Shown piece by piece: positions 1 to 60,411 of a stretch of DNA of 60,411 nt. The notes beneath the pieces are model-generated. The model saw only the letters and a list, made by a program, of their open reading frames with translations, made no database searches and was not told the DNA's origin. The DNA lies in NCBI GenBank assembly GCA_903929765.1, contig CAIYVX010000079.1:1-60411 (forward strand), in the 5' to 3' direction. The stretch is from an uncultured Planctomycetia bacterium (GTDB lineage Bacteria > Planctomycetota > Phycisphaerae > FEN-1346 > JAACEH01). Each line of letters starts with the position of its first letter. Positions within the stretch are counted from its first letter, which is position 1. The position numbers were made by a program, and so were the translations under genes.

Positions 1-1578
1 GTAGTAGCCGGTGGCGGGCGTCGCCATGGCAACCACTCCGGTCGCGCCGGGGTTGTACGGACCGGCCGGGCTAACCGTCACCGTTCCCGTGCCGCTCGTG
101 GCCGGTTGGACCGTCACGTCGAAAGTGTTGACCGCAGGAGTGTAGCTGGCCGACAGGGTGACGGGGCCGGTGATGAGCATCGTGGTATTGGAAGCGCTGG
201 AGTCAGCAATGGTCGCGTTGGTCGCGGCCCAACTGACGAAGTTGTAGCCTCCGACGGGCACGACCGTGATGCTCACCGTCGTGTTGACGGGATAGCCGTT
301 GGTCAGGAAGGGTACGCCGTTGGAACAGGTGGCGACGGTGATGTTGCCGCTGGCGGACTGCTGGACGGTCACTGTGTCCAGTCCGGCAGAGGCCGTGACC
401 GTGGCCGCGTAGAGGTCAACCTCGGTCAGGCTGCCGGCCCAGATGGAGGTATTCATGGAAATCGTGAGGCTCGTCAGCACCCGGGTGCTGTCCAGGGTCA
501 GCGGCGCCGCCAATTCATAGAGGCTGGTCGCCCAGGCGCTCACCCTTTCATTCGTACCGTTGTCGTATATACCTTTATTGCACGTATAAAGAATGGTCGA
601 GTTCGGGAACATGCCGGTCGTTCCGCCGGAGTATCCCGTGCCGGTGATGAGCTTGACCGAGTTGCTGCCGGAGACGACGTTGGCGTAAACGGCCCAGAGC
701 TCCGCGCCCTGGGTACGCCGATACCCCATCCAGCTATAGGCGAAATTGAGGTCCGAGTAGTAGCCCGGGTTCACGGTGGTCGTCCGGGACACGCACTTCC
801 ACCCGTCTGTTATGTTTGCGTTAGCGCCCACGGCCATGGCGTTGGCTTTGCCGTTGCTGGCGGTCGAGGCCGGCGCGGCGACTTCCGACCAGTCGCCGGG
901 CAGGAGGTAGTTACCGCTCACGGAGGCGATGCAGTAGGTCCGCAAGTCGCCCGCGACCGTGGAATAGAGGAGGCCGTTCTCGGGCAGGGCCGTATTGCCG
1001 GTGAAGTTCTGCGTGGCCGGATTGGTATTATCTATGTAACAAGTGTACATATAGCTTGTGCCGGACAGCCCGTCGTTGGACGAAGTGTCGCAGGGGAATG
1101 AGGCATAATTATTACTACCATTGGTACTCTGAATGCCTTGCTTCTCCGTGCCTTGCCAGCCGATGATGCCCAGGTTGGACGCACTGGCCTGCGTGGCTTC
1201 CCGCGGGCCGACGAGGCAATCCATGTTGAACCCGCCGGAAATCTGGAGCGGCACGCGGGTGATGACGGTGTTGTAGACGGCGGTCAGGGTGCCGGAAACC
1301 GCGCCCATGTTATAGGTGGTCGAAGCCAGAGTGGAGTTGGTCATGGTCGCCGTGCCGTCGGTCCAGGTCCAATAGGCAAAGGTGTAGCGGGAGTTGGTGG
1401 CCGTGGCCACGACGGACACCGGGGTGCCCTGCGTGTATGACCCGGTCCCCGTCTCCGTACCGCCGAAGTACGGGTAGGCCGTGACGACCAGCGCATTCTG
1501 CCCCAGAGCCGTCCCGGCCAGCGAGAACAGGGCGGCAAACAGCACAACCAACAGCACCGACTGGCTTCGATTACGCAT
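1..1578 (-). CDS. Secreted protein with InlB-type repeats (3' end cut by window)
   Basis: An uninterrupted 526-codon frame begins at an ATG at 1578 and runs off the left edge. The start has a GGAGAG ribosome-binding site just upstream. Residues 7-24 form a hydrophobic signal peptide that ends near ALGQ. Residues about 29-75 resemble the divergent InlB B-repeat module (YFGG, then alternating T/S/V, then FAYWTWTDG and LTAVY). Similar modules recur at about 420-470 and from 480 onward (GGYNFVSW). The middle part (about 80-400) is rich in G, N, S and T and looks like an extracellular beta-fold with no named family I can assign. A cell-surface or secreted role is inferred. It is divergent from the regulator at 1899. 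Confidence 0.75.
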   Translation of the reverse strand, partial: MRNRSQSVLLVVLFAALFSLAGTALGQNALVVTAYPYFGGTETGTGSYTQGTPVSVVATATNSRYTFAYWTWTDGTATMTNSTLASTTYNMGAVSGTLTAVYNTVITRVPLQISGGFNMDCLVGPREATQASASNLGIIGWQGTEKQGIQSTNGSNNYASFPCDTSSNDGLSGTSYMYTCYIDNTNPATQNFTGNTALPENGLLYSTVAGDLRTYCIASVSGNYLLPGDWSEVAAPASTASNGKANAMAVGANANITDGWKCVSRTTTVNPGYYSDLNFAYSWMGYRRTQGAELWAVYANVVSGSNSVKLITGTGYSGGTTGMFPNSTILYTCNKGIYDNGTNERVSAWATSLYELAAPLTLDSTRVLTSLTISMNTSIWAGSLTEVDLYAATVTASAGLDTVTVQQSASGNITVATCSNGVPFLTNGYPVNTTVSITVVPVGGYNFVSWAATNATIADSSASNTTMLITGPVTLSASYTPAVNTFDVTVQPATSGTGTVTVSPAGPYNPGATGVVAMATPATGYY

Positions 1579-1898
1579 GACTTTTCTCTCCACAAAAAGT
1601 TTCCCTGTTCACGGCGTAGACCTGTGGACCACCCATTAGCATAAAGTGTACACCAAAACCAAGGTTTGTCAAACGGCTCCGCGGAAGGAAAGGCCAGGAC
1701 CAGATTCGGATGGTTGTTGCTGTAACATGTTGTGGAAACATCGGTTGTGAATCATAGTGGAGTTGTCGTCCACCACCACCTGAAAATTTTTTATAATTTT
1801 CTTGACAGGTCAAAACGAACTTTTGACGATGTAATTGGTACACTGTAACTGGCGCAGCGGCAAGGTTATGGTTGCTGCCGAATTTTCAGGAGCTTTAT
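1579..1898. promoter_or_regulatory. Divergent intergenic region with GTACAC motifs and TTGACA box
   Basis: This 320-base AT-richer gap separates the secreted protein and the divergent regulator. A TTGACA box lies at 1802-1807 reading rightward, but no good -10 box follows at 17 bases. An 8-bp palindrome GTGTACAC lies at 1646-1653, and a related GGTACAC lies at 1837-1843. The flanks of both match TTGGT..ACACT when read in opposite directions. These could be operators for the LacI/GntR-type regulator, but that is only inferred. No gene is visible. Confidence 0.3.
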
Positions 1899-3059
1899 AT
1901 GGCCCGACCCAAGTTACAGGGCAAGGTCGCTGGACAACTGCTCCGCAGGATCGCCGGCGAAGACTGGCCCAAGGGGGGGGGGGACCAGTTGCCGCCCATG
2001 CGTCAACTGGCGGCACAGTTACGCATCTCACCGACCACCCTGGCGGCCGCCATCAGGCAACTGGCCGGCCAGGGGTTGTTCGAAATGCGGCCGCGCAAAC
2101 GAATCCGGCTGGTCGCGGGGGCCGCGGAACTGGCCAGGCGCTTGTTGAAGCCGCCGCCCAAGCCACCGGAGCCGCGCCGCCTGGCCATTCTGACGATGGA
2201 TTATATTCGGCCGATGGGCAAAATCCCCTTCTACCAGATGATCGTTGACCAGATCATCACGGAGGCCCGCAAGCGGGGCCTGGAGGCGACCCTGGTCTGG
2301 TGGTCCGGGAAGGAGTCGCAGGTCGAGGTCGATGAGCTCCTGCGGTCCAGGTACGACGGCGCCGTGTGTATCGGCTTCGGCCATGCCCCGACTACGTCGC
2401 TGGTCTTGCTCCACGGGGCCGGATTCCCCTTGGTCTTCATGAACACGCAGATACCCGGAATCAGGTCGCCGGCCGTGGTTTTCGACCTTTTTCACGCCAC
2501 CCAGAGGATCGCCGAGGAACTGCGGAAACTGGGCCACCGCAACCTGTGCCTGATGGCCGATCCCTTGAACATCGGCGAGCTCGACGGTGTACCGGCGGGG
2601 TCGGGTGTCAGTCTCGGCTGGATGACTTACCTCCAGGAACAGGGCTTGCTCCCGACCTGCACTCTGCCGCTCTACCTGCCGTGGCGGCTGAACAACAAAG
2701 TCGTTTATGACCGCGGCTTCCGTCTGATTATGGCCAGCTCGGAGCGGCCCACCGCGATTGTCTTTCTCTTCAGCATCTGGGCCGGGGCCTTCCTGTCGGA
2801 CCCCGAGTTCAGCCGGCTGGAGGTTCCGGAGCAACTCAGCCTGGCCTTGCTGGAGATACCCACGGGCCTGCCCACCGTGCCCCACCGCCCGCCGCTGACC
2901 TATCTGGAGATCAACTTTACGCGTACGGCCCAGTGCCTGGTGGAAACCTTCGAAAAACTGCTCAATGGCGAAAGCAACCCGCCGATTATCCGGGTGGCCC
3001 TGGATCGGACTTTGACGGAAAGCATCGGTCCGCCTCCCGCCAGACCAGCGCCGGCCTGA
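1899..3059 (+). CDS. GntR-headed, LacI-type ligand-binding transcription regulator
   Basis: 386 residues. The N-terminal 70 residues are a winged helix of the GntR type (LPPMRQLAAQLRISPTTLAAAIRQLAGQGL). Residues about 100-380 are a periplasmic-binding-protein-like sensor domain of the LacI/GalR type (GFPLVFMNT, then ITGLP-type C-terminal strands). Such proteins control sugar or surface-protein genes in response to a small ligand. I chose the ATG at 1899 because AGGAG at 1888-1892 sits six bases ahead of it; an upstream in-frame start at 1872 would add nine residues and has no site. A run of 11 G (1973-1983) lies inside the HTH coding region and encodes KGGGD where relatives have a short PGxxLP turn. 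The likely target is the divergent gene at 1-1578. Confidence 0.75.
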   Translation: MARPKLQGKVAGQLLRRIAGEDWPKGGGDQLPPMRQLAAQLRISPTTLAAAIRQLAGQGLFEMRPRKRIRLVAGAAELARRLLKPPPKPPEPRRLAILTMDYIRPMGKIPFYQMIVDQIITEARKRGLEATLVWWSGKESQVEVDELLRSRYDGAVCIGFGHAPTTSLVLLHGAGFPLVFMNTQIPGIRSPAVVFDLFHATQRIAEELRKLGHRNLCLMADPLNIGELDGVPAGSGVSLGWMTYLQEQGLLPTCTLPLYLPWRLNNKVVYDRGFRLIMASSERPTAIVFLFSIWAGAFLSDPEFSRLEVPEQLSLALLEIPTGLPTVPHRPPLTYLEINFTRTAQCLVETFEKLLNGESNPPIIRVALDRTLTESIGPPPARPAPA

Positions 3060-3457
3060 CCGGCCGGCGGCGCAGGTGAATCAGTGTCTTCTTGACGGCT
3101 TCTTTGGGTAAATCATCCGAAACAACCGCTCACCGTACCGCCAGCCCGCTCATTCACTATTCGGCCATGCTCGGGGCAGCAGGGAGCGTGAGGCGAAAAA
3201 ACCACTTTGGAAAAAAACTGGAGAAAAAAATGAAAAATTCTGGCGGCAAATTCGGGATTAAGTGAACGGTTTTTTCGCGGCCGGATAATCGGCACAAATT
3301 ACCCAGATTACCAAGAAAAATGAGGGCTTGTTTGTCGTGTAACTCCTTGTTTTAAGGGTATTTACAAAAAATAGCAGATGGCGGTGGTGCTTGTTGGCTG
3401 GGAACGGTCGGAAGTCAATAAGGTCAAGAATCAGATGATAGATGTGCGGGGGTCGAT

Positions 3458-3486
3458 TTGACTCCGGGGCAATCGTGTGGTATATT
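3458..3486 (+). promoter_or_regulatory. Promoter (TTGACT-17-TATATT) for HTH-receiver gene
   Basis: TTGACT at 3458-3463 and TATATT at 3481-3486 are separated by exactly 17 bases. They stand 80 bases ahead of the gene at 3566, which leaves a leader of about 70 bases. The rest of the 3060-3565 gap is AT-rich and shows no gene. Confidence 0.6.
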
Positions 3487-3565
3487 GCTTTCAGCCTCGT
3501 GAAGGGGGCTTTGAGCGTGTGTGGTGCACATCTGTATCGCTGAGACTTTTGGCGGGGGTTTTACC

Positions 3566-4132
3566 ATGGTTAAGGACGTTTTTACGACCGGAGAGGTTGC
3601 GCGCATTTGTCGCGTGGCTCCTCGAACTGTGTCGAAGTGGTTCGACACGGGACAACTTCGGGGCTATCGGATTCCCGGCAGTAAAGACCGGCGGATTCCC
3701 AAGGATCAGCTCCTGCGGTTCATGCGGACGCACGGCATGCCGCTGCAGGGTCTGGAAGTGGGCGTGACGCGGGTGCTGATCGTGGACGGGGAATACGAGC
3801 TGGCCGATGTGCTGCGCTCGACGCTGGAGCGGGAGATCGGGTACTCGGTTCAGGTGGCCACGGGCGCCTTCGAGGCGGGGATGCTGGCGGACAGTTTCCG
3901 GCCGCACGTCATCCTGTTCGACCTGGGCCTGGCGGACTGCGATTCTCAGGCGGTGCTGAAGGCGTTGAGGTCCAACCCCGACCTGTCGGCGACGAAAGTG
4001 ATCGCCATCGGAGCCAACGAGCAAGACGGCCAGAAGTACACGGGTTTCGGGTTCGAGAGCTACCTGCCCAAACCGTTCGATCTGCGGACGGTGGTGCGGG
4101 AGATCGAGAACGCGACGAACGTGCTGACGTAG
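3566..4132 (+). CDS. Excisionase-type HTH fused to response-regulator receiver domain
   Basis: 189 residues. Residues 5-55 form a MerR/excisionase-type DNA-binding domain (FTTGEVARICRVAPRTVSKWFDTGQL, then YRIPGSKDRRIP). Residues about 67-185 are a receiver domain with a candidate phospho-acceptor D119 (ILFDL) and lysine K169 (LPKPFD). The acidic pair of a classic receiver is reduced to VDGE, and the conserved Thr/Ser is replaced (IAIGA), so phosphorylation may be weak or absent. This arrangement is frequent in planctomycetes. I prefer the ATG at 3566; an in-frame start at 3521 would add 15 residues that look non-conserved. It is a single gene between a good promoter and a strong terminator. 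Its targets are unknown. Confidence 0.75.
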   Translation: MVKDVFTTGEVARICRVAPRTVSKWFDTGQLRGYRIPGSKDRRIPKDQLLRFMRTHGMPLQGLEVGVTRVLIVDGEYELADVLRSTLEREIGYSVQVATGAFEAGMLADSFRPHVILFDLGLADCDSQAVLKALRSNPDLSATKVIAIGANEQDGQKYTGFGFESYLPKPFDLRTVVREIENATNVLT

Positions 4133-4156
4133 AAGTTATTCTCTGATTCGATGTTC

Positions 4157-4198
4157 GGGCCTTTCGTCCCTTTAGTGGGATGAAAGGCCCTTGCTTTT
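4157..4198 (+). terminator. Intrinsic terminator
   Basis: A 14-bp stem (GGGCCTTTCGTCCC with GGGATGAAAGGCCC, one G-T wobble) and a six-base loop TTTAGT are followed by TTGCTTTT. It lies 24 bases after the stop of the HTH-receiver gene. Confidence 0.85.
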
Positions 4199-4248
4199 GG
4201 CGGGGAAAACAAGGCCTGCATCCGGTGATTGGGTGAAACTGGTACACC

Positions 4249-4279
4249 CTCACCCTACCCTCTCCCAAGGGAGAGGGGT
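4249..4279. repeat. REP-like palindrome (CCCTCTCCC/GGGAGAGGG)
   Basis: A CCCTCACCCTACC lead-in is followed by CCCTCTCCC-AA-GGGAGAGGG, a short perfect inverted repeat. It lies in the gap between two converging transcription units. Similar sequences are widespread as extragenic palindromes in GC-rich bacteria. Confidence 0.5.
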
Positions 4280-4292
4280 GAAGAAACAAAAG

Positions 4293-4979
4293 CTATTCCG
4301 CGGGCCGTTGGGCGGGAGCGCGGCCGGGGGACGGCGGCGGGGCCAGTTCCGGCTCCGGGGCCGGACGGTCGGGGTTGATCAGGTCCTGGTAGCGCTGGTC
4401 GAGGAGTTTTTCGCGCAAGGTCTCCTGCTCTTTGAGTTGCTGGTGGAGTTTTTTGAGGCGTTCTTCGATGGCCTTGGCCATGGCCCGCTGGGTTTCCAGG
4501 CGGAGGTCGAACTGTTTCTGGAGGGCGTCCTTGAGCTTGGGGCCGAGGTCCTTGCGGTCGGCCTCGGCGGCGCTGCGATATTGTTTGGCCAGATCAACCA
4601 CACCAAATTCCGCCTGGACTTCCTCGATGGCCCGCTTGGCGTCCTGCGGGCGTTCGGCCGTCAGGTTGCGAAGTTGCTCGACGCGGCGATGGAGACGCCA
4701 GAGGCTGAGGCGCTTGTCCTGATCGCCGGCCTGGCTCAGTTTATCCATTTCGTCGGCAAAACGGGCGAGGCCGTTCTGGCGGAGCCACTCGGTGTCGGCC
4801 TTGATCTGTTCCTCGAAATGTTCGGCCAGGCGCCGGGCGCCGGGCGGCGGCGTCCGCTGGCCCGCTTCGGGGCTGCGCGGGGCAAAGGCCGAAGATTCGC
4901 CCGCGGGCGAAGCGGCCACGTTCCAGACGGCCAGGGCGACCAGAGCCAGGGCGGCCACCGCAATGAGAACCTTGTTCAT
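4293..4979 (-). CDS. Exported coiled-coil protein, third gene of sigma operon
   Basis: 228 residues. MNKVLIAVAALALVALAVWN is a signal peptide or membrane anchor. The rest is charged and helical (long E/K/R/Q runs at about 60-205) and ends in a proline-rich tail. This resembles periplasmic Spy/CpxP/ZraP-type or heavy-metal-sensor coiled coils, but no diagnostic motif is visible. The ATG at 4979 is preceded by GGAGGA; an upstream start at 5009 lacks support. It follows the anti-sigma gene with a 36-base gap, so it is probably co-transcribed and may sense or respond to envelope stress with that pair. Confidence 0.6.
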   Translation of the reverse strand: MNKVLIAVAALALVALAVWNVAASPAGESSAFAPRSPEAGQRTPPPGARRLAEHFEEQIKADTEWLRQNGLARFADEMDKLSQAGDQDKRLSLWRLHRRVEQLRNLTAERPQDAKRAIEEVQAEFGVVDLAKQYRSAAEADRKDLGPKLKDALQKQFDLRLETQRAMAKAIEERLKKLHQQLKEQETLREKLLDQRYQDLINPDRPAPEPELAPPPSPGRAPAQRPAE

Positions 4980-5015
4980 CCGTACTATCCTCCTACACGG
5001 GTGACACAATTAATC

Positions 5016-5573
5016 CTATCCGCCCAACTCATCCTCAATCTGTCCGACGCCGTCGCGCAAGTCGAGAAGTTCGCCGGTCAAGTCGGCCTTGTTGATTCCG
5101 GAGAACACCTGGTGGCCGGCCTGGGACCAGGCGTCGCCGGCGTTGAGGTCGGCCAGTTCGTCGGACATGACGCCGGAGTCGATGACGTTGGCGGTGGTGG
5201 CCGTCCACATCTGCCGCAACGCGGCGGCATCTGGCCCCGGGCGAAGCAGGTCGGCCATGATGCTCCAGCCGAAGACCACGGCCAAAGCTGCCGCCACGGC
5301 CAGGGCCGAACGGTAGCGCCGAACGAAGTTCGGCCGGATCAGCCGGTAACGGTGCAGGCGTCCGGCCGTAGCCGCATAAATCTTGCGCTCCACCGCCGGC
5401 GCGGGCCGAAGCTCGCTCAGGCGGCTCAGGGCGGCCAGGCCGCTGCGCAATTCCTCCAACTCGGCGGCACAAGCCGGGCAGGCCGCCAGGTGGGCGCGGA
5501 GGGCCGCAGCCTGGGGCGATTCCAGTTCGCCGGCAGCCAGCAGCAGAAGATTTTCGGAATTTTCACAGCCCAT
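5016..5573 (-). CDS. Anti-sigma factor with zinc-finger (zf-HC2) and one membrane segment
   Basis: 185 residues. The N-terminal anti-sigma zinc-binding motif has H28-x3-C32-x2-C35 (HLAACPAC). A single membrane helix follows at about 90-108 (LAVAAALAVVFGWSIMADLL), then a roughly 75-residue outer domain without known family. The protein would hold the ECF sigma factor encoded five bases upstream at the membrane and release it on a signal. The ATG at 5573 follows directly after the sigma stop codon (5579-5581), so the two are translationally close. Confidence 0.8.
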   Translation of the reverse strand: MGCENSENLLLLAAGELESPQAAALRAHLAACPACAAELEELRSGLAALSRLSELRPAPAVERKIYAATAGRLHRYRLIRPNFVRRYRSALAVAAALAVVFGWSIMADLLRPGPDAAALRQMWTATTANVIDSGVMSDELADLNAGDAWSQAGHQVFSGINKADLTGELLDLRDGVGQIEDELGG

Positions 5574-5578
5574 GATTC

Positions 5579-6199
5579 TCACTTCTTCCTCGGCGATTTC
5601 TTTTTCTCCGACTCTTTCTCCGCCGCTTCCAACTCGTGCCGCAACTTCAACAGTGCCCGATGGCTCCGGGCCAGAACGGTCCCGAGGGGGCAACCGCTGA
5701 TCTCGGCGATCTCGCGGAACGACAACTCGCTGTAGTGCCGCAAGGCCAGGACTTCGCGTTCCTCCCGCTCCAGGTGGCTCATGGCCGTTTCCAGGCGGGC
5801 CACCTCCTCGCGCCGCACCAACCCCTCGTCGGGCGGCTGGTCCACCGAGCGGTCCAGGACGCCAGGCTCGTCGGAGTCTTCGCTGCGGCCGGTCATGCTG
5901 CCGACCCACTCGCTGCTGGTGCGCCGCCTGGCCCAGTCGCGGACCCGGTTGGCGGCGATGCGAAAGATCCAGGCCTCGAACCGCCCCGACTCTTCGTAGC
6001 GACCGATGTTTTCGATCAGCCGCAGGAAAACGTCCTGGAGCAGGTCTTCGGCCAGGTGCCGGTCGCCGGTGGTGCGGGCCAGATAGGAGTAAAGCGGACC
6101 TCGAAAGGCTTCAAACAGCAACTCGAAGGCCGCACTATCTCCGTCTCGGCAGCGTGCCACCCAAGCGGCGAGGTTCTCAGGATCAATCTGCGGCGGCAT
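5579..6199 (-). CDS. ECF-type RNA polymerase sigma factor
   Basis: 206 residues. Region 2 is at about 25-95 (ARTTGDRHLAEDLLQDVFLR, then FEAWIFRIAANRVRDWARR). Region 4 is at about 135-190 (LEREEREVLALRHYSELSFREIAEISGCPLGTVLARSHRA). The linker between them is acidic, and the C-terminus is a lysine-rich tail (EKKKSPRKK). It heads a three-gene operon with its anti-sigma factor and an exported coiled-coil protein, a layout typical of envelope-stress control. Confidence 0.9.
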   Translation of the reverse strand: MPPQIDPENLAAWVARCRDGDSAAFELLFEAFRGPLYSYLARTTGDRHLAEDLLQDVFLRLIENIGRYEESGRFEAWIFRIAANRVRDWARRRTSSEWVGSMTGRSEDSDEPGVLDRSVDQPPDEGLVRREEVARLETAMSHLEREEREVLALRHYSELSFREIAEISGCPLGTVLARSHRALLKLRHELEAAEKESEKKKSPRKK

Positions 6200-6304
6200 C
6201 TGATCTATTGGTCCAAACGCGGCAACCCGGCGACTATTGCCCGGAAAAAAGGCAGAGCCGGGACGAAAATAAACCGGAATCCGCCGGGCCGGCCGGAATT
6301 CTGC

Positions 6305-6332
6305 TTGCGAACAAGGCCCGAAAAGCTATAAT
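6305..6332 (+). promoter_or_regulatory. Promoter (TTGCGA-16-TATAAT) for rpmB
   Basis: TATAAT at 6327-6332 is a perfect -10 box. TTGCGA at 6305-6310 is a fair -35 box, 16 bases away. The rpmB start codon is 46 bases downstream. Confidence 0.6.
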
Positions 6333-6377
6333 ACCGACTTCCGAGCGGCTTGGAAAGAGTGGGACTGGAGATTTGTC

Positions 6378-6653
6378 ATGCCTCGACAGTGTGATTTGTG
6401 CGGCAAGCATCCGACCTTCGGCAATACGGTGGCCCGGCGCGGGCGGGCCAAGTACCTGGGCGGCGTCGGCATCAAAACGACCGGCATCTCGCGCCGCAAG
6501 TTCGACGTGAACCTGCAAAAGGTGCGGGCCAAGACGGCCGATGGCACGGTCAAGCGGATGACCGTCTGCACGCAGTGCATCCAGACCGGGGTCATCGTCA
6601 AGCCGCCGAAACGGCCGAAGCTGGAAAAGAAGCCGGCGGAAGCGAAGGCGTAA
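6378..6653 (+). CDS. rpmB: 50S ribosomal protein L28
   Basis: 91 residues, a full-length L28. The N-terminus MPRQCDLCGKHPTFGN and the TVCTQCIQTG segment supply two CxxC pairs (C5/C8 and C67/C70), the zinc-binding form. The basic middle (ISRRKFDVNLQKVR) binds 23S rRNA. GGAG precedes the ATG. It has its own promoter; gatC follows after 156 bases and may be read through. Confidence 0.95.
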   Translation: MPRQCDLCGKHPTFGNTVARRGRAKYLGGVGIKTTGISRRKFDVNLQKVRAKTADGTVKRMTVCTQCIQTGVIVKPPKRPKLEKKPAEAKA

Positions 6654-6764
6654 AAAAAGCAGCATAGAACGAAGCAGAAATTCGGGCGATGGATGCTGGA
6701 TGGGCAAGCGGCAAAAAAAGCCCGACGAGCGTCTGTCGCCCGTTTCATTTTGCAGCGCGGGTGG

Positions 6765-6789
6765 CATGGCGGCGTTGTTTGCCGCCATG
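6765..6789. repeat. Perfect 9-bp stem hairpin before gatC
   Basis: CATGGCGGC and GCCGCCATG flank the loop GTTGTTT. The hairpin lies just before the gatC ribosome-binding site (GGAGAGG). It could be a REP-type repeat or affect translation. A degenerate relative (GGCGGCCGCTGTTTGCCGTCATG-like) is seen near 20756-20777. Confidence 0.4.
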
Positions 6790-6809
6790 TGGTATGGAGA
6801 GGAACAATC

Positions 6810-7109
6810 ATGGGTCTCCAACGGCAGGAAGTCGAAAAAGTCGCCAAACTGTCGCGCATCACCCTCGCCCCCGGCGAGGCGGAACAGTTGGCCGACCAGC
6901 TTTCCCGGGTCTTGGACTACATCGGCAAACTCAACGAACTGAAAACCGACGACGTCGCGCCGCTGAGCCACGCCCTGGCCGTGGCCAACGTCTTTCGCGA
7001 CGACGAGCCGCGCGAAAGCCTGCCGGTCGAAACAGTTTTGGCCAACGCCCCGAGCCGGACTGCCGCCGGTTTCAAAGTGCCGCGCGTGCTGGAAGGGGAC
7101 GAGGATTAA
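6810..7109 (+). CDS. gatC: Asp-tRNA(Asn)/Glu-tRNA(Gln) amidotransferase subunit C
   Basis: 99 residues, normal length for GatC. The sequence has the family pattern EVEKVAKLSRITLAPGEAEQL, then VLDYIGKLNELKTDDV, then DEPRESL and AAGFKVPRVLE. It is the small structural subunit that joins GatA and GatB. The ATG at 6810 has GGAGAGG upstream; an in-frame start at 6693 would only read through the hairpin region. gatA and gatB follow, giving gatC-gatA-gatB. Confidence 0.92.
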   Translation: MGLQRQEVEKVAKLSRITLAPGEAEQLADQLSRVLDYIGKLNELKTDDVAPLSHALAVANVFRDDEPRESLPVETVLANAPSRTAAGFKVPRVLEGDED

Positions 7110-7225
7110 TTGTCAGCCCCGAAGGGGCGAAAGTATTTAGCCGGTGGCGTAAGCCACCGGTATGGAGCCGCAAGAATTAATTTTTCTTCTTTTTCTTCTT
7201 AGCCCCAAAGGGGCGACAGATTATG
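7110..7225. repeat. GCCCCGAAGGGGC / GCCGGTGGCGTAAGCCACCGG composite palindromes
   Basis: Directly after the gatC stop lies AGCCCCGAAGGGGCG (about 7116-7130), then GCCGGTGGCG-TAA-GCCACCGG (about 7140-7160). A second GCCCCAAAGGGGCGACAG lies at about 7201-7218, just ahead of the gatA start. These match a dispersed planctomycete-type extragenic palindrome. The second copy sits where the gatA ribosome-binding site must be. Confidence 0.6.
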
Positions 7226-8722
7226 GCCGACCTTCTCGAACTAACTGCCACCGAAATGACCGCGGCGCTGGAGCGCCGCGAGACGACCAGCCGCGACCTC
7301 GTCGCCGCTTCTTTGGCACGCATGGCCTCCCTCGACGGCCAGGTTCACGCTTTCTTGAGTACGCGCAGCGAGGCGGCACGGAAAGAAGCCGAGGCGATAG
7401 ACCGCCGCCGCCTGGCCGGCGAAAAGCTCGGCCCGCTGGCCGGCCTGCCGGTGGCGATCAAAGATAATCTCTGCACCTCCGACGGCCTGCCCACGACCTG
7501 CGCGAGCCGCATGTTGGAAAAGTTTCACGCCCCCTACGACGCCAACGTAGTGGAAAAAATTCGCGCCGCCGACGGCGTGATCGTCGGCAAGACGAACCTC
7601 GACGAATTCGCCATGGGCTCCTCGACCGAAAACTCCGCCTTCGGGCCGACGCACAATCCGTGGAATCTCGATCTCGTTCCCGGCGGCTCTTCCGGCGGCA
7701 GCGCTGCGGCAGTGGCCGCGCGAATGGCCCCGCTCGCGCTCGGCTCCGACACCGGCGGCTCCATCCGCCTCCCCGCCAGCCTCTGCGGCGTCGTCGGCCT
7801 CAAGCCGACCTACGGCCGCGTCAGCCGCTACGGCCTCGTCGCCTTCGCCTCGAGCCTCGACCAGATCGGTCCCTTCGGCCGCACGGTCGCCGATGTCGCC
7901 CTCATGCTCCAGGTCATCGCCGGCTGGGACGGTCGCGATTCAACCTCCGTCAACCGCCCTGCCCCGGACTATGCCGCCGCTGTTCGCAGCGCCTCGGCCC
8001 AGGGCCTCCGCATCGGCTTGCCGCGCGAATTCTTCGCCGCCGGCCTAGACGCCGAAGTCGAGCGGCTCGTCCGCGAAGCCATCGCCGTTTACGAAAAGGC
8101 CGGGGCCAAGCTGGTCGAAGTCTCCCTCCCGCACTTCGCCTACGCCGTCGAAACCTATTACATCGTCGCCACCGCCGAATGTTCCAGCAACCTCGCCCGC
8201 TACGACGGCGTCCATTACGGCCACCGCACCGCCGAACCGTCCGACCTGATCGAAATGATGTCGCGCAGCCGGGCCGAGGGCTTCGGCCCCGAGGTCAAGC
8301 GCCGCATCATGCTCGGCACCTACGTCCTCTCCAGCGGCTATTACGACGCCTATTACCTCAAGGCCCTCAAGGTCCGCCAACTCATCAAGGGCGACCTCGA
8401 CCGCGCCTTTGCCCAGGTCGATTGCCTCATGGGCCCGACCAGCCCGACCGCCGCCTGGCCGCTGGGCGCGAAAACGGCCGACCCGCTCGCGATGTACCTC
8501 TCCGACATTTACACCGTCAGCGCCAACCTGGCCACCATCCCCGCCGTCAGCGTCCCCTGCGGCTTCACTGCCGCCGGCCTGCCGGTCGGCCTTCAGATCA
8601 TGGGCGACGTTTTCACCGAGGATCGTCTCCTCGCCGCCGCCGCCATCATCGAACGCGAGCGGCAGGATTGGCAGCGTCGGCCAGGAATGCTCGCGGGCGA
8701 CGGAAAGGCGGTGCAGACATGA
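7223..8722 (+). CDS. gatA: Asp-tRNA(Asn)/Glu-tRNA(Gln) amidotransferase subunit A
   Basis: 499 residues. It is an amidase-signature enzyme that releases ammonia from glutamine and passes it to GatB. The catalytic lysine lies in LPVAIKDN. The Gly/Ser-rich core GGSSGGSAAAVAAR and GSDTGGSIRLPAS carries the cis-Ser and nucleophilic Ser. The window shows no asparaginyl- or glutaminyl-tRNA synthetase gene, so which of Asn-tRNA or Gln-tRNA it forms is not decided here. Its start is set inside a repeat-derived leader. Its stop overlaps gatB by four bases (ATGA). Confidence 0.95.
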   Translation: MADLLELTATEMTAALERRETTSRDLVAASLARMASLDGQVHAFLSTRSEAARKEAEAIDRRRLAGEKLGPLAGLPVAIKDNLCTSDGLPTTCASRMLEKFHAPYDANVVEKIRAADGVIVGKTNLDEFAMGSSTENSAFGPTHNPWNLDLVPGGSSGGSAAAVAARMAPLALGSDTGGSIRLPASLCGVVGLKPTYGRVSRYGLVAFASSLDQIGPFGRTVADVALMLQVIAGWDGRDSTSVNRPAPDYAAAVRSASAQGLRIGLPREFFAAGLDAEVERLVREAIAVYEKAGAKLVEVSLPHFAYAVETYYIVATAECSSNLARYDGVHYGHRTAEPSDLIEMMSRSRAEGFGPEVKRRIMLGTYVLSSGYYDAYYLKALKVRQLIKGDLDRAFAQVDCLMGPTSPTAAWPLGAKTADPLAMYLSDIYTVSANLATIPAVSVPCGFTAAGLPVGLQIMGDVFTEDRLLAAAAIIERERQDWQRRPGMLAGDGKAVQT

Positions 8723-10185
8723 CCGACCGCACCGTAAAAATGATCGTCGGCCTCGAAGTCCACGTCCAACTCAAGACGCGGACCAAGCTCTTTTGCGGCT
8801 GCCAGACCAGCTTCGGCGACGAGCCGAACTCGCACTGCTGCCCGGTCTGCCTCGGCCTGCCCGGCGTGCTGCCGGTGATGAATCGCGAGGCATATCGGCT
8901 GAGCGTGATGGCGGCGCTGGCGCTCCATTGCACCGTCGCGCCGCACACCAAGTGGGACCGCAAACATTATTATTACCCCGACCTGCCGAAAAATTACCAG
9001 ATCAGCCAGTACGACCTGCCGCTCGGGTCGGACGGCTACCTGGAAATCGAAACCGAAGCCGGCCGCAAGAAGATTCGCATTCTCCGCGCCCACCTCGAAG
9101 AGGACGCCGGCAAGCTCCTCCACGCCGAGCATGGCGATTACAGCGAGGTGGACCTGAATCGCACGGGCACGCCGCTCCTCGAGATCGTCAGCCAGCCCGA
9201 CCTGGCCACGGTCGAAGAAGTGCGGGCCTATTGCATGAGCCTCCGGCAGATCGTCACTTACCTCGGCGTGAGCGAAGCCAACATGCAGATGGGCCACATG
9301 CGCTTCGAGCCGAACATTAATCTCCACATCACCGAAAATGGCGAAAAGCACGCCACGCCGATTGTCGAACTGAAGAACCTCAACAGTTTCCGCGCGGTCG
9401 AGCGCGGCGTCGCCTACGAAGAGCGCCGCCAATTGGCCGAATGGGACGAAACGCACAGCCGGATGAAAGCCGGCACCAAAACCACGCGCGGCTTCAACGA
9501 CTCGACCGGCGAAACTTTCGTCCAGCGCGAGAAGGAAGAGGCCAATGATTACCGCTATTTCCCCGAGCCGGACCTCGTGGTCGTCGAACCGAAGCCGGAA
9601 TGGATCGACGAGTTGCAGCGCGGGTTGCCGGAATTGCCGCTGGAAAAGAAAAATCGTTTCGTCACCGCCTACGGCCTCTCTGAATATGACGCGGGCGTCT
9701 TAACGGCGACGATCGAAATGGCCCGCTACTTCGAGCGCGTCGCCGAACTTTCCGCCGCGCCGAAGCCGGCGGCTAATTGGGTCACTCAGGGCCTCACCCG
9801 CGAAATCAACACGCGCGGCTTGAGTATCGAATCGGCCGCCGATTTCCCGGTGACGGCGGAGCGGCTGGCGGAACTGGTGAAGGCCGTGGAACAGGGCACG
9901 ATCTCCAAAACGATAGGCGACACGGTCCTCTCCGAAATGATCGACGGGAAAAATTCGGCAGCGGAAATTATTGCTGCCAAGGGTCTGGCCCAGGTCAGCG
10001 ACACCGCCGCCCTCGAGCGGATGGTGGACGAGGCCCTGGCGGCCAATCCCGGCCCGGTCGCCGATTACCGCGCCGGCAAAAAGCAGGCCCTCGGCCGCCT
10101 CATGGGCGCGATCATGAAAGCCTCCGGCGGCAAGGCCAATCCGAAAGTCGTGAGCGGGATTTTGGAGCAGAAGCTTCACCAGTAG
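8719..10185 (+). CDS. gatB: Asp-tRNA(Asn)/Glu-tRNA(Gln) amidotransferase subunit B
   Basis: 488 residues. The N-terminal kinase/amidotransferase domain starts with MIVGLEVHVQL and has the zinc cysteines FCGC and CCPVCLGLPG. WDRKHYYYPDLPKNYQISQYD is the family hallmark. The C-terminal YqeY-like tail domain covers about 340-488 (DTVLSEMIDG, then GRLMGAIMKASGGKANPKVV). It phosphorylates and amidates misacylated tRNA using ammonia from GatA. I chose the ATG at 8719, which overlaps the gatA stop; longer frames read only gatA out of frame. Confidence 0.95.
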   Translation: MTDRTVKMIVGLEVHVQLKTRTKLFCGCQTSFGDEPNSHCCPVCLGLPGVLPVMNREAYRLSVMAALALHCTVAPHTKWDRKHYYYPDLPKNYQISQYDLPLGSDGYLEIETEAGRKKIRILRAHLEEDAGKLLHAEHGDYSEVDLNRTGTPLLEIVSQPDLATVEEVRAYCMSLRQIVTYLGVSEANMQMGHMRFEPNINLHITENGEKHATPIVELKNLNSFRAVERGVAYEERRQLAEWDETHSRMKAGTKTTRGFNDSTGETFVQREKEEANDYRYFPEPDLVVVEPKPEWIDELQRGLPELPLEKKNRFVTAYGLSEYDAGVLTATIEMARYFERVAELSAAPKPAANWVTQGLTREINTRGLSIESAADFPVTAERLAELVKAVEQGTISKTIGDTVLSEMIDGKNSAAEIIAAKGLAQVSDTAALERMVDEALAANPGPVADYRAGKKQALGRLMGAIMKASGGKANPKVVSGILEQKLHQ

Positions 10186-10283
10186 CATGGGCATCTTGCC
10201 CATGAGTCCCACGGGCGTCCCGCCCGTGGTGTTGTTGCCATTTCTTTTTCTTTTGAAGCCCCCAGCATTGCTGGGGGACGCTG
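10186..10283 (-). repeat. Composite palindromic element, family B, copy 1 (inverted)
   Basis: Three hairpins stand in a row: CATGGGCATCTTGCCCATG (10186-10204), CCACGGGCGTCCCGCCCGTGG (10209-10229), a T-rich spacer, then AGCCCCCAGCA-TTGCTGGGGG (about 10257-10277). The same order, reversed, recurs at 12876-12988 and 21851-21949. It starts immediately after the gatB stop. Confidence 0.75.
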
Positions 10284-10302
10284 TTTCTTCTTCGGTGAAG
10301 CC

Positions 10303-10773
10303 ATGAAAAAAAACCGCGTCCGCAGCGCCGCCAAGGCCATCATCGTCGAAACCGGCAAACTCCTCGTGCTGAAGATGGAAGGCGTGCCGGGCGAAGGGCC
10401 GTGGTACGCCCTGCCCGGCGGCGGCCAGAAGGCCGGCGAGACGCTCGAAGAGGCCCTGCGCCGCGAGTGCCTGGAAGAACTTGGCCTCGAGATCGAAGTC
10501 GGTCCGCTGCGCTTCGTCCGCGACTACATCGCCTCGCACCACGAGTTCGCCACCGACGAAGGCGACGCCCATCAGGTCGATCACGACTTCACCTGCACCA
10601 TCCTCCGCCGCGCCGCCGAGCGCGGCCAGAAGCCCGACAAACGCCAGCTCGACGTGGAGTGGCTGCCGGTCAAAAACCTCGAATCCTATCCCCTCTTTCC
10701 CAAAGTCCTCCGCCACCTGATCCGCTGCCTCGACCTCGAGCCGCACCTGGGTTATCTGGGGGATGTGAATTAG
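10303..10773 (+). CDS. Nudix hydrolase
   Basis: 156 residues. The complete Nudix box (Gx5Ex7REUxEExGU) is at residues 40-62 (G40, E46, R54, E55, E58, E59, G61), so the metal-binding catalytic site looks intact. These enzymes hydrolyse nucleoside diphosphates linked to another group; the substrate cannot be read from the sequence. A C-terminal helix (PKVLRHLIRCLDLEPH) closes the fold. The upstream region is a repeat element and no strong ribosome-binding site is visible. It is a single gene. Confidence 0.85.
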   Translation: MKKNRVRSAAKAIIVETGKLLVLKMEGVPGEGPWYALPGGGQKAGETLEEALRRECLEELGLEIEVGPLRFVRDYIASHHEFATDEGDAHQVDHDFTCTILRRAAERGQKPDKRQLDVEWLPVKNLESYPLFPKVLRHLIRCLDLEPHLGYLGDVN

Positions 10774-10928
10774 ATTTTCCCAAAAATTTTTTGTTTCGTA
10801 ACCATTTGTTTTAAAAGAGGTTACGACAAAAAACTGATTTCTCTCCAGATTTATTTGCTTCTGACGAGTTTTTGAGTCATAATCAGGTCAGCAGTCGCCG
10901 GAGGGCGATGGGCGAAAGCGTTTTTGAT

Positions 10929-10993
10929 GCGGGGATTGCGGTTCGGCATGTGCCAGAAATTGGCGTGCCGCTGGCCGTAATCCCCGCTTTTTT
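10929..10993 (+). terminator. Long hairpin with T tract (terminator or end of a small RNA)
   Basis: A 13-bp outer stem (GCGGGGATTGCGG with CCGTAATCCCCGC, one wobble) encloses a second imperfect stem (CGGCAT...GTGCCG and GCCA...TGGC, loop GAAAT). Six T follow at 10988-10993. It is 155 bases after the Nudix stop, longer than usual for a simple terminator, so it may end a separate small RNA. Confidence 0.6.
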
Positions 10994-11070
10994 GCGCTGT
11001 GTCGGCGAAGGGTGGGAACAGAGGCAACGGGTTTATGCGTGGCCTGCTTTGTTGAAAAAGGAGTCCTATA

Positions 11071-11199
11071 ATGTTTGCGAACAAGCTTCGCCGCATACTT
11101 TTTCTGGCTATGGGCCTGTTTCTGATGCTGGCCGGCGTAGGCCGCACCGACTTCACCCTGACCGGCACAGATCACTGGCCAACCCACTGGCCGTCGTAG
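11071..11199 (+). CDS. Small hydrophobic peptide, 42 residues
   Basis: The ATG at 11071 is preceded by AAGGAG with good spacing. The product has a basic start (MFANKLRR), a hydrophobic stretch at about 9-23 (ILFLAMGLFLMLAGV) and a short polar tail (GRTDFTLTGTDHWPTHWPS). It looks like a secretion signal or a single membrane helix. The end of the gene contains one half of a direct repeat whose second half lies just beyond the stop. It may therefore be the remnant of a longer exported protein or a genuine small membrane peptide. Confidence 0.4.
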   Translation: MFANKLRRILFLAMGLFLMLAGVGRTDFTLTGTDHWPTHWPS

Positions 11200-11229
11200 G
11201 CCGCGCCGACTTCGCCCCGACCGGCACAG
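11137..11229 (+). repeat. Imperfect direct repeat, 35 bases, 58-base period
   Basis: GTAGGCCGC-CCGACTTC-CCC-GACCGGCACAGATC occurs at about 11137-11171 and again at 11195-11229 with three substitutions. The first copy is coding for the small peptide; the second begins at its stop codon. Confidence 0.6.
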
Positions 11230-11693
11230 ATCAAATGACGGTCAACACCAACCTCAGCGCCGGACGGACCGTTAACCTGGAGAGGGTGGCCCGCTTGCCC
11301 TGAGCAAAGCCGAAGGGTCAGGGCCGGGTGAGGGGTTGAGACCGAGAACCTCCCGTATCATTTTCCCAAAAATCCCAAAAAAATCTTTCGCCGCAACCTA
11401 ATGTCCGCCAAAGACATACAGCGGGAACGGTCTTAGCCCATATAAAATAAATTTGACTATTGGCGGGTAATAATGTACATCATACTTACTCGGGGGAGTT
11501 CCCGCTGTCAGGCGGGCGACGCCCCTTTTTGTTTGCGCTCGCAAAGGGTTGCGGGACCCACGAAGCGAGGGATTCAGTAAGCAGTACATCTTAGAGGTTT
11601 CTCTGGCCCGAGCGCGGTGACTTCAGGGGTGATGTTGCCGCGCGCGAGCAGATGGGACCATAGGGGCAGTGGAATACTAAAGGAGGAGGCAAA
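11200..11693. other. Non-coding gap with degenerate inverted repeats
   Basis: No supported gene. The stretch at about 11398-11590 has short inverted pairs: CAGCGGGAAC near 11419 against GTTCCCGCTG near 11500, and ATGTAC near 11473 against GTACAT near 11585. It also holds CGGGCGACGCCCCTTTTTG and a GCGCTCGC core. It resembles the footprint of a small non-autonomous element, without clear target duplications. The ribosome-binding site of the next gene (GGAGGAGG) is at its end. Confidence 0.3.
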
Positions 11694-12407
11694 ATGAAGA
11701 GCTTATTAACGGTGATCGCGCTGTTGGTGCTGGCCGTGCCGGCTATGGCTGGGCAGGTCTCGATGACCATCGGCAATGCGTCGCAGATTGTCTGGAATGA
11801 CGTTCAGGGGCTTCTGACCGTTGAGTTGTACTACACGGCCACGAACGGCTATACGTTGCCCGGGCCAGATTCCGGGACGAATATCGCCGCCAGGATTAAC
11901 AACTTCGGCTCGGAAATGTACCTGACCGGGGCGAACGCCACCATGTTCACGCCGGACGTGACCCTGAATACCTCAGCGGCTTCCGACATTTCCACACTTT
12001 TGTCTCCGAAGTCATTCCTGTTCTCCACCTTTAATGACGTCGTGCTGGTGTCAGATGACTCTAACGTGCCCGCCGGCGCGAGCCATGGCGCAGTCTTCTC
12101 CATTGATACTTCCACTAGGACCACGGCGATTCTGCCCAGCGACACCCTCATCGGCAAGGTTGCGGCGGTCTACCAGTTTGATTACACTCCCGGAACGAAC
12201 CACACGACTTTCGGTGCCCTTTACTTCAACGTGTGTGGCGACAACATACCGGGCTCTAACCCTTATTTCAATACGGGCGGCAGTGCTAACGAGGTTCTGG
12301 TGACCAACAACGGCACCGGCCCTATCCTCCCCGAACCGGCGACGCTGGGCCTGCTGGCGGTGGGTCTGGCGGCGCTCGTGGCACGGCGGAAGCGGGCGGG
12401 GAAGTAG
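11694..12407 (+). CDS. PEP-CTERM sorting-domain exported protein
   Basis: 237 residues. The signal peptide is MKSLLTVIALLVLAVPAMAG. A beta-rich body of unknown family follows (cohesin-like proportions, VSMTIG, then VELYYTATNGYTLPG). The C-terminal PEP-CTERM tail PEPATLGLLAVGLAALVARRKR holds the PEP motif, a membrane helix and a basic end. Proteins with this tail are processed by exosortase and usually end up outside the cell with extracellular polysaccharide. GGAGGAGG precedes the ATG. It stands alone; the exosortase gene is not in this window. Confidence 0.85.
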   Translation: MKSLLTVIALLVLAVPAMAGQVSMTIGNASQIVWNDVQGLLTVELYYTATNGYTLPGPDSGTNIAARINNFGSEMYLTGANATMFTPDVTLNTSAASDISTLLSPKSFLFSTFNDVVLVSDDSNVPAGASHGAVFSIDTSTRTTAILPSDTLIGKVAAVYQFDYTPGTNHTTFGALYFNVCGDNIPGSNPYFNTGGSANEVLVTNNGTGPILPEPATLGLLAVGLAALVARRKRAGK

Positions 12408-12418
12408 AGGGCTGTTGG

Positions 12419-12799
12419 TTATTCGCTGTCGGTTGCGGCGGCTTCCAACGCCCGTTCGATCTTGGCAATGGTCGCCGTGTCGGGCGTGGTTTTGCCTTTT
12501 TCGATGCGATGCAGGCTTTCAGGGCGAATGGCGGCGCGGCGGGCCAGTGCGGCCTGGGTCCACCCGGCGGCACGACGAGACTTGATGATCTTCATCGCAA
12601 GCGAGGCCCGGGCGTACTCCACGGCGGGAAAATGAACTTCGTTCTGTTTGGTCAGGTGCAGGTCGATTGCTTCGGCAAGTGCGGCTTTGGCTTCTGCACT
12701 CGTTTTATAGCCACACACGCCGCAACCCGGCAGGTCGGGGACATAGCCGCCGAAGGAACCATCCCCGGCCTTCTCGATTACAACCGCGTATCGTCTCAT
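12419..12799 (-). CDS. HicB-type antitoxin with XRE-type HTH (orphan)
   Basis: 126 residues. The N-terminal HicB partial RNase-H fold is MRRYAVVIEKAGDGSFGGYVPDLPGCGVCGYKTSAEAKAALAEAI. The C-terminal XRE HTH is at about 75-120 (SRRAAGWTQAALARRAAIRPESLHRIEKGKTTPDTATIAKIERAL). Such proteins neutralise HicA mRNA interferases and repress their own operon. No hicA-like frame lies on either side, so it is an orphan or regulates elsewhere. The ATG at 12799 has GAGGA upstream. The gene converges on the PEP-CTERM gene, 11 bases away. Confidence 0.8.
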   Translation of the reverse strand: MRRYAVVIEKAGDGSFGGYVPDLPGCGVCGYKTSAEAKAALAEAIDLHLTKQNEVHFPAVEYARASLAMKIIKSRRAAGWTQAALARRAAIRPESLHRIEKGKTTPDTATIAKIERALEAAATDSE

Positions 12800-12875
12800 G
12801 GGTCGCTTCCTCAAACGGATGTCGGGTTTGTTGACCCGACCTACCCATTTTACTACGATCAATAACAGAAACAAC

Positions 12876-12988
12876 AGCGTCCCCCAGCAGTGCTGGGGGC
12901 TTCATAAGTAAAAGAAACAAAAACAGAAACAAAAACCAGGGGCAAGATGCCCCTGGCACTCACGGGCGGGACGCCCGTGTCACTGGTA
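12876..12988 (+). repeat. Composite palindromic element, family B, copy 2
   Basis: CCCCCAGCAGTGCTGGGGG (about 12881-12900) is followed by an A-rich spacer, CCAGGGGCAAGATGCCCCTGG (12936-12956), then CACGGGCGGGACGCCCGTG (12961-12979) and CACTGGTA. It fills the gap between the HicB-XRE gene and the 3' end of the lipoprotein gene. Confidence 0.75.
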
Positions 12989-12991
12989 TGG

Positions 12992-14263
12992 CTACGGCCC
13001 GCCCACAATCTCCAAATCCAGTTTCGCCCCCACGCTCTTGTGCCCCAGAGCATCCTCGATGGTCACTTTCAGCGTGTATTTGCCGGGCGCGGCATCGGCG
13101 GGAATGTTCAGTCGCGTGGCCAGGAAGAAGTCCTGCCGCGCCTGGCGGCAGAGGTCTTCGATGTTCGGGAACGATTCCTGCCAGACCGATTTGCCCTCGG
13201 CGTTTTCCAGGCTGACCCGCTCGTTGAGGAGCACGCGATAGAGGCCGTCAGACTTCTTGTCGCCCGGCTTCCCCCCCTCCCCTTTGTCCCGTTCGCTGAC
13301 AAAATTTTTGACTTCACTATAGAGGCAGACGTTCTGCCGCCGCTGGAACCGCGCCGCCGGAACCACGTCGTAACTGCCGAAGCCGCGCACGCGGTCGCAG
13401 AACCGGACTTCGCCCAGTTCCAGCGGCGCCTGCCGCGCGACCGTGATCCGCACTTCGTCGAGGGCGTCGAGAATTTCGGCCGCCTGGTCGGCCTGGCTCA
13501 TCCCCGCCAGCCGGTCGCGGGCGTTGATCATCGTCCACATCAGCCCGCGCCAAACCTTCTGCTGCTCCGCCGGCAACCCCGGCACGGCCGACAGGCTCTT
13601 CTCGTCCTCGCCGGCCAGGAACTGGAGGACGCGCAGCGTGCGGGCCACGTCAACGTCGGCCGGATTTTTCGCGGCCATGGTTTCATATTTTCCGACCAGC
13701 GCCGCCAGACTGGCCACCTCGGCCGGCGTCGGCTTGGAATCGCCGGGCACAGGGACGGCGCTCTCGTTAGCCGTGTCGGCCATCGGTTTCGCTTTGGGCG
13801 TCGTACCTGCCGCAGCGTTCGGATCGCCGGCGGGTTCAACGCCGGTCAGGCCGACCGAATTCGGGGCAAGGCGTTTGATCGGAGCGGAGGCCTCGGCGGG
13901 CACTTCGACGGAGACCGGAACGGGTTTGCCCTCCGGCTTAATCGACGGAGCCTGATCTTTTCCCAGCGGCGCGGTCTTCGTGCCGCCGGATTCCTGCTGA
14001 ATGCGTTCGACCACCTTTTCCACGTCAGCGATCTGCGCGGCCAGGTCAGGCGTCACGGCGGGTGCAGCAGGCTTGGCGGCGCGGGCCGATTCGGCCGGGG
14101 CCGGGGCGGCCGCAGTCGCGCTCTGGCCCGGCGGCGTGTCGGGCTTCAGGTCGTGGCTCAAATAGTCCGGCAACGGCGGCGTCGGAATCACGACTTTGTG
14201 CTCCGGCTGCTGGCAGCCGGCCAGGGCCAGCACGGCCAGGAGGGCAAGGAAACGGACGGTCAT
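12992..14263 (-). CDS. Lipoprotein of unknown function
   Basis: 423 residues. A short signal peptide ends in the lipobox LAGC (C17), so the mature protein should be lipid-anchored. Residues about 20-150 are a proline/alanine-rich low-complexity linker. The C-terminal half is folded: a helical part (ASLAALVGKYETMAAKNPADVDVARTLRVLQFLAGE) and a beta part (VRFCDRVRGFGSYDVVPAARFQRRQNVCLYSEVKNF, ending KYTLKVTIEDALGHKSVGAKLDLEIV). It resembles planctomycete lipoproteins with a C-terminal beta-sandwich. GAGGAT precedes the ATG. No partner is evident. Confidence 0.7.
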   Translation of the reverse strand: MTVRFLALLAVLALAGCQQPEHKVVIPTPPLPDYLSHDLKPDTPPGQSATAAAPAPAESARAAKPAAPAVTPDLAAQIADVEKVVERIQQESGGTKTAPLGKDQAPSIKPEGKPVPVSVEVPAEASAPIKRLAPNSVGLTGVEPAGDPNAAAGTTPKAKPMADTANESAVPVPGDSKPTPAEVASLAALVGKYETMAAKNPADVDVARTLRVLQFLAGEDEKSLSAVPGLPAEQQKVWRGLMWTMINARDRLAGMSQADQAAEILDALDEVRITVARQAPLELGEVRFCDRVRGFGSYDVVPAARFQRRQNVCLYSEVKNFVSERDKGEGGKPGDKKSDGLYRVLLNERVSLENAEGKSVWQESFPNIEDLCRQARQDFFLATRLNIPADAAPGKYTLKVTIEDALGHKSVGAKLDLEIVGGP

Positions 14264-14343
14264 GGATTATCCTCAGCATTTAGTTAGTCGGGCGCTGGCC
14301 CGACGGAAAATCATCCGCTAATTTCATAATTCATAGCCCTCGC

Positions 14344-14454
14344 AAAACAGCGAATATCCAATATCCAACACTCAACACCCAATCATGAAGTCAGACTCCC
14401 AATCCGGAATCCGCACTTCATGATTGGATATTGGATATTGAATATTCGCCGTTT
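14344..14454 (+). repeat. Long palindromic element, family C, copy 1
   Basis: About 110 bases. The left arm CGAATATCCAATATCCAACA..., ending ATCATGAAGT, and the right arm ACTTCATGATTGGATATTGG..., ending TATTCGCC, are inverted copies. The unique centre is TCAGACTCCCAATCCGGAATCCGC. A second copy with an inverted centre is at 17700-17816. The remaining parts of the 14264-14521 gap show nothing else. Confidence 0.8.
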
Positions 14455-14521
14455 CTCGGTCACTTTCATAATTCCCCGAAGAAACCGAAAAGCCCTGACG
14501 GGCCAAAACCCGACAAACTAT

Positions 14522-15514
14522 TCACCTAGCCGTCCCGCCCGCCATCGCCGTCAGCAGCCGCTCGACGATCAACCGTTCCGGGTAGCGGCTGGTCTTGGAT
14601 TCGAGGTCGGCCTCCAAGAGGCGGCGGTGAGCCTTGACCAGATCGGCCGAGGTGAACCGCTGCAACTGCCGCCGCAGACCGTCCTGCTGAGCGGGAAAAT
14701 GGGCGAATTTGCTGACCGCCGCCGGCACGCCCGCCGTATCGGCCAGAAACCGCGCGTCGAGCAACTTGCGGAACTGGCTGCGCAGCGTGCCCACCAGCAC
14801 CACCGCCGGCAACCCCTCGTCCATCAGGCCCTCGACCACGGCCAGCGCCCCCGGCAAATCTCCGGCGGCCAGTTTGTCGGCCAGATCAAAAGGTTTGAAG
14901 GCGCGGTAACTCATCACCGCCGCCGCCACGTCTTCCTCGGTAATCTCCGGGGCGGCCGCGACGTAAAGATCAAGTTTGGCCAGTTCCGCAGCCAGCGCCG
15001 CCAGGTCGTCCTGGCAGAGGTCGGCCAGCAGTTGCGCCGCCGCAGTGGAAATCTTTTTGCCGTGGGCCGACTTGGCCCGCCGGGCGATCCAACTCAGCAC
15101 GTCGGCGGCCGAGCGCGGGTTCCAGCAGGCGATGTCACCGCCAAGTTTTTCAACCTTCTTGGCCAGAACCGTAGTCTTGGTCCACTTTTCGACCGTGAGC
15201 ACCAGGACGCCCGTCGGGCTGGGATGTTCGAGATAAGCTTCGAGGGCCTTGCGGCCGTCGCTGACGAACTTGTCGGCCCCCTGGAGGATGACCATCTGGA
15301 AGGCGGCGAACATCGGAGCGCCCTGGAGGGCGTCCATCACGTCCGCCAACTTCCGCTGATCTTTGGAAAATTCCTGCACGTCGCCGTCGCGCGCCGCCCG
15401 CTCCTTCAGTGCCGCCACCGCCTCCTGAATTTCAAAGGCATTGTTGCCGAAAGCCACATAGAGCGGCTTCAGGCGGTCCTTCTGGAGATGTTGTGAAAGT
15501 TGAGAGAGATACAT
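14522..15514 (-). CDS. holA: DNA polymerase III, delta subunit
   Basis: 330 residues, normal HolA length. It starts MYLSQLSQHLQKDRLKPLYVAFGNNAFEIQEAV (the delta N-terminal pattern of 'lyvlyG-d..l..e.v'). The middle has APMFAAFQMVILQGADKF and WIARRAKSAHGKKISTAAAQLLADLCQDDLAALAAELAKL. The C-terminal collar is PERLIVERLLTAMAGG. The delta subunit opens the sliding clamp during clamp loading. I chose the ATG at 15514; in-frame starts further up read the repeat at 15549-15632. No strong ribosome-binding site is visible. Confidence 0.88.
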   Translation of the reverse strand: MYLSQLSQHLQKDRLKPLYVAFGNNAFEIQEAVAALKERAARDGDVQEFSKDQRKLADVMDALQGAPMFAAFQMVILQGADKFVSDGRKALEAYLEHPSPTGVLVLTVEKWTKTTVLAKKVEKLGGDIACWNPRSAADVLSWIARRAKSAHGKKISTAAAQLLADLCQDDLAALAAELAKLDLYVAAAPEITEEDVAAAVMSYRAFKPFDLADKLAAGDLPGALAVVEGLMDEGLPAVVLVGTLRSQFRKLLDARFLADTAGVPAAVSKFAHFPAQQDGLRRQLQRFTSADLVKAHRRLLEADLESKTSRYPERLIVERLLTAMAGGTAR

Positions 15515-15548
15515 AGGAAGAGGCTTCAGACCTCGTGAAATAGTCAAC

Positions 15549-15632
15549 GGTGGGTGGCATGGTTCACGCGAAGCGTGACCATGCACTTCGCCCCTCAACG
15601 TGGCCACGCAAGCGTGGGCCACGCCACCCGCC
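15549..15632. repeat. Nested palindromic element, family D
   Basis: The outer pair GGGTGGC...GCCACCC encloses two hairpins: GCATGGTTCACGC-GAA-GCGTGACCATGC and GTGGCCACGC-AA-GCGTGGGCCAC. It occupies most of the gap between holA and the TPR protein gene. Confidence 0.7.
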
Positions 15633-15649
15633 ACTATACTGCTTCGCTT

Positions 15650-17539
15650 CTAATCCTTCAACTTCAATAGTCGCTGGACTTCGGCCAGGTTGGCCGTCTG
15701 GCCGCCGCCCAGGCTCATGGCCTTCAGCCAGCACTGCCGGGCCGTGGCATGATCGCCGGCCTTCCAGAGCGTTTTGCCGTAGAGCACCCAGGCGTCGCCA
15801 TCGGTCGGATCTTTCGTGACCAGGGTTTTCAGGGAGGCGTTGGCGGCGTCGAGGTCGCCGCGACCGGCCTGGGCCCGGGCAAAGCCGAGGCGGGCGTTGG
15901 TACTCTCGGGCATCAGGGCCACGGCGTAGCGGTAGGCGTCCACGGCCGGCTCCCACCGCCCTTCGTGCAGATAAACTCCGCCCAAGTCCGACCAGGCCGC
16001 CCCATAGTCCGGGTCAAGAACCGTGGCCCGGGCCAGTTGCTCCTCGGCCCCTTTCCAGTTGTCCTGGATGCGAGCGAGCGTGGCCATGGCGTAAGCGCGC
16101 CGAGCTTCCGTCTTGCCCTCGGCCTTGGCCGTGGGCAATTGCCCGGTCGCGGCAGCCAACGCCGTCGCGGGCGGAGCGACGTCCAACGCGAGCATCGCCG
16201 TCGCCGTGTGGCCCACCCGGTCCGTGACCGTCAGGCGAACCTCAATCGGGCCGCGCACCGCGTCGGGAATATTCCACTGGAACTCGCCCAGATCCATCAG
16301 CGGGCCGGCCAGGGGGTGCCATTGGGTGCCGCGAAACGCGCGGTATTCCAGCGCAACGGGTTTCTCCGCCGGATAGGTGTTGGCGGTCTTCCACTGGAGT
16401 TTGGCCGGGCCCGCCACGGCGGCCGGCAGGAGGACCGCCGGATCGGCGGTGGCCGGCCCCAGCGGCGCCAGCCAGGTGACGCGCGGCGGCGTGGCGACGA
16501 CAATGATCTCGCGTTCCGGTGCGTCGCCGGAGCGCGGCACGCCCCAGGACTGGTCGCCCAGTTCGCGGTGAATCGAGAAGCCGTACGGCCCGTCGTCCTC
16601 GGCGTGGTAGGTGAAACTGCCGGTCAGTTGGGCGGCGGTCTGGTCGAGGCGCCAGGAGCGCCCGCCGTCGCGCGTGACCCAGAGGCCCAGCCGGCTCGGC
16701 GGATGGTCTTTGTCCCAGCGATAGCCGATGGTCAGGGTGCGGCTGGGGAGAAAGGTAACCGGATCGCGCGAGCGGACCGCGCCGGCGGGTTCGAGCAGTT
16801 CGCCGGGCAAGGGCGGCGCGGCGAGGGCGGCGATATCGGTCGCGGGAACGATGGCGGGCGGCGGTTCGGCCACGACCAGGTCGAGCGTGCGCGTGGCGAC
16901 GTTGCCGGCCAGATCCTCGAAGGTGACTTTGATTTTCCAATTCCCGGCGCCCAGAGCGGCAAAGCTGGTGCACCCGGCGCCGCCGGAGCCTGCGGTCGAG
17001 TCGGTGGTCTTGACGGTCTGGTCCCCGCTGGAACTGGTGGCTACCGCCGTGACTCCTGCGAGCGGCGCGCGGTCCTCGACGTCCCAGACCAGGACGAGTT
17101 GTTCCCCGCCGTGCGCGGGCATGGCCGTAAGTTCCTTAACCACCGGCGGCGCGGAGGAGATGGTGACCTTGAAATCCGGTTTGGCCCCGACCGCCGGCGC
17201 CGGGCCGCGCGCGTCGGCCGGTTCGCCGCGAAAGAGGCACCAGAACTCGCCGTCGTTGGCCGCCTCGAACTGCAGCGCGGTGGTCGGCAAGGCCCGCTTC
17301 TGCGTGCGGACCCAACTCTGCCCGTGATTGCCGGAAACGTAGAGCACCACAGCGTTGCTCGACGGCGCGGCCTGACGCACGGCCTCGAGCGCCGCCGGGC
17401 CGAAGGGAACGGTTAGCTGGCGTTCGCGGGTGTAGCTGTGATTGAGTTCCGCCTCGCCGCCCGGAACTAAGGCCAGGGCCGGCGCAGCTATGACCAGAAC
17501 CAGAGCGCAACAAATGTATTTCGGCGATGGCATCGGCAT
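15650..17539 (-). CDS. Exported protein with Ig-like segments and C-terminal TPRs
   Basis: 629 residues. The signal peptide is KYICCALVLVIAAPALA. Repeated beta-sandwich segments follow (SGNHGQSWVRTQKRA and WVTRDGGRSWRLDQ resemble BNR/sialidase-type turns; FEDLAGNVATRTLDLVV resembles an Ig-like fold). The last roughly 130 residues are TPRs (ATVLDPDYGAAWSDLGGVYLHEGRWEPAVDAYRYAVALMPES). The ATG at 17539 follows GGAGG; a second ATG two codons later is equally possible, and the longer frame to 17872 would read through repeat C2. Its role is unknown; the TPR part suggests protein-protein contacts in the periplasm. Confidence 0.7.
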   Translation of the reverse strand: MPMPSPKYICCALVLVIAAPALALVPGGEAELNHSYTRERQLTVPFGPAALEAVRQAAPSSNAVVLYVSGNHGQSWVRTQKRALPTTALQFEAANDGEFWCLFRGEPADARGPAPAVGAKPDFKVTISSAPPVVKELTAMPAHGGEQLVLVWDVEDRAPLAGVTAVATSSSGDQTVKTTDSTAGSGGAGCTSFAALGAGNWKIKVTFEDLAGNVATRTLDLVVAEPPPAIVPATDIAALAAPPLPGELLEPAGAVRSRDPVTFLPSRTLTIGYRWDKDHPPSRLGLWVTRDGGRSWRLDQTAAQLTGSFTYHAEDDGPYGFSIHRELGDQSWGVPRSGDAPEREIIVVATPPRVTWLAPLGPATADPAVLLPAAVAGPAKLQWKTANTYPAEKPVALEYRAFRGTQWHPLAGPLMDLGEFQWNIPDAVRGPIEVRLTVTDRVGHTATAMLALDVAPPATALAAATGQLPTAKAEGKTEARRAYAMATLARIQDNWKGAEEQLARATVLDPDYGAAWSDLGGVYLHEGRWEPAVDAYRYAVALMPESTNARLGFARAQAGRGDLDAANASLKTLVTKDPTDGDAWVLYGKTLWKAGDHATARQCWLKAMSLGGGQTANLAEVQRLLKLKD

Positions 17540-17699
17540 GGCCCTCCGGGCGTTGATTTGGACGGCGCGACTCCGCGCCGCAGTGCCGCGCATTCTCCGC
17601 GCTGGCGTTCTCAACGGTAATATCGGCCGGGAGAGTCCGATAACTTTACGGTTTGTTGTCCGAGATGAATTTTGGAACCTGTGACCTCGGGAGAAGAGA

Positions 17700-17816
17700 A
17701 AAACAGCGAATATCCAATAACCAACACTCAACACCCCATCATGAAGTGCGGATTCCGGATCGGAGTCTGACTTCATGATTGGATATTGGATATTGAGTGT
17801 TGGATATTCGCCGTTT
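17700..17816 (-). repeat. Long palindromic element, family C, copy 2 (inverted)
   Basis: The arms match copy 1 (14344-14454). The centre GCGGATTCCGGATCGGAGTCTGA is the reverse complement of the centre of copy 1 with one or two changes, so the whole element is inserted in the opposite direction. It lies between two minus-strand genes. The rest of the 17540-17852 gap shows nothing recognisable. Confidence 0.8.
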
Positions 17817-17852
17817 CCGAACGTCCAACCTGATTTACGGTTGAAACCAACC

Positions 17853-18698
17853 TCAGGCCGATTGGACTCCAAGAAACTCCCTCAGTTTCAAGGCGCTCTG
17901 AACGATGGCCACCTCGACCGGCGGCATGTAGGGGTGATAAACGCCTTCCCACTCGACATCGAAATACCCCGACCAGTCGGCCCGGCGGAGGATTTTGATG
18001 ATCGTGGCAAACGGCGTCTCGCCGGCCCCGATCAGGCAGTTGTAAGGCTGGTCCATACCGGGCATGAGGAACCAATCCTTGACGTGGAGATAAGCGATGC
18101 GCTCCGGGCGGAGCTTGCGGAAGGTGGTGCGGACCGGCTCGTTGCTGTGCGCCGGACCATGAATGTCCCACAGGACCTTGCAGTTGGGCCGCGTGGTAGA
18201 GTCCAGCACTTTGCCGACGATCTTGCCCGTGTTCCAGATGTCGTGCGTTTCCAGGCAGATGTTCACCGCCGGATTGACCGCCGCTCCGGCGTCCATAATT
18301 CGGGCCACGCGCGGCGTGGCTTTCCTCATCGTGTCGCCTTCGCTCAATCCGCCGCCAAAAACCCGCAGGTTTGCCGCGCCCAGGTCCGCGGCCAGAGCGA
18401 CCCAGCGCTTCAATTCCTCGATGTTCCCCGGTTCATTGCGGGTGTCGGACTGCTCAGGCGTTCCGGCGTCGCGCGAGGCCGAGAAGATGTAAGTCGTCAG
18501 GGCCAGGATTTCCAGCCCGGCGTCGGCGCAGATCTTCTTCACTTCGCGCCGCCGCTCCGGCGAGTCCTGCCAGTGCACATGTTCGCCGGGCCGGCCGCGC
18601 AGGGTGATGCCGTCGTACTTCGAGGCCTGGAGCAGTTTGGTAAATTGCTCCAGCGGCAGCTTCGGCTGGCCCAGGGTGCAGAAGGAGAGTTTGATCAT
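17853..18698 (-). CDS. Sugar phosphate isomerase/epimerase-like TIM barrel
   Basis: 281 residues, the usual length of the AP-endonuclease-2/xylose-isomerase-like family. Metal-ligand positions look kept: E in CLETHD, D and H in VLWDIHG, H in YLHVKDW, and E in FDVEWEG. It starts MIKLSFCTLGQPKLPLEQF, typical of the first beta strand. Members isomerise or epimerise sugars, inositols or hydroxypyruvate; which one cannot be told. AAAGGA precedes the ATG. It is divergent from the toxin-antitoxin pair. Confidence 0.85.
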   Translation of the reverse strand: MIKLSFCTLGQPKLPLEQFTKLLQASKYDGITLRGRPGEHVHWQDSPERRREVKKICADAGLEILALTTYIFSASRDAGTPEQSDTRNEPGNIEELKRWVALAADLGAANLRVFGGGLSEGDTMRKATPRVARIMDAGAAVNPAVNICLETHDIWNTGKIVGKVLDSTTRPNCKVLWDIHGPAHSNEPVRTTFRKLRPERIAYLHVKDWFLMPGMDQPYNCLIGAGETPFATIIKILRRADWSGYFDVEWEGVYHPYMPPVEVAIVQSALKLREFLGVQSA

Positions 18699-18787
18699 GG
18701 CCGCGATCCTTTCGGAAAAATTGTCCGGAGCATAGGATGCGCGGCCAGGCCACTGCGGTCAAGCGAAAATGTACCGCCAAATTCTGT

Positions 18788-18816
18788 TTGACACCGACCG
18801 CTGACGCGGTAAGAAT
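18788..18816 (+). promoter_or_regulatory. Promoter (TTGACA-17-AAGAAT) for toxin-antitoxin pair
   Basis: A perfect TTGACA at 18788-18793 and a partial -10 AAGAAT at 18811-18816, 17 bases apart, stand 35 bases ahead of the antitoxin start codon. Confidence 0.5.
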
Positions 18817-18850
18817 TATGTTGGTAGGAATTTCTGAGGAGGAAGCGGTT

Positions 18851-19078
18851 ATGAAAGTAACGGAGAAGGGCCAGGTGACCATTCCCATCGGCATCCGGCG
18901 GAAGTTGGGTCTGTTGGCCAACACGGACGTGGAATTCGCCGTCAGCGGCAAGAACGTGGTTCTGAAAAAATCCGCCCGGACTCAGCGACGGGGCGGCAAG
19001 CTGATCGCCATGATGCGCGGCCGCGCCTCTAAACGCCTCTCCACGGACCAGATCATGGCTCTGACGAGGGGCGACTGA
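18851..19078 (+). CDS. AbrB/MazE-type antitoxin
   Basis: 75 residues. The swapped-hairpin DNA-binding domain is MKVTEKGQVTIPIGIRRKLGLLANTDVEFAVSGKNVVLKK, followed by a basic C-terminal tail that should wrap the toxin (ALTRGD end). GAGGAGG precedes the ATG. Its last base is the first base of the PIN toxin start (TGATG), so the two are coupled. It should repress its own promoter and inhibit the PIN toxin. Confidence 0.88.
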   Translation: MKVTEKGQVTIPIGIRRKLGLLANTDVEFAVSGKNVVLKKSARTQRRGGKLIAMMRGRASKRLSTDQIMALTRGD

Positions 19079-19485
19079 TGGCCGAGATGATGGTCGATTC
19101 CAATGTCCTGCTGGACGTGCTGACCGAGGATCCGGCTTGGTTCGACTGGTCGAGCCGGTCGTTGGAGGAGTGCGCCCAGAACCATCTGTTGGTCATCAAC
19201 CCGATCATCTACGCCGAAGTCTCCATCGGCTTCGAGCGTATTGAAGACCTCGATGCGGCCCTGCCCGAAAGCATGGTCGCGCGGCGGTCGATTCCGCTGG
19301 AGGCGGCGTTCCTGGCCGGCAAGTGTTTCCAGAGATACCGGCAGCGCGGCGGGCAGAAACGAACCACCCTGCCGGACTTCTTTATCGGGGCCCACGCCGC
19401 CGTGCAAGGACTGGCGCTAATCACTCGGGATGTGGCACGATACAGAAGCTATTTTCCAGGCGTGAAGTTGATCAACCCACACTAA
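19078..19485 (+). CDS. PIN-domain (VapC-like) ribonuclease toxin
   Basis: 135 residues. The PIN acidic residues are visible: D7 (MMVDSNVLLD), E47 (IIYAEVS), D100 (TLPDFFIGAHA) and the late D in ITRDVARY. VapC-type toxins cut tRNA or rRNA when the antitoxin is degraded. The gene overlaps the AbrB-type antitoxin by one base. Pairing of a PIN toxin with an AbrB-type antitoxin is common. It appears complete. Confidence 0.9.
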   Translation: MAEMMVDSNVLLDVLTEDPAWFDWSSRSLEECAQNHLLVINPIIYAEVSIGFERIEDLDAALPESMVARRSIPLEAAFLAGKCFQRYRQRGGQKRTTLPDFFIGAHAAVQGLALITRDVARYRSYFPGVKLINPH

Positions 19486-19541
19486 AATGGCCTAATATAA
19501 GTCCATTCATGTGGACGGAGCCTTCGGAAGGAGCAAAACCC

Positions 19542-20720
19542 GTGGCAAAATTTATGCGGATCGGAGTTGCTGCGGCGGTCGTTCTTCTGGCGGCCCTGGT
19601 GGCGGCGGGCCGGGCCGCGGGAACCCAGGTCGCGCCGCCTGCGGCCCCGGGGGCGAAACTCGAGGTGAAACGGGGCCTCTGGTCCTGGAAGGGGCCCAAG
19701 ACGGGCAACGAGCATTGGGTTCATGTCCCGGAAAACTACAAGGCGACGGCGCCCTGCCCGATCCTGGTCCTGGCCCACGGCAAAGGCAGCTCCGGCGCGG
19801 AGATGATCCACGATTCCACCTGCGATGGCGCCGTCAGCCGCGGCTGGATCGCCGTCGCCCCGACCTGGCACCCGGAACTGAAGATGAATTTGGACGACGA
19901 GGCCACGGCAGACGAAACGACCGAACTGATCCACCTCCTGGAAGCGACCTACAACGTGGACAAGAAGGTGATCGTCTCCAGCGGCTACGACCTGGGCGGC
20001 AAAGTGAGCCTCCGCGGCTTCGGCACCTATTCCGAAATTTACAGTTTCCTGGTAAGCCAGTCGAGCGCTTATTCCATACTCTATCTGGGCAATCCTTTCG
20101 TCTTTGCCGCGCACCCACCCTCCAACCATCGACCGGTCCTGTTGCTCTGCGGCGAACAGGATCGGGCCGACATCAGCGCCGCGACCAAGCACGCCCGCTT
20201 CTACTTCGCCCACAAGGGCTATCCGACGACCATCTACACGGTGCCGGGAGGCCTTCACCAGACCGAGCCGCAACAGACCTGGTCCTGGCTCGACACCGTC
20301 GTGCTCCAGAAACGGTCCGACGAAGTCAAGGATGCCATCTTTGCGGTGGTCGACCACAAGACCGGCCCCGAGGCCGCGGCTGTTTTGGCGCCGTTTCAGA
20401 ACCTGACGGTCGCGGCCACGGAAAAGAAGATCGGCGACAGCGGCGACCCCTTTCTCAAGGACTGGGACCGGCAATACAATGAGGCGATCAAGACCATGAC
20501 CGACTACCTGGCCAGAAGCCGCGCGCTCTACCAGGAGGCCGTCGAGATCGGGCGGAAGCAGTTGGCCGCCGCCAAATTCGACCCGGCACAGAAGGAGGAC
20601 GGCCAAAAATGGATCCTCCGGTACAAGACCCGCTGGGCCGCCGTCCCCGACCTCTGCCGCGCCGCCGATGCGGCCTATGAAAAAACTTACGGCGAGAAGT
20701 GGCCGGAGTACCTGAAGTAG
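19542..20720 (+). CDS. Exported alpha/beta hydrolase-like protein with Asp in the nucleophile position
   Basis: 392 residues from a GTG at 19542 that has AAGGAG eight bases upstream; an ATG four codons later is also possible. The signal peptide is at about 5-27. The fold resembles dienelactone-hydrolase/PHB-depolymerase-type esterases: oxyanion loop VLAHGKGSSG, elbow VSSGYDLGGKV, acid strand LLLCGEQDRAD, and His in VPGGLHQTEP. At the nucleophile elbow the usual GxSxGG reads GYDLGG, with D150 where serine is expected. Asp nucleophiles occur in dehalogenases and epoxide hydrolases. It could also be a non-catalytic relative. The C-terminal 100 residues are helical. Confidence 0.7.
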   Translation: MAKFMRIGVAAAVVLLAALVAAGRAAGTQVAPPAAPGAKLEVKRGLWSWKGPKTGNEHWVHVPENYKATAPCPILVLAHGKGSSGAEMIHDSTCDGAVSRGWIAVAPTWHPELKMNLDDEATADETTELIHLLEATYNVDKKVIVSSGYDLGGKVSLRGFGTYSEIYSFLVSQSSAYSILYLGNPFVFAAHPPSNHRPVLLLCGEQDRADISAATKHARFYFAHKGYPTTIYTVPGGLHQTEPQQTWSWLDTVVLQKRSDEVKDAIFAVVDHKTGPEAAAVLAPFQNLTVAATEKKIGDSGDPFLKDWDRQYNEAIKTMTDYLARSRALYQEAVEIGRKQLAAAKFDPAQKEDGQKWILRYKTRWAAVPDLCRAADAAYEKTYGEKWPEYLK

Positions 20721-20814
20721 ACGGATTGAGGCCAGGAAACCGGGCGGGGTGGCCTGGCGGCCGCTGTTTGCCGTCATGTTCAGGGCCTTGCGTATTAGTC
20801 CAAAATCCGGGTGC

Positions 20815-20862
20815 CACACTTTGAAGCTCCGACTTTAGTCGGAGCCAAAGTGTGTGCTTTGT
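20815..20862. terminator. Palindromic terminator between converging genes
   Basis: CACACTTTG-aa-GCTCCGACT-TTA-GTCGGAGC-c-AAAGTGTG forms a nearly perfect 17-bp stem followed by TGCTTTGT. It lies between the hydrolase gene and the lipoprotein gene on the other strand and could stop transcription from both sides. The inner part also resembles a dispersed palindrome. Confidence 0.6.
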
Positions 20863-20936
20863 CCTCACTCGTTGCTCTCGAAAAGATGGACATAACGTAG
20901 GGTTGCTGCTTGCAGCCACGCGGCTGGCTTCAAGTC

Positions 20937-21710
20937 CTATCGTTTGACATTGTATCCCGTAAGAATCAATTGCACTGTTGCCACAGTCCCGTGATGTTCG
21001 TAGGCAAAATCGGTTATTCCAACTGTCGGATCAAAACCGACGATCTGGTGGTCCGGCCGGGTATCAAAAACCAGCCGGCACCGCGCCGCCGTGAGCGGTT
21101 GCTTGCCCTGCGGCAAGGCGGGGGCAAACCTCTTGTCCGCCGCATCCACAACCCGCCAGCAATAGCTGAAATCCGGCCGGGTTATGCCGTCGGGAGTGCC
21201 GAAGCGATTGCCCGGCACCAGTGGGAACTCGAACTCCAGGTCGTTCGCTTCGACCAAGCCCAGCGGCAGGAAACCGTCCGCCTTCATAGCCTGCATCACC
21301 TTGTCCGCCCGCTTCTCGTCGATGTGGAAAACCTTGTTTGCGACGACCAGGTACCCGTACCTCGATGCAAGCACCTCAACGATTTCGCCCGGCTTTCCAT
21401 GCGGCTCGAACCACGCCGCGTCCGCCGGGTGGCCTTGCATCAGGTACAGCGACGCCCCGTCCGTCTTCTTCTCTTCGACTACACGCATCGTGACGCGCAC
21501 CCGACCCGTCGTCACCCTCACCCCCGCGTCAGCTTTTTGGCATCTGACCACGCCTTCGTACGTCCAGTTGTTCCCGACACGCAGCGGAAATCCATCCGCT
21601 GACACAACTGACTCCAACTTTGGTTTTGGCACCACGGCTCGACTATTGTCGCGGCATCCGCCGACCAGCGCCGCCAGCACGACAAAGCCTACTGTCCACG
21701 CTCGGTCCAT
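20937..21710 (-). CDS. Lipoprotein of unknown function
   Basis: 257 residues. The signal peptide MDRAWTVGFVVLAALVGGC ends in a lipobox with C19. The mature part is beta-rich (FPLRVGNNWTYEGVV, then RVRVTMRVVEEKKTDGASLYLMQGHP, then VFDTRPDHQIVGFDPTVGITDFAYEHHGTVATVQLILT). It looks like a one-domain beta barrel or sandwich with no named family I can assign. The ATG at 21710 has GGAGAG upstream; earlier in-frame starts lack support. Confidence 0.7.
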   Translation of the reverse strand: MDRAWTVGFVVLAALVGGCRDNSRAVVPKPKLESVVSADGFPLRVGNNWTYEGVVRCQKADAGVRVTTGRVRVTMRVVEEKKTDGASLYLMQGHPADAAWFEPHGKPGEIVEVLASRYGYLVVANKVFHIDEKRADKVMQAMKADGFLPLGLVEANDLEFEFPLVPGNRFGTPDGITRPDFSYCWRVVDAADKRFAPALPQGKQPLTAARCRLVFDTRPDHQIVGFDPTVGITDFAYEHHGTVATVQLILTGYNVKR

Positions 21711-21850
21711 GTGAAACTCTCCGTCTGTATGAAGCTCTTCCCTTGGCCTGACATAAAAAAAATTCCGATCGCCATTTATCGCAGCTATAGATTGCCCGCG
21801 AACCTCCTGCCGGTCAAGCGATTTTCGGTTATAATGGAGCGGCGATAACA

Positions 21851-21949
21851 ACAACAGCAGCCCCCAGCAGTGCTGGGGGCTTCAAAAGAAGAAAAAACCA
21901 GGGGCAAGATGCCCCTGAGACTCACGGGCGGGACGCCCGTGCCACTGGT
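21851..21949 (+). repeat. Composite palindromic element, family B, copy 3
   Basis: Same order as copy 2: CCCCCAGCAGTGCTGGGGG, an A-rich spacer, CCAGGGGCAAGATGCCCCTG, then CACGGGCGGGACGCCCGTG and CCACTGGTA. It lies immediately upstream of the dapF ribosome-binding site. Confidence 0.75.
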
Positions 21950-21965
21950 AAAGAAGGAGTCTCAC

Positions 21966-22820
21966 GTGCGTTTCACAAAAATGCAGGGTGCCGGCAACGA
22001 TTACGTCTACGTTAACTGCTTCGAGGAGCAGGTGGCCGATCCGGCGGCGCTGGCCCAGGTCGTCAGCGACCGTCATTTCGGCATCGGCTCCGACGGCCTG
22101 ATTCTCATCCTGCCCACCGAAAAGGCCGACGCCCGCATGCGCATGTTCAACGCCGACGGCTCCGAGTCGGAAATGTGCGGCAACGGCATTCGCTGCGTCG
22201 CCAAGTTCGTTTACGATCACGGAATCGCCCACAAGACCGACCTGCAAATCGAGACCGGGCGCGGCGTGCTCACCCTCAAGCTCTTCCTCGGCGGCGACGG
22301 CAAAGTCGAGCGGGTCCGCGTGGACATGGGCGAGCCGCGCCTGCGGCCCGAGGAAATTCCCGTCACGGTCGAGGGCGACAAGGCCGTCAACGTCCGCATC
22401 AATCTCGACGGCGACGAGTACGAAATGACCTGCGTCAGCATGGGCAATCCGCACGCCGTTGTTTACGTCGACGACATTTCGGCCGTGCCGGTGGAGCGAC
22501 TGGGGCCGCTGGTGGAAAATCACCCGTGGTTTCCCAAGCGCACCAACGCCCATTTCGTCGAGGTGCAGGGACCGGAAGAAGTCGTCATGCGGACCTGGGA
22601 GCGCGGCTCCGGCATCACCCTGGCCTGCGGCACCGGGGCCAGCGCCGTCTGCGTGGCCGGAGTCCTGACCGGCCGCACCGGCCGCCACATCGTCGCCCAT
22701 CTCGACGGCGGCGACCTGGAATTGCACTGGGGCGAGGACAACCACGTCCTGATGACCGGGCCGGCGGCCGAAGTCTTCAGCGGCCAGTGGCCCGCGAAAA
22801 GTTTGACAAACGGACGGTGA
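21966..22820 (+). CDS. dapF: Diaminopimelate epimerase
   Basis: 284 residues. It interconverts LL- and meso-diaminopimelate for lysine and peptidoglycan synthesis. Both catalytic cysteines are present: C71 in SEMCGNGIRC and C221 in LACGTGASA. The start FTKMQGAGNDYVYV is the family hallmark. I chose the GTG at 21966, with AAGGAG at 21954-21959 six bases ahead; a longer frame would translate repeat B3. A single gene followed by tRNA-Ala. Confidence 0.93.
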   Translation: MRFTKMQGAGNDYVYVNCFEEQVADPAALAQVVSDRHFGIGSDGLILILPTEKADARMRMFNADGSESEMCGNGIRCVAKFVYDHGIAHKTDLQIETGRGVLTLKLFLGGDGKVERVRVDMGEPRLRPEEIPVTVEGDKAVNVRINLDGDEYEMTCVSMGNPHAVVYVDDISAVPVERLGPLVENHPWFPKRTNAHFVEVQGPEEVVMRTWERGSGITLACGTGASAVCVAGVLTGRTGRHIVAHLDGGDLELHWGEDNHVLMTGPAAEVFSGQWPAKSLTNGR

Positions 22821-22830
22821 CGGCTATAAT
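22803..22830 (+). promoter_or_regulatory. Near-consensus promoter for tRNA-Ala
   Basis: TTGACA at 22803-22808 and TATAAT at 22825-22830 are both perfect, with a 16-base spacer. The promoter overlaps the last codons of dapF and stands 48 bases before the tRNA. Confidence 0.8.
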
Positions 22831-22878
22831 AAGCGACTTACCGGGTTGGCGTCCCAAGACCGGCCCGGACAACCTTAC

Positions 22879-22951
22879 GGGGGCATAGCTCAGTTGGGAG
22901 AGCGTCTGGATGGCATCCAGAAGGTCAGGGGTTCAACTCCCCTTGCCTCCA
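22879..22951 (+). tRNA. tRNA-Ala (anticodon GGC)
   Basis: 73 bases. The acceptor stem GGGGGCA pairs with TGCCTCC and includes the G3-U70 pair that identifies alanine tRNA. The anticodon loop ATGGCAT (GGC at 22912-22914) lies between TCTGG and CCAGA. The T-arm is AGGGGTTCAACTCCCCT. CCA is not fully encoded. Its 3' end is the apparent integration site of the downstream element. Confidence 0.95.
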
Positions 22952-24469
22952 CTCGACCAGGTGCGTCCCGCGGGGATCATTCTCCGCGGGACGCTTTCTT
23001 TGTACCGGTAGCCCCGCGGCGTCCAGTTCCATCGGCCCCACGAACTGCTCAAACAGCAGGTGCAACCGCTCCGGCGTCGGGTTGCGGATTCCTTCCTGCA
23101 CCTGGGTCAGTGCCAGGCGAATCGTATCCTCCAGCATGTCGGCGTCCGTGGTGTCCGTCGCTATGTCGGCCAGTTCCTTCTCTTTGGCGTCCTTCGATTC
23201 CTGGAGCTTCGTGAGCGCTCCCGCGATGGCCCGCTTCGCAGTGGCCTCAATGTCCGGGTCGGCTAAGAGCCGCGTCGTTGCCCCAATCTCCCGTTCGGCC
23301 TCGGCGATTTCCCGGCGGAGTTCGATCACTCGGTTCTTGCTGCGATTAAGCCGCTTCCGGAGTTCGCCCACCGCGGCCTGAACGATGGCCTCCGTGTCGC
23401 CAACCATTTCCCAAAACGTAGCGAACAGGTCGTCAACGACTGATTTCTCAAGATGGCTGCCATCATTACTACAACCCAAGCCGGCCGTTGCGATTCGGTG
23501 GCCGCAGTAGAGGAAAGTCCGGTCCTTACTCCGGCGAGCATATAGAACGTGGCCGCACTCAGGGCAGAATACGAGGCCGGTGAGTGCCCGCTGAATCCCG
23601 CCACACTTCGGTCTCTCACCGGAAGTCCGCGTGGCAATCCGCTCCCTGACCCGCTTGAAGTCTGCGTCGGAGATGAGCCTCAAGGACTCGTCCTGGAAAA
23701 CGGTTTGTGCCTCGGGCGCAGTCCAGGAGACAACTCGCCGCCCCGTCCGGCGATTGAGGCGGTAGTGCTTCTTGCCAAACGTCAGACGGCCCGTGTAGAC
23801 CGGGTTAACCAAAATGCTCCTGACGCTGGTGAAGGTCCAGACCGGATTCTTTCGAGGCCGGATGCCCCGCCCATGAAGTTCGCGAGTCAGCCGCTTGAGG
23901 CCTGCTCCCTCCAGGTAGCGTCGGAACATCCAGCGGACGTTCTCTGCTTCATCAGGGTTGATAATGAGCCGCTTGGACTCGTCGAGGGCGATGACGCGGG
24001 AGTAACCATAGGGCGGCTTGCCGCCCACCCACCGGCCCTGCTCAGCCCGCTTGACCATGCCCTTGAGAGCGCGCTCGGCCAAGACACGGGAATAGTCCTC
24101 GGCGACGGCCAACTCGATGTTGCGGACCAGTGGGTGGTCGGTCCCGTTGGCGACACGAACTTCGACTCCGAAGTCTTGCATCTGCTCCATGACGACCGTG
24201 GCTTGGCCGAGATTCCGGGCCAACCGGTCCCATTTGAACAGCCACAGCGTTCCAACGCGACCTTTCTCGGCGTCGTCCAAAAGGCGGAGGAGTTCCGCCC
24301 GCTGGGCCGTGGCCCGGCCCGTGCAGGCCCGGTCAATGTAGGGGACGAGCTTCCGGCCCGCTGCCCGCTCACACTCCTCGACCTGGACCTCCACGCTGGT
24401 GTTGCCGTCCTGCCCGTGGCTGCTGTACCGGGCGTAAACGGCGTCGATCTTACTGGTTGCGGTTGCCAT
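22925..24469 (-). CDS. Large serine recombinase (integrase)
   Basis: 514 residues. The resolvase domain has YARYSSHGQ with catalytic S16 and R14, and the FKWDRLARN arginines. The recombinase domain covers about 165-290 (GGKPPYGYSRV, then NPVYTGRLTFGKKHY). The zinc ribbon is at about 300-340 (LVFCPECGHVLYARR, then YCGH). A coiled coil (LRKRLNRSKNRVIELRREIAEAE) ends the family core. The last residues WRQGELNP are encoded antisense within the T-arm and acceptor of tRNA-Ala, an overlap of 27 bases. It should integrate and excise the element. The start overlaps the small gene at 24450-24758. Confidence 0.92.
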   Translation of the reverse strand: MATATSKIDAVYARYSSHGQDGNTSVEVQVEECERAAGRKLVPYIDRACTGRATAQRAELLRLLDDAEKGRVGTLWLFKWDRLARNLGQATVVMEQMQDFGVEVRVANGTDHPLVRNIELAVAEDYSRVLAERALKGMVKRAEQGRWVGGKPPYGYSRVIALDESKRLIINPDEAENVRWMFRRYLEGAGLKRLTRELHGRGIRPRKNPVWTFTSVRSILVNPVYTGRLTFGKKHYRLNRRTGRRVVSWTAPEAQTVFQDESLRLISDADFKRVRERIATRTSGERPKCGGIQRALTGLVFCPECGHVLYARRSKDRTFLYCGHRIATAGLGCSNDGSHLEKSVVDDLFATFWEMVGDTEAIVQAAVGELRKRLNRSKNRVIELRREIAEAEREIGATTRLLADPDIEATAKRAIAGALTKLQESKDAKEKELADIATDTTDADMLEDTIRLALTQVQEGIRNPTPERLHLLFEQFVGPMELDAAGLPVQRKRPAENDPRGTHLVEWRQGELNP

Positions 24470-24758
24470 CTTTCATCATCTCCATCGATTGCTCAACCAA
24501 TTCCTCGACGAGCCACTGTCGCGCCTTCTGAACTTGCTCGTCGCTCGGTCGGAAACGGTCGCCCAAAACGCGCACCCGTTCTGAACCTCTGACACCATGA
24601 GGGCTTTTCGGGCGGGGGAAGCAAGGGGATTCCGAGTGTGATTTTTGGTGAGTTTTCACCGCGCCGCCTGCGGGCCTGTGAGGCGGTTCTGACGCGGTGG
24701 CCGGGCGTTTGTCGGCTGTCGTTCGGCTTGCGTTCTGTTCGGCCGCCACGAGGCTCAT
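24450..24758 (-). CDS. Small protein of unknown function ahead of recombinase
   Basis: 102 residues from the ATG at 24758, which has AAGGAA upstream; the frame overlaps the recombinase start by 20 bases, so the two are co-translated. The first 55 residues are low-complexity (T, P, A, H), and the C-terminal 45 are charged and helical (RVRVLGDRFRPSDEQVQKARQWLVEELVEQSMEMM). No family is recognised. The position suggests a recombination directionality or regulatory partner, but that is only context. Confidence 0.5.
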   Translation of the reverse strand: MSLVAAEQNASRTTADKRPATASEPPHRPAGGAVKTHQKSHSESPCFPRPKSPHGVRGSERVRVLGDRFRPSDEQVQKARQWLVEELVEQSMEMMKDGNRNQ

Positions 24759-24832
24759 TGCGGGTTCCTTTGCAGGATGTGCCCACAACGGCCTTCGCTT
24801 TGCGACCGGCGCATTGTCTGGCGTGGTTACGA

Positions 24833-24863
24833 TGTCCCCCTATTAGTTTCATACCCCGTGGCG
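24833..24863 (-). promoter_or_regulatory. 31-bp shared motif, left copy
   Basis: Read on the minus strand, it begins CGCCACGGGGTATG and ends AATAGGGGGACA. It is identical over 31 bases to 30174-30204 on the plus strand. It lies 75 bases ahead of the start of the recombinase operon. Both copies point toward the genes they precede. It is a probable promoter or operator. The rest of the 24759-25092 gap holds only a doubtful small frame. Confidence 0.6.
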
Positions 24864-25013
24864 GCTCAAAATGCGGGAAAATTTTGACGCGTGGTCGCCC
24901 CTGCCTTCCTTTTCGAGCTGGACTGTTTCCTCTTGCATGAATTCGGCAAAAACGGACAATGCCTGCATCGCGGCTTCGCGAGCCACTGTCCGTGGCCGCC
25001 CATGCTTCGGCAC
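24849..25013 (-). CDS. Possible small gene, maybe a broken longer one
   Basis: 54 codons from GTG at 25013 to TGA at 24849-24851 inside the 31-bp motif. The reading is hydrophilic and protein-like: VPKHGRPRTVAREA, then LSVFAEFMQEETVQLEKEGR, then SKFSRILSRHGV. The same frame upstream reads LRVVVGGKVEAVDVV from a TTG at 25061 and is then cut by one TAA (25014-25016). Together they look like one gene of about 70 residues with a nonsense codon. There is no convincing ribosome-binding site. It could be chance. Confidence 0.25.
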   Translation of the reverse strand: MPKHGRPRTVAREAAMQALSVFAEFMQEETVQLEKEGRGDHASKFSRILSRHGV

Positions 25014-25092
25014 TTACACGACGTCAACCGCCTCGACTTTGCCGCCAACGACAACGCGCAAGATGGGGTGCCCTGAGAACGGAGAGAATTAC

Positions 25093-26967
25093 GTGACACA
25101 GCCAAGCTTCCATCGCATACGACGACTGGCCGTTGTGGGCGGATTCATGGATGGGGCCGAGTGTGAATTCGCCCCAGGGCTTAACTGCATCATCGGTGGG
25201 CGCGGGACCGGCAAAACCACGCTTCTGGAGTTCATCCGTTACGCGCTCGGCCTGGTTCGAGAGGATGGTACCGGGCGCAGGAATATTCCAGGGCTGATCG
25301 AGCACAATCTCGGCGGCGGTCGCATCCGCCTGACCATCGAGACCAAAGAGGGCTTGACCTACATCGTGAGTCGTTCGGCGGGGGAAGAACCGGTCGTGCT
25401 GGACGCCAAGGGCATTCCGACCGACATCACCCTTTCATCCGGCGGACTTTTCGGCACCGACATCTACAGCCAGAATGAAGTGGAGGGAATTGCTGACGAC
25501 CCCCTGTCTCAGCTAGCCCTGATCGACAACTTCGAGTCCGAGCAGGTTCACAGAGACAACCACGAGATTGAACGGACCGCTTCCGCGCTGAAGTCTAACG
25601 CCCACGAGTGCATCGAAGCCCTCAAGGTCATCGGCGGCTTGGCGGGCGAATTGGGCACGCTGCCGAGCCTGGAGGCCAGGCTCAAGGAGTTCAAGGCCAC
25701 CACCGGACAAGACGCCGCCACCATCAACAAGGCGCATGAGCACAAGGCCCAACGGGACCGCGAGAAACGGGCCATCGAAGAAGTCCAGAGTTCCCTGGAG
25801 GACTATGCCGGCGAAACCAAGGCCTTGTGCGGCCGGATCGGGCAGGACATCGCCACGGTCCTCGACCTGGATGAGACGGGTGCACCAAACGCCGCGGCGG
25901 TCGCGGCCTTGCGCAACGTCCTGGTGGACTGCGGACGGGACGTGGATCGTCTTCTGGAAGAGGCGAAGATGCGCGTGCGCAAAGGAGCGGGAGTCTTTTC
26001 GGCAGAGGCCGACAAGCTGATCGCCACCCACAAGACGCAGGAGGTCGCTTTCGAGAGCGTGATGGTGAAGCACAAGGAGGCCCTGGGCCAATCCGCCGAA
26101 CGGAACACCCTGGATAAGCGGCGCAATGAGATTCTGGCCAACAAGAGAGTCCACGACCAGAAGCGCAAGGATCTGGACAAGCTGCTGAAAGACCGGCAGG
26201 CCCTTCTGGTCCGGTTGTCCGAGTTGCGGAACCACCGCTTTGCCCTAAGGAAAGACGTTGCCGACCGCATCAATGCGCAGGTCTCGCCGCAGATTCGGGT
26301 CCGCGTGGAGCAGTATGGAAACACCCAGGAATTCCGAGACCTGCTGGAAACGAGCCTCAGCCGCGCGGGTGTCCAGCACCGCGTGGTGGCCGCCAAGATC
26401 GCGGCCCGCATGTCGCCGGCAGATTTCACCGATGCGATCAATCAGGGGGATGCGGACGCCCTGGTCGACCGGAGCGAGATCAACCCCGAGCAGGCGCGGA
26501 AGATCATTGCGGCCTTGTCCGGCAGTCCCGAACTATACGATTTCCAGACCGTGGAACTCATCGACCTGCCCTGTATCGAACTGCTCGATGGTAGCGAATA
26601 CAAAAATTCGCTCACGCTGTCCACCGGCCAGAAATGTACCTCGATTCTGCCCATCCTGCTCCTGGACAGCGAGAACCCGTTGTTGATCGATCAGCCCGAG
26701 GACAACCTGGACAACCGGTTCGTGTTCACGACCGTGGTCCAACGCATCCGCGAGGTGAAGAAGAAACGGCAGTTGATTTTCATCACGCACAACCCCAACA
26801 TCCCCGTGCTGGGGGATGCCGACAAAGTCTTCGTGCTGAACTCGTCGGGCAAAAGTGGGGTCATCGAGAAGGAAGGCCCGGTTGACGTGTGCCAGCAACA
26901 AATTGTGACTCTGCTAGAAGGTGGCGAAGAGGCGTTCAAGGAACGCCGCAGGAGGTACAACTATTGA
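25093..26967 (+). CDS. SMC/RecF-like ABC-type ATPase of cargo operon
   Basis: 624 residues. Walker A is IIGGRGTGKTT (35-43). A long coiled coil runs at about 160-420. The signature is LSTGQKCTSILPILLL (from 509), Walker B is LLIDQPEDNLDN (D533), and the switch His is in FITHNPN (H566). The DQPEDNLDN form is typical of stand-alone ATPases found in conflict or defence loci, not of SbcC. The GTG at 25093 has GGAGAG six bases ahead; an ATG ten codons earlier is possible. It is the first gene of a coupled three-gene operon with a kinase and a regulator, so it may sense DNA or a cell state and pass the signal on. Confidence 0.8.
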   Translation: MTQPSFHRIRRLAVVGGFMDGAECEFAPGLNCIIGGRGTGKTTLLEFIRYALGLVREDGTGRRNIPGLIEHNLGGGRIRLTIETKEGLTYIVSRSAGEEPVVLDAKGIPTDITLSSGGLFGTDIYSQNEVEGIADDPLSQLALIDNFESEQVHRDNHEIERTASALKSNAHECIEALKVIGGLAGELGTLPSLEARLKEFKATTGQDAATINKAHEHKAQRDREKRAIEEVQSSLEDYAGETKALCGRIGQDIATVLDLDETGAPNAAAVAALRNVLVDCGRDVDRLLEEAKMRVRKGAGVFSAEADKLIATHKTQEVAFESVMVKHKEALGQSAERNTLDKRRNEILANKRVHDQKRKDLDKLLKDRQALLVRLSELRNHRFALRKDVADRINAQVSPQIRVRVEQYGNTQEFRDLLETSLSRAGVQHRVVAAKIAARMSPADFTDAINQGDADALVDRSEINPEQARKIIAALSGSPELYDFQTVELIDLPCIELLDGSEYKNSLTLSTGQKCTSILPILLLDSENPLLIDQPEDNLDNRFVFTTVVQRIREVKKKRQLIFITHNPNIPVLGDADKVFVLNSSGKSGVIEKEGPVDVCQQQIVTLLEGGEEAFKERRRRYNY

Positions 26968-28124
26968 CCTCCGCTAGTGGGCGCAGTTCCACCGAAAAGT
27001 TTCTATCGCGGCTTGGCCAGAAAGACGGCGTGTCTTTGGAAGAAAAACGCCGCCACCTGAAGGTTCTCCGCAACGCCTTCAAACACGGCGAGTCTTCGGT
27101 GTTGTCCCCAGCCAACATGCCGGCAGTCCTCCTTCTGGCCGAGGACGTTGACTGGCAGGTCCGCCAGGACGTCGCGGAGCTTTTGCTTTATGCGCCTGAG
27201 GAACATTTCTCGCAACTGGCCGCCCGCCTCATGGCCGATCCGAACGGGTACGTGCGCCGTTCTGCTGAAAGAAGCCGCGAGCGCCGCCAAAAGGCCCAAC
27301 TCGAGGCCCGGCAGGCCAGTCGCGGGATCGAAGAAGTAACCAAGCAATATGAGAGCCTGACGCGACAGGTCGGCGGTGAGATGGCGGACAAGGCCATCAG
27401 CCTGGGAGAGGCGCGCTTTGAGTTGCTGGCAGACGAACTGCTTCACGATCTGCTAACCATGCTTACGCCTCTCAAGGCCCAAGTGCGCGGTCTGACGAGC
27501 GGCCTGGCGAAAGTTGACCGCGATCTGCTGCAGATGGCCGTCAAGTCTTCTGAGGACTTGGATTTCCTTGAGCAATACATTCGGGCGGTAGTGGCCTACT
27601 CAAAGGCCCTCCCGGTCGAGCGGCATCCGGAATGGGTTCAGGAAGTGGTCCGGCAAGCTGGAGAACAGGTGCATCGCAACCTGGCGGAACGCGGGGTCGA
27701 TCTGAATCCGGTCGCGCTTGACGATGGAGAGGTTGCGGGGACACGGGTGCCGATGTGCCGGGAGCTCATCGTCCAGGCGCTGGCCAACATCGTGACGAAT
27801 GCCTACGAGTCCCTGTTGAACGAAGAAGGCCGGCTTGATGAGGGTCGGATTGGAATTACGACCCGCACTGCGGACGGCCATGTAGCCATTGAGGTGCGTG
27901 ACAACGGCTGCGGAATGTCCCCGGACGAACTGACGGCGTTGCTGGCTTTCCTGCCAGGCCGGAAGAATGCGAAGAAGAAGCGGAGCATGGGACTGGGGCT
28001 GCTCACCGCGAAGAAGAACGTCGAAGCCCACTATGGAACGCTCCGGGTGGAAAGCGAACTCGGCAAAGGCACGGCGGTTACCATTACGCTGCCCTTGGCC
28101 GCGCAGGATGCTGAAAATGGCTAG
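26964..28124 (+). CDS. Soluble histidine kinase with HEAT-like N-terminal part
   Basis: 386 residues from TTG at 26964, which overlaps the ATPase stop (TTGA) and has AGGAGG eight bases ahead. Residues about 20-105 are HEAT/armadillo-like helices (MPAVLLLAEDVDWQVRQDVAELLLYAPEEHF, then LMADPNGYVRRSAERS). The phospho-acceptor helix has H161 in LLHDLLTMLTPL. The HATPase boxes are N (QALANIVTNAYESLLN), G1 (VRDNGCGMSPDEL) and G2 (MGLGLLTAKK). There are no membrane segments, so the input is cytoplasmic, perhaps the ATPase partner. The output is presumably the next gene. Confidence 0.85.
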   Translation: MTSASGRSSTEKFLSRLGQKDGVSLEEKRRHLKVLRNAFKHGESSVLSPANMPAVLLLAEDVDWQVRQDVAELLLYAPEEHFSQLAARLMADPNGYVRRSAERSRERRQKAQLEARQASRGIEEVTKQYESLTRQVGGEMADKAISLGEARFELLADELLHDLLTMLTPLKAQVRGLTSGLAKVDRDLLQMAVKSSEDLDFLEQYIRAVVAYSKALPVERHPEWVQEVVRQAGEQVHRNLAERGVDLNPVALDDGEVAGTRVPMCRELIVQALANIVTNAYESLLNEEGRLDEGRIGITTRTADGHVAIEVRDNGCGMSPDELTALLAFLPGRKNAKKKRSMGLGLLTAKKNVEAHYGTLRVESELGKGTAVTITLPLAAQDAENG

Positions 28125-28836
28125 GGCCTTGATTGTGGAAGACCAGGACGACATTATGCCCGCCATAGAAGAGGCTCTGGCAGGGCGCGGAGATTCCTTT
28201 GCCCGGGCCAAGAGCCTCGAAGAGGCCCAGGCCATGTTTCAAGCCGAACAATTTGCCTATGTCCTGCTCGACCTGAAGATACCGGCGCGGATGGGCGGGG
28301 CTTTTCCAGACAAGATTTACGGAATCGAAACGCTGAAGAGAATTCGGGCGACCGCCGGCAAAGAGCATACGCCGGTTATCGCCATGACCAGTTACCACAG
28401 TGACGGCTGGGGGATCTCCACGGAATTGCACGCCTTGGGGGTGAGTGCCTGCATCTCGAAGCCCTTTGATGAAAGACGCCCCCTGATGAGGGTAATTGAG
28501 GAGGTTCTCGCGGCCAAGCCTGGCTCTCCGACCAAGGGAGTGAAGGTTGACGGTAAATCCGGCAGTGGTTTCGACCAGGCCAAGCAAGCGCAGCTTGTTC
28601 GGGCGACCAATCAAGTCCTCGGCCCAGACATCCCGTTCCACAAAGGCACCTTGTCCAAGGCGATACAGGCGGGAGAGATCAAGTACAACGGAAAATCCGG
28701 GCGGGCCTGCCGAGTGCAGGTCGAGAGTTTCCTAGCCTGGATTGTGAAGAAGGAACACCTCCAGAACGACGAGGTCACCCAGATCCGCAATGCGATTATT
28801 GGCGAGATCAACGAGGAAACCAAGAAGCGCAACTAG
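28117..28836 (+). CDS. Response regulator with uncharacterised C-terminal domain
   Basis: 239 residues. The receiver domain has the acidic pair at E8-D12 (IVEDQDD), phospho-acceptor D52 (VLLDLKIPAR), T91 (IAMTSYH) and K115 (ISKPFD). The roughly 110-residue C-terminal part (QLVRATNQVLGPDIPFHKGTLSKAIQAGEIKYNGKSGRACRVQVESFLAWI) looks like a helix-turn-helix or excisionase-type DNA-binding unit, but I cannot place it in a family. The ATG at 28117 follows AGGA and overlaps the kinase gene by eight bases. The operon ends with a terminator at 28896. Confidence 0.8.
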   Translation: MARALIVEDQDDIMPAIEEALAGRGDSFARAKSLEEAQAMFQAEQFAYVLLDLKIPARMGGAFPDKIYGIETLKRIRATAGKEHTPVIAMTSYHSDGWGISTELHALGVSACISKPFDERRPLMRVIEEVLAAKPGSPTKGVKVDGKSGSGFDQAKQAQLVRATNQVLGPDIPFHKGTLSKAIQAGEIKYNGKSGRACRVQVESFLAWIVKKEHLQNDEVTQIRNAIIGEINEETKKRN

Positions 28837-28895
28837 CGGTTTGAAGTTGCGCCGCAGGAAACTTTGAAAAATTTTCAGCGCTGACGTGCCGGGCC

Positions 28896-28931
28896 AAGCG
28901 GCGGAAGACGAAAATCTTCCGCTGCTTTTTT
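28896..28931 (+). terminator. Intrinsic terminator of ATPase-kinase-regulator operon
   Basis: AAGCGGCGGAAGA (28896-28908) pairs fully with TCTTCCGCTGCTT (28915-28927), with one wobble. The loop is CGAAAA and the T run is 28926-28931. It closes the three-gene operon as a self-contained unit. Confidence 0.85.
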
Positions 28932-29040
28932 GTTGCGCTTTTGTTGCGCCAGGAAATCGTCGGCGAGAATCCGACCCAGACAACGAGTCACGCGGACGGG
29001 TATGGTGCTCGCCCCCGATGGCTCGGGGAAGGATTCCGAC

Positions 29041-29370
29041 ATGGTTAAAGCAGTTAGTTTGGGAGCGCTGGAACCGGACAACCGGCGTCTGGTCGAAATG
29101 ATGCAGACCGTCAATTTCGGCCGCATCGAGGGTCTCGTCATCAGGGACGGACAACCGGTCTTCGCGCCACGTCCGCGAGTGGTCCGCGAAATCAAGTTCG
29201 GCGCCGAGAACGGTCCGCGGCCGGAGGTCGCCAAGGTCGACTTTGCCCTGAAGACCGAAGTTCGGGAGCTCTTTGCCCAGATGGAGGCCCTGGGGGACGG
29301 CGTCATCAGCAGCCTTGAGGTCAAACACGGGTTGCCGTTCAGGATGACCGTCGAGGAGGTGGTCGCCTGA
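29041..29370 (+). CDS. Small conserved-looking protein of unknown function
   Basis: 109 residues. The ATG at 29041 follows GGAAGGA. It starts MVKAVSLGALEPDNRRLVEMMQTVNFGRIEGLVIRDGQP, then a basic PRVVREIKFG segment, and ends in a helical part (LKTEVRELFAQMEALGDGVISSLEVKHGLPFRMTVEE). It looks globular and complete. I recall similar small proteins in planctomycete genomes but know no function. It lies alone between two terminators. Confidence 0.55.
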   Translation: MVKAVSLGALEPDNRRLVEMMQTVNFGRIEGLVIRDGQPVFAPRPRVVREIKFGAENGPRPEVAKVDFALKTEVRELFAQMEALGDGVISSLEVKHGLPFRMTVEEVVA

Positions 29371-29442
29371 AAGAGGGGGCCGGCTCCCCACATTGTATTT
29401 CTTTAACGATTCAAGTACCTGTCAACTAACCGGCCACAAAGT

Positions 29443-29496
29443 GGAGGCGTTGTGGGTGCCGCAGCTGCGGCAGTCCTGCAACGCCTCCGCTTTTTT
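29443..29496 (+). terminator. Strong terminator with inner hairpin
   Basis: GGAGGCGTTG pairs with CAACGCCTCC around an inner palindrome TGCCGCAGCTGCGGCA. GC and six T follow (29491-29496). It separates the small gene at 29041 from the sigma-like gene. Confidence 0.8.
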
Positions 29497-29531
29497 GCAC
29501 GGCCGCTGTCTTCCTGGGCACCCACGCCACG

Positions 29532-29553
29532 CCTCCCGGCCAAAAACGGGAGG
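29532..29553 (+). promoter_or_regulatory. Hairpin masking the ribosome-binding site of the sigma-like gene
   Basis: CCTCCCG (29532-29538) pairs perfectly with CGGGAGG (29547-29553), whose GGGAGG is the ribosome-binding site for the ATG at 29560. The loop is GCCAAAAA. The stem would keep the site closed unless it is melted or bound. Confidence 0.55.
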
Positions 29554-29559
29554 TCTGCA

Positions 29560-30156
29560 ATGGAGACGAGCAAGAAGACGTGCGAAATCAGCGAGTACGC
29601 GATGGAGTTCATTCACCACAAGTCCCGAGAACTGGTCGGCATGCCAGGGTTCGCCGGGCAGGACGTTGAGGACATCGAGCAGGAACTGGTCCTCGACCTG
29701 CTGGAACGGTTGCCCAAGTTCGACCCGGCCAAGGCGACCAACAGCACTTTTGTGCAACGCTTGGTGGAACGGAAGATCAGCAACATGGTTCGTGACGCCA
29801 AGCGGGAGCGGCGCGACCCGGAACGCGAGGATTGCTCGCTGGACGATGAGGTCGAGGACGAGGACGGCGACTTCGTCCCCCTGGGCGAGACGATCCCCGA
29901 GGACGGGCACGACCTGCGCTTGGGCCGCCAAACGCGCTTGGCGGCCGACCGTGACGAATTGGCGTTGGACGTAGCGGCAGTGCTTGCGGAACTGCCGGAG
30001 GAACTGCGGGCCGCGGCCGAGGCCCTGTCGACCATGACCATCGCCGAGGCGGTTCGCAAGCTGGGCATTCCGCGTTGGAAGTTCGACGAAGTCTACCTGC
30101 CGCGGCTTCGCGAGGCCTTCACGGCCAAGGGCCTTGGCGAATATTTTTCGCAGTAG
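29560..30156 (+). CDS. Phage-type sigma-factor-like protein
   Basis: 198 residues. The N-terminal part resembles sigma region 2 (GFAGQDVEDIEQELVLDLLERLPKFDPAKATNSTFVQRLVERKISNMVRDAKRERRDP). An acidic linker follows (DDEVEDEDGDF), then a region-4-like end (LAELPEELRAAAEALSTMTIAEAVRKLGIPRWKFDEVYLPRLREAF). It could direct host RNA polymerase to element promoters. The 31-bp motif that precedes two element operons lies 18 bases after its stop and is an obvious candidate target. Its translation may be controlled by the hairpin at 29532-29553. Confidence 0.7.
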   Translation: METSKKTCEISEYAMEFIHHKSRELVGMPGFAGQDVEDIEQELVLDLLERLPKFDPAKATNSTFVQRLVERKISNMVRDAKRERRDPEREDCSLDDEVEDEDGDFVPLGETIPEDGHDLRLGRQTRLAADRDELALDVAAVLAELPEELRAAAEALSTMTIAEAVRKLGIPRWKFDEVYLPRLREAFTAKGLGEYFSQ

Positions 30157-30173
30157 TTTCCTATATTTCGCCG

Positions 30174-30204
30174 CGCCACGGGGTATGAAACTAATAGGGG
30201 GACA
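30174..30204 (+). promoter_or_regulatory. 31-bp shared motif, right copy
   Basis: Identical to 24863-24833 read on the minus strand. It lies 36 bases ahead of the RecE-like gene, the first gene of the phage recombination operon. Outside the 31 bases the two copies diverge, which argues for a kept functional site and against a recent duplication of the region. Confidence 0.6.
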
Positions 30205-30239
30205 GGGCAAAACGGACCGGAGCCAGGAGCGAAAAAAAG

Positions 30240-31046
30240 ATGAATCTGAACCTCGACCTCAACATCCTGACCTGCGAACCGGCCGAGCAGTACCATGTCC
30301 AGGCCGGCGAGCACCTGTCGAGCCACCAGCTCATCGCCTTCATGAAGTCGCCGTGGCTGTATTTCAAGAAGACGACGGGGTTGGTGGAGGACAAGGACTC
30401 GCCGGTCTACCTTATTGGCCGCGCCGCTCACACCCGGATTCTCGAGGGGCGGGACGCCTACGAGCGCCAGTTCGCCCTGGGCGGACCGATCAACCCGAAA
30501 ACCGGCCAACCCTTCGGGGCCAACACGAAGGCCTTCGCCGAGTGGGCCGAGACCCAGGGCAAACCGGTCCTGAGCCACGACCAGGTTGCCCTGGTCGAGC
30601 AGATGGCCGCCGGCGTGGCCATGAACGACGCGGCGGTCGACCTGCTGCTCTACGGCCGGGCCGAGGGCGTGGTCCGGGCCGAGTATTGCGGCACGCCCTG
30701 TCAGATCCGCATTGATTGGACCCATCCGTACCGTGGCATTGTCGACCTCAAAACCTGTGACGAACTGGACTGGTTCGAGGCCGACGCCCGGCGTTATCGC
30801 TATCTGACCCAACTGGCCTTCTACCAGTCGGTCTTGGCCGTCGTTATCTCCAAACACGTGCCCGTCCATATCGTCGCCGTCGAAAAACGCGAACCTTTCC
30901 GCTGTGGCGTCTGGCGTGTCGGCGACGACGCCCTGGCCGTAGCCCGCCAGGAAAACGAGGCCGCCATCCGGCGGTTGCTGACTTGCCGGCAGAAAGATTT
31001 CTGGCCGACCGGCTACGAGGAGGTGCGCCTTCTGGACGTGACTTAA
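30240..31046 (+). CDS. RecE/exonuclease VIII-like PD-(D/E)XK nuclease
   Basis: 268 residues. Features of phage RecE-type C-terminal nucleases are the N-terminal LSSHQLIAFMKSPWLYFKKTTGLVED, GRAAHTRILEG (H64), RIDWTHPYRGIVDLKTC (D159, D169, K171) and the distal YLTQLAFYQSVL. It would resect double-stranded ends for recombination with the next gene's ATPase. AGGAG precedes the ATG. It is the first gene after the right copy of the 31-bp motif. Confidence 0.78.
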   Translation: MNLNLDLNILTCEPAEQYHVQAGEHLSSHQLIAFMKSPWLYFKKTTGLVEDKDSPVYLIGRAAHTRILEGRDAYERQFALGGPINPKTGQPFGANTKAFAEWAETQGKPVLSHDQVALVEQMAAGVAMNDAAVDLLLYGRAEGVVRAEYCGTPCQIRIDWTHPYRGIVDLKTCDELDWFEADARRYRYLTQLAFYQSVLAVVISKHVPVHIVAVEKREPFRCGVWRVGDDALAVARQENEAAIRRLLTCRQKDFWPTGYEEVRLLDVT

Positions 31047-31055
31047 CCCGCCTCT

Positions 31056-31140
31056 GCGTCCGGGCGGGCCGGGTGGCCGCATGGGCATGCCGCCTCTCGT
31101 GGTACGAGACGGCCAACCCGAGGGAAACCCGCCCGGACGC
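31056..31140 (+). ncRNA. Highly base-paired branched element between nuclease and ATPase genes
   Basis: The outer 13-bp stem GCGTCCGGGCGGG (31056-31068) pairs with CCCGCCCGGACGC (31128-31140) without mismatch. Inside, GGGT/ACCC and GGCCG/CGGCC extend it. One terminal hairpin is TCTCGT-GGT-ACGAGA (31095-31109) and another is GCAT-GGGC-ATGC. There is no T tract, so it is not a simple terminator. It could be a leader RNA, a processing site or a DNA structure such as an origin or nick site. Confidence 0.45.
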
Positions 31141-31197
31141 CATTCCTAACCAATGAACCGGGACTTAAACGAGAACACCAAACACAAGGAGCCGACC

Positions 31198-32001
31198 ATG
31201 AGCATGTTGCAGCAGATTCGCACCGGCCGCCACCCCTCGCCACCGCGCTTCGTCATCTACGGCACCGAGGGCATCGGCAAATCCACCACGGCCGCCCAGG
31301 CGCCCAAGCCGATCTTCATCCCGACCGAAGATGGTCTCGACCAGATCGACTGCGCCTCGTTCCCGCTGTCGACCAGCTTCGCGGACGTCGAGGCGGCTCT
31401 CCAGTCGCTGATCCACGAACCGCACGACTTCGAAACGGTCGTCATCGACTCTCTCGATTGGCTGGAGCGGCTGGTCTGGGACGCCCTGTGCGAACAGTAC
31501 GGCGTGGCCAGCATCGAAAAGGTCGACGGAGGCTACGCCCGCGGCTACACCCACGCCCTGACGCCCTGGCGGAAGGTGCTCGACGGCCTGAACGTGCTCC
31601 GCAACCAGCGCGGCATGTGCGTCATCCTCCTGGCCCACGCCAAAGTTGAGAAGTTCGAAGACCCCGAGCAGGCGGCCTACGACCGCTATTCGCCGCGGTT
31701 GCATAAGCACGCCACGGCCCTCGTGACCGAGTGGGCCGACGGCGTGTTGTTCGCCACCCGCAAGATCATCACCAAAACCGAGGACACCGGCTTCAACCGC
31801 GAGCGGACCATCGCCTCGGGCCTGGGCAAAGACGGCGGCGAGCGCATCCTGCGCTGCGTCGGCAGCCCGGCCTGCGTGGCCAAGAATCGTTACGACCTGC
31901 CGGCGGAACTGCCCCTGTCATGGGCGGCGCTGATGCAGGCTATGGCCGGGGCGCCGCCAGTCGCCCCGGCCAGCAATCCCCCGGCTCCGGTCACGGCGTG
32001 A
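31198..32001 (+). CDS. Phage RecA-like ATPase (Sak4-type)
   Basis: 267 residues. Walker A is FVIYGTEGIGKSTTA (22-31), Walker B is FETVVIDSLDWLERLVWD, and the sensor region is RGMCVILLAHAKVEKFEDP. The protein matches the single-domain RecA-like ATPases of phages that promote annealing or strand exchange with an SSB-like partner. The C-terminal tail is proline/alanine-rich. AAGGAG precedes the ATG; an upstream frame start at 31153 lacks a site. Neighbours (nuclease before, DUF669 after) fit a recombination operon. Confidence 0.8.
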   Translation: MSMLQQIRTGRHPSPPRFVIYGTEGIGKSTTAAQAPKPIFIPTEDGLDQIDCASFPLSTSFADVEAALQSLIHEPHDFETVVIDSLDWLERLVWDALCEQYGVASIEKVDGGYARGYTHALTPWRKVLDGLNVLRNQRGMCVILLAHAKVEKFEDPEQAAYDRYSPRLHKHATALVTEWADGVLFATRKIITKTEDTGFNRERTIASGLGKDGGERILRCVGSPACVAKNRYDLPAELPLSWAALMQAMAGAPPVAPASNPPAPVTA

Positions 32002-32051
32002 CCGTGGCCGAAACCGAAAACCCCGAACTCAAAACAAAGGAGAAATGAATT

Positions 32052-32510
32052 ATGGCCAATCTGAATGGATTCAATGCTCACGAAGTGGAACCCAGCACCA
32101 GTTTCGAACCGCTGCCGGCCGCCAAGTACCTGGCGGCCATCACCGGCACCGAGATGAAGCCGACCAAGGACGGCACCGGCAGCTACCTCAACCTCGAGTT
32201 CACCATCCTCGAGGGCCAATTCAAGGACCGCAAGGTCTGGGACCGGCTGTGCCTGAATCACCCCAACGCCCAGACGGTGAAGATCGCCCGCGGCAACCTA
32301 TCGGCTGTCTGCCGGGCCGTCGGCGTGATGCAGCCCCGCGACTCGGTCGAGCTGCACAACATCCCACTGCTGATCACCGTGAAGTTGAAGAAGCGCGAGG
32401 ACAACGGCGAACTGGCCAACGAGGTCAAGGGCTACGCCAAAAAGGAAACGGCGGCCGGCAAGCCGCAGCAGGCGGCGCCGACCGACAACACGCCGCCCTG
32501 GAAACGATAG
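32052..32510 (+). CDS. DUF669-type phage protein (probable SSB-like)
   Basis: 152 residues. The pattern is that of DUF669: NAHEVEPSTSFEPLPAAKYLAAITGTEMKPTKDGTGSYLNLEFTILEGQFKDRKVWDRLCLNHPNAQTVKIARGNLSAVCRAVG. An acidic-poor tail ends PPWKR. Members usually follow the phage RecA-like ATPase and are thought to bind single-stranded DNA. GGAG precedes the ATG. Confidence 0.8.
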   Translation: MANLNGFNAHEVEPSTSFEPLPAAKYLAAITGTEMKPTKDGTGSYLNLEFTILEGQFKDRKVWDRLCLNHPNAQTVKIARGNLSAVCRAVGVMQPRDSVELHNIPLLITVKLKKREDNGELANEVKGYAKKETAAGKPQQAAPTDNTPPWKR

Positions 32511-32519
32511 GAGGAACCC

Positions 32520-32765
32520 ATGGAACGAGCCGGCGAAGCAATTCCAGGCAGCAAGTACGTGCGGGCGTTCTGCCCCAGTTGCGGAGAGCCGATGCGCGTT
32601 TCCGCCGCGGCCTTCCGGCTGGGTAACTATGGCGACTGCTCGACCTGCGAGCCGCCGGAGCCGTCGGCAGCGACCCTGGCGGCGGCCGAGAGACGGCAGG
32701 CCAACGACGGCGACTATAGCGGCAGTTGGGACAACGCCGTACGCAGCCTGGAGGACGCCGGATGA
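32520..32765 (+). CDS. Small zinc-ribbon-like phage protein
   Basis: 81 residues. Two cysteine pairs, FCPSCGEPM and DCSTC, suggest a small zinc ribbon; the C-terminal half is polar (AERRQANDGDYSGSWDNAVRSLED). AGGAGG lies before the ATG. It overlaps the next gene by four bases (ATGA). Function unknown. Confidence 0.65.
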   Translation: MERAGEAIPGSKYVRAFCPSCGEPMRVSAAAFRLGNYGDCSTCEPPEPSAATLAAAERRQANDGDYSGSWDNAVRSLEDAG

Positions 32766-33016
32766 GCTCGCGACTGACGTTGCCGTACCCGCCGACGATC
32801 AACACCTACTGGCGCCATGTCGGCCCCCGCGTGCTGATCAGCCGGGAGGGGCGGACGTTCCGGGCGAACGTCTGTGCCCTCCTGGCCGGGGGCGGCCCCA
32901 GGAAACCACCGGCCGGCGGGCGGATCGCCCTGGCGCTGGACGCCTTTCCGCCGGACCGCCGGCGGCGCGACCTCGACCGGGGAACGATAAGGAGAATCGA
33001 TTGTTTGGCGAATTGA
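32762..33016 (+). pseudogene. RusA-type Holliday-junction resolvase, N-terminal fragment
   Basis: 84 codons. LTLPYPPTINTYWRHVGPRVLISREGRTFRANV and DAFPPDRRRRDLD are the first half of RusA. The essential DLDN...KxxxDAL...DD part is missing: after DLD the frame turns into RGTIRRIDCLAN and stops inside the next gene. The break lies near 32977. The fragment lacks most of the acidic catalytic residues and should be inactive unless complemented by the next gene. Confidence 0.75.
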
Positions 33017-33825
33017 CCTGTGCAGATTGTGGCGTGCAAGCCCCGAAGACCGGTCCGACACAAAAGTATTGTCGGCCCTGCTCAGAGAAACGAGACCTCG
33101 CGCGGAAGAAATTGTGGGTACGGGAGAATCCGCCCTCAGCCGAGCAGGCGCTGCGTAACGCCGACGAGGCTGGCCGGAGGAAGGAATTGAGCAAGGTTGC
33201 CGGCGCGACGTCGAATCGGACCGCCGCAAGCAACATCGCCTGGTATGAGGACGACGGGCCGGACCTTTTGTGGAACGTGAGGGCGGCGGTTCCGTTCACC
33301 TATGCGGCGTCCAAGAATCATATCTATACGATGTGCCGCACGGGGCATGTTGCCCTGCGCCGGGAGGCGAGACAGATACGGCAGGCCATCGTCTTGTCCC
33401 TACGCCAGGGTCTACACTGCATCCGTGTGGCCCACAACAAGGTCTGGATCGACATCCTTGTGCAGAAGCCGAACCACAAGGGCGATGCCGTGAACGTCGT
33501 GGACCTGGTTTGTGACGCCGTCAAGGAAGCCGTCGGCATCGACGACCGGTGGTTTTCCATCCGCCGGCTGGACTGGGAAATCGTGAAGTCAAACCCCAGG
33601 CTCTTTGTCGGCGTCGGCCAGGACAGCGATATCGACTGTCAGATTTGCTCGTATTGCGGCCAGATCAAACCCTTCTCGGAGTTCAACCGCCACAAACGCA
33701 GCCCGCTCGGAATCGGGCGGGAGTGCCGCCAGTGCCGGTGCCAGGGACGCCGACTGGCCAAGACCACCTCGACCGAATGTGCAGCAGAAGTGTCCGAAAT
33801 CCAGGCCCTTCCGGAGAACAACTGA
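33001..33825 (+). CDS. RusA-like core flanked by two zinc ribbons
   Basis: 274 residues from TTG at 33001, with AAGGAG six bases ahead. N-terminal ribbon: CADCG...YCRPC. The middle (about 130-215) follows RusA spacing: VWIDILVQKPNHKGDAVNVVDLVCDAVKEAVGIDDRWFSIRRLDWEI, where RusA has DLDN..K..LDAL.....DD..V. C-terminal ribbon: CSYCGQIKPFSEFNRHKRSPLGIGRECRQC, as in HNH-type phage proteins. It may be a resolvase that replaced the broken RusA immediately upstream. The exchange of the usual DLDN for GDAVN is unusual. Confidence 0.6.
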   Translation: MFGELTCADCGVQAPKTGPTQKYCRPCSEKRDLARKKLWVRENPPSAEQALRNADEAGRRKELSKVAGATSNRTAASNIAWYEDDGPDLLWNVRAAVPFTYAASKNHIYTMCRTGHVALRREARQIRQAIVLSLRQGLHCIRVAHNKVWIDILVQKPNHKGDAVNVVDLVCDAVKEAVGIDDRWFSIRRLDWEIVKSNPRLFVGVGQDSDIDCQICSYCGQIKPFSEFNRHKRSPLGIGRECRQCRCQGRRLAKTTSTECAAEVSEIQALPENN

Positions 33826-33826
33826 A

Positions 33827-34480
33827 ATGCTGACCAGACCGAATTTTATCTACATCTCCGGCCCGATGACGGGTCGGCCTGAACACAATTTTCCCGCCTT
33901 TCACGCGGCCGCGGCGCAGTTGCGGCGGGCCGGATGGAAGACGGTCAATCCGGCCGACAACTTCGGCGGTCGCACGGACCTTCCGCGCGGCAGCTACCTC
34001 CGCGCCGACGTGGTCCTGCTGGCGCAGTGCGACGCCATCGCCATGCTGCCCGGCTGGGAGGAGTCGCGCGGGGCGAAACTGGAGTACCTGCTGGCCCGCG
34101 AGATCGGAATGCCGGTGCTCGATGCCGAAACGCTCCTGCCGCTGGAGAACCCGCCCCTGCCGGCGGTCAGTCTGCATCAACTCAGGCTGGTCACGGAAGC
34201 GCCGGTCGAGACTGTCCTGGACGAGGCCAGTCGCATCACCGACGGGGCGCGGCACGCCGACTATGGCCATCCCCGTGACGACTTTGCCCGGACAGCGCTG
34301 ATGTGGACCGGCATTCTGGCTGGCAAACTTCGTGAGGATGCCGAGGTCACGGCGGCGGACGTGCCGCTGTGCATGATCGCGGTCAAGCTGGCCCGCCAGA
34401 GTCACCGGCACAAGCGGGACAACCTGGTGGATATCGCGGGCTACGCGCGGACAGCGGCGATGGTCGCGGGAGAAGAGTAA
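33827..34480 (+). CDS. DUF4406 deoxyribosyltransferase-like domain fused to DUF6378-like domain
   Basis: 217 residues. Residues 1-115 match DUF4406 (FIYISGPMTGRPEHNFPAFHAAAAQLRRAGWKTVNPAD, then LLAQCDAIAMLPGWEESRGAKLEYLLAREIGMPVLD), related to nucleoside 2-deoxyribosyltransferases. Residues about 135-215 resemble the phage DUF6378 domain (ASRITDGARHADYGHPRDDFARTALMWTGIL, then LVDIAGYARTA). Such proteins are common in phage nucleotide metabolism. It overlaps the next gene by one base. Confidence 0.7.
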   Translation: MLTRPNFIYISGPMTGRPEHNFPAFHAAAAQLRRAGWKTVNPADNFGGRTDLPRGSYLRADVVLLAQCDAIAMLPGWEESRGAKLEYLLAREIGMPVLDAETLLPLENPPLPAVSLHQLRLVTEAPVETVLDEASRITDGARHADYGHPRDDFARTALMWTGILAGKLREDAEVTAADVPLCMIAVKLARQSHRHKRDNLVDIAGYARTAAMVAGEE

Positions 34481-35250
34481 TGGCGAAGGCCCACAGCAAA
34501 ACCATGCTGGCCTTCGGCGACGCCCACGTGCCACACCAGAACCGGCGGTCGGTGAAGATTCTCTGCCAGGTGGCCGAGCGCCTCCGGCCCGATTTGATCG
34601 TCTGCCTCGGCGACCTCCTGGACTGCGGCCAGTTCTCCGTGCATCCGCCGACCCACGGCATGCCGGAGACGGATTACCACGAGGATCTGCGCGAGGCCAA
34701 CGCTCTGCTGGATCGGCTCCAGGCCGCCTGTGGTCGGCTGGTGTTGGTCGAGGGCAACCATGAATATCGTCTCGACCGCTGGGCTGCGGCGACGGCTGAG
34801 GGGCGCGGGGCTTACTCGATGCTCGCACCACGAATCCAACTGGCCAAGGGCCGCACCAGGTTCACCTACGTGCGCTACGGTTCTGTTGACGGGCGGTATC
34901 CGCATTACGCCGTGAATTCGCGGATTATTGCGGTGCATGGCTGGTCTTATGCCCGGCACGCCACGAAAAACCACCTCCAGATCAGCCAGGGCAAGAGCGT
35001 CATCCACGGTCACACGCACCGGGCCGACGCCAGCATCATTCAAAACATCTGGTCGCCGGGGCGGGTGATCCAGGCCCGCTCGGCCGGGTGCCTCTGTAAT
35101 CCGATTCCGCTCTACGGCACGGGTCGGCCCGTCGAGTGGATCAACGCCTTCATCCTTGGCTACCTGGGTCGGCGCAGCGACACGCTCTACACCATTCCGA
35201 TCATGGACAACCGCTGCATCCTGCCCGACGGCGCGGAGGTGTCGGCATGA
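34480..35250 (+). CDS. Metallophosphoesterase
   Basis: 256 residues. All calcineurin-type motifs are seen: GDAHVPH (D14, H16), CLGDLLD, EGNHEYR, VHGW and IHGHTHR. It should be an active metal-dependent phosphoesterase or nuclease, as often found among phage replication genes. The start ATG overlaps the previous stop (TAATG), and the end overlaps the helicase fragment (ATGA). Confidence 0.82.
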   Translation: MAKAHSKTMLAFGDAHVPHQNRRSVKILCQVAERLRPDLIVCLGDLLDCGQFSVHPPTHGMPETDYHEDLREANALLDRLQAACGRLVLVEGNHEYRLDRWAAATAEGRGAYSMLAPRIQLAKGRTRFTYVRYGSVDGRYPHYAVNSRIIAVHGWSYARHATKNHLQISQGKSVIHGHTHRADASIIQNIWSPGRVIQARSAGCLCNPIPLYGTGRPVEWINAFILGYLGRRSDTLYTIPIMDNRCILPDGAEVSA

Positions 35251-35654
35251 CGGAGTCGCCGGCAATCACCTTGCGGCCCTATCAACACGAGGCCGTGGCC
35301 GCGGTTTATGACCACCTGCGCCGTCGGGATACTCATCCATGCATCGTCATTCCAACAGCAGGGGGAAAAACGGCCGTCATGGCCACGATCTGCCGTGACG
35401 TGGTCGAGAAGTGGGACGGCCGCGTGCTGATTCTGGCCCACGTGAAGGAATTGCTCGAACAAGCCGTGGACAAGCTGCATGCCCTGGCACCGGACCTGCG
35501 GATGAAAATCGGCGTCTACTCGGCGGGCCTCAAGAGCCGGGACCGCGACCACCCGATCATCGTCGCCGGCATTCAGTCGGTCTGCCAGCGCGCCACCGCC
35601 TTTTCCGCTGGTTCCACAACTCCCCCGCCGGCCGCGCCGCCTGCGAATTCCTAG
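35247..35654 (+). pseudogene. Superfamily 2 helicase, N-terminal fragment
   Basis: 135 codons. The frame has ITLRPYQHEAVAAVYDHL (Q-motif-like), Walker A CIVIPTAGGKTAVMATI, motif Ia LILAHVKELLEQAVDKL and PIIVAGIQSVCQRA. Then homology stops and the end is low-complexity (STTPPPAAPPANS). The DEAH box and the whole C-terminal RecA domain are missing. The junction near 35590-35600 abuts sequence leading into the tape-measure gene, which points to a large internal deletion. Confidence 0.75.
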
Positions 35655-35663
35655 GACCGAGCC

Positions 35664-38114
35664 ATGCCGAACCGAGCGCTGACTATCGCGTTGCGGCTGG
35701 ACACTTCGGACCACGACGCCGGAATCCAGCGGAGCATCGAGGGCGAACGCAACTACGCCCGCGAGCAGGCCCGCGTCAACGCCGAAATGAAGAACGCCTT
35801 CGACCGGCTCGCCGAGACTCGCTCGCGGGCGATGTCGGGCGAAGGGCTGATGGGCCGGGGCCTGATCAACTGGAAGGATCAGGAAACTCGGCTTGCTGAA
35901 TTCGAGGCGGCGCAAGCCCGCGTGGGCCGCGCCGTCGACGCCCAGGACGCCGCGGTCAGCCGCCAGCGGGTCGGCCGGGCGCTCAATGAGTACCAGGCCC
36001 GCGTCGCGTTGGAAGAGCGGTACTTCGCCGCGACACACAGCCTGCAGGAAGTGGCCCTCCGCAACCTCCAGAACTATTATGCCCGCCTCCGCGCCCAGCA
36101 CGCCGGCAACGCCCAGATGCTAGCCCAGATCGACCGGACCTACGCCGCCGAAGCTGCGGCCCTCGGCGGTCCGCTGGGCGCAGCCAGGGGCGGCCACGTC
36201 GGGGAGCGTGGCCTGGCCCGCGTGGGCCGCGGCGTGGGTGCGGCCGTCGGCGCTTCCGGATTGGGCGGCGAAGCTGGTTCTCTGCTCGGCATGGCGGCTA
36301 TGCCCGGCATGGCACCGTTGGCCCTGGCGGCCGGCGCCGGCATCGCCATCGGCGCGGCGGTGGAAAAAGTGGCGGCCCACACGGTGCAGATGCGGGCCAT
36401 TCAGCAAGGCTATAACCAGGACTTGCGCGAATCGGCCAAATGGTGGGAGGAAATCGGCGGCCGGCAAAATACGGCGCTGGGTCGCGCCGCCGGCAGCCGG
36501 GCGGCCGAACTCCGGGAAAAAGCCACCCAGTTGGGCGAAGAACAGACCGCTCGGGAAACCAAGCGCGACTCCGGGGTCGGCGGTGTCTTTAACGCCTTCT
36601 GGGATATGGGCGACCAGTTGTTGAACTGGAACAGTCCGGGAGACACGGAACGCAACCAGGAGGAGCGGTCCGAGCGTGAGCGGCGGGGCAAACTTCAGAA
36701 CGAGGCACGGCGGCTCGACACCATCCGTGACGAGGGACTCGCCCGTCAGCAGGCCCGCGACGTGGCCGATTCCCGGCGGCGGGCGGCCGAGTCGGGCACG
36801 GCGGCAATGGCCAACAACCCGGAGCGGCAACGGCAGGAGTTGGCCGACCGGACGGCCCGCGAGGCGGAGGAGCTGCGCCGCAAACAGGAAGATGAGCGGC
36901 TGGCACTCGAGGCGAGCAACAAGGAATCGGTCAAAAACCACACGATTACCAAGGCTGTGGCCGACCAGCGCTGGGCACAATTGGCCGCGACGCATGCGGA
37001 GGAACGGACCAGTGCCGTGGCCGTGGCGGCCAATCGACAAAAGGCCCTGGAGCGCGATCTGGCGGAGGAGCGGATTCGGGACGAAGACCGCACGGCGGAT
37101 TTGAGGGTCGTCGCCGGCAAACGCGGTTATGCCAAAGAGGAGGCGGCGCTCAAAGAGCATTATCGCCAGATGTTCGCGGAAGCCATCCGAAACCAAAACT
37201 GGAAAAAGGCGGCGGAGATCGCCACTCAGGGCACCTATGCCTTTCAGGCGCAGGCGGCCGAGCGCGACGAGGAAGCCCGCAAGGAGCACGTGGCCCTCTC
37301 GATCCGCGAGGCCCAGGCCACGGGGCAGTATGCCGAGGCGATGAAGCAGGCCCGCGCCGAGGAAGCCCGCCAGGCCCACGAAAAATATAACGACCCCGCT
37401 CTCGAAAAGCAGCACATGGACGATTACGACAAAGTCCAGGCGGCGGAGCGGGCCGAAGGTGTCCGCAAGACGCACGTCGACAATCAGATCAAGCTCATGG
37501 AGGCGACGGGCCATTACCGGACGGCGCTCAACCTGGCCCGCGAGGAACAGGAACGGCAGTACCGGGCCTTGGGCTATACCGACGACCAGGTCAAACAGTT
37601 GATGGCCGACTGGGACAAGCTCAAACAGGCGCAGGCCGACCATTCCGGTTTGGAGGCGATCAAGGGCCTCAACATTGAACTCGAGCGCCAGATGGGCCAC
37701 ATCTCGGCCCTCGAGGCGGAGCGGCAACGGTTGCACCAGGCCAACCCGCTGGCCAGCCAGAGTGTCATCGACGAGCAGGCCCAGAAGTCCGAGGAGCTGC
37801 GGCTGCGCAAGCAGTTCGAGTCGCCGGCCCAGAAGTTTCAGAAGTTTTCCGGAGACGTCACTGCGGCCATGCGGCCGGGACCGCACGGTGAGCCGCCCAT
37901 TGTCAGCAAGGGCCGGGCCGAGATCGAGATTCGTAACGAGCTGCGGAGCCTGATGGGCCAGAGCGGCGAAGGCAAGATGAGCAACATGAGCTCGCGCTGG
38001 TCGGAAATCCAGAACGCCGTCAACGAGCCGGCCCAGTTGACGGCCGAAGAGCAGCGGGCCTTCTGGTCCGAACTGACGGCTCTGTGGAAAGCCGGAATCA
38101 AGATAAGGATGTAA
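35664..38114 (+). CDS. Phage tail tape-measure-like protein
   Basis: 816 residues, mostly helical coiled coil (LADRTAREAEELRRKQEDERLALEASNKE and similar). A glycine/alanine hydrophobic segment lies at about 195-250 (LLGMAAMPGMAPLALAAGAGIAIGAAVEKV). The start MPNRALTIALRLDTSDHDAGIQRSIEGE is typical of tape-measure N-termini. It is the largest gene of the tail block. The TAA stop overlaps the next ATG (TAATG). Confidence 0.68.
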   Translation: MPNRALTIALRLDTSDHDAGIQRSIEGERNYAREQARVNAEMKNAFDRLAETRSRAMSGEGLMGRGLINWKDQETRLAEFEAAQARVGRAVDAQDAAVSRQRVGRALNEYQARVALEERYFAATHSLQEVALRNLQNYYARLRAQHAGNAQMLAQIDRTYAAEAAALGGPLGAARGGHVGERGLARVGRGVGAAVGASGLGGEAGSLLGMAAMPGMAPLALAAGAGIAIGAAVEKVAAHTVQMRAIQQGYNQDLRESAKWWEEIGGRQNTALGRAAGSRAAELREKATQLGEEQTARETKRDSGVGGVFNAFWDMGDQLLNWNSPGDTERNQEERSERERRGKLQNEARRLDTIRDEGLARQQARDVADSRRRAAESGTAAMANNPERQRQELADRTAREAEELRRKQEDERLALEASNKESVKNHTITKAVADQRWAQLAATHAEERTSAVAVAANRQKALERDLAEERIRDEDRTADLRVVAGKRGYAKEEAALKEHYRQMFAEAIRNQNWKKAAEIATQGTYAFQAQAAERDEEARKEHVALSIREAQATGQYAEAMKQARAEEARQAHEKYNDPALEKQHMDDYDKVQAAERAEGVRKTHVDNQIKLMEATGHYRTALNLAREEQERQYRALGYTDDQVKQLMADWDKLKQAQADHSGLEAIKGLNIELERQMGHISALEAERQRLHQANPLASQSVIDEQAQKSEELRLRKQFESPAQKFQKFSGDVTAAMRPGPHGEPPIVSKGRAEIEIRNELRSLMGQSGEGKMSNMSSRWSEIQNAVNEPAQLTAEEQRAFWSELTALWKAGIKIRM

Positions 38115-38878
38115 TGGTGTCAACTATACCGTCTTCCGCGGTCTATCTCGGCACGTTCAACCGCAAGCTGACCGCCCACGGCGACGCCTCGGCCGAGGTC
38201 CAATACAAGATCGCCGAAGCGGACTGGGAGGCGATGCGGCTGTTCCTGTTGCGGACAGCGCTGTCCGATGACACCTTGCTGGGCTGTAATGAGGTCGAGG
38301 AAGACCCGCTGGGCAAAGACCCGAACAACGGGACCATCCTGGTCACAGCCAAATATATTCCCTGGATGAAGATTCTCTGGGGCACCGTCAACTTTCCCTT
38401 CCACGGCGACTGGGAAGCGCATGCGGAGGCCTTCACCATCTCCGGTTGCCTGTTCTGGCAGTCGGACGGCACGCCCCTGATGAACCGCCAGGCCAAGCCG
38501 GCCCTCAAAGTCATGTGCCGCAAGCTGGTTCTCAAGGGCGTGCGGTCGGCCACGGCTCTCAATTTTACTTTTTACAATCAAAGCAGCCTGGATGCCCTGG
38601 CGGGCTGCATCAATAGCGACGACTTTCTTGGCTACGCACCGGGCCAGGCTCTCTTTGAAACTTATAGTGGCGCCTCTCGGCCCTATGACGACGGCAGCAT
38701 GGTCTACGATGTTTCAGCCACGGTGCTGATCCGCGACGGGTCTTATGGCGGTTCGGACCTGACCTGGAACACGTTCTGGCGAGAGGATACCTCGGCCTTC
38801 GATACCCTGGTTTCCGGCTCGGCCGATGGACCGCCCATCTATACGCCGGCCGCCCTTACCCCATTACTGAGTTTATGA
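38114..38878 (+). CDS. Phage structural protein, unknown
   Basis: 254 residues from the ATG overlapping the tape-measure stop. It is rich in aromatic residues and beta strands (SAVYLGTFNRKLTAHGDASAEVQYKIAEADWEAMRLFLL, then YIPWMKILWGTVNFPFHGDWEAHAEAFTISGCLFWQSDG). The position right after the tape measure suggests a distal tail or baseplate-type protein. No family recognised. Confidence 0.6.
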   Translation: MVSTIPSSAVYLGTFNRKLTAHGDASAEVQYKIAEADWEAMRLFLLRTALSDDTLLGCNEVEEDPLGKDPNNGTILVTAKYIPWMKILWGTVNFPFHGDWEAHAEAFTISGCLFWQSDGTPLMNRQAKPALKVMCRKLVLKGVRSATALNFTFYNQSSLDALAGCINSDDFLGYAPGQALFETYSGASRPYDDGSMVYDVSATVLIRDGSYGGSDLTWNTFWREDTSAFDTLVSGSADGPPIYTPAALTPLLSL

Positions 38879-38882
38879 AACC

Positions 38883-39917
38883 GTGAAAAACGCCCCCGCT
38901 CCATCCTCCGGCGACGAACTGACTGGTCAGAAGCTGCTCGACCTCTGGGCGGCCGTGCATGAACTCCAGGACAAGGCAATCACCAGCGTCCAGCCGCCCC
39001 TCGTTCGCGTCGGCGAAACGCTGATGTTCGAGGAATCGGCGTTTGTGCTGGTCCGTAACGATAGCGGTTCCGATTGCCAGGCGACCGACGTCCTCGGAAT
39101 AGACGGCAGCGTGGTCGATCCGACCAGTGGGGCCGATCCGCCGCCGGCGTTTTTGCAGGGCCTCACGCTGAAGGGCATCACGCCGGCGACGCCCGATCAC
39201 CTGGGCGGCAAGTTCGTCATTTGCGCCGAGCCGATCAAGAACAACGCCGTCGGCAAGGCTTGGGCGGCGGGCCTCTGCATCGCCTACCTCGATGTGCAGG
39301 ACACCACTGACCTTTACGCCGAGGTCCAGGACGGCGAGTCCAGCGCCCTCACGACGGGGGCCTCCGGTTCGGCCCGCATCGTCTGGATGGACGGCTCCGA
39401 CACCGGCGAGCAATATGCCCTGGTCCAACTGGGTCTCCATTCGCCCCTGATCATGCAGGCCCAATCCGACTCGGACGGCGACACCGTAGACGTGTTGCCC
39501 ATCGACACCGACGGTAACACCGTGGGCGACACGAATTCGACGATCAAGGTTCTGAGTTCTGACGTTTGCGGCACGACGATTTACGCCGACGATCTGGTGA
39601 GCACGGTCGAGGCGGCGGACGGAACGCCGCTGGCCGTTCCCGTCTTCGGCACGTCCGACAACGCGACCACACTGGACGGCGGCACTGATGACAGCGCGAA
39701 CACCGACGACTGGGATATTACCGATCAGACCTCCGGCGCTCCCGGCGTCATCTTCACCCCGATCCGGCTGGCCTGGAGCGGCACGCCCGGCGACCCGGTT
39801 CATCAGTATACCCGGCAGATGACCTTCGACTCTCAGGGGCGGCTCGTGGCCGTGTCGGCGGAGAACCAGAGCGATGCGTTCGCCACCGGCCCGTGCGGTG
39901 ACAGCCGGAACGACTAA
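38883..39917 (+). CDS. Phage structural protein, beta-rich
   Basis: 344 residues from GTG at 38883, four bases after the previous stop. The short helical N-terminus (GQKLLDLWAAVHELQDKA) is followed by beta-rich sequence with many D, T, S and G (SDSDGDTVDVLPIDTDGNTVGDTNSTIKVL). It resembles tail-fibre or decoration-type proteins. It overlaps the next gene at TAATG. No family recognised. Confidence 0.6.
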   Translation: MKNAPAPSSGDELTGQKLLDLWAAVHELQDKAITSVQPPLVRVGETLMFEESAFVLVRNDSGSDCQATDVLGIDGSVVDPTSGADPPPAFLQGLTLKGITPATPDHLGGKFVICAEPIKNNAVGKAWAAGLCIAYLDVQDTTDLYAEVQDGESSALTTGASGSARIVWMDGSDTGEQYALVQLGLHSPLIMQAQSDSDGDTVDVLPIDTDGNTVGDTNSTIKVLSSDVCGTTIYADDLVSTVEAADGTPLAVPVFGTSDNATTLDGGTDDSANTDDWDITDQTSGAPGVIFTPIRLAWSGTPGDPVHQYTRQMTFDSQGRLVAVSAENQSDAFATGPCGDSRND

Positions 39918-40471
39918 TGCCGATCATGGCCGAGACGGGGAAGATTCTGATGGCCACGGCGGCGACGGCCGACAATCGCGAGTTGGCGACGGACTGCTGC
40001 AACGCGACGGACATTCTGGTGGTGACCTGCAACCAGAACCGGATCACCGACGACGATTACACCGTGAAGCTGAACGGCCACGCCGTTGGGAGCGTCGTCC
40101 ATGTCGGCGACTGGAGTACGGGGTGCGTCAGCCCAGGCACCGGCCTCTGGGCCTGTACGGACCCGTCTATCGTGCCTGGTGTCCTGACGAATGAAGACGT
40201 GCTCCAGGCCAACTGTTCCGCCTGCCTGGACGACGCGGTGTGGACGCCGGGCACCTTGAACGCAACCTGGCTGGCGGCGAGTAACGAGTTGACCGTGACG
40301 GCCACGAGCGACGAGTGGTGCGGGGATTGGGGTACCGTGGCCGCGTGGGCGGTCGACGTGAAGAATAAACTCCTCTGCTACCCGCTGACAAGCGGGGCTT
40401 ACGTCGGCCTCAACGGACCTTTGCCGTGCGTCATGTTCGACGCCACATTCGATTGGAACCCGCTGCCATGA
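39917..40471 (+). CDS. Phage structural protein, cysteine-containing
   Basis: 184 residues. It has nine cysteines (CC, CNQN, GCVSPG, WACT, NCSAC, EWCGDW, LLCYP, PCVMF), unusual for a cytoplasmic phage protein. The C-terminal part has the Y(V)GLNGPLPCVMFDATFDW pattern. It overlaps both neighbours by a few bases. Function unknown; probably part of the tail block. Confidence 0.55.
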   Translation: MPIMAETGKILMATAATADNRELATDCCNATDILVVTCNQNRITDDDYTVKLNGHAVGSVVHVGDWSTGCVSPGTGLWACTDPSIVPGVLTNEDVLQANCSACLDDAVWTPGTLNATWLAASNELTVTATSDEWCGDWGTVAAWAVDVKNKLLCYPLTSGAYVGLNGPLPCVMFDATFDWNPLP

Positions 40472-40797
40472 TTCGCGTCTCCGCCGCCCAACTTCAGGCC
40501 CGCGTCGCCGAACGGCCGCCGGAGTACCTGCAGGAGATCGCTCCGGCGCTGGTCCGCGTGCTGCCTGACGGCGTGCAGGAATACGACGATCAGCACCCGG
40601 CCTGGCGGGCGGCGGTGCGGAAATACCGCCCGGCCGCGCGAGGGTTGGGCGACACGGTGGAACGGACGCTGGACGCCACGGGCATCGGGCCGGTGGCCAA
40701 GAAAATCATTACCACCGTCACCGGCCGCCCGTGCGGCTGCGCAAAGCGGCGGGACTTTCTGAATGGGCTGGTGCCCTATAAACGAAATGGAGACTGA
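40468..40797 (+). CDS. Small phage protein, unknown
   Basis: 109 residues from the ATG that overlaps the previous stop (ATGA). It has PPEYLQEIAPALVRVLPDG and a C-terminal TGRPCGCAKRRDFLNGLVPYK with CxC. The CxCxxRR end is often seen in small phage proteins encoded near lysis or tail-fibre genes. No function is assigned. Confidence 0.5.
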   Translation: MIRVSAAQLQARVAERPPEYLQEIAPALVRVLPDGVQEYDDQHPAWRAAVRKYRPAARGLGDTVERTLDATGIGPVAKKIITTVTGRPCGCAKRRDFLNGLVPYKRNGD

Positions 40798-40799
40798 AA

Positions 40800-40985
40800 A
40801 TGGCAGGGAACGCTTCTCAGATCGCGGTGTTGCAGGCACAGGTTGCGGTGATCCAAAATCAGAAGGCGCTGGCGGCGTCGCAGAACACGCTCCAGCAGGC
40901 GAAGTTCGACCAGCAGATCTCTAACTTGAACGATCAGATTGCCAAGTTGACCCCGCCGCCCGCGGGCTCGCCCCCCTCGAGTTGA
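40800..40985 (+). CDS. Short coiled-coil protein
   Basis: 61 residues. Alanine/glutamine/isoleucine heptads (QIAVLQAQVAVIQNQKALAASQNTLQQAKFDQQISNLNDQIAKL) and a PPPAGSPP tail. It is the last gene of the tail block. A weak hairpin (TGGGGC/GCCCCA) follows at about 40991-41010. Function unknown. Confidence 0.5.
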   Translation: MAGNASQIAVLQAQVAVIQNQKALAASQNTLQQAKFDQQISNLNDQIAKLTPPPAGSPPSS

Positions 40986-41083
40986 TCACACTGGGGCCTC
41001 GTCAGCCCCATTATCGAGACGCCCGGTCGCCCCAGCCGGCGGTCGTAGTCCCAGCCGGAAACTTTGCGCCGGCCACGAAGTAT

Positions 41084-41112
41084 TTGAATTGCCGCGGCGG
41101 CAATGCTAGAAT
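41084..41112 (+). promoter_or_regulatory. Promoter (TTGAAT-17-TAGAAT) of four-gene cargo module
   Basis: TTGAAT at 41084-41089 and TAGAAT at 41107-41112 are separated by 17 bases. The start codon of the first module gene lies 29 bases downstream behind GGAGAGG. The phage genes upstream are tightly packed, so this marks a separate transcription unit. Confidence 0.65.
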
Positions 41113-41140
41113 TAAACCGACTAGGCTTTGGAGAGGTGCC

Positions 41141-41731
41141 ATGACAAGGAATGTTGACAATCGCAAGGATGTTCTGTTGCTGCTGCTGTACTCGCCCGGT
41201 CGAAGTGGTCAACCCAACGAGCCGATCATTGGGCGCACCAGGCTGGTCAAGATGCTGTTCCTGTTTCAGAAGGAGGCGATGCCGCATTTCCGCCGCGGCA
41301 CGATGATTGCCGAAGATTGTTTTTATGAGTTCTTTCCCTGGGACTTCGGGCCATTCTCCCGGGAAGTATACGACGACATCAACTTCTTCACCCTTAGGGG
41401 CTTCATTGCCGCAAGTGACGTTCAGGAGGAAACGATACCTGAGTCCGCGGCCGAGTGGGAGGAGTGGCTCAGTTGCTCCAGGGCCGACTCATCGGCGGAG
41501 TCCATCTCCGACGAATACAAAGAGGTCTCCTTTCAACTCACGGAAAAAGGCCAAAGATTTGCTGCTGACCTGTTCGCGTCGCTTTCGTCTGCGCAGAAGA
41601 AGCTGCTTCATGAGTTCAAGAAACGGACGGTCGCGGTGCCCCTGAAAGCCCTCTTGCGCTACGTGTACCAGACCTACGAGGACATGACCTCGAAGTCCAC
41701 GATTAAGGAGCAGGTACTTGGTTCTGGCTGA
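41141..41731 (+). CDS. YwgA/DUF4065-like protein, first gene of cargo module
   Basis: 196 residues. IIGRTRLVKMLFLFQKEA and CFYEFFPWDFGPFSREVYDDINFFTLRGFI match the pattern of YwgA and SocA/Panacea-type proteins ('KLxKLlyfxq...f.pyxyGPfs..v...l..L...G'). Panacea domains act as antitoxins or adaptors in many toxin systems. The C-terminal half is a winged-helix-like segment (VSFQLTEKGQRFAADLF, then LKALLRYVYQTYEDMTSKS). GGAGAGG precedes the ATG. It overlaps the membrane protein gene. Confidence 0.6.
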   Translation: MTRNVDNRKDVLLLLLYSPGRSGQPNEPIIGRTRLVKMLFLFQKEAMPHFRRGTMIAEDCFYEFFPWDFGPFSREVYDDINFFTLRGFIAASDVQEETIPESAAEWEEWLSCSRADSSAESISDEYKEVSFQLTEKGQRFAADLFASLSSAQKKLLHEFKKRTVAVPLKALLRYVYQTYEDMTSKSTIKEQVLGSG

Positions 41732-42248
41732 TGCGACGACCACGGTTCCCGATGGCCTAACGGCGATCATCACCTCTCTGATCCCGATTGTTCTGGGCGG
41801 AGTGGCCACCCACTTCAAGTTGTTCTTGCCCGCCAAGGAGGAGTTTCGTCGGCGAACTCAGTTGAAGAAGGCCGACCTCAAAGAGAAGGTGGCCATTCGA
41901 CTCTCGACGCTGGTTCAGCATATCCGAGAACTCGCCCCCGATGATTGTCTCAGAGGAGATGGCCGCGAACAGCCCGATCTCGTCGCGGACTATACGGAAG
42001 AGCATTTTAGGGCGTTCACGATAGTCAGCCGGTTAAGCGTTCTGGACGCAGTACTGAAGTACGCATATCTTATTCTTTATGGCTGTATCGTCGTTGGCCT
42101 CGTCGGCCTATTCTTGGCGTGGCTTTGTCCCGTGGCGAGGCCGGAGGTACTTTGGGTCGCCATTATCATTGTCGGCATCCAGATCGTGGTTATCCTGGTG
42201 GCACTATTGGCATCTCATAAACTGGACGAATATGAAGACATCGCGTAA
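41718..42248 (+). CDS. Small membrane protein with three hydrophobic segments
   Basis: 176 residues from TTG at 41718, with AAGGAG ahead. One hydrophobic helix is at about 13-37 (GLTAIITSLIPIVLGGVATHFKLFL) and two are near the C-terminus (LILYGCIVVGLVGLFLAWLC and VLWVAIIIVGIQIVVILVALLA). A roughly 75-residue charged soluble segment lies between them. It overlaps both neighbours, so it is part of the same coupled operon. In a toxin or defence system it would be the membrane-acting effector; that is inference. Confidence 0.65.
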   Translation: MVLADATTTVPDGLTAIITSLIPIVLGGVATHFKLFLPAKEEFRRRTQLKKADLKEKVAIRLSTLVQHIRELAPDDCLRGDGREQPDLVADYTEEHFRAFTIVSRLSVLDAVLKYAYLILYGCIVVGLVGLFLAWLCPVARPEVLWVAIIIVGIQIVVILVALLASHKLDEYEDIA

Positions 42249-42675
42249 AATAGCCGTGCGGCGCGTCCCTCTCAGCGAACGTGAGGTGGTGGATGGCGTC
42301 ACGCTGTTGCTCGCCGCTGAACGCTACCGCGTGCGGCATGAGGTTCCCAACATGGGGCAGAGCGCGGACGTGGTCGCTACTCGGGGCGGCTGGGTAACGT
42401 TCATCGAGGCCAAGGTTGGCAATTGGCGGAGGGCTGTGGCCCAGTGTCTTGCCCACGAGCAAGTGGCAGATTTCATTTGTCTGGCCATTGGGGCCGCGTC
42501 CGTGCCAGAGCAACTCTTGGCCGTGGTCGAGTCGCGTGGCTATGGGCTTATCTCCTGTCGCCCAAGCGACCTCCTGTGTACCTGGATTCGGCGGCCGCGA
42601 CGGAATCCCAAGGTGTGGGCTCCCCAACGTCGTCGCGTGGCAGCACTAATGAGGAAGATTCGCCATGCGTGCTGA
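42232..42675 (+). CDS. PD-(D/E)XK nuclease-like protein
   Basis: 147 residues. A compact restriction-endonuclease-like pattern is visible: SEREVVDGVTLLLAAERYRVRHEVPNMGQSADVVATRGGWVTFIEAKVGNWRRAVAQC, giving D46, E59-A-K61 and Q71. The C-terminus is basic (RRPRRNPKVWAPQRRRVAALMRKIRHA) and could bind nucleic acid. ATG at 42232 overlaps the membrane protein gene; its end overlaps the TGT-like gene. Confidence 0.6.
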   Translation: MKTSRKIAVRRVPLSEREVVDGVTLLLAAERYRVRHEVPNMGQSADVVATRGGWVTFIEAKVGNWRRAVAQCLAHEQVADFICLAIGAASVPEQLLAVVESRGYGLISCRPSDLLCTWIRRPRRNPKVWAPQRRRVAALMRKIRHAC

Positions 42676-43996
42676 ACACTGGATGGTTTTCGGGACTTTC
42701 GCAGAGCAGGATTACTTCGAGTACCCGTCGAAGGGCGCCTACCAGGGCGTGATCATTAATGCGAACATGGCTGCCCACGCCCCGGGAGGGCTGGCGGCTT
42801 TTCTGCTGGAGAAGACGGCGGGAACGAAATACATCATTGACCCCCTTACTCACGCATTTCAGCATGACGTTGAGGCAATCTCGGACAAGGAAGGTAAGCC
42901 GAAGTCTTCGATTCAGGGGCTGGCCGAGGCCTATGGGGAGCCGGTAAGCTCCAGAGTAGGTAAAGTCCCGCTGCAGCCGGAACATCTAGAAGGGAAGAAA
43001 GTACTGGAGAAGTTTGTCGAGCGCTGCCTCGCCTTCCAGGCGTCTCAACTGAAGGATCAAATGGAGGAAGCCAAGGCGGCCAAGTACCTGGACGGGGACG
43101 GGGAATTCCATCCTTGGGCTATGGTGGCCCCTTATTTCTATCTGACAGAGACAACGCTCGAGGACTGGCTGCCCACCAATATCAAGGCGGCACAAATCGC
43201 CATCGACATGATTCCCGACCGGTCTAAGCGTTATGCCGCGCTGGTGGTGAGCCAGGGCGTGGTGACGAACCCAGAGGCGAGAGACTATATCATCCGAGAG
43301 TACGCGGGGGTGGACGTTGACGGATTCCTGCTATGGATCGATGCTCTCGACGAGCAGGCGGCCAGCAGGTCCACTTTGACCGGACTGCTGGACTTGGCGC
43401 GGGGACTTGGCCAGAGGGGGAAACGCGCCGTCCTGAACCTGCACGGGGGTTACTTCTCCATCCTGGCCGCTGGGGCTCTGGGCAAAGGGATTCTCACGGG
43501 AGTGGCCCACGGGCCTGAATTTGGGGAATATCGGGAGGTGGTGCCGGTGGGCGGCGGTATTCCTATCGCTCGGTATTATGTGCCGGAGTTACACGCCAGG
43601 GTACGCTATCGAGATGCACTAAGAATATTTCGCGCTGCTGGCTGGCTCGACGACGCGGAGCAGTTCCACGAGCAGGTATGTGATTGTGAAGAATGCCGGC
43701 AGGTTATCGCGGGAGATCCAGCCAATTTCCAGCTGTTCGGCGAAGGCACGGTCAAGAATGTGAGGCGCCGGCACGGAATCGTCCGTATCGAGTTCCCCAC
43801 GGGTGATACCAAGGCTCGATGCCTGAGACACTACCTCCAGCGTAAGCGCCGTGAGTATGTGGCCACCAATAGGGCTGCGCCCGAGGTTCTGCTCGAAAAC
43901 CTGAGAAACGGCGTGGCCAAGTTCAGGGATTTTGCTGGCTTGGACGCTGTGTCCCACCTGCGCCTGTGGCACTCGATTTTCACCACAAAGTCGTAA
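42665..43996 (+). CDS. tRNA-guanine-transglycosylase-like (TGT/DpdA-type) protein
   Basis: 443 residues. Several TGT-family landmarks appear in order: an Asp in YIIDPLTHAFQ (D59), VDGFLLWIDALDE, GVAHGPEFGEYREVVPVGGG (like the GGLAVGE loop), and a zinc-site pattern C339-x-C341-x2-C344 (CDCEEC). LRHYLQRKRRE (H389) then follows, resembling the 'xRAYLHHL....E' end of TGT. TGT enzymes swap guanine for 7-deazaguanines in tRNA; the DpdA branch does so in DNA. Here it sits in an operon with a nuclease, a membrane protein and a YwgA-like protein, a setting unlike queuosine synthesis. The assignment rests on motifs only. Confidence 0.5.
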   Translation: MRAEHWMVFGTFAEQDYFEYPSKGAYQGVIINANMAAHAPGGLAAFLLEKTAGTKYIIDPLTHAFQHDVEAISDKEGKPKSSIQGLAEAYGEPVSSRVGKVPLQPEHLEGKKVLEKFVERCLAFQASQLKDQMEEAKAAKYLDGDGEFHPWAMVAPYFYLTETTLEDWLPTNIKAAQIAIDMIPDRSKRYAALVVSQGVVTNPEARDYIIREYAGVDVDGFLLWIDALDEQAASRSTLTGLLDLARGLGQRGKRAVLNLHGGYFSILAAGALGKGILTGVAHGPEFGEYREVVPVGGGIPIARYYVPELHARVRYRDALRIFRAAGWLDDAEQFHEQVCDCEECRQVIAGDPANFQLFGEGTVKNVRRRHGIVRIEFPTGDTKARCLRHYLQRKRREYVATNRAAPEVLLENLRNGVAKFRDFAGLDAVSHLRLWHSIFTTKS

Positions 43997-44006
43997 CCCG
44001 ATTCTG

Positions 44007-44624
44007 TCACGCTCTCGCCTGATTAAGCCGAAGCAAATTCTCCAGCACTCGGGTGTCGATTTCGCCGCGGCGCGCCGTCAGCGGATGAAGCCGTTGTCGC
44101 GCATCCACTGGAGATAGCCGATCCAGATGACCACCTGGGCCAGTTCGGCGGCGTAAGGGTTCAGTTCCAGGCCGTGCAATTGCGTGGGCCGGACGTGGGG
44201 AAAAAGCCCCTGGCCGATGTCGGGCCGCGCGGCAAAGGTGATGACTTCCTTTTCGAGTTCCAAAAATTGCTGGATGGCAACGTAGAGGAAGTTGCCGGAG
44301 CCGCAGGCCGGATCGAGGATGCGGCGCGTGGCCAGGTGGTGGAGAAAGTCTTGGATGGCGGTGTCGATAGCCTTGTCCGTCTTGCGTTTGGAGGCCGCTG
44401 TTTTGGCCTCGCGGCGGCCGGCGAGCAAGCCCTCGACCTTGGCCTGGACCTCGGCCCATTGGCGGCGCAGCGGGGCCATGACGACCGGCTCGACGATCAG
44501 CAGGATGACCCAACAGACGGCAGCGGTCGATAAAATGCTCTTGGCTGGCAGCCCGCTCGGGCAGCGTGACCCGTTCCCACTTGGCGATGAACTGCGCTGG
44601 AGTTATCCCGCTTTTTGGATTCAT
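44007..44624 (-). pseudogene. Remnant of MmeI-type DNA methyltransferase/nuclease gene
   Basis: Three pieces of one gene are visible on the minus strand. The N-terminus from 44624 is MNPKSGITPAQFIAKWERVTLPERAASQEHFIDRCRLLGHP. A jump of about 250 residues in the family leads to MAPLRRQWAEVQAKVEGLL...KAIDTAIQDFLHHLATRRILDPACGSGNFLYVAIQQF (SAM-binding motif) ending MRDNGFIR at 44078. The C-terminal end LTARRGEIDTRVLENLLRLNQARA lies in another frame near 44007-44080. So there are two internal deletions and frame changes. It is a dead restriction-modification or DISARM-class I methylase gene. Confidence 0.8.
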
Positions 44625-44703
44625 GGTGGGCATGCCAGAATTATGCCAGAGACCGGCCGAGTTGCCAAGAGAATCCTCTAATGAGATTTGCGTTCGCGAG
44701 GAC

Positions 44704-46224
44704 TCAGGAGGTTTTATCTCCACATCTTGGGTTGCAGTCTTCGGCGTCGGCACTGTAACGCAAGTTGGTGCAGAACCTTTGTCTGGTCTTGCAGTCGGTA
44801 ACAGGCGGAGCATTTGGTATCGTTTCCGGTTCGATCTCTGATCCAGAAAGAAGCCCACCCCTGCCGAATAGAAGCTCCCAAGCGTACCAGGCTGCCAAAG
44901 CAGCGAGGCCCGGTTTTCCCGGTATATCAATCTTTCCTGGGCCTACCTCCGGTCCAACACCAGGTTCTGTGCCTGGAGCAATTCGGGGGTAAGGGCTAGT
45001 CGGATTAGTTGAAGGTTGCGAAGGAAGTGGCTGAGCTTGAAGTCCCATCGGGTCTGTCCATGTATTTGGATTGCACTGCACATACTGATAAATATTCATT
45101 CCGAATATGTATCCTAACGGATCACAACTAGTCCAGATGCCAAAAGCAGGATTGTACATGCGGATGCGAACGTGGTACAGGCCAGTTTCCGGATCGTACC
45201 GATAGCCGCAGATGAGGATTTGGTTGTCGTAGGCCGAGCCGTTTATCCTGTTCCACGCTCCATCGTAGAACGTCGGTTTGCCGTAGGCGTCGTAGGAGTA
45301 CCTTTCGACCACCGCCCCGGTCAGGGAGACCACGGCGGTGGTATGGAAGTTGGCGTCGTTGCAATAGTAAAGCGTCTCGTCGAGTGTGCCGTTGTGAGCG
45401 GTGCTGCGCAGGCGGCAGACCGGGGCGTCGATGTAACGCAAGTCCCAAATGTAGACGCAGTAAGCGCTGGAGGCCACGGTGGTGGAGGAACTTTGGGCGG
45501 TGGTGTATTGCCGTTCCTCGACCGTCTGCCAGGACTGGTTGTAATAGAAGTCCGTCCGCATCCAGTTCGACCCATTCGGAACAGCTTTGGCAACTCGGTG
45601 ATTCAGCCCGTCGAAAACGTATTTTGAAGTCGCGCCGGTCGAGTCGGTCACACTGACTTGCCGATTCCAGGCGTCATAAATTACCGTCAAACTGCTGCTC
45701 TCGTTGCCGGGACGCGGCATAACGGTCATGTTGCCATTGGCATCGTAACTCGGCGTCGCCCAGGCGGTGCCGTAACCGGTAGAGATGCCGGTGATCTCAT
45801 TGATCGGGTTGACGGTGCGTGATTGGTTCAGCAAGAGCGAGACGCCGGTGCTCACGGTGTAACTCGACATGTTGCCGAGGAAGTCCGGCCCAAAACCCTC
45901 CGCGTTCAACTGAGAACTGATGCTGCTGTGGTCGGCACTCAACGTGCCGCGCTGGAGGCTGGTCAAGCGGTTGAGATTATCGTAGCCGTAAAGCTCGTCC
46001 AGGCCCGTGGTCGAAAGGTTCTTCCGGTAAGTCCGGTTTGAGTTGTTATCGTAGCCATAGGTGTACTTATCCAACACGCCGCCGGCGTTGGTCGTCCAGG
46101 CCTGCGCGACAACGCGGCCGAACTGGTCGAAGCCGCCTTAGCTGCCGTTGCCGGTGACGTAACACAGCACCAACCCGCCCGTGACATGAGGATGAGCCAC
46201 TTGCACCACTGCGTCCGCCCCGCA
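44704..46224 (-). pseudogene. Orphan Rhs/YD C-terminal cassette 3 (broken)
   Basis: Rhs core sequence closely related to the full-length gene at 51417-57557 (same LDKYTYGYDNNSNRTYRKNLSTTGLDELYGYDNLNRL stretch). It begins abruptly near 46224 without a start. An in-frame TAA at 46138-46140 replaces the Tyr codon of GSYGGFDQFGR, so only the part below could be translated (from TTG near 46077, 457 codons). After the core end (NPNTWTDPMGL) it has its own tip of about 110 residues, with five cysteines near the end (TDCKTRQRFC...DCNPRCGDKTS). It is probably a displaced toxin tip. Confidence 0.8.
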
Positions 46225-46235
46225 TCAAGGCTTAA

Positions 46236-46694
46236 TTAGTGCTCCGTCCCCGAATTCCCCTTTTTGTTAGAAGCTTTAAGACGTTTCTGCAAATCAAGAG
46301 CCGCCAACCAGAGAATATAATCCGCTAAAACATCTGGCAACCTAACATCAACGTCTTTCCACCAACTAACGCCCGCTGAGGCAGCAACTCTAAACCTCAA
46401 CTGATCAACTTCGTATTCTCTCTGGTACAGAGACTCAAATCGAAGTTCTTTACTAAAACGATCGGTAGGACGTAGTTTTCCAGGCGAAACACCAAGAACT
46501 AATGCTGTTTCATGCCACAGCTTAATTATTGTGTCTCGGTCCGATCCGCTTTGAGCAAAAAAACGGTCATAGATTACGTCGTCGCACAATTCAGGCCTCC
46601 TCTTGAAGCGATAAAACTTCAAACGACCGCGAAGGAATTTATCTCCAATGAAAAAAATAGTTGAAATAGAAAGCAGTAGAATAAATATGCCCAT
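46236..46694 (-). CDS. Putative immunity-like protein with N-terminal membrane helix
   Basis: 152 residues from the ATG at 46694, eight bases after the stop of Rhs copy 2. The N-terminal helix is MGIFILLLSISTIFFIGDKF, then a basic, soluble part (RFKRRPELCDDVIYDRFFAQSGSDRDTIIKLWHETALVLGVSPGKLRPTDRFS, then DVRLPDVLADYILWLAALD). The gene is clearly AT-richer than its neighbours, as immunity genes in Rhs loci often are. No family is recognised; the immunity role is inferred from position. Confidence 0.55.
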   Translation of the reverse strand: MGIFILLLSISTIFFIGDKFLRGRLKFYRFKRRPELCDDVIYDRFFAQSGSDRDTIIKLWHETALVLGVSPGKLRPTDRFSKELRFESLYQREYEVDQLRFRVAASAGVSWWKDVDVRLPDVLADYILWLAALDLQKRLKASNKKGNSGTEH

Positions 46695-46702
46695 ATAACA
46701 CC

Positions 46703-49700
46703 CTAGTGTGATTTTGGATCCCTCTTGCAATCGCAAGCACAAGCACACATTAGTCCGCTTATATAAACCGACTCAGATAAATATAGTATATTGCAAACAG
46801 GGACAGAAATTCGCTTGCTAGCAAATGTCCATACTCCTAGGCCTGGACTTAGGGGTCGGCTGGGAGAAGAAGGATGAATAGTGACGTCAGCCAAAACAGA
46901 AACCTGTACAGTTGTCGCCACCTCCCAAACAGTAAAAGATGAGGCCAATTCTCTCTTGTGGGCCATAATGCAACGTATTATGCATGCATTAGTGGCCTGT
47001 ACGGCACTCTGGGCGGGAGTTAGTGGTGGGGGCTGATCTTGGCTACCAAGACCAGTCGGAAGATTCGATGGAATTCCTCCAGGTCCGACAGGATCAGGAT
47101 GACGACTAGGCGGGGAGTTAGGGTCCGCAGGAGTGGCTGGCGGCAATTGGGAGGCATTTTGTGCGGCCTGTGCCGCATCTTTCTTGTCCGCTTCGCTTTG
47201 GCTCGATGTGAAAAATGAAGTCAACCAGTTAAGCCCGAAAGGGTCCATGCCAATCGGCACAAAATAAGCCTCATAATAGTTCATGCCGTCCGGATATCCA
47301 ATCGTGTCTACAGTTGTGAATAATCCCAATGAAGGATTGTATTCGCGGCGCTTGAAGTAGTAGTATCCGGTTTCCGGATCGTATCGCTGGCCGGTGAAGA
47401 GAATCTGGTTGTCGTAGGCCGAGCCGTTGATCTTGTTCCAAGAGCCGTCGTAGAAAGTCGGTTTGCCGTAGGCGTCGTAGGAGTAGCGCTCGAACACCGC
47501 GCCGGCCAGGGAGACCACGGCCGTGGTGTGGAAGTTCGCGTCATTGCAGTAGAATAACGTCTCGTTCAGCGTGCCGCCGTTGCTGCGCAGGCGGCAGACC
47601 GGCGCGTCGATGTAACGCAAGTCCCAAACATAGACGCAGTAAACAGCCGTCGCTGGCGAGATCGAAGATGTCTGCGAGATAGACTGCCGCTCTTCCACCG
47701 TCTGCCAAGACTGATTATAATAATAGTCAGTCCGGTTCCAGTTGGTTCCGTTCTTCACGCCTTTGGCGATGCGATGATTGAGGCCGTCGAAGACGTAGTT
47801 GGCGATCAGCCCGGCGGAACCGCTGACTGAGACCTGCCGGTTCCAAGCGTCGTAACCAGACGTGAGGCCCGTCGTTTCGGCCCCTGGTCGCGGCATGGCC
47901 GTCATGTTCCCCGCGGCATCGTAGCTCGGCGTTACCCAGGCCGGGCCTGTTGCAGTGGTGATGCCCGTGATCTCGTTGGCCGAGTTGACCGTCCGCGACT
48001 GGTTCAGAAAAGCGTTGCCGCCCGCGCTCACGCTGAAGTTTGCCCAGTTGCCAAGGAAGTCCAGGCCGTAACCGTTCGCCGTGGCAGGCGAGGTGATTGT
48101 CGGCGGATTGTTGGAGTTCAGCGTCCCGACCTGGAAGTTTACCAGCCGGTTCAGATTGTCGTAGGCGTAAGCCTCGTCGAGTGCCACAGCCGGCGACTGT
48201 GTCGCGGCAAGGACGTTGTGCCTCCACAGACGATTCGAGTTGCCGTCGTAACCATAGGTGAAATTATCCAGCGTGCTGCCGTTGTCCTTAGTCCAAGCCT
48301 GATCAACCACTCGACCGAACTGGTCGAAGCCGCCGTAGCTGCCGCTGCCGGTGACGTAGCTCAACACAAGGCCGCCGGAAACCTGAGGATGTGCGACTTG
48401 CACCACAGTGCCCGCTCCGAGATAAGTATAGCCCTCATAAACGGTGCTGCCCGCCGAATCCGCCGAGATGCTCCCCGACCGCGACAGCGCACCGCCGACG
48501 GTGTTGCTACCGGGGTAATTATACCAGACCGTGCCGCCGCTGGGATAGACAACCTCGGTCAACCGCGAGTATTGCGCGACGCTGCCGCCGGAATTGCCGT
48601 CATCGTAGGCATAGCCGACGGCGGGTGTGGATCCGCCGACCGCGCCGACATGTTCCTGCTGTGAACCGACCACGCGGCTCCAGCCGTCGTAAGCTACGGC
48701 GACATCGTTCACGGGCGTAGTGCCGTTGGCGTTGGCCCAACTGGTCACATCCACCGTGCGGCCCACGGCGTCATACGCCCGCGTGATGGCCCGCACCGCC
48801 GTATCGACGCCCGTGCCCGGCGTGGTCACCGCGTCCATCTTGAACCGCCCGGCCGAGTCGAACGTGTACTGATGCACCGTGCCGTTCTGGTCGGTCAGGG
48901 AAGTTTTGCGGCCCAGGAAATCGTAGGAGCAGGTCACGCAGCCGTTGTCGGGATAGGTGACGGACGTTTGCCAGGCGGCGTTCAAGAGTGAGGCGAGGTG
49001 ATCTGGGCGCCGGCGGAACTGGTGGCGCTGGTCCAGGCGGCCAGAGAAGCCAGACGGCCACTGCTGTCGAACTGGTAACTGGTGGTGCGGTCATGGTCCG
49101 AGGCCGCGCCGGACCCCTGGTAATTCTCCACCACTTGAACGGTGCGGCTTAGGGCGTCGAAAAGGGTGTGCCGCACGCGGCCCAAGTTGTCGGCCGTGTC
49201 GGACGGCAATCCGGCGGGATTGTAGGAGGTCGTGGAAACGAGGCACCCGGTTGTACCCGGAGCTGGCGGCGCGCCGGCGGTGATGGTCGGCGGCGTTGCC
49301 GCAGTGCCGTTGGTGCCGTAGAAGGCCGTGCAAATCTGCCGCCCCAGGGCGTCGTACCAGTAGCCGGTGTAGGCGGGCCGGGCGTTTAAAATCGTCAAGG
49401 AATTGGTGGCCGTGTCGCCCGCGTTGTCGTTTCGCTTGAGGCGGGTCGAAAGCGTCGCGTTGCCAACCGGATCGAGCGTGAGGTCGGACTGTTCGATGAC
49501 GACGTCGCCCGACACATTGGAGGCGTCGCTGTAACCTTCGCTACTGGCACCGCTGGGATTGAAGCAGAGGAAGGTGTCGGTGGTCCTGCCAGCGGCGTCG
49601 AAGGTGGTCTTGTTGAAAAGGCCGTTGGCGTTGGCCGTCTTGATGCGCCGCCCCATGGCGTCGGACCAGTAGTTGGCGGTCAGGCTGTCGCCGACGACAC

Positions 49701-50140
49701 CGTTGGAAACGCTGTAGACTGTCGTCGCGTAAGTTTGTCCGCGCTCGTCGTAAGCCGTGTCGGTCCGGCCGTAAAGCACGCCGCCGGCGCTGGTGGTGAC
49801 GGTCGTGGCCCGGCCCAGGTTGTCGAGGACGGAGGCCGTGGTCACGCCGTCCGGCCCGCAGGACTGCACGCGGCGGTCGCGCCAGTCGTAACTGGCGGTG
49901 GTGGTGTAGTAATTCGTGGCGTCGTAGTAAGCGCGGGTGGAGGTCAAAGCGCCGTCGCCGACGCCCGACGTGCCGCTGCCGGGTGCGGCCTCGTCATAGA
50001 AGTTGGCGGCGATCTTCTGCATGTTGTTGGCCCCGGTTCCTTGCGGCGTGCCGGCCACGGCCCCGGCGGAGTTGGTGCCCATCCAGGTTTGCACCGTGCG
50101 GCTCAGGGCGTCATATTCAGTCCAGGTGATCGTGCCGTCG
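46703..50140 (-). pseudogene. Truncated Rhs/YD protein copy 2 (5'-truncated, frameshifted)
   Basis: Homology to the full-length Rhs starts abruptly near 50140 (TITWTEYDALSRTVQTWMGTNS), so about 870 N-terminal residues are missing. Near 48995 a 10-base deletion relative to the intact gene (where SAGAQITSYGFASPL reads) shifts the frame and splits it into two frames (48982-50229 and 46703-48985). The lower frame carries the rest of the core and a distinct tip of about 190 residues after GMDPFGLNWLTSF, ending in a cysteine-rich segment (CIIRCIMAHKRE, then CACACDCKRD). The non-homologous stretch 50141-50237 holds no gene. Confidence 0.82.
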
Positions 50141-50237
50141 ATCTCACGATTTCTCAAAACCAGTATACTGTCCCCCGATTTACCATTTCCGGCTGTATGC
50201 TTTCGCTGGACCACTATACCACTATACACCGCGAATT

Positions 50238-51365
50238 CTAGTGAACCGAACCCGGGAGGCCACCGCGCGCAGGAAACAGCGAGAACCCATGGGCAACAGC
50301 CTCTTTCTCAGTTTCAAAGGGCATCCCTTTACGGTCCTTATCGCCCCAGGTTACCCCGCTCTCGAAGTCGATGCCCCCTAGAACAGCGCCATCCATTGAC
50401 ACCAGCACACGTATTGGATGATTGCTAGTGAGAAAGCGGATGGTGCCGGTTTTAATCGGGTCGGAGAGTCTGAACCGCTTGGCCCCCAAATCTCGCGAAA
50501 TCGTTTCCAACCACAGGCCTCCGGCATCCTGCTCGACGTACAACTGGATGTCTGGACGGTGTTCGTCATAAAACAAGAGGACCGAGCTCAAAACTGGAAC
50601 TGGCCCCGGCAGAACAATCCCCTTTGCCAACAGTTCGTTTCTCATCGCTCTGCTGGTATCTCCAGCATCATTAGACTCTCCACGTCCGAACTTATGACCA
50701 ACCAACCATTCTCTCAGTACGGCTAAGGATTCCTTTGTCCCTATCTCTATCATGCGCCAAGCATTCAATTCACAGCCGCCATAAGCCGGTTCGAAGCGTC
50801 GGAGAAGTTCCACCTCCGCCTCCGGGCCAATTATCGGCGAAGAGATGGCTAGTGTCTTCGCTTCTTTCAACAGGAGTTCGCCCGCGGCGCTCAATGGGAG
50901 GTCGAGATAGCCGATCAAGACACGCCCGTGGCCACCAGCCACATCAGTTTTCACCAAGAATTTCAACTGACCTCTTTTCGGCTCATGCTCGTAGCGTGGT
51001 CGATGCGGTTCGTCAATGACTCCGTCTATTGACCTCAACAAAGCAATCATCTCTTCCCGTGTAATCTCAAGCTTGCGTGTGCCACCAGATGATACGTCTT
51101 GGCCCTTTGAGAGGAAAACCGAAACTCCTGTCGAGCCCTCGAACGAAACTATCCATCGCTTCTCTGGCTCCACGTCAGGCGCGAGCCAAAAGACGGTGAC
51201 CTTCAAGGCGCCAAGGGGCAGTTTGCCGTCCTGCAGTTTGGAGATAATCCCCGCCAAGTTCTCGGAGTTGGAAATCCGGGCCACGACGGAAGCCTCGGCC
51301 TGGCAACCGAAAAAGGCCAGAATCACTGTCACGACCAGCCCTACGACCATAATTGACTTCACCAT
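50238..51365 (-). CDS. Exported protein directly after full-length Rhs (possible immunity protein)
   Basis: 375 residues. The ATG at 51365 has GGAGG upstream. The signal segment MVKSIMVVGLVVTVILAFFGC ends in a possible lipobox cysteine. The remainder is mixed alpha/beta without known family (ISNSENLAGIISKLQDGKLPLGALKVTVFWLAPDVEPEKRWIVSFEG, then ARNIAGIIS-like repeats are absent). It follows the Rhs stop by 51 bases on the same strand, the usual place of an immunity gene. It could also be an unrelated lipoprotein. Confidence 0.5.
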   Translation of the reverse strand: MVKSIMVVGLVVTVILAFFGCQAEASVVARISNSENLAGIISKLQDGKLPLGALKVTVFWLAPDVEPEKRWIVSFEGSTGVSVFLSKGQDVSSGGTRKLEITREEMIALLRSIDGVIDEPHRPRYEHEPKRGQLKFLVKTDVAGGHGRVLIGYLDLPLSAAGELLLKEAKTLAISSPIIGPEAEVELLRRFEPAYGGCELNAWRMIEIGTKESLAVLREWLVGHKFGRGESNDAGDTSRAMRNELLAKGIVLPGPVPVLSSVLLFYDEHRPDIQLYVEQDAGGLWLETISRDLGAKRFRLSDPIKTGTIRFLTSNHPIRVLVSMDGAVLGGIDFESGVTWGDKDRKGMPFETEKEAVAHGFSLFPARGGLPGSVH

Positions 51366-51416
51366 ATCTCTTCCTCCAGTCCAGTGTACAATCGGGAGTC
51401 CCACCGACCCCGCAGA

Positions 51417-54400
51417 CTACTCTTCGGGTGGTACGTCGTCCTCATGAGGATGCGGCAACGAATGTCCGCCCATATCCATTGGGTCGGTCCGCTTCCAATT
51501 CCCCGTAACCGTATCACCTATGACATTGAAGCCGACGCTAATGGGCACTTCAACCCAAGCCCAACTCCCGGATTTGTCCTTCCTGCAGCACTGATTGGAC
51601 GAAGCCCATGCGTGGCCTTCTACGGGCCTTGTGTCCTGCCTGTATACCACAACAAAATACAGAGCCGGACTTCCAGCATCACTGTGGGACATGTCACTGT
51701 ACTTGGCATTCTCCGCCGATACAGCTTCGTTCATATAGATTGTATCTAGCTTTTTAAGATCAGTATCCGCAAGATCTCCGGTCTTGCAGCCCTCCGCGAC
51801 CAGATTGTCCTTCTGGGCTTTCGCTGTGGTGAGTGCGGCCGCACTCGCCGCCGCATTATCGGCAGTTGCTTGAGCATCTGTTACGTCCGGATGCTCATCT
51901 TGTATCTTTTTTACGGCTGTCTCTCGCGCGGTCGGGGGGATCGCCGGGTTTGGGGCCCTAGGTGGGCCTATTGTTGGCCCAGCAGGAGGCGCGGGCGGAG
52001 GCGAAAGAATCCATTGAATCGGCGGAGGCTGGTTGAAATTAACCATTCCAGGCGAGCTTGATGAAATAATATCATCGCTAAGCCCTCGGTGGTCTCGGCG
52101 TGACACAGGCCTCCCGCGCACATACCCATACAGGCTCAGTCCATCGACGTACCCCGCCGGATCGCGAACCGACCAAGCGCCAAGTGACGGGTTGTACATG
52201 CGGTTGCGGACGTGGTACAAGCCGGTTTCGAGATCGTAGCGGTAGCCGCAGAAGAGGATTTGGTTGTCGTAGGCCGAGCCGTTAGAAAGGACGATCCAAG
52301 AGCCGTTGTAGAAAGTCGGCTTGCCGTAGGCGTCGTAGGAGTAACGCTCCAGCACAGCTCCGGTCAGGGAGACTACGGTCGTGGTGTTAAAGTTTGCATC
52401 GTTGCAATAGTAAAGCGTCTCGTCGAGCGCACCGTTGTGGGTGGTGCTGCGTGAACGGCAGACCGGCGCGTCGATGTAACGCAAATCCCAAACGGTCACG
52501 CAATAAGCGACCGTGGCAACAGTCGTGGAGGAAGTCTGAGAGAGAGTTTGTCTTTCTTCAAGAACCTGCCACTTTTGGTTGTAATAGAAGTCCGTCCGTG
52601 TCCAGTTCGACCCGTTCGGCACGGCCTTGGCGATGCGATGATTCAATCCGTCGAAGCTGTAATTCTCGACCAACCCGGCAGAGTTGCTCACGCTGACCTG
52701 GCGGTTCCAGGCATCGTAGATCACCGTCAGACTGCTGCTCTCGTTGCCCGGACGGGGCATGATGGTCATGTTGCCGTTGGCATCATAACTCGGCGTCGCC
52801 CAGGCGGTGCCGTAGCCCGTAGTAATGCCGGTGATCTCGTTGGCCGGATTGACCGTCCGCGACTGGTTCAGGAAGAGAGAGCCGCCTGTGCTCACGGTGT
52901 AACTCGACATGTTGCCGAGGAAGTCCGGCCCGAATCCCTCCGCGTTCAACTGCGAACTGATGCTGCTATGGTCGGCACTCAAAGTGCCGCGCTGGAGGCT
53001 GGTCAGGCGATTGAGATTATCGTAGCCGTAAAGCTCGTCCAGGCCCGTGGTTGAAAGGTTCTTCCGGTAAGTCCGGTTTGAGTTGTTATCGTAGCCATAG
53101 GTGTACTTATCCAACACGCCGCCGGCGTTGGTCGTCCAGTCCTGAGCGACCACGCGGCCAAACTGGTCCCAGCCGGTGTAGTTGCCGCCCGTGCCGTAGC
53201 TGAGCACCAGGCCACCCGCGACTTGTGGATGCACCACTTGTACCACCGTGCCCGCTCCGAGATAAGTGTACCCCGCATAGACGGTGCCATTGCCGGAATC
53301 TGCCGCGATGCTACCCGTCCGCGACAGCGCGCCGCCGACGGTCCCGCTGCCGGGATAATTATACCAGACCTGCTGGCCGGAAGGATAGACCACCTCGATC
53401 ATGCGAGAATATTTTGCGACATTGCCAGTCGCCCCGTCGTCGTAAGTGTAGCTGACAGCGGGCGTGGAACCGCCGACCGCGCCATTGTGTTCCTGCTGAG
53501 AGGCGACAACATGATTCCAACCGTCGTAAGTCACGGCCACATCGTTTACCGCCGCGGTGCCGTCGGCGTTGGCCCAACTGGTCACACCCACCGGACGCCC
53601 GGCCGCATCGTAGGTCCGCGAAATGGCCCGCACCGTCGTATCGATGCCCGTGCCTGCCGTCATCACTGCGTCCATCTTGAACCGGGCGGCCGAATCGAAC
53701 GTGTACTGGTGCACCGTCCCGTTCTGGTCTGTGTAAGAAGTTTTTCGTCCGAGATAATCGTAGGTGCAGGTCACGCTGCCTCCGTCGGGATAGGTGACGG
53801 AAGTTTGCAATGAAGCGCTCAGAGGCGAGGCGAAGCCGTAACTGGTGATCTGGGCCCCGGCCGAACTGGTGGCGCTGGTCCAGGCAGCGAGCGAGGCCAA
53901 GCGACCGCAATCGTCGTACTGGGTGCTGGTTGTCCGGTTGCAATCGGAGCCGGTGCTGGTGCAATAATTTTCCACCACTTTCACCGTGTGACCCAGGGCG
54001 TCGAACTCCCGGTGCGTAACGCGATTCATGTTGTCGCCAACGTCAGACGGCAGCCCGGCGGGATTGTACGATGTGGTCGTGGCGATGAATGTGGCTCCGA
54101 CGGTCGTGCCATAATCGGCAGTGCGAACGGGCCGCCCCAGGGCGTCGTACCACGCCCCGGCGTAGCGCGGCCGGGCGATGGTGGTGGTCAGGGAGCCGGT
54201 GGTCGTCGTGTCATTGTCGTTCCGTTGAAAATGAGTCGAGGAAACAGTCTGGCCCACGGCGTCGAGCGTCTGGTCGGATTGTTCGATGACAATGTTTCCC
54301 GCCACGCTCGCGGCGGCGCTGTAACCCGTCTCGCCGGCGGGATTGAAGCAGACGTAGCTGTCGGTCGGCCGCCCGGCCCCGTCGAAAACGGTCTTCTGGA

Positions 54401-57400
54401 ACAGGCCGTTGGCGTTGGCCGTCTTGATGCGCCGCCCCACGGCGTCGTACCAGTAGCTGGTGGTCAGGCTGTGGCCGACCGTGCCGTTTGAAACGCTGTA
54501 AACCGTCGTCGCGTAAGTTTGCCCGCGCTCGTCGTAAGCCGTGTCGGTCCGACCGTAAAGCACGCCGCCGGCGCTCGTGGTGACGGTGACGGCCCGGCCC
54601 AGGTTGTCGAGGACGGAGGCCGTGGTCACGCCGTCGGGCCCGCAGGACTGCACGTGGCGGTCGCGCCAGTCGTAACTGGCGGTGGAGGTGTAGTAATTCG
54701 AGGCGTCGTAGTAAGCGCGGGTGGAGGTCAACGTGCCGTCGCCGACGCCCGACGTGCCGCTGCCGGGCGTGGCCTCGTCATAGAAGGCGACGGAGATTTT
54801 CTGCATGTTGTTCGGAGAGCCGGTGCCGTTGGGACTGCCGGCCACAGCGCCGTAGGAGTTGGTGCCCATCCAGGTTTGCGTCGTGCGGCTCAGGGCGTCG
54901 TATTCCGTCCAGGTGGTCGTGCCGTCGGGAGCGGTGGTCATCTGCTGGCGGCCCAGAACGTCGTAGGCGTAAACGGTCGGATAGTAATCCGTCCCGGCCA
55001 CGCCGTCGCCACTCGTGGGAATATTGCGGAAGGCGTCCCGTTCGGTCGCGTGGCCGTTGAGGTCGTAGCAGGCCCGTTGCAGCGTGCAGAGCGTGCCGCT
55101 GAAGTTCTGGACGAGCAGGCTCACGCCCCCGCTCTGAGTGTAAAAGGCGCTCGCCGGATCGTTGGTCAGCGTGCCGCCCGCGTCGGCGGCGGAAATGCCC
55201 GTGGCCGCCAGGACGGTCCGGCCGGCCAGGTCCGTCACGTTGATCTGCACGGGGACGGGCGAATAGGTGCTCGCGTTGCTCATGCTCGCCGTGCTCAGGT
55301 TGACCAGCGCGACCGTGGCCCCGTTGGCGCCAGTCTGCTGCGTCTGCGACATGTAGGCGTAGTAGGCCGTCTTTCCGGCGGGATCCCGGCTGGACTGGAG
55401 CGCTCCGATGAAGGCGTGATCCGTAAAAGTGCTGTTGTAATACGTGTACGAGGTGGTGAGATTCAAGGTTCCGGTGCGGGCCGACCAGCCGCTGGGGAGA
55501 TTGGGGTTAATGTTGGTGTCCGCGTCTTGAACGCTGGCCACCGTTTGCCCCCAGTCGACCGCGCCCTGGCCCTGCTTGGTGAAGAAGTAGGTACTGTCAG
55601 AGAACTGTGTCCAGTCGTTGTAATAGAGCGTCTGCGAGCCGCTGGGAGCCGTGTACTGATAGTAGTGGCGGACTTCGGAGGTTGAGGCGTTCGAACCGTT
55701 GTGAGCGGTCGCAACCGCCTGGCGGGTGATGGTCTCCTGCGATACGGTCTGCGTGTTGGCGCCGGCGCTGTCCGTGTAGTAGGTGTAAGCGTGGGTCGTG
55801 GTCACGAAGGCGGCGGAATTGGTGCTGTCGGTTGTGGCCGCCACGTAGGCCAGTTCCTGGTACGGCCGGTAGACCGTATAGGGTACGCTGCCGTAGGACG
55901 TCGTTACGCAGCCGCTGCCGGGATCGGTGCCGTAGATGGTCTGAGTCAGGTAATACTCGTCGCTGGCGCCCGTTCCCTTGCGCACTTTGTGCCAGAGTTG
56001 CTGCGCATTCTGATTGTAATCGTAGGTGTCCACCAGGCCGGTTGTCTCAGAATCGCTCGCGGTGAAGTCCGAGACCCACCTACCGTTGAATTGTCCCGAG
56101 GTGGTGACGTTCACCTCGGGTATCGTGTAATTGACGCAGGCCGACGGGTGGCGATGTTCCTGGACCAGTCCCGCACGGTAACTGTCCGACCCGTCCTCGG
56201 CGGCCGTGTAGTAACGCTTCAGGTGTTCGATTGACTTGCTGACGATGCTGGTTCCGTCCGAATTCATCGACTGAGTCACCTGGCAGATCACCTGGCCGTA
56301 GGTGTTGGTGAACTGCACCTTCCAGGCGGCGCTGGTCGTGGCGTTGCCGGCAGCGTCCACCGGCAGGATCAGGGTATAATTACTCCAGGTGTTCCAATTG
56401 TCGTTGTCGGTCGGATTGGCCGGATAATTCGGATTGGCGTGGGCGTTGACGTTGGAGTTGGAGTACGAGAACCGCATGCCCTGACCGGTCGCCCCGCAAC
56501 AGGCGCGGCCATGGTCGTAGGTCAGCCGGCCGAGGTCGTCGTACTCGCACAGCCTGGTCGCGTAGGACTGCAGGGCCGTGTCGATGCCGTTGGTGCCCGT
56601 GGTGCTGATGTCGTCCAGGGAGCAGGTCTGCGACGGATCGGACAGGTTGATGCCGGAATCCAGGCCTTTGTCGACCAGATAACGTTTGACGCCTTCAGGA
56701 TCGACAACCATAGCCACGTTTCCGTCCGTGTCAAAGCCGTAAATCGTGGTCAGAAACCGCGAACTGCCGTCCGAGTTATAGCCCACCTCGGTGACGCGCA
56801 TTTTCTTGCACGGCCACTGATAGGGCGAATAGTGGTAATAGGTTTTCTTTACCGGGTAAAAGTTGACCGTCTCTTCCACGAAGGAGACGCGGTGCTGATT
56901 TCCGCCCGGAATGGCGGGGCCGTTGTTGGTCTGCGTCCAGGAGACGTTGTCATGCCAGCCGGCCACCGCCTGGCCCAGGCTGTCGACCGTAATGCTGCGC
57001 ACCGGAACGCCCTGGCGCGTAACGGTCGTCGTCGTGCCGTCCGAACTCAGCAGGTAGCCATTGGCGCCAAACAGATTACAACTGCCGACCTCCAGCGTCT
57101 TGGCCGTGACGGTCTTCCCGTTGGGCAGCACCAGCGGACTTTGCAGCGAGTATGGGCCGCTTTCGCCAGCACCGGCGTAATTCAGGGTGACGTTCGTCTG
57201 GCCATCATTAAATGTAATTGCATACGTCATGGCGATCTGACCGCCAGATTCCTGGTTTGTCTTTACCGTGGCGGCGTTCACCTTTGGGCTGGCACAAAAA
57301 AAACCCCAGTTACACGAACCGTTATAGGTCGTACTTATAAGACAATTAGCTCCTGTTGTTTGTGGTGCGACATCATTGCTAACAACACCCGTCAGATTTG

Positions 57401-57557
57401 TCGAACCTTCAGTCAGAATCGAACCTACGCAGTCGCTACAACAACTCGTACAAGTGCCGCTATCGGCCCGCGCCTCGGCCAGGCAAAAGACGGCCATGCC
57501 CATGACCACGCCCAAGATCAACAGCAGCCCTACGCCCCGCGTCTTCCGCATACCCAT
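51417..57557 (-). CDS. Full-length secreted Rhs/YD-repeat protein
   Basis: 2046 residues. The signal peptide is at about 8-31 (GLLLILGVVMGMAVFCLAEARA), followed by a cysteine-rich N-terminal part (TCTSCCSDCVG). The core has dozens of YD-type repeats (TWTEYDALSRTTQTWMG, YDERGQTYATTVYS, YDAVGRRIKTANANG, YLGRKTSYTDQNGTVHQYTFDSAARF) that would wind into a shell. The Rhs core end is RYDLETGLYHVRNRMYNPSLGAWSVRDPAGYVDGLSLYGYV, with an unusual RDHRGL instead of DPxGL. A roughly 210-residue variable tip follows. A polymorphic-toxin or cell-surface role is likely. Two truncated relatives lie downstream. Confidence 0.88.
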   Translation of the reverse strand: MGMRKTRGVGLLLILGVVMGMAVFCLAEARADSGTCTSCCSDCVGSILTEGSTNLTGVVSNDVAPQTTGANCLISTTYNGSCNWGFFCASPKVNAATVKTNQESGGQIAMTYAITFNDGQTNVTLNYAGAGESGPYSLQSPLVLPNGKTVTAKTLEVGSCNLFGANGYLLSSDGTTTTVTRQGVPVRSITVDSLGQAVAGWHDNVSWTQTNNGPAIPGGNQHRVSFVEETVNFYPVKKTYYHYSPYQWPCKKMRVTEVGYNSDGSSRFLTTIYGFDTDGNVAMVVDPEGVKRYLVDKGLDSGINLSDPSQTCSLDDISTTGTNGIDTALQSYATRLCEYDDLGRLTYDHGRACCGATGQGMRFSYSNSNVNAHANPNYPANPTDNDNWNTWSNYTLILPVDAAGNATTSAAWKVQFTNTYGQVICQVTQSMNSDGTSIVSKSIEHLKRYYTAAEDGSDSYRAGLVQEHRHPSACVNYTIPEVNVTTSGQFNGRWVSDFTASDSETTGLVDTYDYNQNAQQLWHKVRKGTGASDEYYLTQTIYGTDPGSGCVTTSYGSVPYTVYRPYQELAYVAATTDSTNSAAFVTTTHAYTYYTDSAGANTQTVSQETITRQAVATAHNGSNASTSEVRHYYQYTAPSGSQTLYYNDWTQFSDSTYFFTKQGQGAVDWGQTVASVQDADTNINPNLPSGWSARTGTLNLTTSYTYYNSTFTDHAFIGALQSSRDPAGKTAYYAYMSQTQQTGANGATVALVNLSTASMSNASTYSPVPVQINVTDLAGRTVLAATGISAADAGGTLTNDPASAFYTQSGGVSLLVQNFSGTLCTLQRACYDLNGHATERDAFRNIPTSGDGVAGTDYYPTVYAYDVLGRQQMTTAPDGTTTWTEYDALSRTTQTWMGTNSYGAVAGSPNGTGSPNNMQKISVAFYDEATPGSGTSGVGDGTLTSTRAYYDASNYYTSTASYDWRDRHVQSCGPDGVTTASVLDNLGRAVTVTTSAGGVLYGRTDTAYDERGQTYATTVYSVSNGTVGHSLTTSYWYDAVGRRIKTANANGLFQKTVFDGAGRPTDSYVCFNPAGETGYSAAASVAGNIVIEQSDQTLDAVGQTVSSTHFQRNDNDTTTTGSLTTTIARPRYAGAWYDALGRPVRTADYGTTVGATFIATTTSYNPAGLPSDVGDNMNRVTHREFDALGHTVKVVENYCTSTGSDCNRTTSTQYDDCGRLASLAAWTSATSSAGAQITSYGFASPLSASLQTSVTYPDGGSVTCTYDYLGRKTSYTDQNGTVHQYTFDSAARFKMDAVMTAGTGIDTTVRAISRTYDAAGRPVGVTSWANADGTAAVNDVAVTYDGWNHVVASQQEHNGAVGGSTPAVSYTYDDGATGNVAKYSRMIEVVYPSGQQVWYNYPGSGTVGGALSRTGSIAADSGNGTVYAGYTYLGAGTVVQVVHPQVAGGLVLSYGTGGNYTGWDQFGRVVAQDWTTNAGGVLDKYTYGYDNNSNRTYRKNLSTTGLDELYGYDNLNRLTSLQRGTLSADHSSISSQLNAEGFGPDFLGNMSSYTVSTGGSLFLNQSRTVNPANEITGITTGYGTAWATPSYDANGNMTIMPRPGNESSSLTVIYDAWNRQVSVSNSAGLVENYSFDGLNHRIAKAVPNGSNWTRTDFYYNQKWQVLEERQTLSQTSSTTVATVAYCVTVWDLRYIDAPVCRSRSTTHNGALDETLYYCNDANFNTTTVVSLTGAVLERYSYDAYGKPTFYNGSWIVLSNGSAYDNQILFCGYRYDLETGLYHVRNRMYNPSLGAWSVRDPAGYVDGLSLYGYVRGRPVSRRDHRGLSDDIISSSSPGMVNFNQPPPIQWILSPPPAPPAGPTIGPPRAPNPAIPPTARETAVKKIQDEHPDVTDAQATADNAAASAAALTTAKAQKDNLVAEGCKTGDLADTDLKKLDTIYMNEAVSAENAKYSDMSHSDAGSPALYFVVVYRQDTRPVEGHAWASSNQCCRKDKSGSWAWVEVPISVGFNVIGDTVTGNWKRTDPMDMGGHSLPHPHEDDVPPEE

Positions 57558-57649
57558 GTCTCGCCTCGGATTCTCTGGTTCCGGATTATAGGTTTATTAG
57601 AAGTCCTCAACAGACGCCGCATCTGCCGAAACGTCAGCGCCTCCAAAAA

Positions 57650-60411
57650 TCAGTTGCCCAGTTCCCGCTGTAACTGATTAACCGTGGTCTCCAGTCGCGA
57701 AACAGAAGCTCCGTCGCCTCCGGCCGTCGCCTGGGCCAGCAGCCGCTGGCAATCTTGAAGCCGGGCCTGCTTCCGCAAAACGTCGGCCCCTGCCTGATTG
57801 CTCGCCACTGTGGCGAGCCGGCTCGCCTCTCTCTGCCGCAACTTATCCTGGAGGTAGCTGATATGGTCCGCCCGGCCACCGGTGAACTGGGCCTTGATAC
57901 TTTCCAATTGACTCAGCCCGGCCGTCGTCCAGTTCATATCCATCACACACGCCGCCGTGTCATCGATCAGGGTCAGCCGCACCTGGTCCGATTGGGCCAG
58001 GGCCAGCGCCTCATTCAGCCGCGTCTTCCAGCGCGTGTACCTGACATTGGGCAGCGCCAGTGCTTCGGCATAGCCCAGAACGGCTGTCCACAAGGCTTTG
58101 GAGTCGGCGTTCGACGCCCCATCGCGCTGACCGGCAACCCAGTCCCGCCACAGGGCCGGTTGGTTGCCCTCTCGATAGCCCCAGGCCAGGATTTTGGCCA
58201 CCGGCAGCCGCGGATTGCCCTGGTCATCGACCAGCGCCGCCTGAAGAATCGCCCGCGACTTCGGCCTCATGACCATTGCGCCGAAGTTGAAATAATAGGC
58301 TTGGTTCCACAACTCATCGAGTTTTCCCGCCACAGCCAGATTGGCCGCCGCCGTGGCAAAAGCCGGGTGTTCACGATCATTATTGATCAGCCCCTGCACG
58401 TGATAGCACGTCGTGCTGACAGCCACCAAAGCCTCCTCGTCGGCCTTGGCTCGGGCATCCTCACTGCCTAGAACAGATCTGTACATCCGCCAGGCCCAGG
58501 CCTGGGCCTCGGTCCAATGGTCGGCCTCGTACCAGGCATAGGCCATCTGAGCCATGTCGCTCGGTGCCAATTGCCCGTTCCCCATCTTCGCCAGGCAGAC
58601 CGCGTCCAACTTCTGAAGCAACGGCAGGGCGTCCTGGGAACTGGTTGCCGACACCTTGGCGATCATGGCTGTCGTGTCATCCATGCTGAGGGAACCCAAC
58701 TGATCTTGATTCTTCGTCAGCCAATCCTTGGCCAGCCCCACGGCCTTGGGGTCACCCAAGTCGCTCAGCATCTTCGTCAGCTTCAACTGATCCGATGTCT
58801 CCAGGCTGGAGACGTTCGGCAGAAAGCCCGCCCGCAGACCGGCCACCCAGCGGCCCTTGGCCTGTGACGACAGAGCGCCGTTCAACGTCCTGACGATATC
58901 TGCCCAAGTATCGACGGGAACTTCCTGCGTTGCCTGAGGATTGGCCAGCAGATCCTGTTCAATGCGTTTGGCCACCTGCTGCCGGGCCGCCAACGCGCCA
59001 TTGCCCGACACCGGCAGGTTATGCAGGATCCAGGCATAGTCACCCGACTGCCAGGCCTCAGAAACCTTCATCCATTGTTGGGTCAGTTCTTTCGTCTTCT
59101 TGTCGCCGAGAGTCTCCAGGATTTGGATCAGAGCCTTAAGGTCCGCAGACTGAAGATTGGCCAGCGCCGCCGCGTCCCCGGCGAAGGCCTGCCGCAAGCC
59201 GGCCACCCAAGCTGCCCGTGTCGCTGCCGGCAGGCTGGTGGCCACGAGGTATACCTCGGCGTCCCACTGCTGAATCGTCCGGGACTTGATCATGGCCGCG
59301 TCGGCCATGTTGCGCCCCAGAGACCTCGTCACTTGCAAGGTCTTCGTGTCATTCTCGCCCAGCCTGTTCAGCAACTGTTTAAGCAGTTCAAAATCATCTT
59401 CGCTCATGGCCGCGGCCGCCTGTTGATCCACAGCGAAAGCCTCGTGAACTCCAGCCGCCCACTTTTTTTGTTGCTCGGCAGGAATCACCGTGCCCAGCCC
59501 TGCGACCTCAGTTAGAACCGTTTTGACTCCGAGGGTCTTGATCGAGTTGGCGTCCTTCAGGCTGCCGGCGACCCGTCGAACCTTAAGCTTCTGGAGATCC
59601 GAGTCGCCCAGCCTGTCCAGAGTTGACATGAGGACATCGAAATCCTTGTCGCTCAGGGCCGCCACCGCCGATTCATTCGCGGCAAACGCCTCGCTGATTC
59701 GGCCACTCCACTGTTTACGCAATTCCTCGGGAACGTCTTTGGCCGTCCAATAGACCTCCTCGCCGACTTTATTGATGCCGAGGGCCTTGATCGAGCCGGC
59801 GTCCTTCAGGTGGCCGGCGACATGCTGAACCTGAAGATTCTGGCGATCCGTGTCGCCCAGCCTGTCCAGGGTTAACAGGAGCATGTCGAAATCCTTATCG
59901 CTCAGGGCCGCCACCGCCGATTCATTTGCGGTAAACGCCTCGCGGATTCGGCCGCTCCACTGTTTTCGCAATTCATCGGGAACGTCTTTGGCCACTCCAT
60001 CGACCTCAGCGCTAACCTCTTTGATGCCGAGGGCCTTGATCGAGTTGGCGTCCTTCAGGCTGCCGTTGACCCGCTGAACCTGAAGTTTCTGGCGATCCGA
60101 GTCGCCCAATGACGTCAGAATGTTCACCAGTGCATTAAACTCCTGATCACTCAGAGCCGCCACTGCAGCTTCGTTCGCGGCGAAGACCTCGCGGATTCGG
60201 CCGCTCCACTGTTTTCGCAATTCATCGGGAACGTCTTTGGCCACCCGAGAGACCTCATCGCCAACTTTATTGATGCCGAGAGCCTTGATCGAGCTGGCGT
60301 CCTTCAGGCTGCCGACGACCCGTTGAACCTGAAGTTTCTGGCGATCCGTGTCACCCAGCCTGTCCAGGGTTAACAGGAGCATGTCGAAATCCTTATCGCT
60401 CAGGGCCGCCA
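57650..60411 (-). CDS. Large helical protein with 83-residue tandem repeats (5' end cut by window)
   Basis: The frame is open through the right edge; 919 codons are inside the window. The first part consists of at least four near-identical repeats of 83 residues (249 bases): ALSDKDFDMLLLTLDRLGDTDRQKLQVQRVAGSLKDA, then SIKALGINKVGDEV, then VAKDVPDELRKQWSGRIREAFAANESAV. They become degenerate downstream. The C-terminal 500 residues are helical, TPR/HEAT-like (LQKLDAVCLAKMGNGQLAPSDMAQMAYAWYEADHWTEAQAWAWRMYRSVLG) and end in a coiled coil. It precedes the Rhs gene by 92 bases on the same strand and may be co-transcribed. Function unknown. Confidence 0.7.
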   Translation of the reverse strand, partial: AALSDKDFDMLLLTLDRLGDTDRQKLQVQRVVGSLKDASSIKALGINKVGDEVSRVAKDVPDELRKQWSGRIREVFAANEAAVAALSDQEFNALVNILTSLGDSDRQKLQVQRVNGSLKDANSIKALGIKEVSAEVDGVAKDVPDELRKQWSGRIREAFTANESAVAALSDKDFDMLLLTLDRLGDTDRQNLQVQHVAGHLKDAGSIKALGINKVGEEVYWTAKDVPEELRKQWSGRISEAFAANESAVAALSDKDFDVLMSTLDRLGDSDLQKLKVRRVAGSLKDANSIKTLGVKTVLTEVAGLGTVIPAEQQKKWAAGVHEAFAVDQQAAAAMSEDDFELLKQLLNRLGENDTKTLQVTRSLGRNMADAAMIKSRTIQQWDAEVYLVATSLPAATRAAWVAGLRQAFAGDAAALANLQSADLKALIQILETLGDKKTKELTQQWMKVSEAWQSGDYAWILHNLPVSGNGALAARQQVAKRIEQDLLANPQATQEVPVDTWADIVRTLNGALSSQAKGRWVAGLRAGFLPNVSSLETSDQLKLTKMLSDLGDPKAVGLAKDWLTKNQDQLGSLSMDDTTAMIAKVSATSSQDALPLLQKLDAVCLAKMGNGQLAPSDMAQMAYAWYEADHWTEAQAWAWRMYRSVLGSEDARAKADEEALVAVSTTCYHVQGLINNDREHPAFATAAANLAVAGKLDELWNQAYYFNFGAMVMRPKSRAILQAALVDDQGNPRLPVAKILAWGYREGNQPALWRDWVAGQRDGASNADSKALWTAVLGYAEALALPNVRYTRWKTRLNEALALAQSDQVRLTLIDDTAACVMDMNWTTAGLSQLESIKAQFTGGRADHISYLQDKLRQREASRLATVASNQAGADVLRKQARLQDCQRLLAQATAGGDGASVSRLETTVNQLQRELGN

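Follow-up and report, generated by a model that had tools for sequence, protein, structure and literature searches.

What an SMC-like ATPase, a soluble histidine kinase and a response regulator might do together as the cargo of a phage is the question raised by one operon in the window, the whole 60,411-nt stretch of a planctomycete genome (contig CAIYVX010000079.1) that we analysed and to which all coordinates refer. The operon consists of the following:

25093..26967, + strand: ATPase gene (GTG start, 624 aa)
26964..28124, + strand: soluble histidine kinase gene (TTG start, 386 aa)
28117..28836, + strand: response regulator gene (ATG start, 239 aa)
28896..28927, + strand: rho-independent terminator (13-pair stem, 6-nt loop, T-rich tail)

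As the preliminary description of this DNA had reported, an ATPase, a HEAT-like kinase and a regulator are joined by overlapping stops and starts; they occupy positions 25093-28836, with overlaps of 4 nt between ATPase and kinase and 8 nt between kinase and regulator. The terminator at 28896-28927, which it had called perfect, is strong but not strictly so: one of its 13 stem pairs is G-T, and the stem is followed by TTTTGTT. The terminator scan as a whole stayed at the level of shuffled sequence (5 found versus 5.8 in shuffles). With a probability of about one half, we read the trio as a mobile defence-type module whose ATPase detects invading DNA or replication, a His-Asp relay then carrying the signal to a DNA-binding regulator.

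The trio is a genuine conserved system. The host genome contains two further copies (three in total), and about 30 further loci with unchanged gene order are present in Planctomycetota, one myxobacterium and viral contigs. In every complete locus the three genes stand together in the same order and on the same strand, and 39 of 52 gene junctions overlap (median -4 nt). Co-evolution of the proteins is evident from Mantel r values of 0.88 for ATPase and kinase, 0.74 for kinase and regulator and 0.83 for ATPase and regulator (0 of 2000 permutations). Kinase and regulator always occurring without the ATPase, a finding that the preliminary description had named as fatal to its proposal, is not what we saw: full-length HEAT-type kinases without the ATPase were limited to decayed copies and to loci at the end of a contig. 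A search of viral_contigs with a 28-row profile gave 8 matches and a scan with a single sequence gave none, while INPHARED phage records and PLSDB plasmid records held no close relatives.

Judged by its sequence, the window ATPase is an ABC/SMC-like ATPase of the TrlF/Ppl type without the N-terminal PHP domain. It carries the motifs GGRGTGKTT, LSTGQK, DQPEDNLDN (the Walker B motif already noted in the preliminary description) and THNP; Walker A, LSTGQ, the Walker B residues D533/E536 and THN are all invariant among 27 relatives. It is homologous to TrlF along its whole length: the NF045780 profile matches residues 8-623 (E 3.9e-92) through profile positions 294-944 only, and the score of 310.5 bits falls short of the 350 bits or more that, with a PHP domain, mark a TrlF member. 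Its likeness to Ppl, a PHP plus SMC-like ATPase listed as an ‘anti-phage protein’ in NCBIfam and as Ppl in PADLOC, lies in the C-terminal ATPase subdomain (E 2e-33 / 4e-28); against NF042955, a model of the full-length PHP-ATPase with a 1000-bit cut-off, it scored 115 bits, the best stretch again being C-terminal. The PHP domain is absent from the ATPases of all trio copies, and across 149 genomes all 7 PHP-less ATPases are accompanied by kinase and regulator, versus none of 11 PHP-containing TrlF proteins. In the trio, a two-component relay replaces the PHP enzyme domain that is fused before the ATPase in TrlF and Ppl, so that signalling partners stand where Ppl has its effector domain. A profile search of the PDB matched Rad50 and AriA (AriA 2e-4), a PADLOC search returned weak matches to AriA (1.6e-9) and LmuB (5e-13), and no nuclease family was matched by the window ATPase in profile searches.

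The kinase is soluble and comprises a HEAT-like N-terminus, a DHp domain with H161 and a HATPase_c domain (E 4e-20). It has the phospho-accepting histidine and the N and G boxes of two-component kinases, and H161, N279, G317, G343 and G345 are invariant in 28 kinases. The earlier assignment of HEAT-like sensor helices holds in part: the Pfam HEAT match (E 0.11) lies under that database's cut-off, but D61/W64/V66/R67 and D92/V97 show little or no variation in the kinase alignment, and an AlphaFold2 model (mean pLDDT 86.9) has paired helices in the region. The folds nearest to this model are ZraS and HK853, with which the window kinase shares its core, differing from such kinases in being soluble and in its HEAT-like repeats.

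The regulator has a receiver domain (Response_reg, E 1e-12) with the acidic pocket, phospho-accepting Asp, Thr/Ser and Lys of two-component receivers; D8, D52, T90 and K114 (L010 numbering) are invariant in 32 regulators, and both D52 and the kinase's H161 lie where the preliminary description had placed them. Its relatives typically resemble OmpR/PhoB regulators in the receiver and an OmpR-like winged helix and depart from them in an additional C-terminal winged helix (e.g. L010). The window regulator, by contrast, lacks the OmpR-type winged helix, and its C-terminus, rightly singled out as odd, matches no relative; a weak HTH_17 match (E 0.014) hints at a divergent, HTH_17-like output domain. 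Upstream of 28 operons, no shared regulator-binding repeat rose above chance except at L118, where an operator-like repeat cluster lies beside the trio.

The trio had been described as element cargo, and its surroundings bear this out, since it sits between a serine integrase and a phage early operon:

22879..22952, + strand: tRNA-Ala (ggc), last 28 nt overlapping the end of the integrase ORF
22925..24469, - strand: phage integrase of the large serine recombinase type, at the border of the cargo slot (phrog_95, E 1.1e-79)
24833..24880, + strand: left arm of a 48-nt inverted repeat, from a repeat search
29002..29370, + strand: small conserved phage gene g122, no assigned function, the slot's right border in many relatives
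29560..30156, + strand: phage sigma-factor-like protein (phrog_1740, E 3.8e-12)
30157..30204, - strand: right arm of the same 48-nt repeat, immediately before the exonuclease gene
30240..31046, + strand: exonuclease VIII (RecE)-like protein (phrog_412, E 2.9e-37)
31153..32001, + strand: Sak4-like annealing protein (phrog_124, E 2.8e-46)
32052..32510, + strand: phage SSB (phrog_6015, E 1e-43)
35247..35654, + strand: truncated phage helicase (135 aa versus about 560-580 aa in relatives)

The truncated helicase marks the prophage as broken, yet the trio within it is intact, which supports reading the trio as a defence-type module. The repeat arms face outward and enclose the trio, the small gene and the sigma factor; their 26-nt core recurs only twice more in the genome, each time with 2 mismatches. 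Homologues of g122 directly precede the sigma factor in L143, L160, L166, L173, L176 and L178, and a search for a second, att-like copy of the tRNA end found none.

Trio loci are not limited to housekeeping settings, a limitation that would have spoken against a defence role. Chromosomal copies occur in restriction, BREX, DarTG, TIR and ABC-3C-like settings: an HsdR-HsdM pair overlaps the ATPase start in L036, and other copies neighbour an HsdM-like methylase and a DUF1883-TIR protein (L035), BrxL (L057), type III restriction and Nmad3 (L062), GmrSD (L009), DarTG (L048), or ISP-type and DUF3732 genes (L120). Clear defence proteins make up at least 11 of 144 trio neighbours versus 0 named among 136 control genes (Fisher p 0.0008), the enrichment that the preliminary description had called for. 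Phage-borne trios stand alone, with no obvious effector beside them, and occupy a slot also used by known or candidate systems of defence: in relatives of the window's phage lineage it holds RT_VI (a reverse transcriptase), HmaB/HmaC, QatC, HerA or the type I restriction genes HsdM/PDC-S18. Defence genes as neighbours and a shared defence slot therefore point by location to defence. Against a defence sensor speak the lysogeny regulators that some relatives have in the slot (XRE-S24 in L173, XRE-ImmA in L163), the lack of an obvious effector beside phage-borne trios, the weak match of the window regulator to a DNA-binding domain and the lack of a shared regulator-binding repeat.

We propose that the PHP-less ATPase is the likely sensor, triggered on loading onto invading or abnormally replicating DNA, and that the kinase would read its ATP-bound state by contact through the HEAT-like N-terminus. 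The kinase would then autophosphorylate at H161 and hand the phosphate on to the regulator at D52; the phosphorylated regulator may then bind DNA and switch its own operon together with neighbouring defence or prophage genes, to the detriment of an incoming phage. In the window, the module is the cargo of a now defective prophage. The trio looks like an undescribed type of immune sensor that acts by switching genes, not by direct killing, and a literature search turned up no account of it. It is possible, with the odds somewhat against it, that this amounts to a new form of anti-phage immunity with a transcriptional output, in which an SMC-like DNA-sensing ATPase directly drives a soluble HEAT-type kinase and the phosphorylated regulator activates defence genes nearby or far away, a portable alarm for different effectors.

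Were the ATPase instead the effector as well as the sensor, and itself acted on invading DNA, the kinase and regulator would only set operon expression. TrlF/Ppl ATPases are indeed single-protein systems annotated as defence (NF042955; PADLOC Ppl), the phage copies offer no other candidate effector, and the relatives' regulators are DNA-binding proteins. We nevertheless think this unlikely: PHP, the only evident enzymatic effector part of TrlF/Ppl, is missing and no nuclease family takes its place, while the conserved HEAT region of the kinase and the ATPase-kinase co-evolution, the tightest of the three pairs, suggest protein contact and not plain expression control. An ordinary two-component system for DNA damage or replication stress, riding by chance on mobile DNA, would account for the Rad50-like ATPase, the conventional kinase core and the three copies in one genome; yet the distribution is patchy (the trio is present in about 12 of 294 genomes of the phylum, which carry one to three copies apiece), the tree does not separate phage-borne copies from island-borne ones, and restriction systems repeatedly adjoin a trio that shares a defence slot, which makes this account very improbable.

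The slot itself raises a further possibility, that the trio serves as a switch of lysogeny or induction in place of a CI-type repressor, its regulator acting on phage promoters. In phages, the trio has the integrase on one side and the early operon on the other, the place of an immunity region; the outward-facing 48-nt repeats enclose this region; in the window, no HTH-type protein was seen there apart from the regulator and the sigma factor, and the regulator is HTH_17-like, as are proteins found with XRE-S24 here in relatives, others having XRE-ImmA; and the repeat cluster at L118 resembles an operator. Many trios, however, reside in restriction or BREX islands outside phages, and the 26-nt repeat core is also present where no trio is close by (C93, C32). 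L145 and L160 carry plain defence cargo and no repressor in the slot, and lysogeny must therefore be controlled elsewhere in those members. In L044, the gene immediately before the trio encodes an XRE-type regulator, which would be redundant. On balance, a lysogeny switch seems quite unlikely.

Where a known defence system relies on an SMC-like ATPase as its sensor, it generally works through an attached or partner enzyme, and systems of the PARIS AriA and LmuB type act via a toxin or nuclease. The trio resembles them, by weak matches, in its SMC/ABC-type ATPase, but has phosphorelay genes instead of such a partner; across the phylum and in one case beyond it, the attached PHP enzyme is absent and the His-Asp relay always present. 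Detocs, which ends in a metabolic effector, likewise places His-Asp signalling genes in a defence setting, whereas the trio is headed by an SMC-like ATPase and its relatives' regulators end in DNA-binding domains; the PADLOC search matched the trio to no model named Detocs, of which the library may hold none. If our reading is true, two-component signalling would be linked to nucleic-acid sensing in immunity, in a small and genetically tractable set of three genes with a handful of obvious point mutants. A paper on BREX diversity (PMC12839542) mentions a fusion of a Schlafen-RNase with a minimal histidine kinase and wHTH, a system distinct from the trio.

An Rfam search for conserved RNA upstream of the operons gave nothing relevant, and leader sequences were alignable within close groups, with folding not convincingly better than shuffles. 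An 84-nt element common to L009 and L010, considered as an RNA, is the end of a tiny ORF with third-position changes. L065, at first sight a natural ATPase-kinase fusion, lacks the C-terminal part of the ATPase and the N-terminus of the kinase and is therefore an in-frame deletion.

We consider it established that the ATPase, histidine kinase and response regulator form a three-gene module that is conserved, mobile and associated with defence, and whose catalytic sites are intact. In the window, the three genes lie where the preliminary description placed them, with overlaps of 4 nt (ATPase/kinase) and 8 nt (kinase/regulator):

25093-26967, ATPase gene, GTG start
26964-28124, kinase gene, TTG start
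28117-28836, regulator gene, ATG start
28896-28927, terminator, stem of 13 pairs including one G-T pair

Pfam assigned AAA_23/SMC_N, HATPase_c and Response_reg domains, and the HEAT match in the kinase fell below threshold. The kinase model (pLDDT 86.9) combines short paired N-terminal helices, long DHp helices and a HATPase domain, with ZraS and HK853 as the nearest folds. The typical regulator, as in relative L010 (pLDDT 89.8), joins a receiver to an OmpR-like and a second winged helix; the output domain differs from locus to locus, and the window regulator's own is unlike the rest.

That the three proteins belong together was borne out by a gene-neighbourhood search of 294 genomes of the phylum and named genome contigs: all strong full-length kinase matches showed the order ATPase-kinase-regulator, except at contig ends and in decayed copies, while weaker matches without the HEAT region lay outside trios. 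The host genome carries two further complete trios (contigs C10 and C78), and the sole locus beyond the phylum is in Plesiocystis pacifica (L051). Between-protein distance correlations were 0.74-0.88 (r), reached in 0 of 2000 permutations. Kinase H161, the N/G-box residues and D61/W64/V66/R67 of the HEAT region are invariant or nearly so, as are receiver D8/D52/T90/K114; the Walker A, signature, Walker B and His-loop residues of the ATPases are all invariant.

The trio ATPase is homologous to TrlF but lacks its PHP domain: the window protein matched NCBIfam TrlF (E 3.9e-92) only from profile position 294 onward, and Ppl matched it best in the C-terminal part of Ppl. A profile of 27 trio ATPases matched Rad50 and AriA among solved structures. 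Across 149 genomes of the phylum, both kinase and regulator adjoined all 7 PHP-less TrlF-type ATPases, whereas neither adjoined any of the 11 full-length PHP-type proteins, whose flanks were covered to at most ~1.5 kb (Fisher p 3e-5). Each component is of a known kind, and the family libraries and literature searched held no description of the trio; as far as could be tested, the combination is new, as is a phosphorelay in place of PHP.

We compared 144 genes within 6 kb of trios with 136 genes from elsewhere in trio-carrying genomes, counting PADLOC families with E-values no higher than 1e-10; the neighbour defence counts, among the 25 families listed, are at-least values. Those listed near trios include type I and III restriction, BrxL (L057), DarT, DarG, DruA, SoFic and AbiEi, whereas the 25 listed for control genes are mainly generic kinases. 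Individual relatives show HsdR-HsdM genes that extend into the start of the ATPase gene (L036), an HsdM-like methylase with a DUF1883-TIR gene that overlaps the stop of the regulator gene (L035), Nmad3 with the same overlap (L062), GmrSD (L009), and ISP-type and DUF3732 genes (L120).

Viral contigs hold eight trio loci, including one identical pair, several of them between integrase and early replication genes. Two window early genes retrieved ~50 contigs, the majority from one phage lineage with a conserved early block (small gene, sigma factor, exonuclease, Sak4, SSB, deoxyribosyltransferase, phosphoesterase). The region separating the integrase from these genes is a variable slot, occupied by the trio in the window and L113/L167, by an undescribed gene pair in some members, and by the following:

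L142, RT_VI and HTH gene
L143, Hma genes
L145, QatC
L160, HerA
L173, type I restriction and PDC-S18
L163 and L171, XRE and ImmA

In the ATPase tree, phage-borne and island-borne copies intermix, with L113 sister to the window copy (97/95).

The window prophage is defective: the phage helicase is truncated to 135 aa, and an unrelated 816-aa gene, not seen in relatives, follows it directly (35247-38111). The trio frames are fully open, which fits a host retaining useful cargo, yet recent decay alone may account for it. Signal would pass from ATPase to kinase, regulator and transcription, with a presumed anti-phage outcome. Phage-borne trios have no other obvious effector alongside; the ATPase may act itself, or the regulator may switch genes elsewhere. 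Where the trio sits in phages, and the 48-nt repeats that surround the region, make control of lysogeny possible, but this would leave the restriction-island copies unexplained.

These inverted repeats (24833-24880 and 30157-30204, core TGTCCCCCTATTAGTTTCATACCCCG) lie on either side of a segment with the trio, the small gene and the sigma factor, and are turned towards the operons of the integrase and the exonuclease; are they promoter/operators or element ends? Host contigs C32 and C93 carry one near-copy each, that on C93 in another prophage-like region. At the slot border of L173 (1753-2753), a CI-like XRE-S24 repressor diverges from a 72-aa HTH_17 protein; the window regulator also has a weakly HTH_17-like C-terminal domain. 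The slot pair, one gene of ~400 aa and one of 290-420 aa that usually overlap, recurs on six contigs and is a candidate undescribed two-gene defence module; in L163 neither gene matched PADLOC and the first had no Pfam match:

L163, 3040-5206
L171, 3055-5218
L146, 6751-9121
L158, 3429-5881
L160, 3224-5243
L175, 3044-5496

In L118, an operator-like cluster of five CCGGTATC half-sites (5802-5994), matched by 0 of 200 shuffles, lies between the trio and the divergently oriented phage early genes. A tiny ORF ending VNRRGFSRGSWQSRFPNAANV (L009, 8106-8183; L010, 8069-8167; ~93% identical DNA) precedes both trios by the same distance and has no other copy in the genome. Directly downstream of the L010 trio is a class III nucleotide cyclase gene (2521-3372), possibly Pycsar-like.
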